NCBI GenBank assembly: GCA_013791905.1
Contig: VMSX01000029.1
Span: 186,001-250,000, forward strand
Source: Rhodocyclaceae bacterium
GTDB lineage: Bacteria > Pseudomonadota > Gammaproteobacteria > Burkholderiales > Rhodocyclaceae
Length of the DNA: 64,000 bases
Direction: 5' to 3'
Below are positions 1 through 64,000 of the stretch, piece by piece. A model generated the notes under the pieces. It was not told where the DNA came from and ran no database searches. It saw nothing but the letters and a program-made list of their open reading frames with translations. The position numbers were made by a program, and so were the translations under genes. Positions within the stretch are counted from its first letter, which is position 1. Every line of letters starts with the position of its first letter.

Positions 1-1
1 G

Positions 2-1000
2 GGCTACACGCGCCGCGACTATGAAGGCGCCATCTCCTCGCTGTGTGCCGGCTGCGGGCACGATTCGATCAGTGCCGCCGTGGTCCAGGCCTGTTTCGAC
101 CTCGACATCCAGCCGCATCGGGTCGCCAAGCTTTCCGGCATCGGTTGCTCGTCGAAGACGCCCGATTACTTCCTCGGCAACTCGCACGGCTTCAACACCA
201 CCCACGGCCGCATGCCCTCGGTGCTGACCGGCGCGGCGCTGGCCAATCGCGATCTCATCTACTTGGGGGTTTCGGGCGACGGCGACTCGGCTTCCATCGG
301 TATCGGCCAGTTCGCGCATGCCATGCGCCGCGGCGTAGACATGACCTACCTCGTCGAAAACAATGGCGTCTATGGGCTAACCAAGGGCCAGTTCTCCGCC
401 ACCGCCGACAAGGGCTCGAAAAACAAGCGCGGCGTGGTGAATACCGACAGCCCGATCGACCTCGTCGCCCTGGCGCTGCAACTTGGCGCAACCTATGTGG
501 CGCGCAGTTTTTCGGGTGACAAAGAACAGTTGATCCCGCTGATCAAGGGCGCGCTGCGCCATCGCGGTCCCGCCTTCATCGATGTCATCAGCCCCTGCGT
601 GACGTTCAACAACCACGCCGGCTCGACCAAGAGCTACGATTATGTGCGCGAGCACAACGATGCGGTCAACCGGCTCGACTTCATCCTGCCGCGCGACCAG
701 ATCGAAGCCTCCTATGCGCCCGGTGAATTGCGCCGGGTCGTGCAGCACGACGGCTCGATCCTGCTGCTGCGTAAGGTGAAAACGGACTACGATCCCTCCG
801 ACCGGGTGGGCGCCATGAACCACCTGCAGGAACGCCATGCGCTGGGCGAAATCGTCACCGGCCTGCTGTTTGTCGACAGCGCATCGGAATCGATGCACCG
901 GCACCTGAATACGGTCGAGAAGCCGCTCAATCAACTCCACGACGCCTACCTGTGTCCGGGCAACCACGCGCTGGCAGCGTTGAACGCCTCGCTCAGATAA
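2..1000 (+). CDS. korB: 2-oxoglutarate:ferredoxin oxidoreductase subunit beta (5' partial)
   Basis: The frame is open from the window edge to the stop at 998-1000, so the start lies upstream. The product is the thiamine-diphosphate-binding beta subunit of a 2-oxoacid:ferredoxin oxidoreductase, which decarboxylates 2-oxoglutarate (or a similar 2-oxoacid) to the acyl-CoA and reduces ferredoxin. Visible marks are the N-terminal LCAGCGH cysteine motif near the edge, the IGCSSK and HGR segments, and the TPP/Mg motif GDGDSASIG followed by ENNGVYGLTKGQ. The C-terminal half has the VTFNNH segment usual in KorB. The alpha subunit should lie just upstream. A copy of the dispersed 25-bp repeat sits 17 bp after the stop. 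Substrate is inferred from family resemblance; pyruvate is possible. Confidence 0.9.
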   Translation, partial: GYTRRDYEGAISSLCAGCGHDSISAAVVQACFDLDIQPHRVAKLSGIGCSSKTPDYFLGNSHGFNTTHGRMPSVLTGAALANRDLIYLGVSGDGDSASIGIGQFAHAMRRGVDMTYLVENNGVYGLTKGQFSATADKGSKNKRGVVNTDSPIDLVALALQLGATYVARSFSGDKEQLIPLIKGALRHRGPAFIDVISPCVTFNNHAGSTKSYDYVREHNDAVNRLDFILPRDQIEASYAPGELRRVVQHDGSILLLRKVKTDYDPSDRVGAMNHLQERHALGEIVTGLLFVDSASESMHRHLNTVEKPLNQLHDAYLCPGNHALAALNASLR

Positions 1001-1016
1001 GCAACAAGGCAGATAA

Positions 1017-1041
1017 CGCCGTCCCGCCAGCGCCGACTTTT
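1017..1041 (-). repeat. dispersed 25-bp repeat, copy 1 (intergenic)
   Basis: Copy of the repeat with core AAGTCGGCGCTGGCGGGACG, read on the minus strand, starting 17 bp after the korB stop. It is followed by a second GGCGCC-containing stretch, giving partial dyad symmetry. The copy matches the core completely. Confidence 0.8.
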
Positions 1042-1081
1042 CCATTCGGCGCCGTCAAGACGATTATCTACCTTAAGGTGT

Positions 1082-1098
1082 GCCCGGGAAAACCGGGC
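1082..1098. terminator. weak stem-loop between convergent genes
   Basis: GCCCGG-GAAAA-CCGGGC is a perfect 6-bp stem with a 5-nt loop between the convergent korB and DUF2254 genes. No clear T-run follows on either strand, so a terminator role is only a guess. Confidence 0.3.
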
Positions 1099-1154
1099 TA
1101 GCTCAGTCTTACCCCTATTTACAATGGCACTATTAATCGCGCGAACTCATTCTG

Positions 1155-2417
1155 CTAAACAGAACTGGCGAATTTCGCCAACTTTCGCACAACCTCCAAG
1201 TCTTCAGGAATTTCTAGCACATTTTCTGCTCTAGCAAGTGCCAAGCGGGAATGGTGTATCGCGGCTTCCCGCATCTCGGCATCCCCGATCGATGCCAGCG
1301 ACTCAAACGCTTTTTGTAGCCGCCCCGCGACTTCAATGGCACCAGCTCCGTCACGAGCAATCGCTGTGAAGGCATCATCAAACATGTCCCGCAAAGATAT
1401 TCTTGGCACCTCCACGCGATCACATTCTGAAATTCGTGTGTCGCCTTCTTCGATAGGCTCACTCCAGAGCGCAAAAAGTCGCACGAACGTTCCAATAATT
1501 CCGATTGCCGTACCGGGATCATTGACAGCAGGTGACAACGCTCGACTTGCGATTTCAGAAAGAACGATAAGGCCGAATCGAGGATCTTCGTCGAATTGTC
1601 TGTCATCACCGAGTATAAATGCTTGTGCTATCTGCCTTGCTTCGATGGCAGACAAATCATCCGAGTCTGCGGTCACATAGGCAAGAGCCCGGCCCGGCGC
1701 AGAAAAAGTACCGGGCAAGGCTGCTACCGTGATGCGTGCCCGCGATTTTTCCGCATACGTCTGCAGCACAGTGACATCGACGCGCTGTACATATCCGATC
1801 GACCCGCCGTAAATGGCCTGACCCCCATCCTGACGCGGCCATGCAGGGACACCGCGAAGGGTAGGTGCGCATCGCCTTCGCTGTAAAGCAGCAGCAGTCG
1901 CTGCCTCAACCTTATTGATGGTTCCCCCGAGGCGCCCAAGGCGTGCGATGCGATCCACCCAGCTCACGAACGTAATAATAACCATGGCAAGAATCATTAA
2001 CGTTAGAGCAAATAACGCGAAACGGCCCGCCCTATCGTAATAGCCATTTTTTAAGGCGATAAGCGCGACGATGCTGAAGATGAAGGCACCAATAAAGGTC
2101 GAGAGAGCGTTCTGGGAAACGTCGTCGGAGATGACCAGAGAAAAAGAGCGCGGCGTTGCGGTGCTGCTGGCCGAAGCATAGGCGGTGACCATCGATGCGA
2201 CAGCAAAGGTGGCGATCACCAACATGCTTGTGGAAATAATGATAAGCAGGGTCTCTATTGAGTCTAGAGTAATCGCCGGAACATGCTGGCCGATTCCGGT
2301 ATTGTCCGCCGTCTTCGCAAGGAACACTACGGCCGTTGACAACACACACATCGCGAGAGGCCTGATCCATAGCCGCTCGCTGATTCGGTTTAGAAAGAAC
2401 CTCAATCGATCACCCAT
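1155..2417 (-). CDS. DUF2254 family integral membrane protein
   Basis: The 420-residue product has about four hydrophobic segments in its first 160 residues (around 18-36, 55-85, 105-122 and 130-155), then a soluble C-terminal half. Family resemblance is to DUF2254 membrane proteins: the N-terminal FFLNRISERLWIRPL and the C-terminal NDPGTAIGIIG and SPAVNDP segments are typical. The role of the family is unknown. The region is visibly more AT-rich than its neighbours, which may mean a different origin. It stands alone, convergent with korB and divergent from the DMT transporter. Confidence 0.75.
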   Translation of the reverse strand: MGDRLRFFLNRISERLWIRPLAMCVLSTAVVFLAKTADNTGIGQHVPAITLDSIETLLIIISTSMLVIATFAVASMVTAYASASSTATPRSFSLVISDDVSQNALSTFIGAFIFSIVALIALKNGYYDRAGRFALFALTLMILAMVIITFVSWVDRIARLGRLGGTINKVEAATAAALQRRRCAPTLRGVPAWPRQDGGQAIYGGSIGYVQRVDVTVLQTYAEKSRARITVAALPGTFSAPGRALAYVTADSDDLSAIEARQIAQAFILGDDRQFDEDPRFGLIVLSEIASRALSPAVNDPGTAIGIIGTFVRLFALWSEPIEEGDTRISECDRVEVPRISLRDMFDDAFTAIARDGAGAIEVAGRLQKAFESLASIGDAEMREAAIHHSRLALARAENVLEIPEDLEVVRKLAKFASSV

Positions 2418-2594
2418 TACTTACTCCATTGCTTACCTCCCCGCGCGGCGACTGTTGCAACTTGACGGAGTATTCCACAAAGATAGTACCGGGTAATGCC
2501 AACGGCAAGTACTCTTCAGTATCGCAAGAACCGGGTTGTATAATTTTCTCTGAATGGGGCAAATTTCCCCACATACTCAAAAATAGTACAAATC

Positions 2595-3476
2595 ATGAGC
2601 AACGCCAGCCTTTTCCGCCTTGTCGTCCTGTCTGCCATCTGGGGCGCTTCTTTCATGTTCATGCGGATCGGCGCGCCGGTGCTGGGCCCGACGCTGCTCA
2701 TCGAATTTCGGGTCGCTCTCGCAGCGCTGTTCCTGCTCGCGGTCGGCCTGGTGCTGAAGAAGGCGCTGCACGTCCGTCAGCACTGGCAGCACTATCTGGT
2801 GCTGGGCCTGTTCAATTCGGCACTGCCGTTTCTGTTGTTCGCTTATGCGGCGCAGACGATTTCCGCTTCATTGCTGTCGATCCTGAATGCCACCGCGCCG
2901 ATCTGGGGGGCGGTGGTGGGTGCTGTCTGGAGCAAAACGCCATTGACCGCCCGGGGATCGGTCGGTCTGGCGCTCGGGATCGTGGGGGTGGCGGTGCTTG
3001 CCGGCTTTGACAAGGTGACGCTGCTTCCCGGTGCCGGGCTGGCGATTGCTGCGGCGCTGGGCGCATCGTTTTGTTACGGCATTTCCTCGGTTTACGCGAA
3101 GTCCGCCAAAACGGTCGAGCCCTTCGCGAATGCCCACGGCAGCATGTGGGCCGCCACATTGCTGATTGCGCCGGCGGTGCCGTTCTTCCCGGCCGCGCAA
3201 GTGGCCAGTCCTGCGGTGATCGGCTCGGTTATCGCCCTGGGGGTCGTCTGCAGCGGCGTGGCTTATTTGCTGTACTTCCGGCTGATTGCCGACATTGGGG
3301 CCGCACCGGCGCTGACGGTGACGTTCCTGATCCCGGTGTTCGGCATCATCTGGGGATATCTGTTCCTCAATGAGACGATTGGCTGGCACACCATTGCCGG
3401 ATCGGTCATCGTGATTGTTGGTACGGCGCTGGTGACCGGTTTTTCTATTGACCGACTATTCCAGAAAAAAGCTTGA
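2595..3476 (+). CDS. EamA/DMT-superfamily transporter
   Basis: The 293-residue protein is almost wholly hydrophobic, with about ten membrane segments arranged as two EamA repeats (residues ~5-135 and ~150-285). It opens with LVVLSAIWGASFMFMRIG, the usual first helix of the family. Such proteins export amino acids, metabolites or drugs from the inner membrane; substrate cannot be read from sequence. Monocistronic, preceded by an AT-rich spacer (2520-2594) that probably holds its promoter. Confidence 0.85.
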   Translation: MSNASLFRLVVLSAIWGASFMFMRIGAPVLGPTLLIEFRVALAALFLLAVGLVLKKALHVRQHWQHYLVLGLFNSALPFLLFAYAAQTISASLLSILNATAPIWGAVVGAVWSKTPLTARGSVGLALGIVGVAVLAGFDKVTLLPGAGLAIAAALGASFCYGISSVYAKSAKTVEPFANAHGSMWAATLLIAPAVPFFPAAQVASPAVIGSVIALGVVCSGVAYLLYFRLIADIGAAPALTVTFLIPVFGIIWGYLFLNETIGWHTIAGSVIVIVGTALVTGFSIDRLFQKKA

Positions 3477-3550
3477 AATTCGCTTATTTGGAAGCACTGA
3501 TCAAGTATGTCGCACTGGCGTAGGCCGGTGTCCAGTTCATTGAAATTCCT

Positions 3551-3575
3551 GGATTCCGCTTGCGCCGGAATGACG
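3551..3575. repeat. dRS3-like inverted repeat, degenerate copy
   Basis: GGATTCCGCTTGCGCCGGAATGACG contains ATTCCG/CGGAAT arms and matches the family of short palindromes ending GGAATGACG that also occurs at 6254-6310 and 9341-9419. It is intergenic, downstream of the DMT transporter. Confidence 0.6.
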
Positions 3576-3749
3576 CAACTGGAGTTAATCAGCATTTCCA
3601 TAATAGCCAGTTGCTATCAGCCCGTTAGAAAATTACAATTTCCCTTTATTGCGTGTGGGTACTAAAGTATGCAGGTCAAGTCGGACTGCGCATTGATATA
3701 GTCGGCGCATCCGGCTTGCCTGTACTGACAACCAAGAGAGGATCAGACC

Positions 3750-4166
3750 ATGAAAATTAAAGGCAGCAAAACCGAACAGCATCTGAAAGACGCCTTCGCC
3801 GGTGAGTCACAAGCCAACCGTCGCTATCTGTATTTCGCAAACAAGGCCGACGTCGAAGGCTACGCTGACGTTGCCGCGTTGTTCCGCTCCACGGCGGAAG
3901 GCGAGACCGGCCACGCGCACGGCCACCTCGAGTACCTCGAGCAGAGCGGCGACCCCGCTACCGGCCTGCCCTTTGGCCCGACCTCAGATAACCTGAAGTC
4001 AGCCGTTGCCGGCGAGACCCACGAGTACACCGACATGTACCCGGGCATGGCGAAGGATGCCCGTGCCGAAGGCTTCGACGAGATCGCCGACTGGTTCGAG
4101 ACCCTGGCCAAGGCTGAGCGTTCGCACGCCAACCGCTACCAGAAGGCCCTGAACGAACTGGTTTAA
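3750..4166 (+). CDS. rubrerythrin family protein without rubredoxin domain
   Basis: The 138-residue four-helix diiron protein carries the ferritin-like iron ligands: an N-terminal [10 protein letters not shown], a second [10 protein letters not shown], then AGETHEYT and a last [10 protein letters not shown] (E-x2-H). The C-terminal rubredoxin-like zinc/iron ribbon of classical rubrerythrin is absent, so it is of the short form. Likely role is peroxide reduction or protection of iron-sulfur enzymes in the cytoplasm. A good ribosome site (AGAGGATC) lies 5' of the ATG. It begins an operon with an HdrD-like Fe-S protein and DUF3501, a recurrent trio in proteobacteria. Confidence 0.9.
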
Positions 4167-4263
4167 GCGCAGCAGCAAGGCAGCAAGGAAATTTGCCGGC
4201 TGTCGTCCGCCATGCGGGGGCAGTCGGCAATTCCACCATCCACAATAGATCATGGGAGAAAGC

Positions 4264-5601
4264 ATGGACGCACCGCGCCGCGAAGGCAATCTCGACGCTC
4301 CGACACGTCATCCGCTCGACTGGCAGAACCCCGAGTTCTACAGCGAGGAGGCGCTTTATCACGAGATGGAGCGCGTCTTTGACATCTGCCACGGCTGCCG
4401 CCGTTGCGTCAGCCTGTGCCAGTCTTTCCCCACCCTGTTCGACCTCGTCGACGACTCCGAGACATTTGAAGTCGACGGCGTCAAGAAATCCGATTACTGG
4501 CAGGTCGTCGATCACTGTTATCTGTGCGACCTGTGCTACATGACCAAGTGTCCCTACGTGCCGCCGCACGAGTGGAACCTGGATTTCCCGCATTTGATGC
4601 TGCGCGCCAAGGCCGTGCATTTCAAGAAGGGCACCACCAAGCTGCGCGACAAGGTGCTGACCAGCACCGATACCGTTGGCAGTTTTGTCGGCATCCCCAT
4701 CGTTGCCCCGGTGGTCAATGCAGTGAACAAAATTGGCCCCGCGCGCAAGCTGCTCGAGGCCGTGGCCGGCATCCACAGCGATGCCTGGTTGCCCGCATTT
4801 GCCAGCAAGTCGCTGCGCAGCCGCTTGCGCGAACTGTCGCCCGACACAGTCGGTCTGCCCGCCGGCAAGACGACCGGCAAGGTGGCGCTGTTCGCCACCT
4901 GCTACATCAACCGCAACGAACCCGGCCCGGGCGAAGACCTGGTGGCGGTGTATGAGCACAACGGCATCCCCGTGACGATTGCCCAGAAGGAGCGCTGCTG
5001 CGGCATGCCCAAGCTGGAACTCGGCGACCTCGAGTCGGTGCGCGCGGCGAAGGAAGGCAACATTCCGGTGCTGGCCAAGCTCGTCGATGAAGGCTGGGAC
5101 CTGACGGCGATGATTCCCTCCTGCGTGCTGATGTTCAAGCAAGAACTGCCGCTGATGTTCCCGGATGACCCGGATGTGATCAAGGTTAAGAATGCCTTTT
5201 ACGATCCTTTTGAATACCTGATGCTGCGCCACAAGGAAGGCAAGCTCAAGACCGACTTCAAGCAGGGGCTGGGCAAGGTCGCCTATCACGCCGCCTGCCA
5301 CCAGCGCGTGCAGAACATTGGCCCGAAGACGAAAGAGGCGCTGTCACTGGTGCCGGATACCGTGATCGACGTCATCGAACGTTGTTCAGGCCACGACGGC
5401 ACCTACGCGGTGAAGAAAGAGTTTCACCAGTATGCGATGAAAATCGTCAAGCCGGTGGTGAGCCGCGTCAATCAGGCCGAGCCCGACCACTACGGCTCCG
5501 ACTGCGCCATGGCCGGCCATCACATCGCCCACGCCCGGGCTGACGGTAGTGCCCCGGTACATCCGATGGCACTATTGAGAAAAGCCTACGGAATCGAATA
5601 A
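4264..5601 (+). CDS. heterodisulfide-reductase-like Fe-S protein (CCG domains)
   Basis: The product resembles HdrD/GlpC-type electron-transfer subunits. Two [4Fe-4S] motifs lie at the N terminus: [11 protein letters not shown] (C-x2-C-x2-C-x3-C) and [12 protein letters not shown] (the last spacing is four residues). Two CCG-type cysteine-rich domains follow: [13 protein letters not shown], and a degenerate ERCSGHDG in which the second cysteine is serine. An upstream in-frame ATG at 4252 exists, but GGAG at 4255-4258 places ATG 4264 at ideal spacing. It probably passes electrons to or from rubrerythrin or an unknown partner in the cytoplasm. It lies between rubrerythrin and DUF3501. The electron donor is not known. 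Confidence 0.85.
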
Positions 5602-5659
5602 CGCCCTACATGCAAACGCCGACCGGCGCCCCTCGCGCGGCGGCCTGACAGGAGACATC

Positions 5660-6235
5660 ATGCTGACCCAAGAAAACCTTTTCAGCCTCGAAAAATACGC
5701 CCGTGTCCGGCCCGAATTCCGGGCCAAGGTGATGGCCCACAAGAAGAACCGGCAGGTGCCGCTCGGCGCCAATGCCACGCTCTACTTCGAAGACGCGCTA
5801 ACCATGCAATATCAGGTGCAGGAGATGTTGCGCCTCGAACGCCTGTTCGAGCCGGGACCGATCCAGGATGAGCTCGACGTCTACAACCCGCTGATTCCGG
5901 ATGGTTGCAACTGGAAGGCGACCTTCATGGTGGAATTTCCGGACGAAGCCGAGCGCCGGCAGAAACTGGCGCAATTGATCGGCATCGAAAAGGCGGTATG
6001 GGTGCAGGTCGAGGGTTTCCCGAAGGTCACCCCGATCGCCAACGAAGACCTGGACCGCGAGACCGAGGACAAGACCTCGGCCGTGCACTTCATGCGCTTC
6101 GAACTGACGCCGGCCATGGCCGCGGCAGCCAAGCAGGGCGCCGCCATCCGTGCCGGCATCGACCACCCGAACTACCAGGCGGAGATCTCTCTCCCCGCTG
6201 CGATTCGCGATTCTCTGGCTGGCGACCTTGCCTGA
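5660..6235 (+). CDS. DUF3501 family protein
   Basis: The 191-residue soluble protein begins LTQENLFSLEKYARVRPEFR and contains VMAHKKNRQVPLG, NATLYFEDALTMQYQVQEML and YNPLIPDG, the signature blocks of DUF3501. No catalytic motif is known. It is the third gene of the rubrerythrin/Fe-S operon, 58 bp behind the Fe-S gene, with AGGAGACATC before the ATG. Co-occurrence with the other two genes suggests a shared job in redox or peroxide handling; that is inference from context only. Confidence 0.85.
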   Translation: MLTQENLFSLEKYARVRPEFRAKVMAHKKNRQVPLGANATLYFEDALTMQYQVQEMLRLERLFEPGPIQDELDVYNPLIPDGCNWKATFMVEFPDEAERRQKLAQLIGIEKAVWVQVEGFPKVTPIANEDLDRETEDKTSAVHFMRFELTPAMAAAAKQGAAIRAGIDHPNYQAEISLPAAIRDSLAGDLA

Positions 6236-6253
6236 TTAGGTGCTGACTTATCC

Positions 6254-6310
6254 GTCACCCCGGCGCAAGCCGGGGACCACGCTTGGATTCCGGCTTGCGC
6301 CGGAATGATG
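6254..6310. repeat. paired dRS3-like palindromes between convergent genes
   Basis: Two adjoining hairpins: CCCCGGC-GCAA-GCCGGGG and ATTCCGGC-TTGC-GCCGGAAT, flanked by GTCA and TGA. They separate the convergent DUF3501 and CBS genes and could also end transcription from both sides. Same family as 3551-3575 and 9341-9419. Confidence 0.7.
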
Positions 6311-6333
6311 AAATTTGAATAATTAGCGCTTTC

Positions 6334-6954
6334 CTAAATATTGTCCTGAGCGAGCAGTCCTTCGATTTCCGAGAAGGTGGTGCTGACTTCGAAGGTCTGC
6401 ACGGCGGCGCCCAGTTGACGGCCGATTTGCGTGGCCGAAAAGATGCCGCGAATGCGGGTCTGCTTGGTGATCGGGTTGCGTTCGCCGACCAGCGCATGCT
6501 GGCGCTTCAGATTCTTGAGCGTGGCGACGATGTCGCCGACTGTGGCATGCATCACGTCGTTGATCGAGATCAGGTCGATGTCGTCGCGCGGGCACATCAA
6601 GTCGCTGACGAGCAGGTCGCTGTGCTTGCCGCCTTGCGCCTTGATCAGTTTGATGGGTTTTTCACCCAGAGTATCGCGCGAGGTGATCAGGCCGAGGACA
6701 ATGTCGTCGCGATCAACCACCAGCAGGAGCCGCACGCCGCGTGAAATCATGGTCTGGGTCGCCTGCGCCAGTGTGGCATCGGGGTTGGTGGTGGCAACGG
6801 TCACCTGCTTGAGGTCGGTCATCACGGAAAGCGCGGGTGATTCGGCACGCACCAGCGTGAAGGTGCTGGGCTCGATAAAACCGGTGCCCGGTGGCGCCTT
6901 GAAGGTGACAAGCGGTTGCGGTGCAGCGTCTTCCTTGTGGATTGCGGTCATCAT
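6334..6954 (-). CDS. two-CBS-domain protein
   Basis: The 206-residue protein carries a CBS pair: the first near residues 40-105 (PDATLAQATQTMISRG, LLVVDRDDIVLGLITSRD) and the second near 115-185 (VGDIVATLKNLKRQHALV, RGIFSATQIGRQLG). CBS pairs bind adenine nucleotides and regulate partners; no catalytic domain is attached. The start is ATG, with a second ATG directly behind it. Stands alone between convergent DUF3501 and the upstream sua5 gene. Confidence 0.8.
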   Translation of the reverse strand: MMTAIHKEDAAPQPLVTFKAPPGTGFIEPSTFTLVRAESPALSVMTDLKQVTVATTNPDATLAQATQTMISRGVRLLLVVDRDDIVLGLITSRDTLGEKPIKLIKAQGGKHSDLLVSDLMCPRDDIDLISINDVMHATVGDIVATLKNLKRQHALVGERNPITKQTRIRGIFSATQIGRQLGAAVQTFEVSTTFSEIEGLLAQDNI

Positions 6955-7127
6955 GGTGCGGTTTCCTCTTTTTTTAGGTTTGGATGTGGCTGAATCTTAA
7001 ACCGTTCGTACATTTCGTTCAGCAAAGGAATCTATGCCGCGAAAAGTTCTGACACCGGTCGATTTCTATGTTTCAAACAGGCTTTCTGTGAAGCCCTGTT
7101 GCTGCAGGGTTGGTCTTGCGGTGATAC

Positions 7128-8147
7128 TTATGCGCCGCCGGAACCGGCTGCCGCGCGCTTCAGGCGGTCAGCGATGGCTTGCCAGGGCTGGCCGACGGGT
7201 TTCTCGATGAACATGCGGGCACAACCAAGGGAATCAAGTTTGCGCAGATTGGCATAGAGGTCGCGGGCGAAACCTGCCGGATCGGCAGGGGCGACCTGCC
7301 AACTGATCAGCGGATGGTCGAACGGGGCGGGGAAGGTGGCCAGCACGGCGACGTGCTCACGCCTGACGAGGGAATCGCGCAGGACGATCGGCAGGCTGTC
7401 GTTGGGCATGATCTGCAGCGGCGTGCGCGGGGCGTAGTGCGCTTCGAGCGTACCCGATGTGCGTGGCGTTCTTGGCGAGAGCGGGTTGTCCGCCATCTCC
7501 GGCATGCGGCCAAGGACGCGACCGATGTCGAAGGGGGAAAGCATGCCGGGACGCAGGATGGTGGTGCGTGGCCCGGTGAGGTCGACGATGGTCGATTCGA
7601 TGCCGACCGTGCAGGGTCCGCCGTCGAGAATCAGGCTGACGGCATCGCCCAGGTCATCCCGCACATGCTGTGCCGTGGTGGGGCTGATGCGGCCGAAGCG
7701 GTTGGCCGAGGGGGCGGCCAATCCACCAGCTGCACCGCCCGCATCGGCAAAGGCGCGCAGCAGTTCAAGGGCAACGGGGTGATTCGGCATGCGCAGGCCG
7801 ACGGTATCCTGGCCGCCGGTCACGGCATCGGGGACATCCGGCTGGCGCTTGAGGATCAGCGTCAGCGGACCGGGCCAGAAGGCCTTGGCCAGCACCCAGG
7901 CGACTTCGGGAATGTCGCGCGCCCAGTATTCCAGATGGGCGATCTCGGCAATATGCACGATCAGCGGGTGATCGGCCGGCCGCCCCTTGGCGGTGAATAT
8001 CTTTGCCACGGCTTCAGGATTGCGGGCGTTGGCGCCGAGGCCATAGACCGTTTCAGTGGGGAAGGCGACGAGCTCGCCGGCGCGCAGCAGGACGACTGCG
8101 CGCTGGATATCTGCATGCAACGCGGACCAGCGTTGCAGGTCATTCAT
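7128..8147 (-). CDS. L-threonylcarbamoyladenylate synthase, Sua5 type
   Basis: The 339-residue product makes threonylcarbamoyl-AMP from threonine, bicarbonate and ATP for the t6A37 modification of ANN-decoding tRNAs. The YrdC domain (about 1-205) shows FPTETVYGLGANARNPEAV, KGRPADHPLIVHI and SAPSANRFGRISPT. A C-terminal Sua5 domain (about 215-339) begins with the RPGMLSP/EAHYAPRTPL region, so this is the long Sua5 form rather than short TsaC. Its start overlaps the 3' end of purK by 8 bp, indicating translational coupling in the iorAB-folD-purEK-sua5 series. Confidence 0.9.
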   Translation of the reverse strand: MNDLQRWSALHADIQRAVVLLRAGELVAFPTETVYGLGANARNPEAVAKIFTAKGRPADHPLIVHIAEIAHLEYWARDIPEVAWVLAKAFWPGPLTLILKRQPDVPDAVTGGQDTVGLRMPNHPVALELLRAFADAGGAAGGLAAPSANRFGRISPTTAQHVRDDLGDAVSLILDGGPCTVGIESTIVDLTGPRTTILRPGMLSPFDIGRVLGRMPEMADNPLSPRTPRTSGTLEAHYAPRTPLQIMPNDSLPIVLRDSLVRREHVAVLATFPAPFDHPLISWQVAPADPAGFARDLYANLRKLDSLGCARMFIEKPVGQPWQAIADRLKRAAAGSGGA

Positions 8148-9300
8148 TGCTGATGCCCATCAAGCGCCGCCCCGCCAGCGCCGACTTTTGCACTTCCAGC
8201 GGGTCAGTGCCGATGACGGTGAAATGGCCCATCTTGCGGCCGGGGCGGGGGTGGCGTTTGCCGTAGAGGTGCAGTTTCAAGTTCGGTATTGCCAGCAATT
8301 GCGCCCAGTCAGGCTCATGCGCGTGGTGCGGGTCAGTGCGGTACCAGATGTCGCCGAGCAGATTGACCATGGCCGCCGCGCTGTGTGCGCGCGCCTCGCC
8401 GAGCGGCAGGCCGCACAGGGCGCGTACCTGCTGCTCGAACTGGTTGGTGACGCAGGCGTCGATGGTGTAATGGCCGGAGTTGTGGGGGCGCGGCGCCATT
8501 TCGTTGACGTACAACTGGCCATGCACAATGAAGAACTCGACGCCGAGGGTGCCGACGTAATCCATCTTTTGCGCGATGCCTTCGGCGATCTCTTCGGCCT
8601 CATTTGGCAACTGAGCGGCGAGACAGCCAAAGGTGCGCGCCGGCACCAGCGAGATGTCGAGGATGCCGCGGCGGTGGCTGTTCTCGGCCGTCGGGAAGCA
8701 GCGCACCGCGCCGTGTTCGTCGCGTGCCAGCACCACCGAGACTTCGTAATCGAGCTTCATCTGCTGTTCCAGCACGCAGGGCTCGTTGCGCAGCTGGCTC
8801 CAGGCAATCAGTGCGCCTTCACGGTTATTGACACGTACCTGGCCCTTGCCGTCATAACCGAAACGCGCCACCTTGAGGATGCCGGGAAACAGGCCGGCGT
8901 TGGCCTCGCGCAAATCGGCTTCGCTGCGAATGTCGGCATACGGCGCATGCGGAAAGCCGTGCCGCTTGAGAAAGGCTTTTTCTTCGCTGCGGTTCTGACA
9001 GGTGCGCACTGCTTCGGCGTTCGGCCGCACGGTGACGTATTTTGACAAATAGGCCAGCGTGTCGGCCGGTACATTCTCGAATTCGGTGGTCACTGCAGCG
9101 CATTGGCCGGTGAGACGCTCCAGCGCCGCGAGGTCGTCGTAGGCGGCGACAAGATGTTCGTCAGCGATACGGCCGGCGGGGCTGTGTTCGTCAGGGTCGA
9201 GCACCAAGACACGGTAGCCGAGTTCATGTGCGGCCATGACAAAGAAGCGGCCGAGCTGGCCGCCGCCGAGCATGCCCAGGGTGGCGGGTGGCAGGATCAT
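8140..9300 (-). CDS. purK: 5-(carboxyamino)imidazole ribonucleotide synthase
   Basis: PurK is an ATP-grasp enzyme that carboxylates AIR to N5-CAIR with ATP and bicarbonate in de novo purine synthesis. The 386-residue sequence has the N-terminal MLGGGQLGRFFVMAA nucleotide-binding motif, GYDGKGQ, FIVHGQLYVNEMAPRPHNSGHYT and the usual C-terminal HLYGK block. The last 15 residues hold KSALAGRR, encoded exactly by a copy of the dispersed 25-bp repeat. Divided from purE by a long inverted repeat; overlaps sua5 by 8 bp. Confidence 0.95.
   Translation of the reverse strand: MILPPATLGMLGGGQLGRFFVMAAHELGYRVLVLDPDEHSPAGRIADEHLVAAYDDLAALERLTGQCAAVTTEFENVPADTLAYLSKYVTVRPNAEAVRTCQNRSEEKAFLKRHGFPHAPYADIRSEADLREANAGLFPGILKVARFGYDGKGQVRVNNREGALIAWSQLRNEPCVLEQQMKLDYEVSVVLARDEHGAVRCFPTAENSHRRGILDISLVPARTFGCLAAQLPNEAEEIAEGIAQKMDYVGTLGVEFFIVHGQLYVNEMAPRPHNSGHYTIDACVTNQFEQQVRALCGLPLGEARAHSAAAMVNLLGDIWYRTDPHHAHEPDWAQLLAIPNLKLHLYGKRHPRPGRKMGHFTVIGTDPLEVQKSALAGRRLMGISNE
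8165..8189 (-). repeat. dispersed 25-bp repeat, copy 2 (inside purK)
   Basis: One mismatch to the core (GGGGCG for GGGACG). Read in frame as KSALAGRR at about residues 371-379 of the 386-residue PurK, near the tolerant C terminus. Confidence 0.85.
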
Positions 9301-9340
9301 GGCGCACTCATCTCCGATAGTCCATTAGACCAAAAACAGC

Positions 9341-9419
9341 GTCACTCCCGCGCAGGCGGGAATCCATAGGCAGGTCATGCCGCGAAACGCGTATGGATTC
9401 CCGCCTGCGCGGGAATGAC
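9341..9419. repeat. long inverted repeat between purE and purK
   Basis: A 28-bp left arm (9341-9368) beginning GTCACTCCCGCGCAGGCGGG and ending AATCCATA is the reverse complement, with one mismatch, of the right arm 9392-9419. The loop is 23 nt. Each arm is itself a dRS3-like palindrome (ATTCCCGC/GCGGGAAT). It lies between two genes of one pathway on the same strand and might attenuate or process the message. Confidence 0.8.
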
Positions 9420-9445
9420 GAAGCTAACAGGCAATCGGGGTTCAT

Positions 9446-9958
9446 TCACTTGGGCAATACGAGTTCCATCGCCAGCACTTTTTCGCTCTGGCGCGCACGG
9501 AACTCGTCGAGTTTGCGTGATAGGTCTTTGCCGCGCTTGTCGTTGTTCGTCGCAATGATTGCAATGGCGGTGAGGGCGGCATTGGCTGCGCCGGCTTCGC
9601 CGATGGCGAAAGTGGCGACCGGTATGCCCTTGGGCATCTGCACGATGGACAGCAGCGAGTCGAGGCCGTTGAGGTGTTTCGACGGCACCGGCACGCCGAG
9701 CACCGGCACGATGGTCTTGGCGGCCAGCATGCCCGGCAGGTGGGCCGCGCCGCCGGCGCCGGCGATGATCGCCTTGAGGTCGCGCTCGTGTGCCACGGCG
9801 GCATAGTCGTAAAGCAGGTCGGGCGTGCGATGGGCGGAGACCACCTTGGCCTCGTAGGGCACGTCGAATTCTTCGAGGATGCGCGCCGCTGCCTGCATGA
9901 TGGGCCAGTCCGAATCCGAACCCATGACGATGCCGACCAGCGGGTGCGTGTTCTTCAT
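9446..9958 (-). CDS. purE: N5-carboxyaminoimidazole ribonucleotide mutase
   Basis: PurE class I moves the carboxyl group of N5-CAIR to give CAIR. The 170-residue protein has [16 protein letters not shown] and VVSAHRTPD near the N terminus, [14 protein letters not shown] in the middle and [17 protein letters not shown] toward the end, all class I motifs. Its first codons overlap the folD stop by 4 bp, so folD and purE are translationally coupled. Confidence 0.95.
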
Positions 9959-10809
9959 TTCAGCGTCCTCTCAGCCGACTCCAAAGTGTTGGCGAGCAGC
10001 ATGGTGATGGTCATTGGACCGACGCCGCCGGGTACCGGGGTGATCAGGCCGGCGACTTCCTTGGCTGTTTCGAAATCGACGTCGCCGCACAGCTTGCCTT
10101 CCGGGGTACGGTTGATGCCCACGTCGATGACGGTGGCGCCGGGCTTGATCATGTCGCCGGTGATCATCTTCGGCTGGCCGACGGCGGCAACCAGGATGTC
10201 CGCGCGGCGGGTGTGAAAGGCGAGGTCCTTGGTGCGCGAATGGCAGATCGTGACCGTGCAGCTTTCCGCCAGCAGCAGCATCGCCATCGGCTTGCCGACG
10301 ATATTGCTGCGGCCGACGATGACGGCCTCAGCGCCTTTCAGCGGTACGTTCTCCGACGCCAGCATTTTCATGACGCCACAAGGTGTGCAAGGGACGAAGC
10401 GCGGATTGCCCTGCATCAGTGCGCCGACGTTCTCGGCGTGAAAGCCGTCCACATCCTTTTCCGGCGAGATGGCTTCGAGCACGGCCTCGGCATCGAACTG
10501 CTTGGGCAGCGGTAGTTGCACGAGAATGCCATGCACGCTCGGGTCGGCGTTGAGCGCGGCGATCTTGCCGAGCACGACCATCGGTTCGACATTGGGCGGG
10601 TAGGTTTCCTTGATCGAGCGGAAGCCGGCCTTTTCGCAGGCCGCCACCTTGTTGCGCACATAGACGGCCGAGGCGGGATCTTCGCCGACGAGGATCACGG
10701 CAAGGCAGGGCACGATATTTTGCGTGGCCTTGAGGGCGGCGGCTTTTTCCGCCAGCTCGGCGCGGACGATTTGCGACAGGGCGTTGCCGTCGAGGATGCG
10801 AGCAGTCAT
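9955..10809 (-). CDS. folD: methylenetetrahydrofolate dehydrogenase/cyclohydrolase
   Basis: FolD interconverts 5,10-methylene-, methenyl- and 10-formyl-tetrahydrofolate, supplying formyl groups for purine synthesis, which fits its place next to purEK. Visible marks are [20 protein letters not shown] with the catalytic lysine, [28 protein letters not shown] and the Rossmann signature [17 protein letters not shown] 10809 ([12 protein letters not shown]) is chosen; the upstream in-frame extension reads into a dispersed GC-rich repeat. Length 284 residues is normal. Confidence 0.95.
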
Positions 10810-10819
10810 GATGGTTTCT

Positions 10820-10838
10820 CCGCCGGGCCGCCCCAAGG
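10820..10838. repeat. dispersed GC-rich 19-mer (with copy at 52667)
   Basis: CCGCCGGGCCGCCCCAAGG occurs identically at 52667-52685. Here it lies directly upstream of folD. A C/G-rich hairpin follows within 100 bp at both places, so the two belong to one composite intergenic repeat. Confidence 0.65.
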
Positions 10839-10886
10839 AGGAACAGCCAGGACATGGAAGCCGCGAAGCGGCTGAACAATAGTCAT

Positions 10887-10905
10887 CCCCTTCCTTGGGA
10901 AGGGG
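10887..10905. terminator. C/G-rich hairpin downstream of iorB
   Basis: CCCCTTCC-TT-GGGAAGGGG is a near-perfect stem just behind the iorB stop (iorB runs leftward). No T-run follows on the minus strand, so termination is uncertain; it may be only part of the repeat beginning at 10820. Confidence 0.4.
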
Positions 10906-10934
10906 GGTGGGGGGATGGGGGGCATGTTTCCTTA

Positions 10935-11546
10935 TTAGGCGGGGACAGCTTCCTGCGCAGCGGCAGCACGGCCGGCGGCGAAGGCACTACGGTTCAGTTC
11001 GACAATCGCCACGCCCTTCTTGGCAAAGCGCGCCTCGATGCAGCGCAGCAGCACGTCGGCGGAAAACGGCAGGTGATCGGCGATGGCGCCGAGCATGACG
11101 GTGTTGCCCAGGCGCAGGTCGCCCAGGTCGCTGGCGATGGTGGCGGCATCGAAACTCACGGTGTGGATGCCGGCGGCGCGCATGTCGCCGATCGGATCGG
11201 CCGGATATTCGAACAGGCCGATCTCGACCACCGGCGGCACCAGCCGCGAGTCATTCACCAGCGCGAGGCCGTCCGGCCGCAGGTAGGCCGACCAGCGCAG
11301 CGCCTCGGCGGCTTCGAAGCCGAGCAGCACATGCACGGTGCCCGGCGCGATCTGCGGCGACAGCACCTTGGGGCCGAAACGGAGATGCGAGGTCACCACG
11401 CCGCCGCGCTGGGCCATGCCGGCCACTTCGGTCTTTTTCGCATCATGGCCTTCGGCGATGGCCGCCTCGGCGAGAATTTCGGTGGCGGTCATGACACCCT
11501 GGCCGCCAATGCCGCAGACGAGAATATTGGTAATGTTATTTTCCAT
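10935..11546 (-). CDS. iorB: indolepyruvate ferredoxin oxidoreductase subunit beta
   Basis: The 203-residue gamma/beta-type subunit of the 2-oxoacid:ferredoxin oxidoreductase family shows [37 protein letters not shown] and GNTVMLGAI. With IorA it oxidises indolepyruvate or other aryl pyruvates to aryl-acetyl-CoA. ATG 11546 ([10 protein letters not shown]) is supported by AAGGAACC upstream; an open extension to 11789 overlaps iorA and does not look real. It follows iorA by 20 bp. Confidence 0.9.
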
Positions 11547-11566
11547 GATGGGTTCCTTGGTCCGGA

Positions 11567-13438
11567 TTAGACCGGGCGCAACTTTGCCACGATGCGCGGC
11601 CCTGCGACCTGCACAATGGCATCCGGTGCGCAGGGCTTGAGGCACATCGCACAACCGGTGCACGCGATCGGGTCGATGCGCACGAAGGCTAGTTCGACCT
11701 CCTTGCCGGAGGGCTTGACCACCTTTTCGCGATGGGTGACGTGAATCGCCGGGCAGCCGACATCGATGCAGTTGCCGCAGCCGGTACATTTGTCATCATC
11801 GACGTGGTAGGCGCGCGCCGCCTTGAATTCGTCGGTGAGTACGCAGGGCCGGTAGGCGAGGATGACGGAAACTTCCTCGATCTTGGTTTCCTCGCGGATC
11901 ACCTTGAACAGGTTGGGCATCTCGTAGGGATCGACCTCGCGCACCCGTTCCGGTTTGACGCCGAGCGCCTCGACCAGCTTGCGGAAGTCGATGCGCGGCG
12001 CCGGGTTGCCACGGATGTCGAGGCCGTTGGCGGGGGTGTTTTGGCCGCCGGTCATGCCCACCGTGCCGTTGTCGAGCAGCAGGAAGGTGATATTGCTGTT
12101 GTTGTAGGTCGCGTCGAGCAGGCCCTGCATGCCCATGTGCATGAAGGTTGAATCGCCCATTACGGCGAGGATCTTCTTGTTCTTGTCGACCGCGCCGCGG
12201 CCCTTGTCCATGCCATGCGCCACCGTCACTGCCGCGCCCATGCAGATCGTCGTGTCGAGCGCATTCCAGGGGTGGCCGGCGCCCAGTGTGTAGCAGCCGA
12301 TGTCGCCGGCGACGATGATGTTTTTCAGCTGCGACAGCGTGTAGTAGATGCCCATGTGCGGGCAGGAGGCGCACAGCGTCGGCGGGCGCGGAAATACTGC
12401 CGGTGCGGCGACGGGCGGCGGGGGCGGTTCGTTGTTCAGCAGTCGGTTGATCGCCGGTGTCAGCACCTCGGGGGCCAGTTCGCCGATCTTCGGCAGGATG
12501 TCCTTGCCACGCACACTGAAACCGGCGGCGCGCAGTTCGTTTTCAACTACCGGTTCCACTTCCTCGACGACGACCAGCGTGTCGACCATGTCGGCCAGCG
12601 CGCGGACCTTCTCCAGCGGCAGGGGATGGCTCATGCCCAGCTTGAGCACCGGCGCATCCGGGAAGGCTTCGCGCACATGCATGTAGGCCGGCCCGCTGGT
12701 GACGAAGCCGACGCGGCGGTCCTTGCCCGGTTCAAGGATGTTTAGCGGAGAATGCTCGGACACCTCGCGCAACACCGCATCGCGCTCGAACATCAGCGGA
12801 ATGCGCCGCTTGGCGTGGGACGGCACCATCACCCAGCGCTCGGCGTTCTTGACGAAGCCGCTCGGCTCGTGCGGCACGCGCTCACCGACGGTGGCGACGC
12901 ACTTGACGTGACAGATGCGCGCCGTCAGGCGCAGGATCACGGGCACCTGATGTTGTTCCGACAGCTCGAATGCAGTGAGCACCATGTCATAGGCTTCCTG
13001 CGAATCCGCCGGCTCGAACACTGGCAGATGGGCGAAGCGGGCGTAGAAGCGCGAGTCCTGCTCGTTTTGCGAAGAGGCCATGCCGACATCGTCGGCGACG
13101 GCGATCACCATGCCGCCCACCACGCCGGTCAGCGTCAGCGTCATCAGGGGGTCGGCGGCGACGTTCAGGCCGACGTGCTTCATCGCGCAAAATGAGCGCG
13201 CGCCCATCATCGAGGCGCCCAGCGCAACTTCCATGGACACTTTTTCATTCACCGACCACTCGGTATAAATGTCCGGGTAGGTGCACAGGGCTTCGAGAAT
13301 TTCGGTCGAGGGCGTGCCGGGATAGGCAGCGGCAACCTTGCAGCCGGATTCCCAGACGGCGCGGGCGACGGCTTCGTTGCCGGAAAGAAGCAGCCGGGAC
13401 TGGCTCGGCGCGGGTGCAAGTGCTGCTACTGCTGCCAT
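11567..13438 (-). CDS. iorA: indolepyruvate ferredoxin oxidoreductase subunit alpha
   Basis: The 623-residue IorA carries a pyrimidine-binding domain at the N terminus (SGNEAVARAVWESGCKVAAAYPGTPSTE), a TPP-binding domain in the middle (CASCPHMGIYY, GDIGCYTLG, MGDSTFMHMGMQGLLD, LLDNGTVGMTGGQ) and two C-terminal [4Fe-4S] motifs (CTGCGNCIDVGCP and CTGCAMCLKPC). It converts aryl pyruvates to aryl-CoA with ferredoxin reduction. Operon with iorB. Together with korB at the window start it points to ferredoxin-linked 2-oxoacid oxidation. Confidence 0.95.
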   Translation of the reverse strand: MAAVAALAPAPSQSRLLLSGNEAVARAVWESGCKVAAAYPGTPSTEILEALCTYPDIYTEWSVNEKVSMEVALGASMMGARSFCAMKHVGLNVAADPLMTLTLTGVVGGMVIAVADDVGMASSQNEQDSRFYARFAHLPVFEPADSQEAYDMVLTAFELSEQHQVPVILRLTARICHVKCVATVGERVPHEPSGFVKNAERWVMVPSHAKRRIPLMFERDAVLREVSEHSPLNILEPGKDRRVGFVTSGPAYMHVREAFPDAPVLKLGMSHPLPLEKVRALADMVDTLVVVEEVEPVVENELRAAGFSVRGKDILPKIGELAPEVLTPAINRLLNNEPPPPPVAAPAVFPRPPTLCASCPHMGIYYTLSQLKNIIVAGDIGCYTLGAGHPWNALDTTICMGAAVTVAHGMDKGRGAVDKNKKILAVMGDSTFMHMGMQGLLDATYNNSNITFLLLDNGTVGMTGGQNTPANGLDIRGNPAPRIDFRKLVEALGVKPERVREVDPYEMPNLFKVIREETKIEEVSVILAYRPCVLTDEFKAARAYHVDDDKCTGCGNCIDVGCPAIHVTHREKVVKPSGKEVELAFVRIDPIACTGCAMCLKPCAPDAIVQVAGPRIVAKLRPV

Positions 13439-13965
13439 ATTGGACTCTCTGAGTGGTGAGGAACGGGTTGATCCAGGCCCTGATGCTGTTTGGCACCATG
13501 AAAGCCGCTAAAAGAGGGTGGATTATCGCTTTTTTGGCCAGCCAGCGTCTACCCGCAAAAGTAAGCCTGACCGAAGGGAATCCCTGTGGGAGTGGCGGGA
13601 CGAAGTGCCCCGCAGCGGGTATGCAATGCCCCGCAGGGGTACGGCGTGCCCCCATATCAAGTACTGCCGTGAGTGGCCCTGATCCAGAATGGTCCTCGCT
13701 AGAGTAGTCACATCATGGCAGTGGACGCCGCGGAAGGCAGCGTCCGGCCATGAAATGATTCTCCGGAACCTTGCGACAACAGTGTTTTCAGAGAATCCAT
13801 GGACCCCGCTCCTGGTCAGCGGAAGTCGGTCAGGCAATGATTTCCCGGCCAAAGCCAATGTTTTTTAATGCCATCTGCACTGCGGAGTTTGGCAACACCG
13901 TCCATACTTAAGGTAATCGTTTCAGGCCAGAGTTGCTGGCCGGTAGTCACTTTGATGGAGGAGTC
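13439..13965. other. 527-bp intergenic region with a long repeat copy
   Basis: Spacer between divergent iorA and the dikinase-like gene. It holds the long repeat at 13593-13646. Open frames here have no recognisable domain and partly consist of the repeat, so no gene is called. Promoters for both flanking genes should lie here but no convincing box was seen. Confidence 0.5.
13593..13646 (+). repeat. long form of the dispersed repeat, left copy
   Basis: A 54-bp unit (begins TGGCGGGACGAAGTGCCCCG, ends GGGGTACGGCG) that is nearly identical, in inverted orientation, to 20411-20464: one substitution and one single-base gap. It contains CCCGC-A-GCGGG and further C/G hairpins. It lacks the AAAAGTCGGCGC left arm that the right copy has. 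Confidence 0.85.
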
Positions 13966-16887
13966 ATGAACTTCGCAAGACGGGCCGTAACCTTTCCATG
14001 CGCAATCCTTGCCGCGACAAGGGGGTTACTGACTGTCATTTTTCTCGCGTGGGCGTCCCTCGCCACCGCTGCTGCGCTTCCCGACACTGCTGAGATGGCC
14101 CGTTGGCTCGTCGGGATGAAGGCCGACCCCAGAGGCCCCTTCGACGGGATTTACTGGTTCTGCAAGGACGGTGCCGTGCTGCCCCCCGAAGCCTATGCCT
14201 GCGCGCCCCGTGGCGGCGGCATCCAGCATGGCAGGCTCGGGCTACGCGCCCGTGCCCTCCGCGAAGCCGGCTTCATGGTGGGCAATGTGCTGGCCGCCAC
14301 CGATCCCGAGGCCCTGGCCGCTACGCCGGGGCAAGCGGCGCTGAAGGCCATCCTGCTGGAACGTTATCTGGTGGCAGCGGACAACGGCTGGATACTGCGC
14401 CGGGCGCGCTACTACCGGGGGGCCTTCCAGGTGGAGGACGAGATTGCTGCCGCAGAGGCAATTCTGGCCGCTTTGGCTGCCCGCTCGCAGGGGGAGCGTG
14501 ACTTTCTATTGCTGCGCCAGGCGGCGCTGCTGCTGCCGCTGACGCGGAATGGCGCGACGGTGACACGCTCCCATGAAATCTCCTCCAGCCTCGCCACCCT
14601 GGATGCCGGTTTCGCATCGCTGCGCAACAAGCTCCACTCCCAGCCCGAGGCGGCCGACGCCGCGCGGGTGCGGGCCTATGCCCGCCAGCAAGGACGCAGC
14701 GAGCCCGAGTTCGAGCAGCTCGCCCAGGCCATCGACGCGCTCTTCACGATCCGCGACCTGAAACAGCCGCTGAATGAACTGGCCGCGCGCCTCGACAAAC
14801 ATCCCTTTGCCAGCCAGTTGCGGCGCTTTGCCCGGGAGCTTGAAGCCGCACTATCGCCCGCGCAGCGCTTCGCTGCCAGCGCAGCGTTCCTGGCCGAATT
14901 GCGCACGGCCCTGCCGGAATTGCCGCCGCAGCTGCGCGTGGCGGCAGTGAAGCTCAGTCTGGATGTCGAGGCCACAGCTTTCGCCACCGGCCGCGGCCTG
15001 CTCGCCGACCTGCCCCGGGCGCTCCCTGCCGAGCGGCTCGCCGTGCTGGGCAGTGCCGCCGAGGCCCTGTACGGCGTGGGCCTGCTCACCGCCCGGGAGC
15101 GTCAGGAGACACGGGAGTCGCTCGGTCGCCTGGCTGCGCCGAGCATTCCCCTGGAGCGTTACCGCGCGGAACTCGGCTACCTGGCACGGGTGCCCGCCTG
15201 GGCCGGACGGGAGCTTGCCTTCCACTTTGCCGCGGCGGTGACGGGACTGGCCCGCATCGAACCCCTGGCGAGCCAGTTCATCCCCGACCGCCTGCGGGCA
15301 AGCCCGCTGCTGATCTATTCGGCCTTGCTGGATGGTCTGCTGCAAGAGGCCAACAGCCAGGCCGGGATCGAGCACGAGGTCTTTGGCCAGGCGGTAGGGG
15401 CGGGGCTGCGCGCCCTCAATCCAGGCCTGGCCCGCGGCATCCTGCGCCTGGATGTCGCAAATCCCCGGCCGGACGGCATCTACCTGCTGCCCGAAACGAC
15501 AGAGCATCTCCCGCCCGTGGCCGGCATCCTCACTCTGGAGGCCGGCAACATCCTTTCCCATGTGCAACTGCTCGCCAGCAACCTCGGTATCCCCAATGTG
15601 GTGGTGGATGCCGGGCTGGTGCCGCGCCTGCGGGCGATGGCGGGGCGGTCCATCGTCATGGCGGTGAGCCCAGGCGGGCGGGTGCTGATCGCCGCGGACG
15701 GCCCGCGCTGGGAGGCGGTTTTCGGCCAGGCAGAGCGCGGCCAGGCCGAGCGGGCAGCGGAGCGCATTCACCCGAATCTCGCCAAGCTGGACCTCACGCG
15801 CCGCGATCCCATTCCCCTCGGCGAGTTGCGGGCGGACGACGCCGGGCGCATCGCCGGGCCGAAGGCAGCCCGGCTGGGCGAACTGAAGCACCACTACCCG
15901 GCGGCGGTGGCCGACGGCCTGGTGATTCCCTTCGGCGCCTTCCGTGCCTTCCTCGAACAGCCCATGCCGGGAACGGGGATGAGCGCCCATGCGTGGCTGC
16001 GCAGCGAATACCGCCGCATCGACGGCCTGCCCGTCCCGCAGCGGGAACTCGCGGCCAGGCAACTGCGGGAACGGCTGCGGAGCTGGATCGGCACGGCCGA
16101 TGCCGGGACGGAATTCCGCGCCGCCCTCGGTCGGGCCATGCAGGAGCGCTTCGGCCCGGACGGCAGCTATGCCGTCTTTGTGCGCAGCGACACCAATGTG
16201 GAGGATCTGCCCGGCTTCAGCGGGGCAGGACTCAACCTCACCGTGCCCAATGTGGCGGGCCTGGACGACGTGGTTGCGGCGATCCTGCGCGTGTGGGCCT
16301 CGCCCTTCGCGGAACGCGCCTTCGCCTGGCGGCAGATGCGCATGGACGCTCCCGAACACGTCTATGTTTCGGTGCTGCTGCAGCGCGCAGTGCCGGTGGA
16401 CAAGTCGGGGGTGATGGTGACCCTCGACCTGGAAAGCGGCAGCGCCGCTGGCTACACCGTCGCGGCGAACGAGGGCGTGGGCGGGGCCGTTTCCGGGCAG
16501 GCGGCGGAGGAACTCCTCATTGACGCAGCAACAGGTGAGGTGCGGCTGCTGGCCGAGGCTAGCGCCGCCACCCGGCGCATTCTGGGCCCTGATGGCGGCC
16601 TCGAACAGCGCGCGGTTTCTGGCCGGCCGGTGCTGGCGCCGGCCGAAATCGAACAGTTGCGGCGACTGGGCCGGGAACTGCCGGAGCGTTTTCCCCAGCG
16701 CGACGAAATAGGGCAGGGCGTCCCGGCGGACGTGGAATTCGGCTTCGTGGCGGGGCGCCTCGCGCTGTTCCAGATTCGCCCCTATCTGCAGAGCCGGCAG
16801 GCGCGCCGAGATCGTTTTCTGCTTGAGCTGGACGCGCCGCTGCGCAGCCAGACGGGGCGCATCGTCAAGCTGCGGGAGGACATGTGA
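13966..16887 (+). CDS. exported PEP synthase/dikinase-like protein
   Basis: The 973-residue protein has an N-terminal signal-like segment (positive start, hydrophobic core to about residue 30, then ATAAALP). A helical middle part has no clear domain. Near residue 525 comes a PEP-utilising mobile domain: AGNILSHVQLLASNLGIPN, with the phosphocarrier-type His532. A pyruvate-phosphate-dikinase ATP-binding domain follows (about 603-960): GPKAARLGEL, VFVRSDTNVEDLPGFSGAG and FGFVAGRLALFQIRPY. This order, His domain before ATP domain, matches glucan water dikinases more than PEP synthase. An exported ATP-using enzyme is odd because the periplasm lacks ATP. ATG 13966 is set by GGAGGAGTC. It overlaps the next gene by 1 bp. 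The substrate is unknown. Confidence 0.75.
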   Translation: MNFARRAVTFPCAILAATRGLLTVIFLAWASLATAAALPDTAEMARWLVGMKADPRGPFDGIYWFCKDGAVLPPEAYACAPRGGGIQHGRLGLRARALREAGFMVGNVLAATDPEALAATPGQAALKAILLERYLVAADNGWILRRARYYRGAFQVEDEIAAAEAILAALAARSQGERDFLLLRQAALLLPLTRNGATVTRSHEISSSLATLDAGFASLRNKLHSQPEAADAARVRAYARQQGRSEPEFEQLAQAIDALFTIRDLKQPLNELAARLDKHPFASQLRRFARELEAALSPAQRFAASAAFLAELRTALPELPPQLRVAAVKLSLDVEATAFATGRGLLADLPRALPAERLAVLGSAAEALYGVGLLTARERQETRESLGRLAAPSIPLERYRAELGYLARVPAWAGRELAFHFAAAVTGLARIEPLASQFIPDRLRASPLLIYSALLDGLLQEANSQAGIEHEVFGQAVGAGLRALNPGLARGILRLDVANPRPDGIYLLPETTEHLPPVAGILTLEAGNILSHVQLLASNLGIPNVVVDAGLVPRLRAMAGRSIVMAVSPGGRVLIAADGPRWEAVFGQAERGQAERAAERIHPNLAKLDLTRRDPIPLGELRADDAGRIAGPKAARLGELKHHYPAAVADGLVIPFGAFRAFLEQPMPGTGMSAHAWLRSEYRRIDGLPVPQRELAARQLRERLRSWIGTADAGTEFRAALGRAMQERFGPDGSYAVFVRSDTNVEDLPGFSGAGLNLTVPNVAGLDDVVAAILRVWASPFAERAFAWRQMRMDAPEHVYVSVLLQRAVPVDKSGVMVTLDLESGSAAGYTVAANEGVGGAVSGQAAEELLIDAATGEVRLLAEASAATRRILGPDGGLEQRAVSGRPVLAPAEIEQLRRLGRELPERFPQRDEIGQGVPADVEFGFVAGRLALFQIRPYLQSRQARRDRFLLELDAPLRSQTGRIVKLREDM

Positions 16888-19109
16888 TGCGTGGCCTGCT
16901 GCTGTTATTCCTGCTGCTGCCCGGCCTGGCCCTCGCCTATCCGCTGGATGGCCTGAACTACACCGGCATTGCCCGCCTCGAAGGCTACCGCTTGGCGCAA
17001 GAGGGCAAGGCCAGTAGCCGGGTGCAACCACCGGGCGGGCAGTTGGCGCTGCATCAGGTCGACCTGCGGCGCGCCGGCAGCCAGCTTGCACTGCCGGCGC
17101 CCGACGCGGAATTCAGCCGCCAGGTGGCGGACCTGCTGGGCGCGGAGGGCGACCGCTACGCGGTGGCCGTGCTGGACCTCAGCGACCCGGCGCGGCCAAT
17201 CTACGCGGAGCACCGCGCCGCAGTCCGCTTCAATCCGGGCAGCGTCGGCAAAATAGTGGTGGCCACGGCCCTGTTCCAACAGCTTGCCGATCTCTATCCC
17301 GACGACATTGTCGCCCGCGAGCGAATCCTGCGCGAAGCGCAGGTGGTCGCCGACAGCTTCATCGTCTCCGATAGCCACGTCGTCCCCTTCTGGGACGGCA
17401 GTCGCCTTGCTCACCGTCCCCTGCGCCAGGGGGATGCGGCGAGCTTGTGGACTTACCTCGACTGGATGATGTCGGCGAGTTCCAACGCCGCCGCCTCCAT
17501 GGTCATGCGCGAAACCCTGCTGCTGGCCGGTGCGGGCCGCGCTTACCCGCTGGACAAGGCGCAGATCGACGCCTTCTTCCGGACCAACTCGAAGACCGAT
17601 CTCTCGGCACTGCTGGTGCGGGCGCTGCAGGGCGGTATCGAGCGTAACGGCCTCGACCCGCAGGCCTTGCGGCAGGGCGGTTTTTTTACCCACACCGGCA
17701 AGGCCCGCGTGCCGGGCGGCGGCAGTTGGGCCACGCCACGTGAACTGATGCGCTGGCTGCTGGCGCTGGAGGAAGGGCGGATTGTCGATGCCTGGTCCAG
17801 TCGGGAGATCAAGCGCCTGCTGTACATGACCCAGCGCCGCATTCGCTACGCTTCAGCGCCTGCCCTCAACGACGCTGCCGTGTATTTCAAATCCGGTTCC
17901 CTGTTCCGCTGCCAGCCGGAGCCGGGCTTCGTCTGCCGCAAATATCAGGGCAACGTGGAGAACCTGCTGAACTCGGTGGCCATTGTCGAGCACCCGGCGG
18001 GCCAGCACCGGCTGCATTACATGGTGGTGATCAACTCGAACGTGCTGCGGGTGAACTCGGCGGTCGCCCACCAGACCCTGGGCACCCGCCTGCAGCGGCT
18101 ATTGGAAAAACGGCTATTGGAGAAACGCCACCAGGCTGCGCGGAGCGGTGTCGAACACGGCTTCGTCCAGCCTGACGATCAGGCGGCGCAGCCACTCGCC
18201 GCCCTGGGGATCCTCCGCCAGGGCCACGGCGATGTAGCGGCGGCCGTCGCGTTCGACGATGGCGCTGTCGGCATGCCAGTTGCGCCAGCTGCCGGACTTG
18301 CGGAAGATTTTCGAACCCGGACGCTCGGCCTCCAGGCCCTTGACGAATTTGTGGTGAATGCCGGGATCGCCGAGGATGGCCTTCATCTCGCCAGTCAGCT
18401 GGGGGGAAGCGAGCCGCCCGGTTTCCAGCAGGTAGTAGAAACGCGCCACCTGCAGGACCGTCGCCCCGTGCGAGAGGTTGTGCATGGGGTCGCGCAGGGT
18501 GTCGCCGCCTTTGCCGTAGGGCCGGCCCACCCAGAGGCCGCCATTGCGCTCGGGGTCGTACAGGCGGTAGCGGGGCGACTGCAGCAGTCCAGCCAGGTAG
18601 CGCATGCCGACCCGCTCCAGCATCTCGCTGGCGGCGGTGTTGGAAGAAACGCGGATCATCCGGGTGAGGGTGTCGCGAGTGGGCGCGTCGAGCTGCATGT
18701 CGCCAGCCTCGATGCGGGCGAAGGCACCGAGCAGGATGGCGATTTTGGGCAGGCTCGCGGCATAAGCCATGTGATCGGGGTTGAGGGCGGCAAAGCGGGG
18801 GCGGTCGGGCTCGGTGATGTCGACCAGGGCCACCGACAGGCGGCGCTCGCGCACCGCCGCGGCGAGGCCGAGCGATTCCAGCTTGAGTTCAAGTTGGGAT
18901 TGCAGACGATCATCGAAGGAACGTTCAAGCGCCGGGTAGGACTGGCCAGCGTGAATGGATATCGAAATCAGGATCAGGGTAAAGCTGAGGATCAGTCTTC
19001 TGAAGAACAAACTTTCTGGCCTCCCGGCTGGTTGCTGGCGTCTGACGTGACCCCAAAGAAATCCATGGGGAAGAGGCTCGATTACCCTCATTCCCGACAA
19101 GGCAAATAG
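16887..19109 (+). CDS. beta-lactamase-like serine hydrolase with read-through 3' end
   Basis: ATG 16887 shares its A with the dikinase TGA and follows GGGAGGA. Residues 1-17 (MRGLLLLFLLLPGLALA) form a signal peptide. The three active-site motifs of class A beta-lactamase/PBP-fold enzymes are present: SVGK (S-x-x-K) in NPGSVGKIVV, SSN (S-x-N) in MSASSNAAAS, and KSG in FKSGSLF. The enzyme-like part ends near 18125 in a doubled RLLEK. The frame then stays open for about 1 kb, antisense to the convergent hydrolase at 18114-19010, with no domain resemblance. Either a stop was lost or the tail is a sequencing or evolutionary artefact. Substrate is probably peptidoglycan-like or an ester; not known. 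Confidence 0.7.
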   Translation: MRGLLLLFLLLPGLALAYPLDGLNYTGIARLEGYRLAQEGKASSRVQPPGGQLALHQVDLRRAGSQLALPAPDAEFSRQVADLLGAEGDRYAVAVLDLSDPARPIYAEHRAAVRFNPGSVGKIVVATALFQQLADLYPDDIVARERILREAQVVADSFIVSDSHVVPFWDGSRLAHRPLRQGDAASLWTYLDWMMSASSNAAASMVMRETLLLAGAGRAYPLDKAQIDAFFRTNSKTDLSALLVRALQGGIERNGLDPQALRQGGFFTHTGKARVPGGGSWATPRELMRWLLALEEGRIVDAWSSREIKRLLYMTQRRIRYASAPALNDAAVYFKSGSLFRCQPEPGFVCRKYQGNVENLLNSVAIVEHPAGQHRLHYMVVINSNVLRVNSAVAHQTLGTRLQRLLEKRLLEKRHQAARSGVEHGFVQPDDQAAQPLAALGILRQGHGDVAAAVAFDDGAVGMPVAPAAGLAEDFRTRTLGLQALDEFVVNAGIAEDGLHLASQLGGSEPPGFQQVVETRHLQDRRPVREVVHGVAQGVAAFAVGPAHPEAAIALGVVQAVAGRLQQSSQVAHADPLQHLAGGGVGRNADHPGEGVASGRVELHVASLDAGEGTEQDGDFGQARGISHVIGVEGGKAGAVGLGDVDQGHRQAALAHRRGEAERFQLEFKLGLQTIIEGTFKRRVGLASVNGYRNQDQGKAEDQSSEEQTFWPPGWLLASDVTPKKSMGKRLDYPHSRQGK
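18096..18125 (+). repeat. 15-bp tandem duplication at a gene junction
   Basis: CGGCTATTGGAAAAA is followed by CGGCTATTGGAGAAA (one mismatch). It encodes RLLEK twice on the plus strand and contains the TAG stop of the minus-strand hydrolase at 18114-18116. It lies exactly where the plus-strand protein would be expected to end. Confidence 0.85.
18114..19010 (-). CDS. second beta-lactamase-like serine hydrolase
   Basis: The protein has the S-x-x-K motif in AASLPKIAIL, S-x-N in IRVSSNTAAS and KSG in FRKSGSWRNW, so it is a class-A-beta-lactamase-fold serine hydrolase. A TTG start at 19010 is chosen: GGGAGG at 19020-19025 stands 9 nt upstream, and translation then begins with a clean signal peptide (FFRRLILSFTLILISISIHA). 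An ATG at 19091 is the conventional alternative but adds a hydrophilic stretch before the signal. It is convergent with, and wholly overlapped by, the extended frame of the first hydrolase, and divergent from the transporter at 19116. Likely periplasmic. Confidence 0.75.
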   Translation of the reverse strand: MFFRRLILSFTLILISISIHAGQSYPALERSFDDRLQSQLELKLESLGLAAAVRERRLSVALVDITEPDRPRFAALNPDHMAYAASLPKIAILLGAFARIEAGDMQLDAPTRDTLTRMIRVSSNTAASEMLERVGMRYLAGLLQSPRYRLYDPERNGGLWVGRPYGKGGDTLRDPMHNLSHGATVLQVARFYYLLETGRLASPQLTGEMKAILGDPGIHHKFVKGLEAERPGSKIFRKSGSWRNWHADSAIVERDGRRYIAVALAEDPQGGEWLRRLIVRLDEAVFDTAPRSLVAFLQ

Positions 19110-19115
19110 CCGACT

Positions 19116-20405
19116 ATGACCGACGATCTGCAAAAAAGTTCCCCAAAATTTGGCCAGGCTCATGGGGCATTCTTGAGGTCGCTGGTGTTCCTGCTGGATT
19201 TCTTCCTCATCATTACCGCCCTTTACCAGCTGAAACCGGCCAGCCGTTCGTTGCTTATCGAGGCCCACGGTGCCGAGTCACTCCCGTATGTCTGGATCGG
19301 CTCCGCAGTCGCCTTGTTGATCGCCATCGCAGTGTACCGGAAGATCCTCGAGCGGTTTGGCCGGGTGCGCGTCGTCCTGCTGAGTTGCCTGTTTTTTGTC
19401 GGCGTCCTGGTTGCCTTCAGGATACTGTCCGCCACGCATGCATCCTGGGTGGCGGTGCCCTTCTATATCTTCGTGGACATTTTCGGTGTCGTGCTGGTTG
19501 AGCAGTTCTGGAGCCTCGCCGACAGCAGCTACCGTACGGAAGATGGCCGGCGCTGGTACGGCCTGGTCGGCACCGGCGGGCTGGTGGGCGGGGTCTTCGG
19601 CAGCCTCGTGGCGACGCTGCTGCTCAGCTATACCCCCTTGCAGACTCCCGACCTCATGCTGGTGGCCGCCGCTTTCGTCGGCCTCATCTTCGTCCTCACC
19701 TGGGCCATGGACCGCTGGGGATGGCTGAGCCGGACGGGGGAAGACGCATCACCTGCAATCCTTGTAGCGAAGGCGGGCGGCTGGCGGCTGATCGCCGGCA
19801 ACCGCTATCTGGTGCTGATCGCTTTCGCCCTGCTCCTGGCCCAGGCCATCTCTCCCCTGGTGGAATACCAGTTCCTGCGCATCATCGAGGTAGCCTATCC
19901 GGAGCGGGAGGCACGCACCGTCGCGCTCTCACTCTTCTTCAGCGTCATGGGCGGCGTCTCGATCGCCGTGAACCTGGTGCTCACTCCCCTGATCCTCGGC
20001 TACCTGGGCGTGCTCGCCGGGTTGCTGGTGCAACCCGTGGTGCTGGCCCTGGCCACTGGCGGCTTCATGTTCCAGCCGGCCTTCATCACGGCAGCCATCA
20101 TGAAGATCAGCGACCGCGGCCTGTCCTATTCCATCAACCGCGCCGCCAAGGAACTGCTCTACATCCCGGTCGAACCCCAGCTCATGTACCAGGCCAAGGC
20201 CTGGATCGACATGTTCGGTTACCGCCTGTTCAAGGCCCTGGGCTCCCTGATCATCATTGCCCTCACCCACTGGTCCCTGGTCGGTGAAGGGGTGGCCGAC
20301 CTCGGTTGGGTGACCCTGTTGGGTTGCGTCGTCTGGGCCTGGGTTCTGGTGACACTGCATCGGCAGTATCTGGTTCTTGTGAATCCGAAAGACCGCACAG
20401 GATAG
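19116..20405 (+). CDS. Npt1/Npt2-type nucleotide transporter-like MFS protein
   Basis: The 429-residue protein has about twelve membrane helices. ALYQLKPASRSLLIEAHG near the N terminus and SDRGLSYSINRAAKELLYIP plus YQAKAWIDMFGYRLFKALGS in the C-terminal half resemble the ATP/ADP translocase-like Npt family found in free-living bacteria, a relative of the chlamydial and rickettsial nucleotide carriers. Energy-parasitism is not implied; the substrate in free-living hosts is unknown. It is the last gene of the dikinase/serine-hydrolase cluster, and the inverted long repeat starts 6 bp behind its stop. Confidence 0.75.
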   Translation: MTDDLQKSSPKFGQAHGAFLRSLVFLLDFFLIITALYQLKPASRSLLIEAHGAESLPYVWIGSAVALLIAIAVYRKILERFGRVRVVLLSCLFFVGVLVAFRILSATHASWVAVPFYIFVDIFGVVLVEQFWSLADSSYRTEDGRRWYGLVGTGGLVGGVFGSLVATLLLSYTPLQTPDLMLVAAAFVGLIFVLTWAMDRWGWLSRTGEDASPAILVAKAGGWRLIAGNRYLVLIAFALLLAQAISPLVEYQFLRIIEVAYPEREARTVALSLFFSVMGGVSIAVNLVLTPLILGYLGVLAGLLVQPVVLALATGGFMFQPAFITAAIMKISDRGLSYSINRAAKELLYIPVEPQLMYQAKAWIDMFGYRLFKALGSLIIIALTHWSLVGEGVADLGWVTLLGCVVWAWVLVTLHRQYLVLVNPKDRTG

Positions 20406-20410
20406 TAAAC

Positions 20411-20477
20411 CGCCGTACCCCATGCGGGGCATTTCATACCCGCTGCGGGGCACTTCGTCCCGCCAGCGCCGACTTTT
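20411..20477 (-). repeat. long form of the dispersed repeat, right copy
   Basis: Read on the minus strand, this is the AAAAGTCGGCGCTGGCGGGACG left arm joined to the 54-bp unit also found at 13593-13646. The short copies elsewhere look like this element with its middle removed: left arm plus terminal GTACGGCG or GACGGCG. Confidence 0.85.
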
Positions 20478-20673
20478 GGCCGAATCGGGCAATGCCGGTT
20501 TTCAGCCAGATGACGTCAGCTTGCCGCATAGCAGACACTTTTCCCAGGTTATGCGCCACAAATGTTTTTCACAGGCGTCCGGCATATTGGAGTTGTTATT
20601 CTGACAGCGACAATTTCAAGTGATTGAAACCCATGCGATATGGCACCGACGATTTGCGCGTATCATTTTGCCC

Positions 20674-20913
20674 ATGAGTCCAACCATTTTTCGTGAAGGT
20701 GGCTTCCGGTTCTACTTCTTCTCACGTGAGGAGCCGAGAATGCACGTGCATGTTCAGGGCCAAAACGGCGAAGCCAAGTTATGGCTTGAACCGACGGTTG
20801 AGGTGGCCCAACACACCGGCCTTTCTCGGCGGGAGATCAGCGAAGCCCTTCGCCTCGTTCAGGAGCATGAAAATGACATTCGCAGCGCTTGGAACAAGCA
20901 TTTCTCCCGTTGA
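20674..20913 (+). CDS. DUF4160 protein
   Basis: The 79-residue product starts MSPTIFREGGFRFYFFSREE and contains EPRMHVHVQGQNGEAKLWLEP and LSRREISEALRLV, the blocks of DUF4160. No catalytic residues are obvious; a HxH near the middle is conserved in the family. It overlaps the following DUF2442 gene by 41 bp, a pairing seen widely, but the function of the pair is unknown. The pair is less GC-rich than its surroundings, hinting at transfer. Confidence 0.8.
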   Translation: MSPTIFREGGFRFYFFSREEPRMHVHVQGQNGEAKLWLEPTVEVAQHTGLSRREISEALRLVQEHENDIRSAWNKHFSR

Positions 20914-21142
20914 AGTAACTAACATCTCTCAGCACGGCTTCTGGGTGTTGCTGAATGATGAAGAGCTCTTCTTGGCGTTCTCGGAGTTCCCGTGGTTTCG
21001 TGACGTAGCGGTCGGCAAGATCCTACATGTCGAGCTCCCCTCTCCCAATCACCTTTACTGGCCAGAGCTAGACGTTGATCTGGCTGTTGAGTCCATTCGG
21101 CATCCAGAGCTCTTCCCGCTTGTCAGCCAAGTCGGTACCTAA
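20873..21142 (+). CDS. DUF2442 protein
   Basis: The 89-residue protein contains ISQHGFWVLLNDEELFLAFSEFPWF and a later HLYWPELDVDLAVESIRHPE, typical for DUF2442 with its Trp/Phe-rich beta strands. ATG 20873 is chosen because AGGAG at 20861-20865 gives a 7-nt spacer; ATG 20867 is too close. The overlap with DUF4160 implies coupled translation. It could be one half of a small two-gene module of toxin/antitoxin style, but that is not established. Confidence 0.75.
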   Translation: MTFAALGTSISPVEVTNISQHGFWVLLNDEELFLAFSEFPWFRDVAVGKILHVELPSPNHLYWPELDVDLAVESIRHPELFPLVSQVGT

Positions 21143-21153
21143 GCCGGCGTTAG

Positions 21154-21185
21154 AGGCGCTTGCGCGAAAAGCTGCGCAGGCGCCT
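21154..21185. terminator. stem-loop between convergent genes
   Basis: AGGCGC-T-TGCGC, loop GAAAAGCT, then GCGCA-G-GCGCCT form an 11-bp stem with one internal mismatch, 12 bp behind the DUF2442 stop and facing the acyl carrier protein gene. Only TTT follows on the plus strand. Confidence 0.5.
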
Positions 21186-21295
21186 TTGACCTGAGGTAGA
21201 CCGGCTTTCCCAGACGGTTTAGTCAGGACACACCATCCGTGTCTCGAAATTGCCAGAACAAAAATCGTCGCTGTCGGTTCGCACCGTAGCGGCTT

Positions 21296-21541
21296 TCAAT
21301 CGACCTTGGCCTGCAAGTAGGCGACGACATCGTCCAAGGTGACCAGCTTTCGGTAGTCGGCCTCGGGAATCTCGACCTTGAGCCGCTTGTTGAGGCCGAG
21401 CAGGAAGTTGAGCCAGTCCATGGAATCGAGATCCACCTGATTGCGCAGCGGGCGGTCGCCGCTGAGCGCATCGACTTCGACCTCAGGTGCTATGGATTTC
21501 AGCGTGGCCAGTACTACGGCGCGGATGTCGGTTTGGGTCAT
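21296..21541 (-). CDS. acyl carrier protein-like protein
   Basis: The 81-residue protein begins [20 protein letters not shown] and has the phosphopantetheine site in DLDSMDWLNFLLGL, with the serine of DSM as attachment point. Its start overlaps the E2 stop by 4 bp, so it is the last gene of the acyl-CoA synthetase/E1/E2 operon and translationally coupled to it. A dedicated carrier protein in a 2-oxoacid dehydrogenase operon is unusual and suggests an acyl chain is handed to or from the complex. Confidence 0.8.
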   Translation of the reverse strand: MTQTDIRAVVLATLKSIAPEVEVDALSGDRPLRNQVDLDSMDWLNFLLGLNKRLKVEIPEADYRKLVTLDDVVAYLQAKVD

Positions 21542-22830
21542 GACGCTTCCTTGTCGAGTTCTTCGGGATGTTGCAGCAGTTCGGCGAGCTCGCGCAGGAA
21601 CAACGCGCCGCGATGGCCGTCGGAGACGCGGTGGTCGGCGGCGAGGCTGGCCGTAACGACCGGCAGTACCTTTATTCCGCCATCCTCGGCCCAGGGTCGC
21701 TCGACGATGCGGCCGAAGCCGACCAGCGCGACCTGCGGCGGATAGATCACGCCGAACACCGCCTGCGTGCCCTGGTCGCCGAGGTTGGTCACGGTGATCG
21801 TGCCATCGGTGAGTTCGGAACTGTGCAGCGAGCCGGCGCGCGCACGCTGCACCAGGTCGGTGAGTTCCTGCATCAGTGTCGTCAGCGGCTTGGTGCCGGC
21901 ATCGAGCAGCGCCGGCGCGATCAGGCCACCCTGCCGCAGCGAGATCGCCACGCCGAGATTGCTGCGCTCTGCCGTCACGAAGGCGCCGTCGTGACACCAG
22001 CCGTTGAGTTCGGGATAGCCCCGCAGCGCCACCGCCACGGCCTTGAGCAGCAGCACGGCCGGCAACAGCCGCTCGGCCATGGCGCGTTGGCTGTTTTCGG
22101 CTTGCAACCAGGCCAGGGCGCGTGCCAGCGGAATGTCCTCGGACACGTAATAGTGCGGGATCTCGCGCTTCGAGCGCGCCATCGCGGTGGCGATGGCCTG
22201 GCGCATCGCGGCGATGCGTGTCGCGCCTTTTTCGGCCGAGGGCAGCTCTGCGGTGACGGCAGCCGGCGGGCGGGGTGCGGCCGGTGCGCCTTGCGCTGCG
22301 GCGGTTTCGACGTCTGCCAGTATCACCGCGCCATGCGGGCCGGTGCCGGTCAGGCTGTCAATGTCCACGCCATTTTCGGCGGCGTGCTTGCGTGCCGCCG
22401 GGGAAATCAGGCGGCGCTGCGCCGGGGCAGCCGGTGCTGCTTGCGGCGCTGTCTGTGGCTCTGTCTGCGGCAGTTTGGCTGGTGCTGCCGCCGTCCCACC
22501 AGGGCCGACTTTTGCGGCCGCCGTCCCACCATCGCCGACTTTTGCTGCCACCGCCTTGCCGGCTGCTTCACCGGCTTTTTCCCCGGCTTTTTCACCAGCG
22601 GCGCGCAGCGTCGCCATCACCGTGCCGACCGGCATCTTCTGGCCGACCTCGGCCAGCAGTTCGCCGATCGTGCCGTCCTGCCAGCATTCGACATCGACCG
22701 CCGCTTTCGCGGTATCGACGACGGCGATCACCTGGCCTTTTTTCACGGCGTCGCCTGGCTTCACCCGCCATTCGAGCAGCGTGCCTTCGTCCATGTCGGC
22801 GCCCAGCGCGGGGAGTTTGAATTCGATCAT
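21538..22830 (-). CDS. 2-oxoacid dehydrogenase E2 (dihydrolipoyl acyltransferase)
   Basis: The 430-residue protein has one lipoyl domain (residues 1-78, lysine in [12 protein letters not shown]), a long Ala/Lys/Pro-rich linker, a peripheral subunit-binding domain (about 145-182, [16 protein letters not shown] and GTGPHGAV) and a catalytic acyltransferase domain (about 200-425) with the ADHRVSDG active-site motif. It moves acyl groups from E1 to CoA. The linker contains two adjacent copies of the dispersed repeat (residues ~96-114) that read KVGDGGTAA and KVGPGGTAA. Overlaps E1 beta and ACP genes by 4 bp each. No E3 gene is beside it. Confidence 0.9.
22489..22513 (-). repeat. dispersed repeat, diverged copy in E2 linker (a)
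   Basis: Matches the core with GTGGGAC for GCGGGAC and one further change; read in frame as [10 protein letters not shown] in the E2 linker. Confidence 0.7.
22519..22543 (-). repeat. dispersed repeat, diverged copy in E2 linker (b)
   Basis: Starts exactly 30 bp after copy (a), so both are in the same frame, which reads [10 protein letters not shown]. The pair looks like a tandem amplification of one insertion. Confidence 0.7.
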
Positions 22831-23801
22831 GCGAACAGTCCTTTCACCGCCGCGACGATCTTCTCCGGCTGTGGCAGTGCGGCGTCTTCGAGGTGCTTGG
22901 CGTAGGGAATCGGCACTTCTTCCGAACAGACGCGCACAACCGGTGCATCGAGTTCCCAGAAAGCGTTTTCGAAGATGCGTGCCATCACTTCGGCGGCGAG
23001 GCTGCCGCTGCGCCAGCCTTCATCGACCACCACCACGCGGTGGCACTTGGCGACCGCGGCGGCGATGGTCGCCGTGTCGAGCGGCCGCAGCACGCGCAGG
23101 TCGATCACTTCCGCCTCGACGCCGTCGGCCGCCAAGATTTCTGCAGCTGCCAGCGTCTTGGGCAGCGAGCCGCCGTAAGTGATGATGGCGACATCCTTGC
23201 CTGCGCGCCGCACCTTGGCGGAAGCGATGCCCACCGTCCAGTCGTCGGGCAGTTCGCCTTCCATGTTGAACAGGCCGGCGTGCTCGAAGATCACCACCGG
23301 GTCTGGGTCGGCGAGTGCCGGGGCGAGCATGCCGCGTGCATCCTCGATGGTGGCTGGCGCCAGCACCTTGATGCCGGGAATGTGCGCATACCAGCCTTCG
23401 AGGCTGTGCGAGTGCTGCGCCGCGAGCTGGCGGCCGGCGCCGGTCGCCATGCGGATCACCAGCGGCACCGAGAACTGCCCGCCGGACATGTGGCGATAGA
23501 GCGCCGCGCTGTTCACGATCTGGTCGAGCGCGAGCAGGCTGAAATTGACCGTCATCACTTCGACGATGGGCCGCAGGCCGCCTAGCGCCGCACCAATGCC
23601 GGCGCCGACGAAGCCGAGTTCGGAAAGCGGCGTGTCGCGGATGCGTTCGGGTCCGAACTCGTCGAGGAAACCTTTCGAGAAGGCGTAGGTGCCGCCGTAG
23701 CGGCCGACGTCCTCGCCCATCAGGAAGACGCGCGGATCGTTGGTCAGCGCCTCGTGCATCGCCGCGCGCATCGCTTCGCGGTAGCTGATTTTCCTGCTCA
23801 T
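22827..23801 (-). CDS. 2-oxoacid dehydrogenase E1 component, beta subunit
   Basis: The 324-residue subunit of a pyruvate- or acetoin-type dehydrogenase shows [26 protein letters not shown] at the N terminus, [23 protein letters not shown], and the C-terminal [13 protein letters not shown] and [11 protein letters not shown] blocks. It completes the heterotetrameric E1 with the alpha subunit encoded just upstream, the genes overlapping by 4 bp. Whether the substrate is pyruvate, acetoin or a branched oxoacid is not decided by sequence. Confidence 0.9.
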
Positions 23802-24958
23802 CGCCGCCCCCTTGCCGAAGTCGGTTTTGACGAGCGTCTGCCGCTGCGCGGCGCCGGGCTTTTGGCGCGCCCTGCCTTAGTGCTCGCCTGCGGCGCGGCG
23901 GTCACCGTACCTTCTGGCGTATGCACGTCCTTCAGCAAGTCCTCGACAGGTTCCCAACTGCCGGCTTCGGCGAAGGCGACCGCCTCGGCCACCTCGGCCT
24001 GCACGCGTTTGTCGAGTTCGAGGAATTCCTTTTCGGTCAGCTTGGCTTTGCCACCCTTGGCGTCCTTGGCTTTCAGCCGTGCGGTAAAGGTGTGCAGCGG
24101 TCCGCATTTCTGCCAGGCCGCCACCTCGGCCTTGTCGCGATACAGCTCGGCATCGAACATCGAATGGGCGCGGAAGCGGTAGGTGCGAAATTCGACGAAC
24201 ACCGGCCCGGCGCTTTTGCGCACTTTCGCCACGGCCTTTTGCATCGTGGCATGCACATCGACGATGTCCATGCCGTCCACGGCGAAGGTCGGCATGCCGT
24301 AGGACGCCGCCTTGACGCACAGGTCGGTCTGCGCCTCGGCGCGCTCGATGGCCGTGCCCATGCCGTAAAGATTGTTCTCGCAGCAGAACAGCACCGGCAA
24401 TTTCCACAGCGCGGCGAGATTGAGCGACTCGTGAAAGGCGCCTTCGGCCACCGCGCCATCGCCGAAGAAGCAGGCGGTGAGGCGCGTTTCGCCTTGCAGC
24501 TTGGCGGCGAGCGCCAGGCCGGTCGCCAGCGGCAGGCCGCCACCGACAATCGCGTTGCCGCCATACAGCCGGGTCGCCGCGTCGAACAAATGCATCGAGC
24601 CGCCGTGGCCGCGCGCGCAGCCTTCCTGCTTGCCGTACATCTCGGCCATGATCGCCTGCATCGGCATGCCGCGCACCAGCGCGTGGCCGTGCTCGCGATA
24701 GGTGGCGACGACGTTGTCCTCCGGCGCCAGCGCATGCAGCGCGCCGACCGCCACCGCCTCCTCGCCGATGTAAAGGTGCAGGAAGCCGCGGATCTTGCCC
24801 TCGCCGTAGAGTTCGGCCGCCTTCTCTTCCAGGCGGCGAATGCGCAGCATGTCGAGCAGCAGTTGCAGCGCAAAGTCCTTGTCCCACGGCACCGGTCCGG
24901 CCGGCGGGGGCGGGGGGCGATGTTCGATCTTCTGGTTGACGGGCGTTTTCCTGGTCAT
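23798..24958 (-). CDS. 2-oxoacid dehydrogenase E1 component, alpha subunit
   Basis: The 386-residue TPP-binding subunit has [21 protein letters not shown], the GGSMHLFD motif, [15 protein letters not shown] with ENNLYGMGT, and [14 protein letters not shown]. The family usually ends near residue 340; here about 40 further residues form a Lys/Arg/Ser/Pro-rich tail ([21 protein letters not shown] region), which is odd and might aid assembly or bind another partner. Its start is 1 bp from the stop of the acyl-CoA synthetase gene. Part of the synthetase/E1/E2/ACP operon. Confidence 0.9.
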
Positions 24959-24959
24959 A

Positions 24960-26735
<1,776 letters not shown>

Positions 26736-26938
26736 GCTGCGCACCCCCTTGAGCCAACTATAGATTCGCGCACGGCTATTGGTAAGGTTGCATTGACGAA
26801 TCCATGGGAAGCAACTGGTGGCATGGGTAGTTAAAGCTTGCCTTTGCCGATGCCGAAGTGTCGAAATAATTTACATGCCGTGCGAGAAATAAATCCCGTA
26901 AAAATGCAACTCATTGAAAACATGAAAATCCCTAACGC

Positions 26939-26954
26939 AGGCGCGGTTTATGCT
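26939..26954 (+). promoter_or_regulatory. candidate sigma-54 promoter of the PEP-CTERM gene
   Basis: AGGCGCGGTTTATGCT fits the -24/-12 pattern (consensus TGGCACG-N4-TTGCW) with GG and GC 10 nt apart and 9 of 12 defined positions matching. It lies 55 bp before the start codon, a normal leader length. PEP-CTERM genes in related bacteria are known to depend on RpoN with PrsK/PrsR. Confidence 0.5.
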
Positions 26955-27008
26955 TTCAACATTTACGTAAGATTGTTTTCGTCATCAACTTGGTTGGGGA
27001 GACATTAA

Positions 27009-27890
27009 ATGATCACACTACGCTCAATCGCCGCCATGGGAACCAGCCTCCTGCTTGCATTGAGTGCTGGATCCGTGTTCGCCGTCCCTTTCACACCGGT
27101 TCTCGATGAATTCAGGATCACGAAAGACGGTCGCGAGATATTCCACGATTCATTCACAGACGGTGTTGTCCCGCCAAGCGGCCCCGACGGTCAGACAACA
27201 TACTTTGGAGTGGGATTTGCCGGTATGACCAGTGAGTCCGGGGGCTCGCTGACGATGACGCCCTCCCTAGGTGATCCCACGGGACTCGTCGGAACCTTCG
27301 CCGAGCGTTCGACCGTGGCGTCCAGATTGCTGTCAACCAATCCTGTCAATTCCAATTTCCTGGGAGTTGATAGTTATTTCTCCATCCATGGGCTATTCGA
27401 CATGTCGAACCTTCCCATGGTCACGGGGCAAAGCTTCGGCATTCGTGCAACGGATCGGGCGCTCGGAATTGGCAACGAGGGTGACGACACCTATGTGCTG
27501 TTTGTTGGTATGAATCTGGACTCGGAGATTGTTGTCGCCTTGCGTCACGTGAATATGGGCACGGATGTGAGTACGCTTCTCGACTCGGTTTCCATCCAGT
27601 CCCTCCTGCCTAATGCCGGCAAAATCGAGCTGATTTTGTACAAGCAAGCCGGTGCCAGCAATCTTCTGACGTGGTACCAAGTCTACGACAACAGCGTCGC
27701 CCCAAGTGTATTAAGCGCCGGTTCGATCGGGTCGGAATTGACACTCGGTATCTATTCGGGCGAGGACTATATCCGAGGGGGGTTCCAGTCGACAGACGTT
27801 GTTCCTGTCCCGGAACCGGCTACTCTGGCTTTGTTCTGCCTGGGTGTTGCGGGTATCTATCTTGTACGCAGGCGCAGAATGATTGCCTGA
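27009..27890 (+). CDS. PEP-CTERM sorting domain protein
   Basis: The 293-residue secreted protein has a signal peptide (to about residue 25, SAGSVFA) and the C-terminal sorting signal VPVPEPATLALFCLGVAG followed by YLVRRRR, i.e. VPEP motif, membrane helix and basic tail. Such proteins are cut and anchored or released by an exosortase in exopolysaccharide producers. The body is rich in Ser/Gly/Asp beta strands with no known catalytic domain. Ribosome site GGGGAGAC. Followed by a strong terminator, so monocistronic. No exosortase in this window. Confidence 0.9.
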   Translation: MITLRSIAAMGTSLLLALSAGSVFAVPFTPVLDEFRITKDGREIFHDSFTDGVVPPSGPDGQTTYFGVGFAGMTSESGGSLTMTPSLGDPTGLVGTFAERSTVASRLLSTNPVNSNFLGVDSYFSIHGLFDMSNLPMVTGQSFGIRATDRALGIGNEGDDTYVLFVGMNLDSEIVVALRHVNMGTDVSTLLDSVSIQSLLPNAGKIELILYKQAGASNLLTWYQVYDNSVAPSVLSAGSIGSELTLGIYSGEDYIRGGFQSTDVVPVPEPATLALFCLGVAGIYLVRRRRMIA

Positions 27891-27918
27891 AACCTGTCTG
27901 GTCTGCGTACCCTGACAA

Positions 27919-27945
27919 CCCCGGCTCTGTGCCGGGGTTTTTCTT
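27919..27945 (+). terminator. rho-independent terminator
   Basis: CCCCGGC-TCTGT-GCCGGGG followed by TTTTTCTT, 28 bp after the PEP-CTERM stop: a perfect 7-bp stem and U-rich tail. Confidence 0.9.
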
Positions 27946-27994
27946 GTCGGTCCGACGACATTGCCGCGACGATGCATCGCGAACTCCGGTAGTA

Positions 27995-28020
27995 AGAAGT
28001 CGGCGCTGGCGGTACGGCGC
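27995..28020 (+). repeat. dispersed 25-bp repeat, intergenic copy
   Basis: AAGTCGGCGCTGGCGGTACG variant ending GTACGGCGC like the long form. It lies in the 344-bp spacer between the PEP-CTERM gene and the hybrid kinase; apart from it and the terminator nothing else was recognised in that spacer. Confidence 0.8.
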
Positions 28021-28234
28021 TTCCCATCCCACCTGACCAGGAGCATCCCTATGTCTTTCGGGTAAGGACGCCATTTATTCGTCCCGGTTGATACGCAAAT
28101 GGCTATCATCGGGGCTGAAAATCAGCCACCATGCTATGGAGTGGAAGGCGTGAAAATGTGTGCCGTGCCGGAAAATGACATCATGACAAACGCTACTTGT
28201 TGGCTGAAGCGGTGATGCAACCAAGGCAGTAATC

Positions 28235-31126
28235 ATGAAAGACATTGCGCTCACCTCCCTGATATTCAATGCGGCCCTGCTGCTGGCCCTCGTGCAGATT
28301 CTGGATCTGCTGGAGGCGCGCCGCGCTGCCGACTGGCTGGCCCGACGGCCCTGGCTCAGGGGCGTCATTCTCGGCGCCATTGGCATTGGCATTATGCTGG
28401 CGCCGATTGCCGTGCTGGAAGGCATTCTCTTCGATGTGCGCACCGTGCTGCTTACCATTGCGGGCCTGTTCTTCGGTGTGCTGCCCACCGTCATTGCGAT
28501 GGCGATGATGGCCGCGTATCGTCTGGTCATTGGCGGGATCGGGGTCTGGTCCGGGACCGCGCTGATCGTGTTGTCCGGCCTGTACGGGCTGGCTTGGCGG
28601 TATTGGCGTCCGCCGGCGCTAGAAACCATCAGTTGGAAATATCTCTACGTGTTCGGGCTGCTGGGACACTCGATCATGGCCGGGATGGTGTGGTTCACGC
28701 TGCCGTCCGCCATCGCGCCCCAGGTGGCCAGCCTCATTACCCTGCCGGTCATGATCATCCACCCGTTATTGACGGTCGCGCTGGGTCTGCTGCTGTCCGA
28801 CCGCCTGGAACGACGGAAAGCCGAGAGCGACTTGCAGGAGAGCGAGGCCAAGCTGAGCGCGATTATCGATGCGTCACCGGTGGCGATGGCGGTGAGTGAC
28901 GAACACCAGAATGTCACGTTCCTGAACCGTAAATTCATCGAGACATTCGGCTACACGCCAGCCGATATTCCTACGCTGGCGGAATGGTGGCAACGCGCTT
29001 ATCCCGACCCCGACTATCGGCAACAGGTTGCGGCTGAGTGGCGTGCAGGACTTGTTTCTGCGCAGCAGGCGGGGGTCAAGCCATCGCCATTTGAATTCAA
29101 TGTCACCGCCAAGGATGGCAGCGAACACCTGATCCACTTCAATCTCGAGCCGATGGGGACTGCCACCCTGGTGACGGTTTCCGACCTCACCGAGCGCAAG
29201 CAGGCTGACGACAAGATCCGCGAGTTGCACGAGGCCCTGCGCGGGCATGTCACCGATCTTGAGCGGCGCGTGGCCGAGCGCACCCGGCAGCTGGACGCCG
29301 CCAGGCTGCAGGCCGAGGCGGCGAGCGCGGCCAAGAGCAGCTTCCTCGCCAACATGAGCCACGAAATCCGCACGCCGATGAACGCCATTCTCGGCCTCAC
29401 CTATCTGCTGTTGCGCGCCGACCCGCGGCCGGAGCAGCGGGACAAGCTGGCGCGTATCGACAGTTCCTCGCGGCATCTGCTGGCGATCATCAGCGATATT
29501 CTCGATCTGGCCAAGATCGAGTCCGGCAAGCTGCAGATCGAGCGGGCGGACTTCCACATTGCCGGCCTGCTCGAAAATGTGCGTTCGCTCATCCTCGATG
29601 CGGCGCAGGCCAAGGGAGTGGTCGTCCATGTGGATACGGATGATGTGCCGCTGTGGCTGAACGGCGATCCAACCCGGTTGCGGCAGGCGCTGCTCAACTT
29701 TGCCGCCAATGCCGTCAAGTTTACCGAGCGCGGTTCCATCTGGTTGCGCGCCCGCTTGCTGGAAGACAGCCCGGAAGGCCTCACCCTGCGCTTTGAAGTT
29801 CAGGATACCGGCATCGGCATTGCCGCTAACGAGCTGGCGCGGCTTTTCCAGCCATTCGAGCAGGCCGATGCTTCGACGACCCGCAAGTACGGCGGGACCG
29901 GCCTGGGCCTCGCCATCACCCGCCGCCTGGCCGAGTTGATGGGCGGCGAAGTCGGCGTCGATAGCGCGCCGGGGCAGGGCAGTACTTTCTGGCTCGTCAT
30001 CCGGCTCGATCATGGTCGCGGCATTGAATCGTTGCCACTTGTCGATCAGTCAGTAAATGCGAATCTCGCTGCCGTTCTGCAAACCTATAAAGGCGCCCGC
30101 ATCCTGCTGGTGGAGGATGATGAGGTCAACCGCGAGATCGGGCTCGAATTGCTGCATGGCGGCGGCTTCGCCGCGGATGTGGCGGTAAATGGCCGTGAGG
30201 CACTGACGCGGGCCGGAGAGACGGCCTACGATCTGATCCTGATGGATGTCCAGATGCCGGTGATGGATGGCCTGGAGGCGACGCGGAAAATTCGCCCCCT
30301 GCCTGGCTATCAGCACACCCCCATTTTGGCGATTACCGCCAATGTGTTCGAAGAGGATCGCCGTGCCTGTCTGGCTGCCGGCATGAGCGATTTCGTCGGC
30401 AAGCCGATCGAGCCCGCCAATTTTTACGCCGCACTGCTGAAGTGGCTGCCGCCGGAGTTGGCGCAGGGTGGGAAGATTGCCGCACCGCTGGCGGCCGATC
30501 AGTTGGCGGGGAGCCTGACCAAGCTGCCGCACGTGCTTATCGAAAGTGGCGTCATCGACGTGACGCGCGGGCTGGCTGCCCTGCGCGGCGATGTGCTCAC
30601 TTATACGCGGCTGCTGCAGCAGTTCGGCACCCGCCATGCCAGCGACGGACAATTCCTCCAGGAGGCGCTCGCCGCCGGTCGCTTCGACACGGCCCGCCAG
30701 CGCATGCATGCGCTCAAGGGTGCGGCGGGCACGCTTGGCGCGGTCCGTCTGCAGACGGCGGCGGCGGCCCTGGAACGTGCCTTGCGCACTGCCGACCCGG
30801 CCGGGGCGGCAGTGGCGCTGCTGGCTGACCTGCAGCTGGAACTGACTGCACTGGAAGATATTCTCGCGCGCTTGCCCGAAACGCCCGGCGCTTCGGGCGT
30901 CGCGACGGCCAATCCCGAGCGTGCGCAGGCCGTGCTGGAGCAATTGGAACCTCTGCTGGCCTCCGACGACTTGGCGTCGAGCGACCTGTTCGAAACCCAT
31001 CGACCACTCCTGCTGGCGACATACGGCGCGAATGCGCTGCCCCTGGTGCGCCAGATGGCTAACTTCGACTACCCCGGTGCGCTGCAAACGCTGCGGGTAC
31101 TGATGGGGCAGCCGCTGAAATACTGA
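28235..31126 (+). CDS. hybrid sensor histidine kinase with receiver and Hpt domains
   Basis: The 963-residue inner-membrane protein starts with about six hydrophobic segments of 5TM-LYT type (residues 1-185, including [19 protein letters not shown]). A PAS domain (~203-320), a short coiled coil, HisKA (H376 in [11 protein letters not shown]) and HATPase_c ([15 protein letters not shown]) follow. A receiver has phospho-acceptor D671 (LILMDVQMP), and an Hpt-like domain has H825 in HALKGAAGT. It therefore contains a complete phosphorelay on one chain. The 5TM-LYT module senses muropeptides or small ligands in relatives. No response regulator is adjacent. The kinase core resembles the hybrid kinase at 53761-56163. 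Confidence 0.92.
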
Positions 31127-31136
31127 CGCGGCGGGG

Positions 31137-31163
31137 AAAGTCGGCGCTGGCGGGACGGCGCCT
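31137..31163 (+). repeat. dispersed 25-bp repeat, perfect intergenic copy
   Basis: Perfect core followed by GGCGCC. GGCGC and GCGCC can pair across a 10-nt loop, and GAAAG/CTTTC flank them, giving this copy its clearest dyad symmetry. It starts 10 bp after the kinase stop. Confidence 0.85.
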
Positions 31164-31245
31164 TTCGACCTATGGTGATAACGGGATTCCATTTATTGGC
31201 CTGAAGTGATGGAGTTGTCCGCAAACCTACGCGTATCGCCCTGCC

Positions 31246-32973
31246 ATGCCCACCCATAACGCCGACATCGCCGCGATCTTCACCGAGATCGCCGACCTGC
31301 TGGAGATCGAGCAGGCCAATCCGTTCCGCATCCGCGCCTATCGCAATGCCGCGCGCAACCTTGGCGAGATGGGGCGCGAAGTGCGTGCGCTGGTCGAGCG
31401 TGGCGAGGACCTGACCCAGCTGCCCGGCATCGGCGCCGACCTGGCGGCCAAGCTGGGCGAGATCGTCGCGACCGGCAAATGCCGTACGCTGGAAAAGCTG
31501 CACACCGAACTGCCGCCGACGATCACCGATCTGCTGCATGTGCCGGGGTTGGGGCCGAAGCGCGTGCGCACGCTGTGGCACGACCTCGACATCCAGACCG
31601 CCGAGCAGCTGGCGCGCGCGGCGCAGGACGGCCGTATCCGCGGCCTGCCCGGCTTCGGCGCGAAGACCGAGGCCAACATCCTGCAGGCCGTGGCTGCGCA
31701 GCTGGCTACGGCGCGGCGCATCAAGCTCGCCACCGCCGCGCAGTATGCCGAATCGCTCGTCGCCTGGCTGGGCGGGGCGCGCGGGGTCGAGCGCGTCGAA
31801 GTGGCCGGCAGCTACCGGCGCTGCCGCGAGACGGTCGGCGACCTCGACATCCTGGCGGTCGCCGCTGCCGACAGCGACGTCATGGCGCGCCTCAAGGCCT
31901 ACGATGAAGTGGGCAAGGTGCTGGCGCTGGGACCGACGCGCGCCAGCGTGGTATTGAAGAGCGGCCTGCAGGTCGACCTGCGCGTCGTGGCGGCGGCCGC
32001 CTATGGTGCGGCGCTGTGCTACTTCACCGGCTCGAAGGCCCACAACATCGCGCTGCGCCGCATGGCGCAGGAGCGCGGGCTCAAGCTCAACGAATACGGC
32101 GTCTTCCGTGGCAAGGAACGCATCGCCGGCGACAGCGAGGCCGCCGTCTATCGCAGCTTCGACCTGCCCTGGATTCCCCCCGAACTGCGCGAGGATCGCG
32201 GCGAGATCGCGGCAGCGCGCGCCGGCCGCCTGCCCAAGTTGGTCGAGCCGAGCGATCTGCGCGGCGACCTGCACGCGCACACCAAGGCGACCGATGGCCA
32301 CCATACGCTGGAAGAAATGGCGCGCGCGGCCAAGGCGCTGGGGCACGCCTACCTGGCCATCACCGAGCATTCGCGGCGACTGGCGATGGCCCACGGCCTC
32401 GACCCGCGTCGGCTCGCCGAACAGTGCGACGCGATCGACCGCCTGAACGCATCGCTCGACGGCATCGTGCTGCTCAAGGGCATCGAGGTGGACATCCTTG
32501 ACGACGGCAGCCTCGACCTGCCCGACAGTTCATTGGCTCGTCTTGATCTCGTCATCGGCGCGGTGCACAGCCGCTTCGACCTGTCGCGCGCCAAGCAGAC
32601 CGAGCGCATCCTGCGCGCCATGGACCATCCGTATTTCACCCTGCTGGCGCATCCGACCGGCCGCCTCATCGAAACCCGCGCCCCCTACGACGTCGACATG
32701 CTGCGCATCATCCGTCACGCGAAACAACGCGGCTGCTATCTCGAACTCAACGCCCACCCCGAACGGCTCGATCTGCTCGATACGCACTGCCTGATGGCGA
32801 AGGAGGAGGGCGTGCTGGTCGCCATCAACTCCGACGCGCACAGCCGCGACGACCTGGCGAATTTGCGCTTCGGCGTCGGCCAGGCGCGGCGCGGCTGGCT
32901 GGCCGCCGCCGACGTGCTCAACACGCGGCCGCTCCCTGAGTTGCGGCGGCTACTGGCGCAGGTGCGGGGATGA
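31246..32973 (+). CDS. polX: DNA polymerase/3'-5' exonuclease PolX
   Basis: The 575-residue family-X polymerase has an N-terminal helix-hairpin-helix part (LTQLPGIGADLAAKLGEI, LLHVPGLGPKRVRTLW), a polymerase palm with the metal-binding GDLDIL pair (YRRCRETVGDLDIL), and a C-terminal PHP phosphoesterase domain (DLHAHTKATDGHHTLEEM, TEHSRRL, GIEVDIL, AHPTGRL, NSDAHS). It fills gaps and edits ends in base-excision repair. The last four bases overlap the archease start (ATGA), so it is coupled to archease and RtcB. Confidence 0.92.
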   Translation: MPTHNADIAAIFTEIADLLEIEQANPFRIRAYRNAARNLGEMGREVRALVERGEDLTQLPGIGADLAAKLGEIVATGKCRTLEKLHTELPPTITDLLHVPGLGPKRVRTLWHDLDIQTAEQLARAAQDGRIRGLPGFGAKTEANILQAVAAQLATARRIKLATAAQYAESLVAWLGGARGVERVEVAGSYRRCRETVGDLDILAVAAADSDVMARLKAYDEVGKVLALGPTRASVVLKSGLQVDLRVVAAAAYGAALCYFTGSKAHNIALRRMAQERGLKLNEYGVFRGKERIAGDSEAAVYRSFDLPWIPPELREDRGEIAAARAGRLPKLVEPSDLRGDLHAHTKATDGHHTLEEMARAAKALGHAYLAITEHSRRLAMAHGLDPRRLAEQCDAIDRLNASLDGIVLLKGIEVDILDDGSLDLPDSSLARLDLVIGAVHSRFDLSRAKQTERILRAMDHPYFTLLAHPTGRLIETRAPYDVDMLRIIRHAKQRGCYLELNAHPERLDLLDTHCLMAKEEGVLVAINSDAHSRDDLANLRFGVGQARRGWLAAADVLNTRPLPELRRLLAQVRG

Positions 32974-33395
32974 ATTCGTCAATCCAGTGGGAAACCTTTC
33001 CGCACGAGGCCGATATCGGTGTGCGCGGCCGCGGTGCCACGCTGGCCGAAGCCTTCGCCGGCGCGGCGACGGCGCTGACGGCGGCGATCTGCGATCCGGC
33101 AAAAGTCGGCGCTGGCGCGACGGCGCATATCGAATGCGCGGCGCCCGACGACGAGCAACTGCTGGTCGACTGGCTGAATGCGCTGGTCTATGAGATGGCG
33201 ACGCGGCGCATGCTGTTCGCGCGCTTCGAGGTCAGCATCGAGAACCATCGCCTGGTCGCCACGGCATGGGGCGAACCGGTGGATGTGGCGCGGCACGAAC
33301 CCGCGGCGGAGGTCAAGGGCGCATCATTCTGCGAGCTGGCGGTGCGACAGCAAGCGGATGGCCAGTGGCTCGCGCAATGCGTGGTGGATGTGTGA
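32970..33395 (+). CDS. archease
   Basis: The 141-residue protein activates RtcB by speeding guanylylation and metal loading. It shows the family opening FPHEADIGVRGRGATLAEAF, the EQLLVDWLNALVYE block and a C-terminal VKGASFCELAV; acidic metal-binding residues include the D of HEADIG. Residues 45-52 (AKVGAGAT) are encoded by a copy of the dispersed repeat, but the segment has the normal archease length. It starts inside the polX stop and is followed by rtcB after 7 bp. Confidence 0.9.
   Translation: MNSSIQWETFPHEADIGVRGRGATLAEAFAGAATALTAAICDPAKVGAGATAHIECAAPDDEQLLVDWLNALVYEMATRRMLFARFEVSIENHRLVATAWGEPVDVARHEPAAEVKGASFCELAVRQQADGQWLAQCVVDV
33101..33125 (+). repeat. dispersed 25-bp repeat inside archease
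   Basis: One mismatch to the core (GCGCGACG). Encodes AKVGAGATA. Archease homologues have equal length here, so this copy may be a replacement or chance drift rather than an insertion. Confidence 0.7.
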
Positions 33396-33402
33396 GGACA
33401 AC

Positions 33403-34833
33403 ATGGACCTGAACAAATTGAGACAACATGGCGATTTCGAGTGGGAACTGCCGGCGACGGGCCGCATGCGCGTGCCGGGGGTGATCTTCGCCTCGCGCGA
33501 ACTCGTTGCGGCCATGGACGAGAAGGTGGCCGAGCAGGTAGCCAACGTCGCCGGCCTGCCGGGCATCGTCGCGGCGTCCTATGCGATGCCCGACGCCCAC
33601 TGGGGTTACGGCTTTCCCATCGGCGGCGTCGCCGCTTTCGCTGCCGAAGATGGCGGCGTGGTCTCGGCCGGCGGTGTCGGCTTCGACATCTCCTGCGGCG
33701 TGCGCACCCTGCTTACCGGGCTCAAGCGCGCCGACATCGTGGCGCACCAGGCACGTCTTGCCGACCTGCTCTTTGCGCGCATCCCCGCCGGCGTCGGCAG
33801 CACCGGCGGCATCCGCCTCGACGCGGCCGGCATGACAGCGATGCTCAAGGGTGGCGCGCGCTGGGCGGTGCAGGAAGGCTATGGACTGGCAGCCGACCTC
33901 GCGCACATCGAGGAACACGGCTGCGCGGCCGGGGCCGAACCGACGGCCGTCTCCGAGCAGGCGAAGAAGCGCCAGCGCGACGAGATGGGCACGCTGGGTT
34001 CGGGCAACCACTACCTCGAAGTGCAGGAGGTGAGCGAGATCTTCGACGCCGCCGCCGCCCGCGCCTACGGCCTCGCCGTCGGCGACGTGGTGGTGAGCAT
34101 CCACTGCGGCTCGCGCGGCCTCGGCCACCAGATCGGCACCGACTACCTGCGCGAGATGGCAATCGCGGCGCCAGCGGCGGGCATCGCTTTGCCCGACCGC
34201 GAACTGGCCTGCGCCCCCATCCAGTCGGCGCTCGGCCAGCGCTATCTCGGCGCCATGCGCGCCGGCATCAACTGCGCTTTGGCCAACCGGCAGATCCTCA
34301 CCCACCTCACACGCCAGGCCTTCGCCGCCGTGTTTCCCGGCGCACAACTGCCGCTGCTCTACGACGTCTCGCACAACACCTGCAAGGAAGAAACGCACCG
34401 GGTCGATGGCCAGCAGCGCCGGCTGTTCGTGCATCGCAAGGGCGCGACGCGGGCCTGCGGGCCAGGGCATGCCGAACTGCCGCCGGAATACGCCAAGGTC
34501 GGGCAGCCGGTGCTGATCGGCGGCAGCATGGGCACGGCCTCGTACATCCTCGCCGGCGCCGCCGGCACGGAAGAACGCGCCTTCGGTTCCGCCTGCCACG
34601 GCGCGGGGCGCGCCATGAGCCGCCATGAGGCGACGCGCCGCTGGCAGGGACGCGCGCTGATCGACACGCTCGCCACGTGCGGCATCCTGATCCGCAGCCC
34701 GAGCGCCCGCGGCGTCGCCGAGGAAGCGCCGCTCGCCTACAAGGACGTCGGCGCCGTGGTCGACGCCTCCGCGCACGCCGGGCTGGCCGGCAAGGTCGCG
34801 CGCCTGGCGCCGCTGGTATGCATCAAGGGCTAA
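33403..34833 (+). CDS. rtcB: RNA-splicing ligase RtcB
   Basis: RtcB joins 2',3'-cyclic phosphate (or 3'-phosphate) and 5'-OH RNA ends with GTP and Mn. The 476-residue protein carries PDAHWGYGFPIGGVAAF, GFDISCGVRTL (metal cysteine), TLGSGNHYLEVQ, IHCGSRGLGHQIG, YDVSHNTCKEE, FVHRKGATRA near the guanylylated histidine, GGSMGTASYI and GSACHGAGRAMSR. ATG 33403 (MDLNKLRQHG) follows GTGAGGACAAC 7 bp after the archease stop. The three-gene unit suggests RNA repair after stress; no RtcR regulator or RtcA is in the window. Confidence 0.95.
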   Translation: MDLNKLRQHGDFEWELPATGRMRVPGVIFASRELVAAMDEKVAEQVANVAGLPGIVAASYAMPDAHWGYGFPIGGVAAFAAEDGGVVSAGGVGFDISCGVRTLLTGLKRADIVAHQARLADLLFARIPAGVGSTGGIRLDAAGMTAMLKGGARWAVQEGYGLAADLAHIEEHGCAAGAEPTAVSEQAKKRQRDEMGTLGSGNHYLEVQEVSEIFDAAAARAYGLAVGDVVVSIHCGSRGLGHQIGTDYLREMAIAAPAAGIALPDRELACAPIQSALGQRYLGAMRAGINCALANRQILTHLTRQAFAAVFPGAQLPLLYDVSHNTCKEETHRVDGQQRRLFVHRKGATRACGPGHAELPPEYAKVGQPVLIGGSMGTASYILAGAAGTEERAFGSACHGAGRAMSRHEATRRWQGRALIDTLATCGILIRSPSARGVAEEAPLAYKDVGAVVDASAHAGLAGKVARLAPLVCIKG

Positions 34834-35118
34834 ATGGTCTGCTCATGCAGCCGATCCACGAGCCGCCCGCTGTTGGGAGACTGCTGACGTCATGGTGGGT
34901 GGGGCGTGTTCGATGATCTGGGTGACGCCATCCGGACTGCGGCCCCCACACCAAAAAATTTCTTGTACATGGGATGAATCGGCACTAGCCTGAATTTATA
35001 TATCCCATTGAGCAGGTGTGACCGTGCGGATCGATCACGCCAGGCCACGGGAGTTGAAGGGATAACGTGCGAGGTGGTGAGGACGCACCAGTCGCACACA
35101 AACGATGTGGGGAACTTC

Positions 35119-36162
35119 ATGGGAACTCGTGCATGGTGGTTCGCTGCCGGAGTCTCGACCATTTTTCTCTTCGGTTGCGCGACAGATCGTCCAGTCACAG
35201 AAGTGCGCACTGTGACTATAGAGCCCGTTTCCGCCGTGCTGCCGCGACCAATATTGTTGCCCGAGTATGCGGAAAGAGCCGCGCCTCCAAATTTGGAAAA
35301 GCGCGCGGCAGCGGAGCGCGCCGACATGGCAGTGCCGGCAGCGGCGCCTGAGAGGGCCGGGGCGCCAAGCAAAAGGCGAGCGGCCAAGGCGAAGAAGAAT
35401 GGCAGTTCTGCGGCCGGGACAGAGACAACGCGCCTGATGATGCTGGCGGAGAGTCGGTCCGAGCTTGTCTCTGCCAAGAGGGTTTCGCCCGAAAACGGCG
35501 CCGCCGCGGCAGTTGCGCCTGAAGTCAGCGCCGACGCGGCAACTTCGCCGGAATTCGATGCGGACGCGGCGCTGCTCGCCCGTCGCGACGCCTATCACCA
35601 GCAGCTCAAGCAGGCTGCCTACACCTTCAATCCGCTTTCCCCAATCAAGGTCGCCACACCGGTAACGGTCTTTTTCTGGATTGACCCCGTCGCCGAACCC
35701 CTGCGTCTGGCGGAGGAGTTGAAGGCCGCCATGCTGAAAATGCACCCCGGGGAAGCGCCGCAGGCAGAGTCAGGGCGGCTTGATTGGAGCCCGAAGATGC
35801 GCGCCACGCTTACCGGCGACGACTTCGAGATCACCCCGACAGAAGGGAAAAACTTCGACGGTCAGAAGATCCTTTCTGCCAGTCGTCGCACGGAATGGAG
35901 CTGGGATATCAAGGCGCAGCACGTCGGCGAAAAGCTGCCCATGCATCTCCGGGTTTGGGCCGTGTTGCCCGCAGAACTTGGCGAACCCTACGAAGTACTC
36001 AAGCTGGACAAGCTGATTCACGTGGAAGTCACTTTCCTTTGGCTGCTCGACGAGTTTTGGGAAAAGTACTGGAAGTGGATTCTGGGCGGTATCGGCACCG
36101 CGCTGGCCGGCGCAATCGGCACATGGTGGAAAAGTCGCCAACCCAAGTTGGCTGGAGGATAG
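35119..36162 (+). CDS. lipoprotein with C-terminal membrane segment, unknown function
   Basis: The 347-residue protein begins with a lipoprotein signal: LFGC at residues 17-20, so Cys20 would be lipidated. A low-complexity Ala/Pro/Lys-rich stretch follows to about residue 150. A folded part (about 155-315) with TFNPLSPIKVATPVTVFFW and DDFEITPTEGKNF has no family I recognise. Near the C terminus is a hydrophobic segment (WILGGIGTALAGAIGTWW) and a basic end, an unusual feature for a lipoprotein. It stands 55 bp before the four-domain hydrolase gene and is probably cotranscribed with it. It may anchor or neutralise that enzyme; this is inference. Confidence 0.6.
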   Translation: MGTRAWWFAAGVSTIFLFGCATDRPVTEVRTVTIEPVSAVLPRPILLPEYAERAAPPNLEKRAAAERADMAVPAAAPERAGAPSKRRAAKAKKNGSSAAGTETTRLMMLAESRSELVSAKRVSPENGAAAAVAPEVSADAATSPEFDADAALLARRDAYHQQLKQAAYTFNPLSPIKVATPVTVFFWIDPVAEPLRLAEELKAAMLKMHPGEAPQAESGRLDWSPKMRATLTGDDFEITPTEGKNFDGQKILSASRRTEWSWDIKAQHVGEKLPMHLRVWAVLPAELGEPYEVLKLDKLIHVEVTFLWLLDEFWEKYWKWILGGIGTALAGAIGTWWKSRQPKLAGG

Positions 36163-36217
36163 AGAGTACAGCCGCAAACAATTCCCGCAGGTCGCGATCA
36201 TAAAAGGAGAATGAAAA

Positions 36218-39148
36218 ATGGCTAGCGCAAAAACCAAGACCCCGCTGCTGATGCGCGGTAACGCCGGCAAGACGGTCGCAGAACTGAAGCAGGCCCTGCG
36301 CAAGGCCCTGGGCAAGGATGCGGCGGCCGACCAGGGACTGGCGCGCGGCGATAAATTCGACATCGATACCGAAACCGCGCTGCGCGCATGGCAGACCGGC
36401 GTCGGCCTGGTGGCCGACGGCATTGCCGGGCCGCGCACGCTGGCAGCGCTCGGCGTCTTACCAGCGCCGACTTTGGCGGTGAGCGTCGATACGGTTTTGG
36501 TGGGCAAGATTTTCCCCTACACCCGCACCTCCAGCATCGCCCGCAACCTGCCCTATGTCTGTGCGGCGCTGGCGGCCTTCGACCTCACCGATGCCGACAT
36601 GATCGCCGTCGCGCTGGGCACGATACGCGCCGAGACCGAGGGCTTCGTGCCCATCGCCGAGTTGCCGTCGCACTTCAACACCCTGCCCGGCCAGGCGGCC
36701 TTCAGTGCCTACGAAAAGAGAAGCAATCTGGGCAATACCCAGGTTGGCGACGGTGCACGATTTCGCGGGCGCGGCTTCGTCCAGTTGACGGGACGCGCCA
36801 ATTATGAAAAGTATGGCAAGGCGCTCGACATTGCGCTGGCCGACAACCCGGACGCGGCGTGTGCGCCGGAGGTGGCGGCCTGCCTGTTGGCGGCTTACCT
36901 CGCGGCCAACAAGCTGGCATTGAGCAAGGCTTTGGGGAAGGACGACCTGAAAGCCGCGCGCAAGGTGGTGAACGGCGGCAGCCACGGCCTGGAGCGCTTT
37001 GCCGAGACTTTCCGCGCGGCGCAGCAAGCGTGGGCGACGGCGCTGCCGGTAGTTGCCTTCGGTAAAAGGGCGGGGGCAAAAGCGCGGGCCAAGGCCGCCG
37101 GCGAGGCTGTGGCGCGCGAAGAAAAGTCGGCGCTGGCAGTACGGCGCGCCAGCCTGAACGTGAAGGCCGACCCGGCCGATTTGCGCGACCGGCCCTACCA
37201 GCCGCCGCCACATTCGCTGCCGGCGATTTTTCCGGCGGATGGCGACATCAAGCGTTTCATGGGCGCCTACACCAAGGCCGGGCTGATACTCGACCAGGGG
37301 CAGGAAGGCGCGTGCACCGGTTTCGGCCTGGCCTGCGTGGTGAACTATCTGCGCTGGCGCGGCGCCAGGCAGTCAAAAAAACTGGAGTCGGTAAGCCCGC
37401 GCATGCTCTACCATTTTGCGCGGCGCTATGACGAATACGAGGGCGAGGACTACGACGGCTCCAGTTGCCGTGGTGCACTCAAGGGCTGGTATCACAACGG
37501 CGTGTGCCTGGAATCGCGCTGGCCCTATGCGGCCGGTGCGGAGGCATTGCCGATTGCCGGCTGGGACAAGGACGCCACCGAACAGACGTTGGGGGTGTAC
37601 TACCGCATCGACCCGCAGGCGATCACCGACTTGCAGGCGGCGATCATGGAGGTGGGGGCGATCTTCGTTTCGTCCTATACCCACGGGGGCTGGGACAAGG
37701 TGGCAACTGCCGCCAAGGCGCCGCAGAGCCATGTCGATTTGCCAATTATCGAGTACGCGGGACGGCCGTCGCGCCGCGGCGGTCATGCCTTTGCACTGGT
37801 GGGTTTCAACCGCACCGGCTTCGTCATCCAGAACTCCTGGGGCACGCGATGGGGCGCGGGCGGCTTCGCGGTGATCGGCTATGCCGACTGGCTGGCGCAT
37901 GGCATGGATGCGTGGGTGGCGGCGACGGGCGTGCCGGGGGTGGTTGGGGGCCGGCTGGCGGCGGGCATCGCTGTAGCGGGCGGCGCCGGCTATGCCGGCG
38001 CCACGGCCGACTGGTGGAACGACGACAAGGCCTACGCGCACAGCATCGTGCTTGGCAACAACGGCCATGTCGCGCGCTTCGACACGGTGGACGGCGTGAC
38101 GCGTACCCTGCAAAACCAGGCTTGCGTGCAGCCGGACAAGTGGTTCCGCGCGAACGCCGCGGACCGGAAGCGGCTGGTGCTCTACGTGCATGGCGGCCTC
38201 AACAGCGAAGCGGATGCGATCAAGCGCGCCCGCGCCATGGGACGCTACTTTCTCGGCAATGGCTGCTACCCGCTGTTTCTGGTGTGGAAGAGCGGCCTGC
38301 TCGAATCCTTGGGCCACATCCTCGAAGACCAGGCCACGGCCGGGCCGGCGGGCCTAGCCGGCGGCCCGCTCGACTGGATCACCGACAAGCTCACCGACCC
38401 GGTGATCGAAAAGACCATCGGTCGGCCCTTTGCCCGCCCGCTGTGGAGCGAGATGAAGGAGAACGCCGAATTGGCCGCGGCCAGCGGCCGCGGCGGCGAC
38501 CTGCTGACCGATGCGCTACGCGCGCTGGCGGGCAGTTGGGGCGACAAGTTCGAGCTGCACCTGGTGGGCCATTCCGCCGGGTCCATCGCGCTGGGGCGGC
38601 TGCTCTGCAGCCTGGCGCAGAAGGATTTGATCCCCCACGTGAAGTCGGTGCATCTCTATGCGCCGGCCTGCACCGTGAGCTTTGCCAATCGCTATTTCGC
38701 GCCGTATGCCGAAATCATGAGGAGGCTGCATCTCGACATCCTCGCCGACACTGTTGAGCAAGACGACAACGTCGCCTTTGTGTACCGCAAGTCGCTGCTC
38801 TACTTCGTTTCCAACGCACTGGAAGCGGACCAGCGCATGCCGGTGCTCGGCATGGCGAATGTTTTCGACCCCGCTTACGTCGGCTGGGACGGTGCGGCCA
38901 GCACGGCTGAAGACCTGGTCAACTGGCGCACGGCCGTGGAGATCAACGGGCTGGCAGAGCGCCTGACGGTGCATGCGGAAGAGAAGGTCGTCAGCCGCAT
39001 CGGCAATGGCGCCGACGTGGCAGAGAAGAAGGAAGACGCCTCCCATGGCGGTTTCGACAACAACGTCGAGATGGTCGCCACCACGCTACGGCGGATCACC
39101 GGCGCGGCGCAGCTGGCGCTGCCGGTGGATGACCTGGTGGGGTTTTAG
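36218..39148 (+). CDS. four-domain hydrolase: PG-binding, GH19, papain-like protease, alpha/beta hydrolase
   Basis: The 976-residue protein has no signal peptide. Domains in order: a peptidoglycan-binding repeat (~10-80, DTETALRAWQTGVGLVADG); a GH19 lysozyme/chitinase-like domain (~95-270, acidic residues in AETEGF, then RFRGRGFVQLTGRANYEKYG); a papain-family C1 peptidase (~335-570) with all catalytic residues (Gln362 and Cys366 in QGQEGACTGFG, His523 in GGHAFALVG, Asn539 in IQNSWG); and an alpha/beta hydrolase (~645-950) with oxyanion HGG at 658-660 and nucleophile Ser786 in GHSAG. The first two linkers carry copies of the dispersed repeat. The combination suggests an interbacterial or self-directed lytic effector, but no secretion gene is nearby. 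RBS AAAGGAGAATG. Confidence 0.8.
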   Translation: MASAKTKTPLLMRGNAGKTVAELKQALRKALGKDAAADQGLARGDKFDIDTETALRAWQTGVGLVADGIAGPRTLAALGVLPAPTLAVSVDTVLVGKIFPYTRTSSIARNLPYVCAALAAFDLTDADMIAVALGTIRAETEGFVPIAELPSHFNTLPGQAAFSAYEKRSNLGNTQVGDGARFRGRGFVQLTGRANYEKYGKALDIALADNPDAACAPEVAACLLAAYLAANKLALSKALGKDDLKAARKVVNGGSHGLERFAETFRAAQQAWATALPVVAFGKRAGAKARAKAAGEAVAREEKSALAVRRASLNVKADPADLRDRPYQPPPHSLPAIFPADGDIKRFMGAYTKAGLILDQGQEGACTGFGLACVVNYLRWRGARQSKKLESVSPRMLYHFARRYDEYEGEDYDGSSCRGALKGWYHNGVCLESRWPYAAGAEALPIAGWDKDATEQTLGVYYRIDPQAITDLQAAIMEVGAIFVSSYTHGGWDKVATAAKAPQSHVDLPIIEYAGRPSRRGGHAFALVGFNRTGFVIQNSWGTRWGAGGFAVIGYADWLAHGMDAWVAATGVPGVVGGRLAAGIAVAGGAGYAGATADWWNDDKAYAHSIVLGNNGHVARFDTVDGVTRTLQNQACVQPDKWFRANAADRKRLVLYVHGGLNSEADAIKRARAMGRYFLGNGCYPLFLVWKSGLLESLGHILEDQATAGPAGLAGGPLDWITDKLTDPVIEKTIGRPFARPLWSEMKENAELAAASGRGGDLLTDALRALAGSWGDKFELHLVGHSAGSIALGRLLCSLAQKDLIPHVKSVHLYAPACTVSFANRYFAPYAEIMRRLHLDILADTVEQDDNVAFVYRKSLLYFVSNALEADQRMPVLGMANVFDPAYVGWDGAASTAEDLVNWRTAVEINGLAERLTVHAEEKVVSRIGNGADVAEKKEDASHGGFDNNVEMVATTLRRITGAAQLALPVDDLVGF
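36451..36474 (-). repeat. dispersed repeat, partial copy inside the four-domain hydrolase
   Basis: AAAGTCGGCGCTGG matches fully, then diverges. It encodes the linker LPAPTLAV between the peptidoglycan-binding and GH19 domains. Confidence 0.55.
37122..37146 (+). repeat. dispersed repeat inside the four-domain hydrolase
   Basis: AAAAGTCGGCGCTGGCAGTA then CGGCG; encodes KSALAVRR (residues ~303-310) in the Ala/Lys-rich linker between GH19 and protease domains. Same peptide frame as the PurK copy. Confidence 0.8.
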
Positions 39149-39291
39149 GTTGCGTCAGGCGTGACCTATCCCGATCACACAGCCACGGAGCAGTTTCCCT
39201 GTCGGCTTGTCCTCCGTCCGCCCAGCGTGGTACGGGGATTTGTTTATGTCGGTGGCCCCTCAATTCGCGGTAAGTTCCAAGGAGACCCGCT

Positions 39292-39408
39292 ATGTTTGCC
39301 AACACAATTTCTCCCTGCATCACAACGGCCAAGGGCGTTGACGCCGCCCGGGTTATTCGAAGCGCAGCACGCTCTCGGCCAGCGAGTCTTCCCCCCAACG
39401 CTCGATGA
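39292..39408 (+). CDS. possible small protein with strong ribosome site
   Basis: A 38-codon frame (begins MFANTISPCITTAKG) is preceded by AAGGAGACCCGCT at ideal spacing. Its 3' half overlaps the convergent acidic-protein gene. No family is recognised; it may be the remnant of a longer gene or chance. Confidence 0.25.
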   Translation: MFANTISPCITTAKGVDAARVIRSAARSRPASLPPNAR

Positions 39409-39847
39409 GCGCATCGATCTCGGCCCGCAGCGTCTGCTCCTCGTCCGGCTCGATCAACCCGTCACCGGCCAGGCCGGCAACGATGCCAGAGGCCATGGCT
39501 TGGCGCACTGCGCCGAGGGTCAGCGCGATGTCCGCGTCGGTGTCGTCCAACAAGGCCTCGATGATGGTGGACAGGTCATCGCTCGCCTTCACGCTGGCCA
39601 GATCAATGGCCATGACATCCTCGCCGTATTCGTCGATCAGCGCATCGACCTCCGCACAAAGCATTTCTTCGTCGCCGAACAGGTGGAGGCGCTCCGCCTC
39701 GGCAAAGTCGACCAGGGTCTGCTGAATCCTGTCACGCACGACCCCGAGCGTCACCGCTTCGTCGCTGTCGGGGTCGCCGGAGAGCGCCTCGATCACTGCC
39801 GACAGTTCCCGGCTGACCCGTTCATCGGCTTCGATTGCATTCCGCAT
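39353..39847 (-). CDS. acidic protein with internal duplication, unknown function
   Basis: The 164-residue soluble protein consists of two similar halves of about 70 residues. Shared blocks are SRELSAVIEALSGDPDSDEA against SDDLSTIIEALLDDTDADIA, TLGVVRDRI against TLGAVRQAM, and CAEVDALIDEYGEDV against RAEIDALIERWGEDS. It is strongly acidic and predicted helical. ATG 39847 is chosen because GGAGG lies 6 nt upstream; a longer open frame to 39928 lacks such a site. I recognise no family. It is divergent from the DksA-like gene. Confidence 0.6.
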   Translation of the reverse strand: MRNAIEADERVSRELSAVIEALSGDPDSDEAVTLGVVRDRIQQTLVDFAEAERLHLFGDEEMLCAEVDALIDEYGEDVMAIDLASVKASDDLSTIIEALLDDTDADIALTLGAVRQAMASGIVAGLAGDGLIEPDEEQTLRAEIDALIERWGEDSLAESVLRFE

Positions 39848-40034
39848 GATCTTCCTCCGTATTTGTCCGGCCTGCGTCACGCAACGCGCGATACGCCATA
39901 GCTTCATGTCTAGTTCTGTCCGGGCCATCAGTCAATGTCGTCGTAACCCGTGAATTGTCAGCTTGCCCTTCGCCCGCCCAGCAGCTAACTTGAAGTTATG
40001 GGGAGAGCGGCCCATAGCGCGGAGGGGAATGATC

Positions 40035-40430
40035 ATGAGCCTTAAGCAAAGCGAGTTGTCGAAGCTGACCAAGAACCTCGACAGGCGCTACCAGTCGCTG
40101 ATCGAGGAGGTTCGGGATGAGCTGGAGTTGCCGGAACATCAGCAGTACATCGAGTTGATCGATCGCGGACCGGCCGACAGTGCCGACGCGGCGATCGGCG
40201 ATGCGCTGGCCGACATCAATCTCGCCATTATCGACAGACATATCAGGGAAATCCGCGACATCGAAGCGGCCCGGGCGCGCATCAAGGCGGGCAGCTTCGG
40301 CGACTGCATCGATTGCGGCAACGCAATCGACTTCGAACGCCTGCAGGCCTATCCCACCGCGAAGCGTTGTCTGGTTTGCCAGCAGCAGCGCGAACGGCTT
40401 TATGCCCACGAAGGCACGCATACGCTCTGA
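40035..40430 (+). CDS. TraR/DksA-family zinc-finger protein
   Basis: The 131-residue protein has a coiled-coil N terminus and a C4 zinc finger near residues 93-120: CIDCGNAIDFERLQAYPTAK then CLVCQQQRE. DksA-type proteins bind in the RNA polymerase secondary channel. The coiled-coil tip here reads DSADAAIGDAL, not the exact DxxDxA of DksA, so regulatory potency is uncertain. ATG 40035 follows GGAGGGG by 7 nt. The HPF-like gene starts 59 bp downstream. Confidence 0.85.
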   Translation: MSLKQSELSKLTKNLDRRYQSLIEEVRDELELPEHQQYIELIDRGPADSADAAIGDALADINLAIIDRHIREIRDIEAARARIKAGSFGDCIDCGNAIDFERLQAYPTAKRCLVCQQQRERLYAHEGTHTL

Positions 40431-40489
40431 TGCTCGTTGCGGATAGCGCCGGCAGCCGCAGCCGGCTGATTGCCAAATTGGAGACCGCC

Positions 40490-41035
40490 ATGAAACTGCC
40501 AGTGCAAATTACCTTTCGCGACATTGCCAAGTCCGAGGCCGTGGAAACCGCCATCCGCGAAAAGGCCGAAAGGCTGGAGCGCTTTTCCGAGCGCATCATG
40601 TCCTGCAAGGTGATGGTGGGCATGATCCAGAAACACAAACACCAGGGCAAATTGTTCAACATCCGCATCGACCTGACGGTGCCGGGCGCCGAAATCGTCG
40701 TCAATCGCGACAAGGCGGAGGACATTTACGTCGCGATCCGCGACGCTTTCGACGCCGTGAAGCGCAAGCTCGAGGAACAGGTCCGGCGCATCCGCGGCGA
40801 CGTCAAGCTGCATGAAGTCGAAGCGCACGGACGCGTTGCGCGACTGTTTGCGGAGGAAGGCTACGGCTTCATCGCGACGCCGGACGGTGGCGAGCTGTAC
40901 TTTCACCTCTACAACTGCGTCCATCCCGATTTCGACCAGTTGAAAATCGGCGACGAGGTGGTCTTCCTCGAAGAGATGGGCGGCGAGGGGCTGCAGGCCA
41001 ACCGCGTGAGCCGGGGCAAGCACAAGTCTCCCTGA
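40490..41035 (+). CDS. HPF/RaiA-like ribosome hibernation protein fused to a cold-shock domain
   Basis: Residues 1-105 match the ribosome hibernation/RaiA fold (MKLPVQITFRDIAKSEAVETAI, VNRDKAEDIYVAIRDAFD, RRKLEEQ-type helix). Residues ~115-175 form a cold-shock-like OB fold (HGRVARLFAEEGYGFIATPDG, YFHLYNCV, GDEVVFLEEMGGEGLQANRV). It would bind the 30S subunit and nucleic acid in stationary phase or stress. Length 181 residues. GGAGAC precedes the ATG. It sits after the DksA-like gene, suggesting a joint stress response. Confidence 0.85.
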   Translation: MKLPVQITFRDIAKSEAVETAIREKAERLERFSERIMSCKVMVGMIQKHKHQGKLFNIRIDLTVPGAEIVVNRDKAEDIYVAIRDAFDAVKRKLEEQVRRIRGDVKLHEVEAHGRVARLFAEEGYGFIATPDGGELYFHLYNCVHPDFDQLKIGDEVVFLEEMGGEGLQANRVSRGKHKSP

Positions 41036-41054
41036 CGCAGCGGCGGGCCTGACC

Positions 41055-41417
41055 ATGAAACCCGGGATCGACGGCAGCGAGTTCGGCTTCATCACCATCG
41101 ACGGCGAGCGCATTGAGCACGACGTACTGATCCGCCTTTCCGGCGAAGTGGCGAAGCGCAAGAAGAAGCTCTCCAAGGCGGTGTATGGCACGTCGCACAC
41201 CATCTCGCTCGCCGAGGCCGAATACATCTACGAAACGGGTGCCGAACGGCTGATTGTCGGCGCGGGCCAGAACGGCATGGTGGCGCTTTCCGCCGAGGCG
41301 GCGGACTACTTCGCAAAGAAGCAGGTGGCGGTCGATCTGGCACCCACGCCCGCTGCCATCGCGCGCTGGAACCAGGCCAAGGGCGCAGCGATCGGGCTTT
41401 TCCATGTGACCTGCTGA
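41055..41417 (+). CDS. Mth938-like (DUF498) domain protein
   Basis: The 120-residue protein shows GFITIDGERIEHDVLIR, AERLIVGAGQNGMVALS and YFAKKQVAVDLAPTPAAIARWN, the fold and blocks of the Mth938/NDUFAF3 family. Its role in bacteria is unknown; in mitochondria relatives help complex I assembly. It starts 19 bp after the HPF-like gene, in the same transcription unit as the exported isoaspartyl methyltransferase. Confidence 0.8.
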   Translation: MKPGIDGSEFGFITIDGERIEHDVLIRLSGEVAKRKKKLSKAVYGTSHTISLAEAEYIYETGAERLIVGAGQNGMVALSAEAADYFAKKQVAVDLAPTPAAIARWNQAKGAAIGLFHVTC

Positions 41418-41433
41418 ACCGGTGCAAACGACA

Positions 41434-42237
41434 ATGCGGATCAACGCTGGCTCATCGATGACAGTCAGGCGCGGCTGGCGCAAGGCAGCGCGCTGGCTGG
41501 TTACGGTGCTCGTCCTGTTCTTGAACGCCGCCGTTGCCGCCGATGACATGGCCAGGGAACGGCAGGCGATGGTGGACGAGGTGGCGTCGATGGCGCGGGC
41601 TTTTGGCGCCGGTGCGGGCAGGGGGGCGCTGGACCCGCGCGTGCTCGCCGCGCTGGGCCGCGTGCCGCGCCACGAATTCGTCTCCGGCGCGTTGCGGTTC
41701 GCTGCCTACGCCAACCGCCCGCTGCCCATCGGCCACGGCCAGACCATCTCTCAACCTTTTATCGTCGCCGTGATGACCGATCTGCTGAAAGTCGGCGCTG
41801 GCGGGACGGCGTCAGACGGCACGCCGCGTGAACCGGGGGCGGTGCTGGAGATCGGTACCGGCTCCGGCTACCAGGCCGCGGTGCTGGCCGAACTGGGCGT
41901 TAAGGTGTGGTCCATCGAGATCGTTGAACCGCTGGCGAAAGAAGCCACCGAACGGCTGCTGCGGCTCGGCTACGCCAACGTGACGACCAAGTTTGGCGAC
42001 GGCTACCATGGCTGGCCGGAGCATGGGCCTTTCGATGCCATCGTGGTGACGGCCGCCGCCAGCCATGTACCGCCGCCGCTGGTGCGGCAACTCAAGCCCG
42101 GCGGCCGCATGGTCATCCCCGTCGGCGCCGCGTTCCAGACGCAGCAACTGTTGCTGGTGGAGAAGCGCGGCGACGGCACGGTGACGACGCGGCAGATGAT
42201 GCCGGTGAGGTTCGTGCCGCTCACCGGTGGTCACTGA
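41434..42237 (+). CDS. pcm: exported protein-L-isoaspartate O-methyltransferase
   Basis: PCMT methylates isoaspartyl residues for repair of aged proteins. Motifs: VPRHEFVSGALRFAAYANRP, PIGHGQTISQPFIVAVMTDL, EIGTGSGYQAAVLAELG (SAM site) and GGRMVIPVG. Unlike the second copy (50137-50805) it has an N-terminal signal sequence (RRGWRKAARWLVTVLVLFLNAAVAA), so it probably works in the periplasm, where SAM is not expected. Between MTDL and the SAM motif it has 11 extra residues, coinciding with a dispersed repeat copy (KVGAGGTA, residues ~119-126). ATG 41434 or 41458 are both possible starts. Confidence 0.88.
   Translation: MRINAGSSMTVRRGWRKAARWLVTVLVLFLNAAVAADDMARERQAMVDEVASMARAFGAGAGRGALDPRVLAALGRVPRHEFVSGALRFAAYANRPLPIGHGQTISQPFIVAVMTDLLKVGAGGTASDGTPREPGAVLEIGTGSGYQAAVLAELGVKVWSIEIVEPLAKEATERLLRLGYANVTTKFGDGYHGWPEHGPFDAIVVTAAASHVPPPLVRQLKPGGRMVIPVGAAFQTQQLLLVEKRGDGTVTTRQMMPVRFVPLTGGH
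41788..41811 (+). repeat. dispersed 25-bp repeat inside pcm, perfect copy
   Basis: Perfect match to the core, in frame as KVGAGGTAS. The paralogous pcm at 50137 lacks this segment. Confidence 0.9.
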
Positions 42238-42273
42238 GGTGGTCACTGAGGCAGCCACTGAGGCGGCCATGAC
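42226..42273 (+). repeat. 12-bp tandem repeat at a gene boundary
   Basis: GGTGGTCACTGA occurs twice exactly, then as GGCAGCCACTGA and a decayed GGCGGCCATGAC. The first three units each carry a TGA in the pcm frame; the first is the pcm stop and the last unit contains the ATG of the next gene. Confidence 0.85.
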
Positions 42274-44662
42274 GCAGCGACCGCCGCTCGCCGCCGTCGC
42301 GGTGCTCTCGGCCGCCGCGTTGGGCTATGAGGTGCTGTTGCTGCGGCTGTTCGCGATCATCCAGTGGCATCATTTCGCCTACCTTGCCATCAGCGTCGCG
42401 CTGCTGGGCATCGGTGCCGCCGGCACCTTCGTCACCCTGGCCCGGCGCCGGTTGCTGGCGCTTTACCCTTACAGCTTCAGCCTTGCTGCGGCGGCCTTCG
42501 GCGTGACTGCCGTCGCTTGCTTCGCCGTTGCCGCGCGGGTGTCCTTCAACGCCCTCGAAATCGCCTGGAACCCTGCGGAATTTCTGGGGCTGGCGGCGAT
42601 CTACGGGCTGCTGTTCATTCCATTCTTTTGTGCCGCCACGGCGCTGTGCATTACCTACAGCCGATTCGGCGCGCACATTGCACGGCTTTACGGCGCCGAC
42701 ATCTTCGGCGCGGGCCTGGGCAGCCTCGGGCTGCTGGCCGTGCTGTTCGTCCTGCATCCCGCCGATGTGCTGCGCGTGATTCTCGGACTGGGCCTGGCGG
42801 CTGCGGCGCTGGCGGCCTGGCCCGCGGCGCGGCGCGGGGCCGCCGTTCTGGCGTTGGCCACGCTTGCCGGGCCCTGGCTGCTGCCGGCGCCGATGATCGA
42901 GCTCGTGGCTTCGGACTACAAGGATCTGCGCCAGGCGCTGCGCGTCAAGGATGCCCGTGTCGCGGCGCAGCGCACCAGCCCGCTGGGCGTGGTGACGGTG
43001 GTGGACAGCCCGCTGGCGCCGCTGCGTCATGCGCCGGGTCTGAGCCTCAACGCCGTCGCGGGGCCGCCGCCGCAACTGGCGCTGTTCGTGGACGGCCAGG
43101 CGGCGGGCGCCGTCACCCGCTACGACGGTGGCATGGCGCCGCTCGCCTATCTGGCCGACACCACCGCGGCCCTGCCTTATCGCCTGCTGGAGCGCCCGCG
43201 CGTGCTGGTGCTCGGCGCCGGCACCGGCACCGATGTGTTGCAGGCGCTGCTGCTTGGCGCTCGGCGCGTGGATGCCGTGGAACTCGATGCGCAGGTGGCG
43301 GCGCTGGTGCAGGAGGACCTCGCCGACTTTTCCGGGCAACCGTTCAGCACTCCCGGCGTGCAGTTGCATATTGCCGAGGCGCGCGGCTTCGTCGCCGCCA
43401 GCAGTGAGCACTACGACCTGATCCAGGTGGCGCTGCTCGATGCCTTCGGTTCCAGCGCCGCCGGCCTCGGCTCGCTGATCGAGAGCCATCTCTACACCGT
43501 CGAGGCACTCGACAGTTACCTGCAGCGGCTGGCCCCCGGGGGCTTGCTCGCCTTCACGCGCTGGGTGACACTGCCGCCGCGCGACAGCCTGCGCCTGTTC
43601 GCCACCGCCAGCGCCGCGCTGGAGCATCGCGGCGTGGCCGAGCCGGGCCAGTCGCTGGCCATGATCCGTGGCTGGAGCACGACCACGCTGCTGGTGAAGA
43701 ACGGCGCGTTTTCACTGGCCGAGATCGCCGCCATCCGCGACTTTTCGCGGCAGCGCGCGTTCGACAGCGTGCATGTCCCCGGCATCACCGGTGCGGAGTC
43801 GAACGTCTTCAACGTCCTGGAGCATGACGACTTCTTCGTCGGCACCCAGGCGCTGCTCGGGCCCGGGCGACAGGACTTCATCGAACGCTACAAGTTCAAT
43901 CTCGCTCCGGCCAGCGACGAGCGGCCCTATTTCTTCCATTTCTTCAAGTGGCGCACCCTGCCCGAACTGCTGGAGATGCGTGCGCACGGCGGACTGCCGC
44001 CGCTGGACTGGGGCTACCCGGTGCTGGTGATGGCGCTGCTGCAGGCGGTGGTGGTGAGCCTGCTGCTGATCCTGCTGCCGCTCGCGCTCGGACAGACGCG
44101 CCAGGCCTTTGCCGCCGCGCCGCCCGTGCTGCGGCGGCGCGTGGCCGTGTATTTCCTTGCACTGGGGCTGGGCTTCATGGCGATCGAGATTCCCTTCCTG
44201 CAACGCTTCAGCCTCTTTCTCAGCCACCCGCTCTACGCGGCGGCCGTGGTGCTGGCGGCCTTCCTCGTCTTCGCCGGGCTGGGCGCGCGATATTCCGCGC
44301 GGCTGCAGCCCGCTGTGCGCTGGCCCTTCCTGGCGATCGCCGCCATCGGGCTGCTTTACGTGGTGCTGCTGCCGCCGCTGCTCGCTGAACTGATGGGGTT
44401 GGCGCAGGGCTGGAAGATCCTGCTGACGGTGCTGCTGATCGCGCCGCTGGCCTTCTGCCTCGGGCTACCCTTTCCGCTCGGGCTGGCCGTCGTGGCTGAC
44501 CGCGCGGAAGCGCTGGTGCCGTGGGCCTGGGGTATCAACGGCTTCGCCTCGGTGGTGGCGGTGCTGCTGGCAACCCTGCTGGGCATCCACTGGGGCCACT
44601 CGCTGGTCGTGCTGCTGGCCGTGGCCCTCTATGGCCTCGCCGCCTGGCAGTTTCCGCGCTAA
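42269..44662 (+). CDS. membrane-bound spermidine-synthase-like protein
   Basis: The protein has about seven hydrophobic helices in the first 220 residues (GYEVLLLRLFAIIQWHHFAY opening), a soluble Rossmann SAM-binding domain (about 280-480: VLGAGTGTDVLQALLLGARR, VELDAQV, DLIQVALLDAFG) and about six more helices at the C terminus. This is the layout of bacterial MFS/spermidine-synthase fusions whose substrate is unknown; the polyamine-binding residues cannot be confirmed. ATG 42269 is chosen; an upstream GTG (42227) would begin inside the tandem repeat. Its stop overlaps the convergent adaptor gene by 4 bp. Confidence 0.75.
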   Translation: MTQRPPLAAVAVLSAAALGYEVLLLRLFAIIQWHHFAYLAISVALLGIGAAGTFVTLARRRLLALYPYSFSLAAAAFGVTAVACFAVAARVSFNALEIAWNPAEFLGLAAIYGLLFIPFFCAATALCITYSRFGAHIARLYGADIFGAGLGSLGLLAVLFVLHPADVLRVILGLGLAAAALAAWPAARRGAAVLALATLAGPWLLPAPMIELVASDYKDLRQALRVKDARVAAQRTSPLGVVTVVDSPLAPLRHAPGLSLNAVAGPPPQLALFVDGQAAGAVTRYDGGMAPLAYLADTTAALPYRLLERPRVLVLGAGTGTDVLQALLLGARRVDAVELDAQVAALVQEDLADFSGQPFSTPGVQLHIAEARGFVAASSEHYDLIQVALLDAFGSSAAGLGSLIESHLYTVEALDSYLQRLAPGGLLAFTRWVTLPPRDSLRLFATASAALEHRGVAEPGQSLAMIRGWSTTTLLVKNGAFSLAEIAAIRDFSRQRAFDSVHVPGITGAESNVFNVLEHDDFFVGTQALLGPGRQDFIERYKFNLAPASDERPYFFHFFKWRTLPELLEMRAHGGLPPLDWGYPVLVMALLQAVVVSLLLILLPLALGQTRQAFAAAPPVLRRRVAVYFLALGLGFMAIEIPFLQRFSLFLSHPLYAAAVVLAAFLVFAGLGARYSARLQPAVRWPFLAIAAIGLLYVVLLPPLLAELMGLAQGWKILLTVLLIAPLAFCLGLPFPLGLAVVADRAEALVPWAWGINGFASVVAVLLATLLGIHWGHSLVVLLAVALYGLAAWQFPR

Positions 44663-45846
44663 CGTACTTCAATGCGCACGTCATTCCGGACCTTGTCGTC
44701 GGGATGCACGATGACCTGGTCGCCGGCCTGCAGGCCGTCCAGCACCTGCGCCCGCAGGCCGGAGCGTTCGCCGATCCGCACCGGCTGCAGTCGTGCACGC
44801 CCTGCAGCGATGGCGAAGACCGCCCAGCCGTTGTCATGCCGGAACAGCGCGCTGGTGGGCACCTGCAGCACCTCGCCGCCTTCCCAGACGATGAAGCTCG
44901 CCTCGACCCGATAGCCGTCGCCGAGGCGCTGCCAGGCTTCCCGCGGCGAGGTGACATCGACGATGACAAGCACACGCTGCTCTTCCACGCCGAGGGCGGA
45001 GATCTTGGTGAAGCCGGCCGGTTCCACCACCCGCACCGTGCCCTGCAGGGGCGCGCCGCCCCAGCGTTCGAGCAGCACCCGGCCACCCGGCACAATGCGC
45101 ACTGCGGCATTGGAAAGCACTTCTGCGGCGATTTCCAGGGTCTCCGGATTGCCCACCTCGATCAGCGGCTCGCCGGCCCGCACGGTGCCTTCGCTTTCGC
45201 GCAGCAGTTTGAGCACCCGAGCCTGGATCGGGGCGCGCACGCTCAACGTTTCGGCTTTGGCGCCGGACTGCAGGCTGGCGGTGCCGGTCAGCGCAACGCG
45301 GGCGGTATCCAGCTGGAAACGGGCCACATTGACGGCATGCTCGGCGGCCTGCTGGATGGCCTGGCTGCGGCTGGCGTTGCTGCGTGCCTGGTCTGCGGCC
45401 TGAGCGGAAAGGAAGCGTGCCGCTGTCAGGCTCTCGATGCGCAGTAGTTCCTGCTGGGCCAGCTTGTCTGCGGCACCGGCGGCACGGGCATTTTCGCGGG
45501 CTGCGGCCAGAGAAGCTTCAGCCGCGCTCACCTGCGCCGTCGCCTGGGCGCGGCTGCGCGCATCGAGCGCATCGGCGCGCACGGGTTCCAGCACGGCCAA
45601 CACCTGGTCGCGGGCGACCGCGTCGCCCACTTTGAGGTCAATGCGCCGCAGATAGCCGGACATGGGGGCGGAGATCACATAGCGTTCCATCACCCGCGTC
45701 TTGGCTTCTTCCTCCACGGTGACCGCCAGCGGCCCTTTGACCGTGGTGAACGCATCCACGGGCACCGGGCGCGGCATGAAGCCATAAATCAGGCCTGCTG
45801 CCACCAGCAGACCCAGAAGAAGCAAACCGAAGCGTCCGCGCGTCAT
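44659..45846 (-). CDS. HlyD/MacA-type efflux adaptor
   Basis: The 395-residue periplasmic adaptor has one N-terminal membrane anchor (GLLLLGLLVAAGLIYGFMP), a split barrel-sandwich domain (MSGYLRRIDLKVGDAV and SVRAPIQARVLKL), a long alpha-helical coiled coil (about 95-210) and a C-terminal beta-barrel/membrane-proximal domain. It links an inner-membrane pump to an outer-membrane channel. It is the third gene behind the ABC ATPase and permease, so the three form a MacAB-like transporter. No outer-membrane channel gene is adjacent. Substrate unknown. Confidence 0.85.
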   Translation of the reverse strand: MTRGRFGLLLLGLLVAAGLIYGFMPRPVPVDAFTTVKGPLAVTVEEEAKTRVMERYVISAPMSGYLRRIDLKVGDAVARDQVLAVLEPVRADALDARSRAQATAQVSAAEASLAAARENARAAGAADKLAQQELLRIESLTAARFLSAQAADQARSNASRSQAIQQAAEHAVNVARFQLDTARVALTGTASLQSGAKAETLSVRAPIQARVLKLLRESEGTVRAGEPLIEVGNPETLEIAAEVLSNAAVRIVPGGRVLLERWGGAPLQGTVRVVEPAGFTKISALGVEEQRVLVIVDVTSPREAWQRLGDGYRVEASFIVWEGGEVLQVPTSALFRHDNGWAVFAIAAGRARLQPVRIGERSGLRAQVLDGLQAGDQVIVHPDDKVRNDVRIEVR

Positions 45847-45866
45847 GATTTCATCCTAGCCTGTTT

Positions 45867-48236
45867 TCATTCCCTTGTTTTTAACACGGCCACCAGATCG
45901 AGCCGGCCCAGCCGGTACCACACCAGCAGGCCGGAAACCAGCGCCGAAATCACCACCACTGTCGCCCCGAGGGCGTAATTGCTGGGTTCGATGATCAGCG
46001 GCAGCCGATAGAGGTCGTTTGTGAAGGCGAGTACCAGGATGCCGCACAGCCCGACGCCGACCAGAAAGCCCAGCGGGATGGCGATCAGGGTGAGCAGGCC
46101 CAGTTCGCCCAGCAGGATGTAGGCGATCTCGCCATGCGTGAAGCCCAGCACGCGCAGGCTCGCCAGTTCCCGGCCTCGCTCGGAAAGCGCCAGGCGGGCG
46201 CTGTTGTAGACCACGCCGAAACCGATCGAGCCGGCGAGCAGGGTGGCGACCATGTTGTAGAAGAGGACGAATTCGCCGATGGTGTCGTAAAAACTTCTGA
46301 CGGCGGCGGCATTGGCGATCATGCCGAGGACGCGCGGACGCTTGTGTAGTTCGGCGTAGACGGTGCTTTCCATGCCCGGGTCGAGATCGAGATAGGCTCC
46401 GGAAACCACATTGCCTTCGCGCAGCAGGGCGTTCAGCGAATCCTGCTGCATGTAGGCCGACACGCCGAGATATTGCTGGGTGATGCCGAGCACCGGCACC
46501 TGGCGTACCGGCCGGCTGCCTTCGAGCACTTCCACCGTCAGCAGGTCGCCGGGTTTGACATGCAGGATCTCGCGCGCCAGATGTTCGGTGAGCACCACGC
46601 CGTCGGGCGGCACGCGAATCGGCTGCAGGGCGGCATTCAGCGAGCGGTGCAGTTCGCCTTCCGGCTGGATGCCATAGACGGCGGAGCGATAGGAATAATG
46701 CTGGAAGCGCAGGATCGCCGGCACGTCGCGAAAGCCCTCGACGTGGCGGACGCCCGGCAGGGCCTGCAGTTCATGCAGCGCGCGGCTGCCGGTCGGCTCG
46801 ATGAAGGTGACCGCCAGGTCCTCGCGCGAGGCCTGGCGGAACTGCACGTCCACCATGAAATCAATGGCCCCCTTCTGGTAGTTGCCGACCATCATCAGGC
46901 CGCAGGCGCAGGCGATGCCGAACACCGTGAGCAGCGATTTCACCGGGCGCCGTTCGATGTTGCGCAGGATCATGCGCGTTGGTTGGGTGAACCAGCGTTG
47001 CAGGCCGATGCGCTCGAATACGGTGGCGCGATACAGCGCCGGTGTCTCGGCGCGCATGCCCTCGGCGGGCGTCAGGCGGATCGCGCGGTGCACGGCGAAG
47101 AGGGTGCCGCTCACCGCCGCCACTGCGCTCACCGCCAGGGCGATCAGGATCACCCCGGTTTCGAGCCGATAGTCGAGATAGGGAAAGCGGAAGGTCGTCT
47201 CCATATAGACGTTGGACAGACCCTGGCCGAACCAGGCGCCGAGGGCCACGCCGCCCGCCACCCCCAGCAGCACCAGCAGCATGACCAACTTCACGTAGTG
47301 CCCGCCGATGGCCAGGCCGGAATAGCCGAAGGCCTTGAGGATGGCGATCTGTTCGCGCTGCAGGGCGACCAGTCGGCCCACCACCACGTTGAGCAGGAAG
47401 GCCGCCACGCCGAGGAAGATGGCCGGGAAGATGGTGGCCGTGATCTGCAGTTGATTCAGTTCCTCGTTGATGAAGCGATTCGAGAACTGGTCCTTGCGCG
47501 CGTAGGCTCCCGTGCCACCGTAAGTCCCCAGCAGCGCATCCATGCGGTCGATGACCTCCTGTACCGGCGTGCCCGGGGTCAGGCTGAGCGTCGCATTGTT
47601 GAAGGCCCCTTTCATGCCGTAGGCGGCACCCAGCGCATTGCGCCCCATCCACAGCACGCCGTAGCGCTTGAAGTCCGGGAACATCGAGCCGGGGGCGATC
47701 TGGTAGACATATTCGGGCGACACCGCCACGCCGACGATGGTCAGCTGCTTGCGCTTGCCGTTGATGATGGCGCTGATCTTGTCGCCCGGATTGAGCCGGT
47801 GGGCGTCGGCAAAAGTGTCGGAGACGACGACCTCGTCGGTGTTGTCGGGCTGCACCCAGCGGCCGCGCTTGAAGTGCAGGGTGTTGAGCAGGGGCTCCGT
47901 CCCGTCGGGCAGGGAGAACAGCAGCCCGGTGATCGGATCGGTGAAGCCCGCCACTTCCAGCTTCACCCCGGCGCGCACCCGGGTCTCGACCCGCTCGACG
48001 CCGGGAATGGCGGCGAGCCGTGCGGCCACTGACTCCGGCGCGCGCTTGAGGTTGACGAAGGCATCGGCGAAGCGGTAGTCGCGATAGAAGCGGTCGCGGG
48101 TGATCACCAGCGAGTCGTAGGTGGACAGCGACATCACCAGCGTCGCCACGCCGCCCATGATCACCGCCGCGATGGCCAGCACCTGGCCGCGCATGGCCCA
48201 GAGATCGCGGAACAGCTTGAGATCGAGGGCCCGCAT
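45867..48236 (-). CDS. ABC transporter permease, FtsX/MacB family (two-FtsX type)
   Basis: The 789-residue permease has an N-terminal helix, a large periplasmic domain, three central helices (LGVAAFLLNVVVGRLVALQREQIA, VMLLVLLGVAGGVALG, GVILIALAVSAVAAVSG), a second periplasmic domain, and three C-terminal helices (AGSIGFGVVYNSARLALSER, LGELGLLTLIAIPLGFLVG, LGATVVVISALVSGLLVWY). Such permeases move substrates or perform mechanical work from the periplasm. It follows the ATPase gene by 5 bp and precedes the HlyD adaptor by 20 bp. Confidence 0.88.
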   Translation of the reverse strand: MRALDLKLFRDLWAMRGQVLAIAAVIMGGVATLVMSLSTYDSLVITRDRFYRDYRFADAFVNLKRAPESVAARLAAIPGVERVETRVRAGVKLEVAGFTDPITGLLFSLPDGTEPLLNTLHFKRGRWVQPDNTDEVVVSDTFADAHRLNPGDKISAIINGKRKQLTIVGVAVSPEYVYQIAPGSMFPDFKRYGVLWMGRNALGAAYGMKGAFNNATLSLTPGTPVQEVIDRMDALLGTYGGTGAYARKDQFSNRFINEELNQLQITATIFPAIFLGVAAFLLNVVVGRLVALQREQIAILKAFGYSGLAIGGHYVKLVMLLVLLGVAGGVALGAWFGQGLSNVYMETTFRFPYLDYRLETGVILIALAVSAVAAVSGTLFAVHRAIRLTPAEGMRAETPALYRATVFERIGLQRWFTQPTRMILRNIERRPVKSLLTVFGIACACGLMMVGNYQKGAIDFMVDVQFRQASREDLAVTFIEPTGSRALHELQALPGVRHVEGFRDVPAILRFQHYSYRSAVYGIQPEGELHRSLNAALQPIRVPPDGVVLTEHLAREILHVKPGDLLTVEVLEGSRPVRQVPVLGITQQYLGVSAYMQQDSLNALLREGNVVSGAYLDLDPGMESTVYAELHKRPRVLGMIANAAAVRSFYDTIGEFVLFYNMVATLLAGSIGFGVVYNSARLALSERGRELASLRVLGFTHGEIAYILLGELGLLTLIAIPLGFLVGVGLCGILVLAFTNDLYRLPLIIEPSNYALGATVVVISALVSGLLVWYRLGRLDLVAVLKTRE

Positions 48237-48241
48237 GGCGG

Positions 48242-49021
48242 CTACCAGCTCAGTTCGCGCGCGGCCTTGCGGGTCGCGTTGGTGCGGATATCGACGATGT
48301 GGCCGTCGGACAGCCGGATCACGCGGTTGGCCATGTCGGCGATGCCGGCGTTGTGGGTGATCAGCACGGTCAGCGTGCCGAGCGTCCGGTTGGCATTTTC
48401 CAGGGCCTCCAGCACGACCACGCCGGTTTGCGAGTCGAGGGCGCCGGTCGGCTCGTCGCAGAGCAGCACCGCCGGCTTCTTGGCGATGGCGCGGGCGATG
48501 GCCACCCGTTGCTGCTCGCCGCCCGACATCTGGGCGGGGAAATGGTCCAGCCGGTCCCCCAGTCCGACCATCTGCAAGGCTTCTTCGGGGCGCATCGGCG
48601 CCGTGGCGATCTCGGTTACGGCGGCGACGTTTTCCCGCGCGGTTAGGCTGGGAATCAGGTTGTAGAACTGGAAGACGAAGCCGACGTGCTCGCGGCGGAA
48701 GCGCGTCAGATCATTCTCGGTCGCGCCGGTCAGCTGGTGGTCGAGATACCAGACCTCGCCGCTGGTGGGGGTGTCGAGGCCGCCGAGGATGTTGAGCAGG
48801 GTGGACTTGCCGCTGCCGGACGGACCCAGCAGCACCACCAGTTCGCCGGCGACGAGTTCGAGGTCGATGCCGCGCAGCGCCGGCACCTCCACCTCGCCCA
48901 TCTTGTAGACCTTGGTCAACCCGCGTGCGCTGAACACGCGGCCACCAGCAGCCGCAGGTTCATACCTGTGCACATCGCCCGCCGAAACCGTTCCAGCCGC
49001 AAACCGAGATATGCCCCCCAT
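48242..49021 (-). CDS. ABC transporter ATP-binding protein, MacB/LolD type
   Basis: The 259-residue ATPase has Walker [14 protein letters not shown]-loop [13 protein letters not shown], signature [14 protein letters not shown] and Walker [14 protein letters not shown]. The first ~30 residues ([15 protein letters not shown]) precede the usual start [25 protein letters not shown] upstream of ATG 49021 supports the long form. First gene of the three-gene efflux operon on the minus strand. Confidence 0.9.
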
Positions 49022-49154
49022 CTTTTTCCGCCTCCGGTTTTATTGTGGCAGAACTGTCGGTGTCCGAAAGGAGTATTCTTGGTTGGCCGGCCGTCGTGCC
49101 GCGAGTCCTGGTTCGGCAGGAGCCGGTGGAACACCAAAGCGGAGGGCTATCAAG

Positions 49155-49430
49155 ATGAAAAAAATCACCGAAACCACTGCCAGCAAAGACCCCGCGCGCA
49201 TCATCGAGCGTCCGGACGGCTTCTACTGGCAACGCATGGAAGGCGACGAGGAATTCGGGCCTTTTGCCACCCTGAGCGAAGCAGTTGCTGACTCGGAAGG
49301 CGCTGATGCGGATTTTGAAGTCGGCGAATCGCTCGAGGAAGCCGAGGACGAGATCGGCATCGCCGACTGGATCGATCCGGAAACTGGCGCACCTGCCGAG
49401 GAATCCGTTCCCCACCTCGAGGATCACTGA
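49155..49430 (+). CDS. small acidic protein, unknown function
   Basis: The 91-residue protein begins MKKITETTASKDPARIIERP and has a short motif DGFYWQRMEGDEEFGPFATLSEAVAD, resembling small proteins in which a query-type peptide faces an aromatic WQ pair. The C-terminal half is very acidic (ESLEEAEDEIGIADWID). GGAGGG stands 8 nt before ATG 49155. It is monocistronic, divergent from the ABC operon. I recognise no family with confidence. Confidence 0.65.
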   Translation: MKKITETTASKDPARIIERPDGFYWQRMEGDEEFGPFATLSEAVADSEGADADFEVGESLEEAEDEIGIADWIDPETGAPAEESVPHLEDH

Positions 49431-49511
49431 GCGACGGCCTGCGCGGGGCGCCTGCATTGCGCAGGCAACGCAACTGAACGGGGATTTCTCTTGCAATCGA
49501 TCCTGCTTGTT

Positions 49512-49528
49512 CTACGTTGATAGCGTAG
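49512..49528. promoter_or_regulatory. short palindrome upstream of the zinc-ribbon gene
   Basis: CTACG-N7-CGTAG lies 72 bp before ATG 49600, next to TTGCAA and an AT-rich stretch (GGAATATATAGAG) that could serve as promoter. It may be an operator; no regulator is proposed. Confidence 0.25.
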
Positions 49529-49599
49529 GGCTTGGAATATATAGAGTCCACGCCAACTGTAGCGGTGGAGTCGATTGTTAATTAAAAGAGGAACGGATC

Positions 49600-50100
49600 A
49601 TGAACATGAGATCAGATCTGCCCGGTTTCCAGCCGGTGCGCCGTGACCAGTTGCGTCCGGAACGCGTCCATGACACTTACAAGCTCCAGAAAAAGCTGGC
49701 TGAGCCGACGGTTTGTTCGGAATGCGGCGCTGTCTATCATGCCGGGCGCTGGGCGTGGGGCGCGCCGTCGGGGGGCGCCGAGCAGGTTGTCTGCCCGGCC
49801 TGTCAGCGCATCCGCGACGACTATCCGGCCGGCTATGTCGAAGTGGGCGGCGAGTTCTTTGCTGCCCACCGGGAGGAGATCATCAGCCTTTTCCGCCATC
49901 ATGAAGGCCGGGAGAAGGGGGAACATCCGCTCGCCCGCATCATGACCATCGCGGACACCCCGACGGGTGTGCTCATCACCACCACGGATCTCCATCTGGC
50001 ACGCGAACTGGGCGAGGCTCTGCACCACGCCTATCAGGGTGATCTGGCGTTCCACTACAACGAGGCAGAGAACCGCCTGCGGGTGCACTGGCAGCGTTAG
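49600..50100 (+). CDS. zinc-ribbon protein (BCAM0308-like)
   Basis: The 166-residue protein has a four-cysteine ribbon (CSECGAVYHAGRWAWG, then CPACQRIRDDYPAGYVEVGG) and a C-terminal domain with HPLARIMTIADTPTGVLITT and HLARELGEALHHAY. The pattern resembles the BCAM0308 family, whose C-terminal part recalls NMD3-like ribosome factors; function in bacteria is not known. RBS AGAGGAACG. Followed after 36 bp by the second pcm gene, so the two may be cotranscribed and stress-linked. Confidence 0.65.
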   Translation: MNMRSDLPGFQPVRRDQLRPERVHDTYKLQKKLAEPTVCSECGAVYHAGRWAWGAPSGGAEQVVCPACQRIRDDYPAGYVEVGGEFFAAHREEIISLFRHHEGREKGEHPLARIMTIADTPTGVLITTTDLHLARELGEALHHAYQGDLAFHYNEAENRLRVHWQR

Positions 50101-50136
50101 CAGACCCATTCGCGGATGGCGTTGCTGGAGACTGCC

Positions 50137-50805
50137 ATGAATGACCGCGCCGCCATGCTGCGGGAGATCGCGGAAGAGGTTGCGTATACGCGTGCCGAAA
50201 TCGGCAAGGACGCACTGGATGCGCAGGTGATGGCGGCCATCGCCAAGGTGCCGCGCGAAGAGTTCGTTCCCGCCCCAGGCCGGCTCTACGCTTTCGTCAA
50301 TGGCCCGCTGCCGATCGGGCATGGCCAGACCATTTCGCAGCCCTACATCGTTGCGCTGATGACCGATCTGGTCGAGCCGCGACCCGACAGCGTCATCCTC
50401 GAAGTCGGCACCGGCTCGGGCTATCAGGCGGCGGTGCTGGCGGAGATCGTGCGCCAGGTGTATAGCATCGAGATCATCCCGGCGCTGGCGGCGTCGGCCA
50501 CTGAGGTGCTGGACCGGCTCGGCTATGCGAATGTGCTGGTCAGGCATGCCGACGGCTATCAGGGCTGGGCGGAACATGCGCCCTTCGACGGCATTCTCGT
50601 GACAGCGGCTGCACCGCACATTCCGCCGCCGCTGATCGAGCAGTTGAAGCCGGGCGGGCGGCTGGTGATTCCGGTTGGCTTGCCGGGTCGTGTCCAGCAG
50701 TTGCAGGTTGTCGAAAAACGCGTGGATGGCACCACGCGAATCCGGGACGTGCTGCGGGTCGCCTTTGTGCCCTTGACCGGGATTTGCGAAGCAGAGCGCG
50801 TGTAG
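50137..50805 (+). CDS. pcm: protein-L-isoaspartate O-methyltransferase (cytoplasmic copy)
   Basis: The 222-residue enzyme repairs isoaspartate in proteins. Motifs: VPREEFVPAPGRLYAFVNGP, PIGHGQTISQPYIVALMTDL, EVGTGSGYQAAVLAEI for SAM and GGRLVIPVG. It has no signal peptide and no repeat insertion, in contrast to the copy at 41434. ATG 50137 has GGAG 6 nt upstream; ATG 50116 is an alternative. Ends 10 bp before the convergent modC stop. Confidence 0.92.
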   Translation: MNDRAAMLREIAEEVAYTRAEIGKDALDAQVMAAIAKVPREEFVPAPGRLYAFVNGPLPIGHGQTISQPYIVALMTDLVEPRPDSVILEVGTGSGYQAAVLAEIVRQVYSIEIIPALAASATEVLDRLGYANVLVRHADGYQGWAEHAPFDGILVTAAAPHIPPPLIEQLKPGGRLVIPVGLPGRVQQLQVVEKRVDGTTRIRDVLRVAFVPLTGICEAERV

Positions 50806-50814
50806 CGGGCCGGC

Positions 50815-51897
50815 CTACTTCAGGATCGCGACACCCTTGATCTGCGCATGAACGTCCAGCCCCGGCTTCAGGCCGAGCGCAGCGACCGACTTGTGGGTGA
50901 CACGGGCGAGGACCGCCGTACCGCCGAGGTCGAGCCCGATCACGCTTTGCCCGGGGCTGGTGGTGGCAATGCTGACGACCCGGGCGGGGAGGATGTTGAT
51001 GATGCTGGTGCCAGTTTGCGGCGCCAGCGTCAGGCTGACGTCGCGGGCGAGCACCCGGACCCTGACGCGCTGGCCGATGGCCGCCGCTTGTCGCGCCAGG
51101 CTCAGCCGGCCGCCGGAGAAAGTGACTTCGGTGAGCTGGTAGGCCTCGTCGTGGCCGCTCACCGTCGCCTCGATCAGCGCGCCGGCTTCATTGCCCTGCG
51201 CCAGCGGCAAGTCGACGCGCGCCATCAACTCGGCTGGCGCACCTGCCGCCACAACCTGGCCGGCTTCCAACAGCAGCAGATGATCTGCGAGCCGTGCGAC
51301 TTCCTCGATGGCGTGGCTGACATACAGCACCGGGATTTCCAGGCTGTCGTGCAGGCGTTCCAGATAGGGCAGCACTTCCTGCTTGCGCGCCTGATCCAGT
51401 GCCGCCAGCGGCTCATCCAGCAGCAGCAGGCGCGGGCTGACGGCCAGCGCACGGGCAATCGCAACGCGCTGTCGTTCGCCGCCCGACAGGCGCTCGGGCT
51501 TGCGCTGCATCAATGGCCCGATGCCCAGCAGTTCGACGACTTCGTCGAGGGACACCTGCCGCGCCGCCGCCGGAATGCGCTGCAGGCCATATTCGAGGTT
51601 GCGCCGCACATCGAGGTGCGGGAACAGTCGCGCGTCCTGGAACACATAGCCGAGCGGCCGTTCGTGGGGCGGCATGAAAGTGCCGGCGTCCTGCCAGACC
51701 GCGTCGCCCACGGTAAGTTGTCCGTCCGCCGCCTTTTCCAGTCCGGCGATCAGCCGCAGCAGGGTGGTCTTGCCGGAACCGGAGGGGCCGAACAGCGCCG
51801 TCACGCCGCGCATCGGCAGGCGCACATCGACATCCAGGCTGAAGGCTGGATAGCGGTGCCGAAAACGTGCGCTCAGTGCGTTTGCGGAGCCGTTCAT
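50815..51897 (-). CDS. modC: molybdate ABC transporter ATP-binding protein
   Basis: The 360-residue ATPase has Walker [17 protein letters not shown], signature [15 protein letters not shown] and Walker [13 protein letters not shown], followed by a C-terminal molybdate-binding (Mop/TOBE) domain (about 295-360: [28 protein letters not shown]). It powers molybdate uptake with ModB and ModA. It overlaps modB by 4 bp. Confidence 0.95.
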
Positions 51898-52574
51898 GAA
51901 CCAAACGCCACCACGCGGCGATTGAAGGCATACAGCACCAGCAACGTCACGAAGGAAAAGCCCATCAGTATCAGTGCGAGTTCATGTGCCAGGCCATATT
52001 CCATTGCCTCGACGTGATCGTAGATCTGCACCGACACTACACGCGTCTGCCCGGGAATGTTGCCGCCGACCATCAGCACCACGCCGAATTCGCCCACGGT
52101 ATGGGCAAAGCCGAGCACCGTCGCGGTAATGAAACCGGGCCGCGCCAGGGGCAGGGCCACGGTGAAAAACCGGTCCCATGGCCGCGCGCGCAGCGTGGCC
52201 GCCGCTTCGAGCAGGCCGGGGTTGATGGCAGCGAAGGCATTCTGGATCGGCTGCACGACGAAGGGCAGCGAATAGAACAGCGAGGCCACCACCAGTCCGG
52301 TGAAAGTGAAGGGCAGGGTGCCCAGCCCCAGCGACTGGGTGAATTGGCCGACCGGGCCGTTGGGGCCCATCGCCACCAGCAGGTAAAAACCCAGCACGGA
52401 AGGCGGCAGCACGATCGGCAGGGCGACAATCGCCTCGATCGGCGGCTTCAGCCACGAGCGGGTATGGGCCAGCCACCACGCAATCGGTGTGCCGATCAGC
52501 AGCAGCAGGATGGTGACGACCGTCGCGAGCTTGACGGTCAGCAGGATGGCGGTGAGGTTGGCGGCGTCGGACAT
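51894..52574 (-). CDS. modB: molybdate ABC transporter permease
   Basis: The 226-residue inner-membrane permease has about five helices and the EAA-type loop [25 protein letters not shown] that contacts Mod[15 protein letters not shown] and [17 protein letters not shown] are typical ModB blocks. It is divided from modA by 236 bp of repeat-rich DNA, unlike the tight modAB spacing usual for this operon. Confidence 0.95.
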
Positions 52575-52666
52575 GGGCAGGCGCGGATATTAACGTGAAT
52601 AACCCAGCGTTTGCGCCGGGGACGCCAGGGGCAAGGGGAGCAAAGCACCCCCTCGCAGCAGTCGCG

Positions 52667-52685
52667 CCGCCGGGCCGCCCCAAGG
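52667..52685. repeat. dispersed GC-rich 19-mer between modA and modB
   Basis: Identical to 10820-10838. The 236-bp modA-modB spacer also contains CCCCCC-GCGA-GGGGGG at 52774-52789, and nothing else was recognised in it. Confidence 0.65.
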
Positions 52686-52773
52686 CGAGACGGCACGCGG
52701 CGCCAGCCGCAATCCGCGCCCAAGCATGAGCGGGGGCTCCCCGTGACAAACGAGCGCAGCAAGCTGTTAAGAA

Positions 52774-52789
52774 CCCCCCGCGAGGGGGG
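52774..52789. terminator. C6/G6 hairpin behind modA
   Basis: CCCCCC-GCGA-GGGGGG, 21 bp beyond the modA stop. Without a T-run it may be a weak terminator, a processing site or simply part of the repeat. Confidence 0.35.
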
Positions 52790-52810
52790 CGAAGGGGGGC
52801 GGGCGTTACA

Positions 52811-53603
<793 letters not shown>

Positions 53604-53760
53604 ATGATGCGGACGACCTGCGTCAGGTCCTGTCAAAGTCCAGCTTTACTTTCTCCACGCTGTGCCCGGCAATTTGCCCCGCATCGTGATGGTTGAATCG
53701 TTGCTATCGGTGCTCGTCATTATGATACTGCCTGATCACCGTATCATTGGAAAGCGTCCT

Positions 53761-56163
53761 ATGACTTCAGAGATACACCAGCCATTTGCTGCCAGCCGCG
53801 TCTGGAGGACACTTTTGGGCTGGCCGCGCTGGCTGGTGTATGCCATGGCTGTCGCGCTTACCCTGGCAATGCTATTTGTCCAGGCAATGATAGCGTTTGA
53901 CTTCGATGATCACTCGCTGCTGATATTGCTCGCGCTCCCCATAATCATTAGCGCACTGTTTGGCGGCCTTGGACCTGGTCTGCTTTCAACCACAATTGCC
54001 GCCGTTTCTGCGGCCTGGCATTTGCCCCCGGCAGGAATAGGTATTGCTCTCTCGCATGACCTTTTTCTATGGTCCACTCTGATCACAAACGGTGTTCTTG
54101 TCAGCATACTGGCCGAGCTGCTCCATCGCGCGCACCGGCAGGGTGAGGCAGCCCGACTGGCACAGGCTGAAAAATTGCACGCCCTGCAACTGCTTGCTGC
54201 CATCACCACGAGTTCCACCGATGCGATTTTCGCCAAGGACATTGAAGATCGCTTCATCGTCTTCAATCGGGCATCGGAGCGCCTGACGGGCAAGTGTGCC
54301 GAAGATGCCCTCGGGCGGGATGAAATGGCCCTGTTCCCCCCCGAGATAGCCAGAAACCTGATCGCCGATAACCGCCGGGTCATGGTTGAGGATCGGGTCA
54401 TCACCTTCCAGGAAGTTTTAGTCACTCCCAACGGGCCGCGTACCTACCTGACGACCAAGGGGCCGATGCACGACGCTGGCGGCACGGTTATCGGCATGTT
54501 TGGCACAGCGCGCGATATTACCGATCTCAAGCGGGCCGAGGCCGAGTTGCGCAAGCTTTCCCTGGCGGTGGAGCAGAGCCCGGAGAGCGTTGTCATCACC
54601 AATGTGGATGCCGTGATCGAGTATGTGAACGAAGCTTTCCTTCATGTCACCGGCTATGCACGCGAAGATGTCATCGGCCAGAACCCGCGCCTGCTGCATT
54701 CCGGCAACACCCCACCCGCGACCTACCGCGCCATGTGGGAAGCACTGAGCCGCGGCAAGTCCTGGAAAGGCGAATTCCACAATCGCCGCAAGGACGGCAG
54801 TGAATATACCGAGTTCGCCATCGTCACCCCGATCCGCCAGCCCGATGGGTGCATCACCCATTATGTTGCCGTGAAAGAGGACATTACCGAGAAGAAGCGC
54901 CTCGGTGAAGAACTCGATCGTCACCGCAACCATCTCGAACAACTGGTCGAACTACGCACCGTGCAGCTGACTATCGCACAGGGGCGGGCTGAAGCCGCCA
55001 ATCAGGCCAAGAGCGTCTTCCTCGCCAACATGAGCCACGAAATCCGGACGCCGATGAACGCCATCATCGGCCTCACCCACCTGATGCGGCGTGCCGGCGC
55101 CACGCCCGAACAAGACCAGCGGCTGGAAAAGATCGATGGTGCAGGGCGGCACCTGTTGTCGATCATCAACGACATTCTCGACCTCTCCAAGATCGAGGCT
55201 GGCCGGTTGCAACTTGAAAGCACCGATTTCCACCTCTCCACCATCCTCGACAATGTCGCCTCCCTGATCAGCGAGCAAGCCCGGGCCAAGGGTCTCACCA
55301 TCGAGGTGGATACCGACAGCAACGTTCAGGTCTGGCTGCGTGGCGACCCCACCCGCTTGCGTCAGGCCCTGCTCAACTATGCCAGCAACGCCGTCAAGTT
55401 TTCCGAGCAGGGCGCAATTATCCTGCGCGCCAGACTGCTTGAAGACAGCGGCGACGAACTGCTGGTGCGCTTCGAGGTACAAGATAGCGGGATCGGCATT
55501 GCCGCCGACAAGCAGCGCGATCTGTTCCAAGCCTTCGAGCAAGCCGACGCTTCGACCACCCGCAAATACGGCGGCACCGGCCTCGGCCTGGCCATCACCC
55601 GGCGCTTGGCCCAACTGATGGGCGGCGCGGTGGGAATCGAAAGCAAGCTTGGCGAGGGCAGCACCTTCTGGCTGACCGCGCGGATCGGTCGTGGTCTCGG
55701 CGTGTTGCAGACGGCAGCGGCGGGTGAGACCGATGTCGAGACCCAACTGCGCCAGCGCCATGGTAATGCCCGGTTGCTGCTGGCCGAAGACAACCTCATC
55801 AACCGCGAAATAACACTGGAACTGCTGCATTCGGTCGGACTGGCTGTGGATTCCGTCGAAGACGGCCGCGAAGCGGTGGAACAAGCGCGCGCGCAACCCT
55901 ACGATCTGATTTTGATGGACGTGCAAATGCCAGAAATGGATGGTCTCGACGCAACTCGCGCCATTCGCGCCCTGCCGGGCTATGCAACGATTCCGATCCT
56001 GGCCATGACGGCCAATGCCTTCGACGAGGACCGCCGCAATTGCCTGACGGCGGGGATGGACGACTTTGTTCCCAAGCCGGCGGCCCCTGCTGTCCTGTTC
56101 GCAATCTTGTTGAAGTGGCTGAGAAAGCCGCAGGCCCAACCTGGCGGCATGGCCAAGCACTGA
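53761..56163 (+). CDS. hybrid sensor histidine kinase with two PAS domains and receiver
   Basis: The 800-residue protein starts with about four helices of DUF4118/KdpD-like type (WPRWLVYAMAVALTLAMLF, LLILLALPIIISALFGGLGP). Two PAS domains follow (~135-255, ~258-380), then HisKA (H426 in [11 protein letters not shown]), HATPase_c ([15 protein letters not shown]) and a receiver (D720 in LILMDVQMP). No Hpt domain, unlike the paralogue at 28235. Open frame extends to 53662; ATG 53761 fits the membrane topology, ATG 53689 is an alternative. No response regulator is adjacent, so its output partner is unknown. Confidence 0.9.
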   Translation: MTSEIHQPFAASRVWRTLLGWPRWLVYAMAVALTLAMLFVQAMIAFDFDDHSLLILLALPIIISALFGGLGPGLLSTTIAAVSAAWHLPPAGIGIALSHDLFLWSTLITNGVLVSILAELLHRAHRQGEAARLAQAEKLHALQLLAAITTSSTDAIFAKDIEDRFIVFNRASERLTGKCAEDALGRDEMALFPPEIARNLIADNRRVMVEDRVITFQEVLVTPNGPRTYLTTKGPMHDAGGTVIGMFGTARDITDLKRAEAELRKLSLAVEQSPESVVITNVDAVIEYVNEAFLHVTGYAREDVIGQNPRLLHSGNTPPATYRAMWEALSRGKSWKGEFHNRRKDGSEYTEFAIVTPIRQPDGCITHYVAVKEDITEKKRLGEELDRHRNHLEQLVELRTVQLTIAQGRAEAANQAKSVFLANMSHEIRTPMNAIIGLTHLMRRAGATPEQDQRLEKIDGAGRHLLSIINDILDLSKIEAGRLQLESTDFHLSTILDNVASLISEQARAKGLTIEVDTDSNVQVWLRGDPTRLRQALLNYASNAVKFSEQGAIILRARLLEDSGDELLVRFEVQDSGIGIAADKQRDLFQAFEQADASTTRKYGGTGLGLAITRRLAQLMGGAVGIESKLGEGSTFWLTARIGRGLGVLQTAAAGETDVETQLRQRHGNARLLLAEDNLINREITLELLHSVGLAVDSVEDGREAVEQARAQPYDLILMDVQMPEMDGLDATRAIRALPGYATIPILAMTANAFDEDRRNCLTAGMDDFVPKPAAPAVLFAILLKWLRKPQAQPGGMAKH

Positions 56164-56188
56164 CGTGCCGGGCAACATGCCGAAGCAA

Positions 56189-56206
56189 TAGTTGGCGCTG
56201 GCGGGT
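56189..56206 (+). repeat. dispersed repeat, decayed copy
   Basis: GTTGGCGCTGGCGGG keeps only the core centre, 26 bp after the hybrid kinase stop and touching the stop of the convergent copper sensor kinase. Likely a degenerate member. Confidence 0.5.
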
Positions 56207-57618
56207 CAATCAGGCGTGCCGCGATTCGGCAGGGTCAGCCGGAACCGGACGCTGCCATCCGACCAGGACGCCTCGACTGTGCCGCCATGCGCGGTGATGA
56301 TGGACTTGACGATGGACAGCCCCAGTCCGGCCCCATCGCCATCGCGTTGTCGTGAAGGGTCGGGCCGATAAAAACGGTCGAATAGACGCGGCAAGTGCGC
56401 GGTGGGTATTTCGTCTCCGGGGTTTTCAACTGTGAGGCTGGTGTAATCGCCGTGGGCGGTTAATCTGACGGTGACGGCATTGCCGTGCGCCGTATGACGG
56501 ATTGCATTGGATAACAGGTTGGAAATTGCCCGGCGCAGCATCAATCGGTCGCCGGTGACTGCCGGGGCTGTGCCTGCCAGTGCCAGGTGGACGCCGCGTT
56601 CCTCTGCCCACGCCTCGAAGTATTCGAAAAGCTCTTGAATCTCCTGGGTCAAATCAACCCTGGTGTTGCTTGGCTTCAGTTGGCCGTTATCGGTCTTGGC
56701 CAGGAACAGCATGTCACCCACCATCTGCGCCATGCGCTCGTATTCCTCCAGATTCGAGTAGAGGATTTCCCGGTACTCTTCAATGCTTCTGGCATTGGAG
56801 AGGGCAACCTGGGTCTGCGTCATCAGGTTGGTTATCGGCGTGCGCAACTCGTGGGCGATGTCCGCAGAGAAATTGGCAAGCCTGCCAAAAGATTCCTCGA
56901 TGCGCTCCAGCATTTCATTGAAGGAGGCGGCCAGTTCCGCCAGCTCGATCGGCACCGTTCCCGGAGATAGCCGGACGTTCAGCCGGTCTGAAGTGGTCTG
57001 CCGGATCTCCGCTGTAATCCGACGCAGCGGTGCATGACCCCGTTGCACCACCCACCAGACGACGACAAATGCAATCAGGATGCTGCCCAGGGCGGTAAGC
57101 CAGAGTGCCTGGTGAAACCCCGCCAGGTAGCTCATATGCATGTCCATGGATTTTGCCACCAGGACCAGAAACGGCCGATCCGCAGCAGCTGGATCCATGC
57201 CGAGCTTAAGCACCGTGCCGCGATAATGATGCCCGGCCGCACGCCAGGTTTGCAGTGTTGCCGGGTCGATCTGGTCGACCGGTGCGACGGCGTGGAGTTG
57301 TGCGCTCAGGCCAATGTCGGCGCTGGAAAAGACTGGCCGGCCATCGGCGCCGGCGACGTGCAGGAATATTCCGTGATGGCCGACCGAGGCTTCGGCAAGC
57401 CGCTTTACTGTCATGGGCAGCGCAGCCACATTACCCCGGCACTCCAGCAAGGCATCCTGGGTCGAGTGCACCAGTACTGCCAGTTCTGCTGCATCGAGTT
57501 CCTTGAAGTGGTTTTCGATGGAGCGCTGAATCAGCCAGCCAAATGCGAGAAACGCCAGTGAAATCAGGACACCGAGCGAAACCGTCAGGCGCAGCGCGAG
57601 CGAAGCTGGCCGCCGCAT
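56206..57618 (-). CDS. heavy-metal sensor histidine kinase (CusS/CopS-like)
   Basis: The protein has a first helix (RLTVSLGVLISLAFLAFGWLI), a periplasmic sensor domain of about 130 residues, a second helix (LTALGSILIAFVVVWWVV), HAMP, HisKA with H in SADIAHELRTPITNLM, and HATPase_c (DGAGLGLSIV). This is the CusS/CopS layout; it responds to periplasmic Cu or Ag and phosphorylates the adjacent regulator. ATG 57618 lies 7 nt behind the regulator stop; ATG 57645 with overlap is an alternative. 470 residues. Confidence 0.9.
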   Translation of the reverse strand: MRRPASLALRLTVSLGVLISLAFLAFGWLIQRSIENHFKELDAAELAVLVHSTQDALLECRGNVAALPMTVKRLAEASVGHHGIFLHVAGADGRPVFSSADIGLSAQLHAVAPVDQIDPATLQTWRAAGHHYRGTVLKLGMDPAAADRPFLVLVAKSMDMHMSYLAGFHQALWLTALGSILIAFVVVWWVVQRGHAPLRRITAEIRQTTSDRLNVRLSPGTVPIELAELAASFNEMLERIEESFGRLANFSADIAHELRTPITNLMTQTQVALSNARSIEEYREILYSNLEEYERMAQMVGDMLFLAKTDNGQLKPSNTRVDLTQEIQELFEYFEAWAEERGVHLALAGTAPAVTGDRLMLRRAISNLLSNAIRHTAHGNAVTVRLTAHGDYTSLTVENPGDEIPTAHLPRLFDRFYRPDPSRQRDGDGAGLGLSIVKSIITAHGGTVEASWSDGSVRFRLTLPNRGTPD

Positions 57619-57625
57619 GGTGGTT

Positions 57626-58306
57626 TCAGCGCTGTTCCGGCTCATCGAACAGGTAGCCCATGCCACGTATCGTGTGGATCAGCTTGGGCGCGAAACCGTC
57701 GTCGATCTTCGCGCGCAGGCGCCGGATCGCGACATCGATGACGTTGGTGTCACTGTCGAAATTCATGTCCCAGACCTGCGAGGCAATCAGGGAGCGGGGC
57801 AGCACTTCGCCGTGCCGGCGCATCAAGAGTTCCAGCAGGGCGAATTCCTTGGCAGTCAGGTCGATGCGCTTGCCGGCACGCGTGGCGCGGCGTTTCAACA
57901 GGTCGAGGGAGAGGTCGGCGAGGCTCAGTTGCTCCGGTTCCACGGTTTTCCCGCGACGCAGCAGGGTGCGGATGCGGGCGAGGAACTCCGAAAAGGCAAA
58001 GGGCTTGACGAGATAGTCGTCCGCCCCGAGTTCAAGTCCCTTGACCCGGTCCTCGACCTGGTCGCGAGCCGTTAAAAACATGACGGGCATTTCCTGGCCG
58101 GCCTGGCGCAGGGCCGCCAATACCGCCCAGCCATCGGCGCCCGGCAGCATCACATCGAGCACCACCAGATCGTAGCTTGCGGTGCTCCCCAGATGGATGC
58201 CGTCAATGCCGTTACGGCACAGGTCGACGACAAAACCCGCCTCGACCAGCCCCTTTTTGAGGTAATCGCCGGTTTTCGGTTCGTCCTCGACAACCAGGAT
58301 CCGCAT
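57626..58306 (-). CDS. heavy-metal response regulator (CusR/CopR-like)
   Basis: The 226-residue OmpR-type regulator has a receiver ([20 protein letters not shown], phospho-acceptor in [15 protein letters not shown] of VKPFAFSE) and a winged-helix DNA-binding domain ([47 protein letters not shown]). It likely activates the divergent copA and DUF411 genes through the palindromes at 58371 and 62536. AAGGAGAACA precedes the ATG. Cotranscribed with the kinase. Confidence 0.92.
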
Positions 58307-58370
58307 CGCATTGTTCTCCTTGATTTCCCCAGGGTTCGATTGTGCATGATGACACCGAATTACCGGGCGC

Positions 58371-58386
58371 ATTACGGAAATGTAAT
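58371..58386. promoter_or_regulatory. CopR/CusR-type operator between copRS and copA
   Basis: ATTACGGAAATGTAAT, an imperfect palindrome (ATTAC-N6-GTAAT), lies in the 176-bp divergent spacer. It aligns base for base with the centre of the palindrome at 62536 (common pattern ATKACRGAAATGTMAT), and matches the dyad form of known copper-regulator boxes. Confidence 0.7.
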
Positions 58387-58482
58387 CTTCCTGTCAGGTT
58401 CCGGACCAGCGGATTTTCCTAGTATGACCTTTGCCTAATGCGGAATGTCCCGCTCACAGAGAACCCTGATGGAAGGAACAAC

Positions 58483-60270
58483 ATGACACCAATTGGTAGC
58501 CAAATCATGCGCCCCGGCCTATCGCGCCGAAAATTTGTCCAGGGGCTCGCCGCGGGCGGCGCCTTGCTGGGACTGGCCCCGGCCATCCGTCCGGCATGGG
58601 CGCTGGCCGCAGCTGGCGAGGCCAATACCCTGTCCGGTACCGAGTTCGATCTTGTCGTCGGCCCGCAGCCGGTCAATTTCACCGGAGCGCCGCGCATCGC
58701 AACCGCGATCAACGGTTCCGTTCCCGGCCCGACGCTGCGCTGGAAAGAAGGCAGCGCCGTCACGATTCGCGTCACCAACCGCCTGGCCGAAACGACCTCG
58801 ATCCATTGGCACGGCATCCTCCTGCCCTACCAGATGGATGGCGTGCCGCATATCAGCTACCCGGGCATCCCGCCCGGCGCAACTTTCACTTACCGCTTCA
58901 AGGTGCAGCAGACCGGCACCTACTGGTATCACTCCCACTCCGGATTTCAGGAGCAAACCGGCATGTACGGGGCCATCATCATCGATCCTGCAACGAGTGA
59001 GCGCAATGCCACTGAACAGGACTATGTCGTGCAACTTTCTGACTGGACCGACGACGATCCCATGACCGTTTTGGCCAACCTGAAAGGGCAGAGCGACTAT
59101 TACAACCAGAACCGGCCCACGGTTGCCGACCTGCTTGCCGATGTGTCGACAATGGGCGTGGCCCAAGCCCGCGAAAAGCGCGAGATGTGGAATCAGATGC
59201 GCATGAGCCCCACCGATTTTTCCGACATCTCGGCGAGCACGTTCACCTATCTAATGAATGGCACGACGCCGGCCGGCAACTGGACCGGGCTGTTCCGACC
59301 GGGCGAGCGCATCCGTTTGCGCTTCATCAACAGTGGCGCGGCGAGCTTTTTCGATGTGCGCATTCCCGGCCTCAAGCTCACCGTAGTGGCTGCCGACGGC
59401 CAGCCGGTCGATCCGGTCACGGTGGACGAATTTCGCATCGCGCCGAGCGAAACCTATGATGTCATCGTCGCCCCCGGCCAGGATGAGGCTTACACCATCT
59501 TTGCCCAATCGCTCGATCGCAGCGGCTATGCGCGCGGCACGCTGGCACCGCGTCCCGGCATGGCGGCGGCGGTTCCCGCCGTCGACCCACCGGTCTGGCT
59601 GGAGATGCAGGACATGATGGGTGATATGGGTGGCATGGGCGGCATGGCAGGCATGAGTGGTATGGCAGGCGCGTCCGGCCATGACATGCACAGCATGCAC
59701 AATATGCCCGCTGGCCAGATGAACCACGGCGCTGCCGTGCCGCCGCCGGTTAGCGTGCGCCACGCGAGCACCGAGTATGGGCCCGGTGTCGATGCCCGCG
59801 TCGACACCCCGCGAGTCAATCTGGACGACCCTGGGGCAGGCCTGCGCAACAATGGCCGCCGCGCACTGAGCTATGCTGACTTGCATACCGCCGGGGGGGC
59901 CATCGACAAGCGTGATCCCGAACGGGAAATCGAACTGCACCTGACCGGCAACATGGAGCGCTATATCTGGTCGGTCGATGGCCTTGAGTATGGCCGGTCG
60001 ACGCCGATCCGCTTTCGTCTGGGCGAGCGCCTGCGCATTGTCATGGTGAATGACACGATGATGGCGCATCCGTTCCACCTGCATGGCATGTGGAGCGACC
60101 TGGAAAACGCTGCCGGGCAATTCCAGGTCAGAAAGCACGCCATCAGCGTCCAGCCGGCGCAGCGCATCACCTATGCGGTGACGGCCGACGCGCCCGGACG
60201 CTGGGCCTTCCACTGCCACCTGCTGTACCACATGGCTACCGGCATGTTCCGTCAAGTGGTCGTCGTTTGA
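58483..60270 (+). CDS. copA: copper resistance multicopper oxidase CopA/PcoA
   Basis: The 595-residue periplasmic oxidase has a Tat signal (LSRRKFVQGLAAGGALLGLA) and all four copper-ligand groups: HWHGILLP, WYHSHSGFQEQ, HPFHLHGMW and the blue-copper HCHLLYHMATGMF. A Met/His-rich stretch (near residues 378-415, repeated GGMxGM and HDMHSMHNM) is typical for CopA and binds Cu(I). It oxidises Cu(I) or traps copper. ATG 58483 is set by GGAAGGAACAAC. First gene of the copAB series under the 58371 operator. Confidence 0.95.
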   Translation: MTPIGSQIMRPGLSRRKFVQGLAAGGALLGLAPAIRPAWALAAAGEANTLSGTEFDLVVGPQPVNFTGAPRIATAINGSVPGPTLRWKEGSAVTIRVTNRLAETTSIHWHGILLPYQMDGVPHISYPGIPPGATFTYRFKVQQTGTYWYHSHSGFQEQTGMYGAIIIDPATSERNATEQDYVVQLSDWTDDDPMTVLANLKGQSDYYNQNRPTVADLLADVSTMGVAQAREKREMWNQMRMSPTDFSDISASTFTYLMNGTTPAGNWTGLFRPGERIRLRFINSGAASFFDVRIPGLKLTVVAADGQPVDPVTVDEFRIAPSETYDVIVAPGQDEAYTIFAQSLDRSGYARGTLAPRPGMAAAVPAVDPPVWLEMQDMMGDMGGMGGMAGMSGMAGASGHDMHSMHNMPAGQMNHGAAVPPPVSVRHASTEYGPGVDARVDTPRVNLDDPGAGLRNNGRRALSYADLHTAGGAIDKRDPEREIELHLTGNMERYIWSVDGLEYGRSTPIRFRLGERLRIVMVNDTMMAHPFHLHGMWSDLENAAGQFQVRKHAISVQPAQRITYAVTADAPGRWAFHCHLLYHMATGMFRQVVVV

Positions 60271-60302
60271 GCGCCCCCATCGAGTAACGGAAAGGAATCG
60301 CA

Positions 60303-61241
60303 ATGAATATTCGCATGAATCAAATCGGCATTTCACTTGTCGCAGCACTGGGTGCTACGGGCGTGCTGGCGCAGACGGCCGCCACCATGCCGGAAATGGA
60401 CCACTCCAGCCACAACATGATGCCCGGCATGCAGGGTGGCGCCATGCCCGCAGCAAAGCCGGCCACGCCCGCGCAGCCGGCCATGGCGCCGCAAGAAGGT
60501 TCATCCATGACCGGCATGCAGCATGGATCATCAGACAAGGGCACCCGCTCGCCGGATTATTCGGAGGGGCAGGATTTCGGCCCACTGGGCAGGGAGAAAA
60601 TGGCCGACGATCTCAACTTCTCCCAGTTTGTCGTCGAGCGACTGGAACATGTGCGCGACCGCGACAAGCAGACATTGACGGTATACGACGCCAGGGCCTG
60701 GATCGGCGGTGATTACAACCGCCTGGTGGTCAAGGCGGAAGGGGAGGTCAAGAGTGGAAGAATTCAGGAGTCGCGCACGGAACTGCTGTGGGGGCACGCG
60801 ATCGCCCCATTCTGGGACACCCAGCTGGGCATCCGGCACGATGATGGGGGTGGCCCGGGGCGTACCTGGGCTGCGGTGGGCATCGAGGGTCTGGCGCCCT
60901 ACTGGTTCGATGTGGAGGCGACTGCCTATTTGGGCGAGAATGGCCGGACCGCACTAAGGCTAGGCGCAAGTTACGAGGCGCTGCTGACCCAGAAGCTCAT
61001 TCTACAACCACGGTTCGAAGCGAACTTTTACGGCAAGGCCGATCCCGCGAACGAGATCGGTTCGGGTCTGTCATCCACGAATGTGTCACTGCGTCTGCGT
61101 TACGAGGTGTCGAAAAAATTCGCCCCCTATGTCGGCGTCGAGTGGAGCAACAAACATCGCGGCACTGCCGACTTTGCCGCAGCCGCCGGAGAGCGGACCC
61201 GGGATACGCGCCTGGTGGCCGGCGTGCGTTTCTGGTTCTGA
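60303..61241 (+). CDS. copB: copper resistance outer-membrane protein CopB
   Basis: The 312-residue protein has a signal peptide (to LAQT near 22), a Met/His/Pro-rich N-terminal segment (MPEMDHSSHNMMPGMQG) for copper binding, and a beta-barrel C-terminal domain that ends in an aromatic residue (VAGVRFWF), as outer-membrane barrels do. WDTQLGIRHD and WAAVGIEGLAPYWFDVEAT are CopB blocks. It follows copA by 32 bp with GGAAAGGAATCGC as ribosome site. Confidence 0.93.
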   Translation: MNIRMNQIGISLVAALGATGVLAQTAATMPEMDHSSHNMMPGMQGGAMPAAKPATPAQPAMAPQEGSSMTGMQHGSSDKGTRSPDYSEGQDFGPLGREKMADDLNFSQFVVERLEHVRDRDKQTLTVYDARAWIGGDYNRLVVKAEGEVKSGRIQESRTELLWGHAIAPFWDTQLGIRHDDGGGPGRTWAAVGIEGLAPYWFDVEATAYLGENGRTALRLGASYEALLTQKLILQPRFEANFYGKADPANEIGSGLSSTNVSLRLRYEVSKKFAPYVGVEWSNKHRGTADFAAAAGERTRDTRLVAGVRFWF

Positions 61242-61298
61242 TACGCTGAACCGGATGCCCTGAACAGAACCAGGTATTCATTGACAGGGAGAGGAAAG

Positions 61299-61934
61299 AT
61301 GAAAAAATTATTGTTGGGACTTTTCGCGGCACTCGGTGCGCTTGCGGCGACCGGCATTGCCGCTGCTGCAGCCATTTACTATCTTGGACTCATCGATGTT
61401 GCCGCGGATGCGCCGCACAGCCCTCTGGTGTATGACCTGATCGAAGGTGCGCGTGAGCGCGCCATTGCCCGGAGCAGCAGCGACATCAAGCCACCCGGCG
61501 ATTTGGCCAACCCGGAACGGGTGCGGCGCGGCGCGGGAAACTACGCGGCAATGTGTGCGGATTGTCATTTGACGCCCGGAGTGGCGAACTCAGAGATTCG
61601 CCTCGGGCTTTATCCGACGCCCCCCGACCTGACCCGTGTTGCTGCTGCGGGGCAATCTGCCGATACGGTTGCAGCCCGCCAATTCTGGATCATCAGACAT
61701 GGCATCAAGGCATCCGGCATGCCGGCCTGGTCAAAGGGCGGCATGGATGACGCCTCCATTTGGGATCTGACGGCTTTCCTGGGGCAGTTGCCGGCGCTTT
61801 CTGCCGAACAGTATTTGAATTTGGTGGCGATCAGTGACGGGCATGCGCATCACTCTGCCATGATGGGCGATCCGGCTGCAGTAGCCGCTCAGCCGCATGA
61901 CGACAAGCCCGGTGCCAAGCCGCACAAGCATTGA
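61299..61934 (+). CDS. membrane-anchored c-type cytochrome
   Basis: The 211-residue protein has an N-terminal signal anchor (KKLLLGLFAALGALAATGIAAA), a single heme-binding motif CADCH in NYAAMCADCHLTPG, and a later methionine (GMPAW) as likely axial ligand. The C-terminal tail is His-rich (DGHAHHSAMMG, KPGAKPHKH), perhaps binding copper. GGGAGAGGAAAG precedes the start. It may feed electrons from the copper oxidase or assist periplasmic copper redox chemistry; the partner is not known. Confidence 0.85.
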   Translation: MKKLLLGLFAALGALAATGIAAAAAIYYLGLIDVAADAPHSPLVYDLIEGARERAIARSSSDIKPPGDLANPERVRRGAGNYAAMCADCHLTPGVANSEIRLGLYPTPPDLTRVAAAGQSADTVAARQFWIIRHGIKASGMPAWSKGGMDDASIWDLTAFLGQLPALSAEQYLNLVAISDGHAHHSAMMGDPAAVAAQPHDDKPGAKPHKH

Positions 61935-61992
61935 TTATTTGTTGCCGGCCCATATATTCTCAAGTCATTGACACATCAACCAGGAGACATCC

Positions 61993-62412
61993 ATGAGCAC
62001 CCAGAGCATTGCCTTTGAAGTGGCACTTGATAACGCCCCCTACGAAAAAGCCATCGAACTGGTGACCGCCGCCCTCAAAACCGAAGGCTTCGGCATCCTG
62101 ACCCGGATCGATGTGCGCGCCACGCTGAAGGAAAAAATCGATGCCGACTTTCGGCCCTACGCCATCCTTGGCGCCTGCAACCCCCCGCTCGCGCATCGGG
62201 CACTCTCGCATGACGCCGTGGTCGGCCTGATGCTGCCCTGCAATGTCACGGTGGAAGCGACGCCGGCCGGTGGTTCAATGGTGCGTATCGCCGATCCGGA
62301 TGTCTTTCTGCAGGTCGGCGAGTTCCGCCATGACAAGGAGTTGCAGGCGATTGCAAGCGAGGCACGCGAACGACTCCTGCGGGCCGTCAGTACGCTGAAC
62401 GCCAGCAAGTAA
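61993..62412 (+). CDS. DUF302 family protein
   Basis: The 139-residue soluble protein has the DUF302 pattern: YEKAIELVTAALKTEGFGIL, ATLKEKIDADFRPYAILGACNPPLAHRAL and GLMLPCNVTVEA. The ACNPP cysteine and histidines are a plausible metal site. DUF302 proteins accompany copper and redox genes often, but no activity is proven. It lies in the copper locus 58 bp behind the cytochrome and is followed by a strong hairpin. Confidence 0.85.
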   Translation: MSTQSIAFEVALDNAPYEKAIELVTAALKTEGFGILTRIDVRATLKEKIDADFRPYAILGACNPPLAHRALSHDAVVGLMLPCNVTVEATPAGGSMVRIADPDVFLQVGEFRHDKELQAIASEARERLLRAVSTLNASK

Positions 62413-62434
62413 GGCTTTCGGCAGCAAGGCTTTG

Positions 62435-62456
62435 ACGCCGGCCCACGGGCCGGCGT
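62435..62456 (+). terminator. hairpin terminator behind DUF302
   Basis: ACGCCGGCCC-AC-GGGCCGGCGT is a perfect 10-bp stem with a 2-nt gap, 22 bp after the DUF302 stop. The tail TCTCATT is poor in T. It separates the copAB/cytochrome/DUF302 unit from the DUF411 unit. Confidence 0.7.
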
Positions 62457-62535
62457 TCTCATTGGCTTTTCACAAAACCTCACGGTAGAGCCGGAGAGGC
62501 GAAGCAGTGTGCGCTGCAAGGGCGTGCGCAGACCG

Positions 62536-62557
62536 AACATGACAGAAATGTCATGTT
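62536..62557. promoter_or_regulatory. CopR/CusR-type operator before DUF411
   Basis: AACATGACA-N4-TGTCATGTT is a perfect 9-bp inverted repeat 65 bp before ATG 62622. Its centre ATGACAGAAATGTCAT aligns with the copA operator at 58371. Confidence 0.75.
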
Positions 62558-62621
62558 TGCGTCAGCTTGCTGTGGGGAGGCGTTGCGCATACTGGCAACA
62601 ACCTCACTCAAGGAGCTTCGC

Positions 62622-63059
62622 ATGAAATTACCCTTCCGCACGGCTGTCTTTCTCTCCATGCTGGCACCCGTCGCCTGGGCGGCAGCGCCGCTGCCCCCGG
62701 TGCATGTGTATAAAAGTCCGGCCTGCGGCTGCTGCGGCAAATGGGTTGATCACATGAAAGACAGCGGCTTTGATGTCATCACCCACGATACCCACAATGT
62801 TGTCGAACACAAGACGCGTCTGGGCGTGCCGGTGGCGATGGGCTCGTGCCATACGGCCGAGGTCGGCGGATATCTGGTCGAAGGCCACGTGCCCGCGACG
62901 GATGTGAAACGGCTGCTGGCGGAAAAGCCTTCCGCCAGGGGCCTTGCCGTACCGGGCATGCCGGCCAGTTCGCCCGGCATGGATAGCCCGCGCAATATTC
63001 CCTACGAAGTCGTGCTGATCGGAAAGAGTGGTGCAACGACGACCTACGCACGCCATTGA
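62622..63059 (+). CDS. DUF411 copper-associated protein
   Basis: The 145-residue periplasmic protein has a signal peptide (FRTAVFLSMLAPVAWAAA) and the motif SPACGCCGKWVDHM, a CxCC thiol site, plus VPVAMGSCHTAEV. DUF411 members occur in copper and silver resistance loci, where metal binding is proposed. AAGGAG lies 6 nt before the ATG. Begins a second transcription unit under the palindrome at 62536. Confidence 0.85.
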   Translation: MKLPFRTAVFLSMLAPVAWAAAPLPPVHVYKSPACGCCGKWVDHMKDSGFDVITHDTHNVVEHKTRLGVPVAMGSCHTAEVGGYLVEGHVPATDVKRLLAEKPSARGLAVPGMPASSPGMDSPRNIPYEVVLIGKSGATTTYARH

Positions 63060-63116
63060 AAAAGAATTCAGGAAACAGCTTGATTAATTTTCTAACAACC
63101 AAGGAAAGGAACCACC

Positions 63117-63566
63117 ATGAATACGAACACTCTCTCCCGCAGAGCAATGCAAATCGCGCTGGCCGTTGGCCTGGCAGCACCTCTGGCCCTGTTTGCCGCA
63201 GGTAATGCCACCCATCAACCCGGCATGGCACAAGCGGCAAATGTTCCCGCCAATGCGATGCCAGGCTACCAAGGACAAATGCAGGGCCGAATGCAGACGA
63301 TGCAGGCACGCATGCAGGCCATGCAGAGCATCACCGATCCGCAGGCACGCATGCCGCTGATGCAGGCACAGATGAAGGACATGCAGGAAGTGCAGGCCAT
63401 GATGAAGGAGGCCAACGCGGGTTGTCCCATGGCTGACGGCAAGGGCGGCGTGGGCCAGATGGGTGGCGCGCAGGGCGGCATGATGATGGGCGGCGGCATG
63501 GCGGCTGGCGTGGGCAAGGGCGGTGCAATGCCCATGCCGAACATGCCGGCGACGCCGGCAAAGTAA
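63117..63566 (+). CDS. Met-rich exported protein, likely copper binding
   Basis: The 149-residue protein has a signal peptide (to about residue 28) and an extreme Met content. Its helix (MQGRMQTMQARMQAMQ, then MPLMQAQMKDMQEV) shows a heptad-like spacing of methionines, and the Gly/Met tail holds GGMMMGGGMAAG and MPMPNMP. Such patterns bind Cu(I) in the periplasm. One cysteine (GCPM) is present. No named family is recognised. It follows DUF411 by 57 bp. Confidence 0.7.
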   Translation: MNTNTLSRRAMQIALAVGLAAPLALFAAGNATHQPGMAQAANVPANAMPGYQGQMQGRMQTMQARMQAMQSITDPQARMPLMQAQMKDMQEVQAMMKEANAGCPMADGKGGVGQMGGAQGGMMMGGGMAAGVGKGGAMPMPNMPATPAK

Positions 63567-63652
63567 GGGCATTTCATCTCATCCCTCGCTGGCGTGATGC
63601 GGGTGAGGGTTGAGCTGCATAGCTATTTCAATGAACTCACAGGAGGCGGATC

Positions 63653-63889
63653 ATGTATGGAATCGAACATGGCATGGGCTGGGGACTGGGTGGCTTTGGC
63701 ATGCTCCTGGTCTGGCTGGTCCCGATACTGCTGGTCGTCCTGCTGGTGCGCGCTTTCATCGGGCGGTCGGCCGGACCGGATGACACGCGGCCACGCAAGA
63801 CCCCGCTGGAAATGCTCGACGAGCGTTATGCCCGTGGCGAGTTTGAGCGCGACGAGTACCTCAAGCGACGCGGCGATCTGGCGCATTAG
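63653..63889 (+). CDS. SHOCT-domain small membrane protein
   Basis: The 78-residue protein has one membrane helix (FGMLLVWLVPILLVVLLVRAF) followed by the SHOCT motif TPLEMLDERYARGEFERDEYLKRRGDL, a short oligomerising or nucleic-acid-related tail of unknown role. GGAGGCGGATC lies before the ATG. Such small proteins occur often at the ends of copper loci. Confidence 0.85.
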   Translation: MYGIEHGMGWGLGGFGMLLVWLVPILLVVLLVRAFIGRSAGPDDTRPRKTPLEMLDERYARGEFERDEYLKRRGDLAH

Positions 63890-63958
63890 TTCGCACATGT
63901 CACGGTACCGGTCAGCTGCGGCCAGACTTCAGCCAATAAGTCTCGCGGCGAGTCACCC

Positions 63959-64000
63959 ATGCTGCTTTGGCTGAAACACCTGCGCGACAGTTTCCGCGCC
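63959..64000 (+). CDS. possible gene start, cut by the window edge
   Basis: An ATG at 63959 opens a frame (MLLWLKHLRDSFRA) that is still open at the window end. The spacer before it has no clear ribosome site. Too short to name. Confidence 0.25.
   Translation, partial: MLLWLKHLRDSFRA

Follow-up and report, generated by a model that had tools for sequence, protein, structure and literature searches.

In glucan water dikinase (GWD) and in PWD, the histidine domain precedes the ATP domain. GWD transfers the beta-phosphate of ATP to its histidine and then to the acceptor, and the gamma-phosphate to water, as stated in an excerpt of the cited report (PMC7569903). The dikinases RPH (rifampin phosphotransferase), HpeHI and PpsAB combine an ATP-grasp domain with a swivel domain that contains an invariant histidine, and for RPH the excerpted publication gives an order with the ATP domain first and the histidine last (PMC4844700). 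In the same excerpt, the exchange K22A abolished RPH activity and the variants R117A and T136V lost drug phosphorylation, but E297A retained activity (PMC4844700). Two further families are of importance here, the NTT/TLC carriers (PF03219) and the class-A-type hydrolases of the family PF13354.

Relatives of all these proteins are encoded side by side in the window, i.e. the whole analyzed stretch of 64,000 nucleotides from a Rhodocyclaceae bacterium. The set comprises the genes of DIK, an exported dikinase, of the exported serine hydrolases SH1 and SH2, and of NPT, an NTT-type transporter. All four open reading frames of an earlier note, which had been made from the DNA letters only, are present where that note placed them. 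DIK is encoded on the plus strand (13966..16887) and has 973 residues, with a putative signal peptide (residues 1-37, 13966..14076, cleavage site approximate), an N-domain that presumably binds the acceptor (residues 38-469, 14077..15372), a phosphohistidine swivel domain with the presumed catalytic His532 (codon 15559..15561), and an ATP-grasp domain (PPDK_N; residues 629-946, 15850..16803). SH1 follows on the same strand (core 16887..18101), its start lying within the DIK stop codon, and its frame reads on (18102..19109) in register and antisense to SH2, which is encoded convergently on the minus strand (18114..19010). Between SH2 and NPT, which start divergently, lies a gap of 105 nt (19011..19115); its length depends on the putative TTG start of SH2 at 19010, which was the choice of the earlier note. 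NPT (19116..20405, plus strand) has 429 residues. Between 13400 and 21000, no structured RNA was detected at gathering score, and promoter and terminator scans yielded no more than shuffled sequences. None of the four proteins has a PADLOC match at E 0.01, and a defence system was rejected on that ground.

DIK has the ATP-grasp domain, the swivel histidine and the ATP-site Lys, Arg, Thr and Glu that mark the PEPS/PPDK/RPH superfamily, and the architecture that had been read from the letters, a hydrophobic N-terminus followed by a histidine domain and a PPDK-type ATP domain, is borne out. PF01326 (PPDK_N) matches residues 629-946 with E 4e-32, and residues 507-546 resemble PEP-utilizers (PF00391, E 0.0014) with 18.6 bits, which is below the Pfam cut-off of 23.1. 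His532 is part of a G-rich S-H motif that aligns with the histidine domains of PEP synthase and RPH at low score, and it is present in all 75 DIK sequences covering this position. The ATP-site residues are K633 (78/78) and R740, T759, E924, Q936 and R938 (79/79 each), whose equivalence to RPH residues is a reading of alignments and, for the lysine, of the motif. The claim of intact catalytic residues is thereby upheld throughout the family, as no covering sequence lacks His532 or the ATP-site residues. The invariance of E924 is nevertheless weak evidence, because RPH E297A kept its activity. Structurally, the ATP domain matches that of RPH (5hv1; Foldseek E 2.6e-13; VIA Z 34.7, 311 aligned residues, 2.1 A). 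With the whole DIK model, most VIA rows at Z 9.4-11.0 belong to ATP-grasp enzymes such as D-Ala-D-Ala ligases, which we take as a likely reflection of the common ATP-grasp fold.

The domain order of DIK, with N-domain, histidine and ATP domain, differs from that of RPH and agrees with that of GWD and PWD. The parallel to glucan water dikinases that had been drawn earlier thus holds for the order of domains only; among solved structures, RPH, PEP synthase and HpeI have the ATP domains closest to that of DIK. Unlike GWD and PWD, DIK is bacterial and exported, and no gene family beyond the set recurs beside it. It differs from RPH, HpeHI and PpsAB by its export, by its linkage to SH1, SH2 and an NTT, and by an acceptor domain without confident match. 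An ordinary PEP synthase or PPDK was also considered and rejected, as Pfam detects only the ATP and histidine domains in DIK, the first 432 residues of the mature protein match no Pfam family, and the 14 matching NCBIfam models reach 14.5-109.9 bits at cut-offs of 501-1700.

The AF2 model of the N-domain (mean pLDDT 90.9) is mainly helical with a strand pair close to its start, and no PDB entry matches at E<=0.001 when it is searched alone. In VIA, it ranks highest with helical bundles (TTYH, PilJ, McpS) at Z 8.4-11.1 over mostly 89-95 residues, an arrangement that the tool classes as common. The acceptor domains of RPH, PEP synthase and PPDK are absent from the best 50 VIA rows, which excludes nothing. 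In Pfam scans of 62 N-domains, only matches with E 0.01-0.1 were obtained, each in one or two members, and no carbohydrate-binding module was seen, although CBM45 may lack a Pfam model. As to export, 69 of the 74 family members with readable N-terminus have signal-peptide-like sequences according to a home-made hydropathy rule that 134 of 836 further ORFs, genuine and shadow ones together, pass as well; five members fail it, and nine DIK ORFs without readable N-terminus were left out of the count. Cys66 and Cys79 are invariant (75/75 each), and 48 of 62 mature proteins contain exactly two cysteines. The N-termini and the two-cysteine pattern together support the claimed export, and DIK is therefore probably located outside of the cytoplasm.

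Both hydrolases score above the PF13354 cut-off of 22 bits (SH1 41.2, SH2 66.9) and possess signal-peptide-like N-termini by the same rule. The three active-site motifs of the family are complete, as had been noted, and are highly conserved. In SH1 they are S119-x-x-K122, S198-x-N200 and K335-S-G337 (S119, K122, S198 and N200 in 73/73; K335 and G337 in 71/71; S336 in 69/71), accompanied by Cys342 (70/70) and Cys350 (69/70). In SH2 they are S86-x-x-K89, S122-x-N124 and K238-S-G240 (S86 in 67/67; K89 in 68/68; S122 in 69/69; N124 in 68/69; K238, S239 and G240 in 69/69 each). In class A beta-lactamases, the general base Glu166 follows the serine of the SxN motif by about 36 residues. At this spacing, which was applied without an aligned class A reference, no column is at least half E/D, neither in the 73 rows of SH1 nor in the 69 of SH2. 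Because this conserved acidic residue is not seen, beta-lactamase should not be used as a function label for SH1 and SH2. PF13354 as a whole is common (8/14 control genomes), whereas SH1- and SH2-like sequences are confined to the DIK genomes of the draw described below.

The SH1 frame had been given as 16887-19109. Its start is borne out, but the C-terminal part beyond about 18101 is not, and SH1 comprises about 405-415 residues rather than 741. In each of seven comparisons with the window, differences at third codon positions of SH2, which coincide with first positions of the extended SH1 frame, are 2.3 to 4.6 times as frequent as those at positions 1 or 2; five of the seven genomes also have the read-on. 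Nothing in this substitution pattern indicates that the extension is maintained as protein, and a functional fusion was rejected.

NPT had been described as a nucleotide-type transporter, and it is indeed recognized by PF03219 (59.5 bits, cut-off 21). Sequence searches of the PDB gave two matches, 9j3n (E 3e-07) and 9j3j (E 0.0015), both named ADP,ATP carrier protein 1. Plant NTT1 mutants indicate that transport requires four charged residues, two lysines and two glutamates. Close NPT members retain E250 and K361 (28/28 each) and have one Glu replaced by Asp (D121, 28/28), and the alignment is ambiguous for the first transport lysine near K40. While NTT carriers as such are not specific for the set, the close NPT subfamily occurs in 8 of 200 genomes of the phylum, all of them DIK-positive, and lies on a different contig from DIK in four of the eight. 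NPT relatives of any degree (E<=1e-6) are found in 16/18 DIK genomes and 20/182 others (tallied from a table), which implies that the family has other uses as well. PF03219 was detected in 0/14 control genomes. An NTT does not accompany every DIK: none is in reach in 11 of 37 loci, and PF03219 was missing from 4 of 14 genomes searched for NTTs, all four being MAGs, although the profile also overlooks two NTT-like neighbours.

A second NTT lineage also occurs at DIK loci. In a quick tree of 70 rows, with frames picked by profile score and locus L138 left out, a single clade of all near-DIK NTTs was rejected (p-AU 0.0019), but the p-values of such clade tests are soft, because the second group was set apart only with the first tree already at hand and because some branches are long. 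The close NPTs and the Halieaceae-type NTTs possibly form one clade (support 94.6, not starred), and we therefore claim two lineages and not three. Apart from these, there are long NTTs of 730-1058 residues. An association of the set with nucleotide-type transporters, as suspected earlier, is thus borne out for two NTT lineages.

The block of DIK, SH1, SH2 and NTT is a real module. Neighbourhoods of DIK were surveyed at 83 places, from which those with too little flank were dropped (7 for SH1, 23 for SH2, 46 for NTT). SH1 is the immediate downstream neighbour of DIK at 73 of 76 loci, 45 of these with a 4-nt overlap. Unrelated neighbourhoods would have spoken against a system; the three loci without SH1 in this place are L027, where SH1 is 5 kb away, L062 and L067. 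SH2 is found within 5 kb downstream in 49/60 loci, 48 of them convergent, and an NTT between -8 and +6 kb in 26/37. All four genes occur together in 24 of 37 loci, the three enzymes in 31. In one draw of 200 genomes of the phylum, DIK is present in 18, SH1 in the identical 18, and SH2 in 17 of these and in 0/182 others; the exception is G069, where no match to SH2 accompanies DIK and SH1. Fourteen of the 18 genomes belong to one genus. Counted by genus, among 110 genera, DIK occurs in 5, SH1 in 5 and SH2 in 4, with chance values of 8e-9 and 9e-7 if kinship is ignored. Fifteen of 15 further DIK genomes contain SH2, including 6/6 without SH2 within 5 kb downstream of DIK. Cultured environmental hosts of the set include Hydrocarboniphaga effusa AP103 (L043) and Parahaliea aestuarii (L038). 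Linkage and co-occurrence thus support the view of the earlier note that this is one system, and its overall interpretation is supported in part, with respect to unity, export, catalytic residues and transporter association.

The SH2 match of G214 carries one internal stop, the NTT at L025 and SH2 at L051 are apparently truncated or frameshifted, and at L059 DIK is split over two ORFs. Three MAGs carry a second DIK copy whose available flank contains no SH1 (L067, L062, and L021 with a flank of only 438 nt).

What could such a module do? We consider an extracytoplasmic phosphorylation module, with DIK as AMP-forming phosphotransferase, the hydrolases SH1 and SH2, and ATP delivered by the NTT, a reading that we believe about as much as we doubt it. 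DIK would be secreted, fold outside of the cytoplasm and form one disulfide. Its ATP-grasp domain would transfer the beta-phosphate of ATP to His532 and release AMP and Pi, a chemistry suggested by the family, and the swivel domain would then move the phosphate to an acceptor gripped by the N-terminal helical domain. SH1 and SH2, as exported acyl-serine enzymes, may prepare the acceptor or process the product. NPT, as NTT-family carrier of the inner membrane, could move ATP outward against AMP or ADP, as its homology suggests. As to the acceptor, a part of the envelope, for instance a peptidoglycan fragment, is our leading but weak guess; it is based on the PF13354 fold and on the presence of a transglycosylase gene close to DIK in three loci. 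The more specific idea of a dedicated extracytoplasmic ATP economy, in which the NTT exports ATP, the secreted dikinase with its new acceptor domain phosphorylates an envelope component and the two acyl-serine enzymes process it, is tentative, and we would sooner doubt than adopt it.

What alternatives exist? DIK could phosphorylate a small molecule in the periplasm, either an antibiotic or an aromatic compound that is toxic or serves as nutrient, comparable to RPH and HpeHI, with the hydrolases cleaving an ester or amide of it, and the kinship of its ATP domain to RPH, PEP synthase and HpeI agrees with such an inactivation or scavenging. This is unlikely, as no match at E 1e-30 was found among 72,556 plasmid records, on which ground a plasmid-borne set was rejected, and as catabolic or resistance clusters are expected to show partners, whereas every additional gene family was seen in eight of the surveyed loci at most (the recurring families 2, 5, 6 and 7 are shadow ORFs, judged by position and strand only). 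Quite improbable is an NPT that imports the phosphorylated product or released nucleotides while DIK uses surrounding ATP. Extracellular ATP is scarce, and the nesting of the close NPT within DIK genomes together with the second NTT lineage fits a cosubstrate supply at least as well, although no NTT is in reach in 11 of the 37 loci, and although transporters of NAD and of purines are also among the known NTTs and sequence does not give the direction, according to an excerpt of a study on these carriers (PMC5381601). That DIK and SH1 alone form an operon beside functionally unrelated SH2 and NTT genes, as the opposite strand of SH2 and the sometimes missing or distant NTT might suggest, is very improbable in view of the co-occurrence of SH2 with DIK, also where it is not nearby, and of the confinement of the close NPT clade to DIK genomes in the draw.

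No description of the gene set was found in the open-access literature searched; among the matches listed, for the set as well as for ATP use outside the cytoplasm, none deals with it as far as titles and the beginnings of abstracts tell. The periplasm is taught to be an ATP-free space, and to our knowledge no earlier bacterial system supplies phosphohistidine-relay chemistry beyond the cytoplasm with ATP of its own, so that the present one, if the ATP-economy reading is true, would be the first of that sort. Functionally characterized NTTs come from parasites or organelles, as stated in the excerpted study (PMC5381601), and the set therefore offers a candidate role for the NTT genes of free-living bacteria. 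Its N-domain, some 430 residues long, has no confident counterpart in the Pfam and PDB searches, and a search for the kinase acceptor can be combined with one for the substrate of the two hydrolase families. Found in environmental bacteria, the set would thus be a concrete and testable case of ATP-driven chemistry in the periplasm.

The four genes that the earlier note had assigned to one system lie in the window where it had placed them. DIK, the exported dikinase (13966-16887, plus strand), comprises 973 amino acids with a hydrophobic N-terminus, and in Pfam scans the PPDK_N domain stands out clearly (residues 629-946) and the region around His532 matches PEP-utilizers weakly. Its stop codon contains the start of SH1 (16887 onward, plus strand). 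SH1 and SH2 (18114-19010, minus strand) are serine hydrolases of PF13354, and NPT (19116-20405, plus strand) is a transporter of PF03219, all above curated cut-offs and of the families that had been proposed. Upstream, at 10935-13438 (minus strand), there is a 2-oxoacid ferredoxin oxidoreductase gene pair (POR_N, TPP and POR domains), probably of the indolepyruvate type, and 27009-27890 encodes a PEP-CTERM protein (PF07589) for which no link with the module was seen.

The block is almost certainly a real exported module. A species-genome collection was scanned with short peptide patterns, a method that detects close relatives only, and this gave 65 loci (best-segment identity 42-92%), whose source records are labelled mainly Beta- and Gammaproteobacteria, Deltaproteobacteria/Desulfobacterota and Nitrospirae. 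Together with the window and 17 other DIK genomes of a 200-genome draw, this made a survey of 83 places. The places are not independent, some being close relatives. Where the flank was long enough to judge, SH1 lies directly 3' of DIK on the same strand in 73/76 (with a 4-nt overlap in 45), SH2 lies within 5 kb downstream in 49/60 (convergent in 48), and a member of the wider nucleotide-carrier family (NTT) lies between -8 and +6 kb in 26/37, which supports the claim of one system. All four genes occur together in 24/37 places and the three enzymes in 31/37, and no other family recurred in more than 8 loci when apparent shadow ORFs of module genes were set aside.

Three MAGs contain second DIK copies, two of them without SH1 in the available flank (L067, L062) and one with too short a flank (L021); the same MAGs carry DIK next to SH1 on other contigs (L051, L015, L011). 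L067 and L021 share upstream genes for a double HAD protein, an unknown protein and an MsrB-like (SelR) protein. One genus carries an additional SH2 at 2-4 kb 3' of DIK, either past the NPT gene (L086, L088, L092) or in tandem with the first (L091, L097, L098). In one genome DIK is split into two ORFs (L059, 7944-10378), by a frameshift or an assembly error.

In one single draw of 200 genomes of the phylum, DIK (E<=1e-20) was found in 18 and SH1 (E<=1e-6) in exactly those 18, while SH2 was found in 17 of them (absent from G069) and in 0/182 others; the DIK N-domain searched alone also matched only in the 18. As one genus contributes 14 of these, we recounted by genus, which leaves DIK in 5, SH1 in 5 and SH2 in 4 of 110, and the chance of such nesting, with the tree ignored, is 8e-9 and 9e-7. 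SH2 was found in all of 15 further DIK genomes, including six in which the 5 kb downstream of DIK contain no SH2 (L020, L031, L035, L039, L043, L044); the copy in the L020 genome (G214) has one internal stop.

The SH1 ORF extends to 19109 because the frame antisense to and in register with SH2 is stop-free. This read-on (18102-19109, plus strand, about 335 codons) is common to L004, L007, L048, L059 and L066 and therefore is not a sequencing error of the window. Third positions of SH2 are free to vary within it (71 changes in the comparison with L007, versus 21 at first and 23 at second positions), and the functional end of SH1 is therefore probably near 18101. Thus the ORF 16887-19109 stands as such, but there is no sign of protein constraint past about 18101, and a functional SH1 up to 19109 does not hold; in this group the SH1 gene seems to have no dedicated stop codon.

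Export of DIK, which homologues without signal peptide would have called into question, is borne out by a home-made rule applied to readable N-termini, which was passed by 69/74 DIK, 69/73 SH1 and 59/68 SH2 proteins, compared with 134/836 control ORFs. Of 62 mature DIK proteins, which are over 900 residues long, 48 contain exactly two cysteines, 12 contain three and 2 contain four; Cys66 and Cys79 are invariant in 75 sequences, and SH1 keeps its own pair. These features give DIK and SH1 the look of exported disulfide proteins, a location predicted from sequence, and DIK is rather likely to act outside the cytoplasm.

The presumed catalytic His532 and the ATP-binding residues, the loss of which would have spoken against the proposal, are invariant among covering sequences (H532 75/75; K633 78/78; R740, T759, E924, Q936 and R938 79/79). 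In an AlphaFold model of mature DIK (mean pLDDT 91.9), the ATP domain matches rifampin phosphotransferase (RPH, 5hv1; Foldseek E 2.6e-13; Z 34.7, 2.1 A over 311 residues), and also PEP synthase (2ols) and HpeI (9goj). RPH converts ATP and rifampin to AMP, Pi and phospho-rifampin; its K22A mutant has no activity, R117A and T136V do not phosphorylate the drug, and E297A is without effect (PMC4844700). HpeI is the ATP part of the two-component dikinase HpeHI, in which the His is essential (PMC12167813). By analogy with this family chemistry, AMP-forming phosphotransfer via a phosphohistidine would be expected for DIK. The N-domain (residues 38-469), folded alone, gave a pLDDT of 90.9; the model has no PDB match at E<=0.001, and Pfam gave nothing better than hits at E 0.01-0.1, each confined to one or two members.

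Some observations speak against the mechanism proposed at the end of this text. These include the second DIK copies that have no SH1 in the available flank and the lack of an SH2 match in G069. In addition, an NTT is not always at the locus, and relatives also occur in genomes without DIK: at E<=1e-6 they are present in 36/200, i.e. 16/18 with DIK and 20/182 without, a tally in which one genus weighs heavily, and a DIK-negative member of that genus (G040) has a distant relative. The close subfamily (E <1e-100; next best 4e-28) occurs in 8/200 genomes, all DIK-positive, and is on a different contig from DIK in four (G029, G076, G108, G140; long contigs in G029 and G108). PF03219 was found in 0/14 control genomes. 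Where the available DIK flank contains no NTT (14 genomes), a PF03219 match turns up elsewhere in 10; it adjoins SH2 on the same contig in G202 and G205. Close NPT members retain K40 (27/27) and D121, E250, K361, D365 and R370 (28/28 each).

In 15 loci the NTT falls outside the window's clade; of 8 scanned, 6 exceed the PF03219 cut-off, one has a weak MFS match only (L023) and one has none (L037). A single clade of all NTTs near DIK was rejected (p-AU 0.0019), as was a clade joining the window's with an 11-member group (p-AU 0.0018); the remaining 4 could be part of the window's clade. The DIK locus has thus acquired NTTs of at least two lineages, and this speaks for a shared role more strongly than a single inherited neighbour would. 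Near the module, long NTT proteins of 730-1070 aa are encoded in L023 (1391-4507), L027 (6669-8894), L032 (2-3178), L063 (14973-17165) and G202 (contig 21). Those scanned from L027 and L063 are above the PF03219 cut-off, have weak HEAT-repeat matches below cut-off, and recall the NTT-HEAT fusions described in PMC5381601. Another NTT relative, with 27% identity to NPT, is encoded some 5.6 kb ahead of the window (G000 contig 1, 179199-180371, minus strand).

Among the matches listed in the open-access literature, we found no description of this gene set. An acceptor of peptidoglycan type appears rather unlikely; the hint for it comes from the PF13354 fold and from transglycosylase genes near DIK, namely a PF00912 gene beside DIK in L067 (10700-11566, minus strand) and similar sequences within 8 kb in L062 (7839-8612, minus strand) and L097 (3795-4502). 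ATP supply by NPT is a tentative assignment, at slightly below even chances. As a whole, the most likely scheme is that NPT would export ATP and take up AMP or ADP, that DIK would form phospho-His532 and then phosphorylate an acceptor held by its N-domain, and that SH1 and SH2 would act on the same material.
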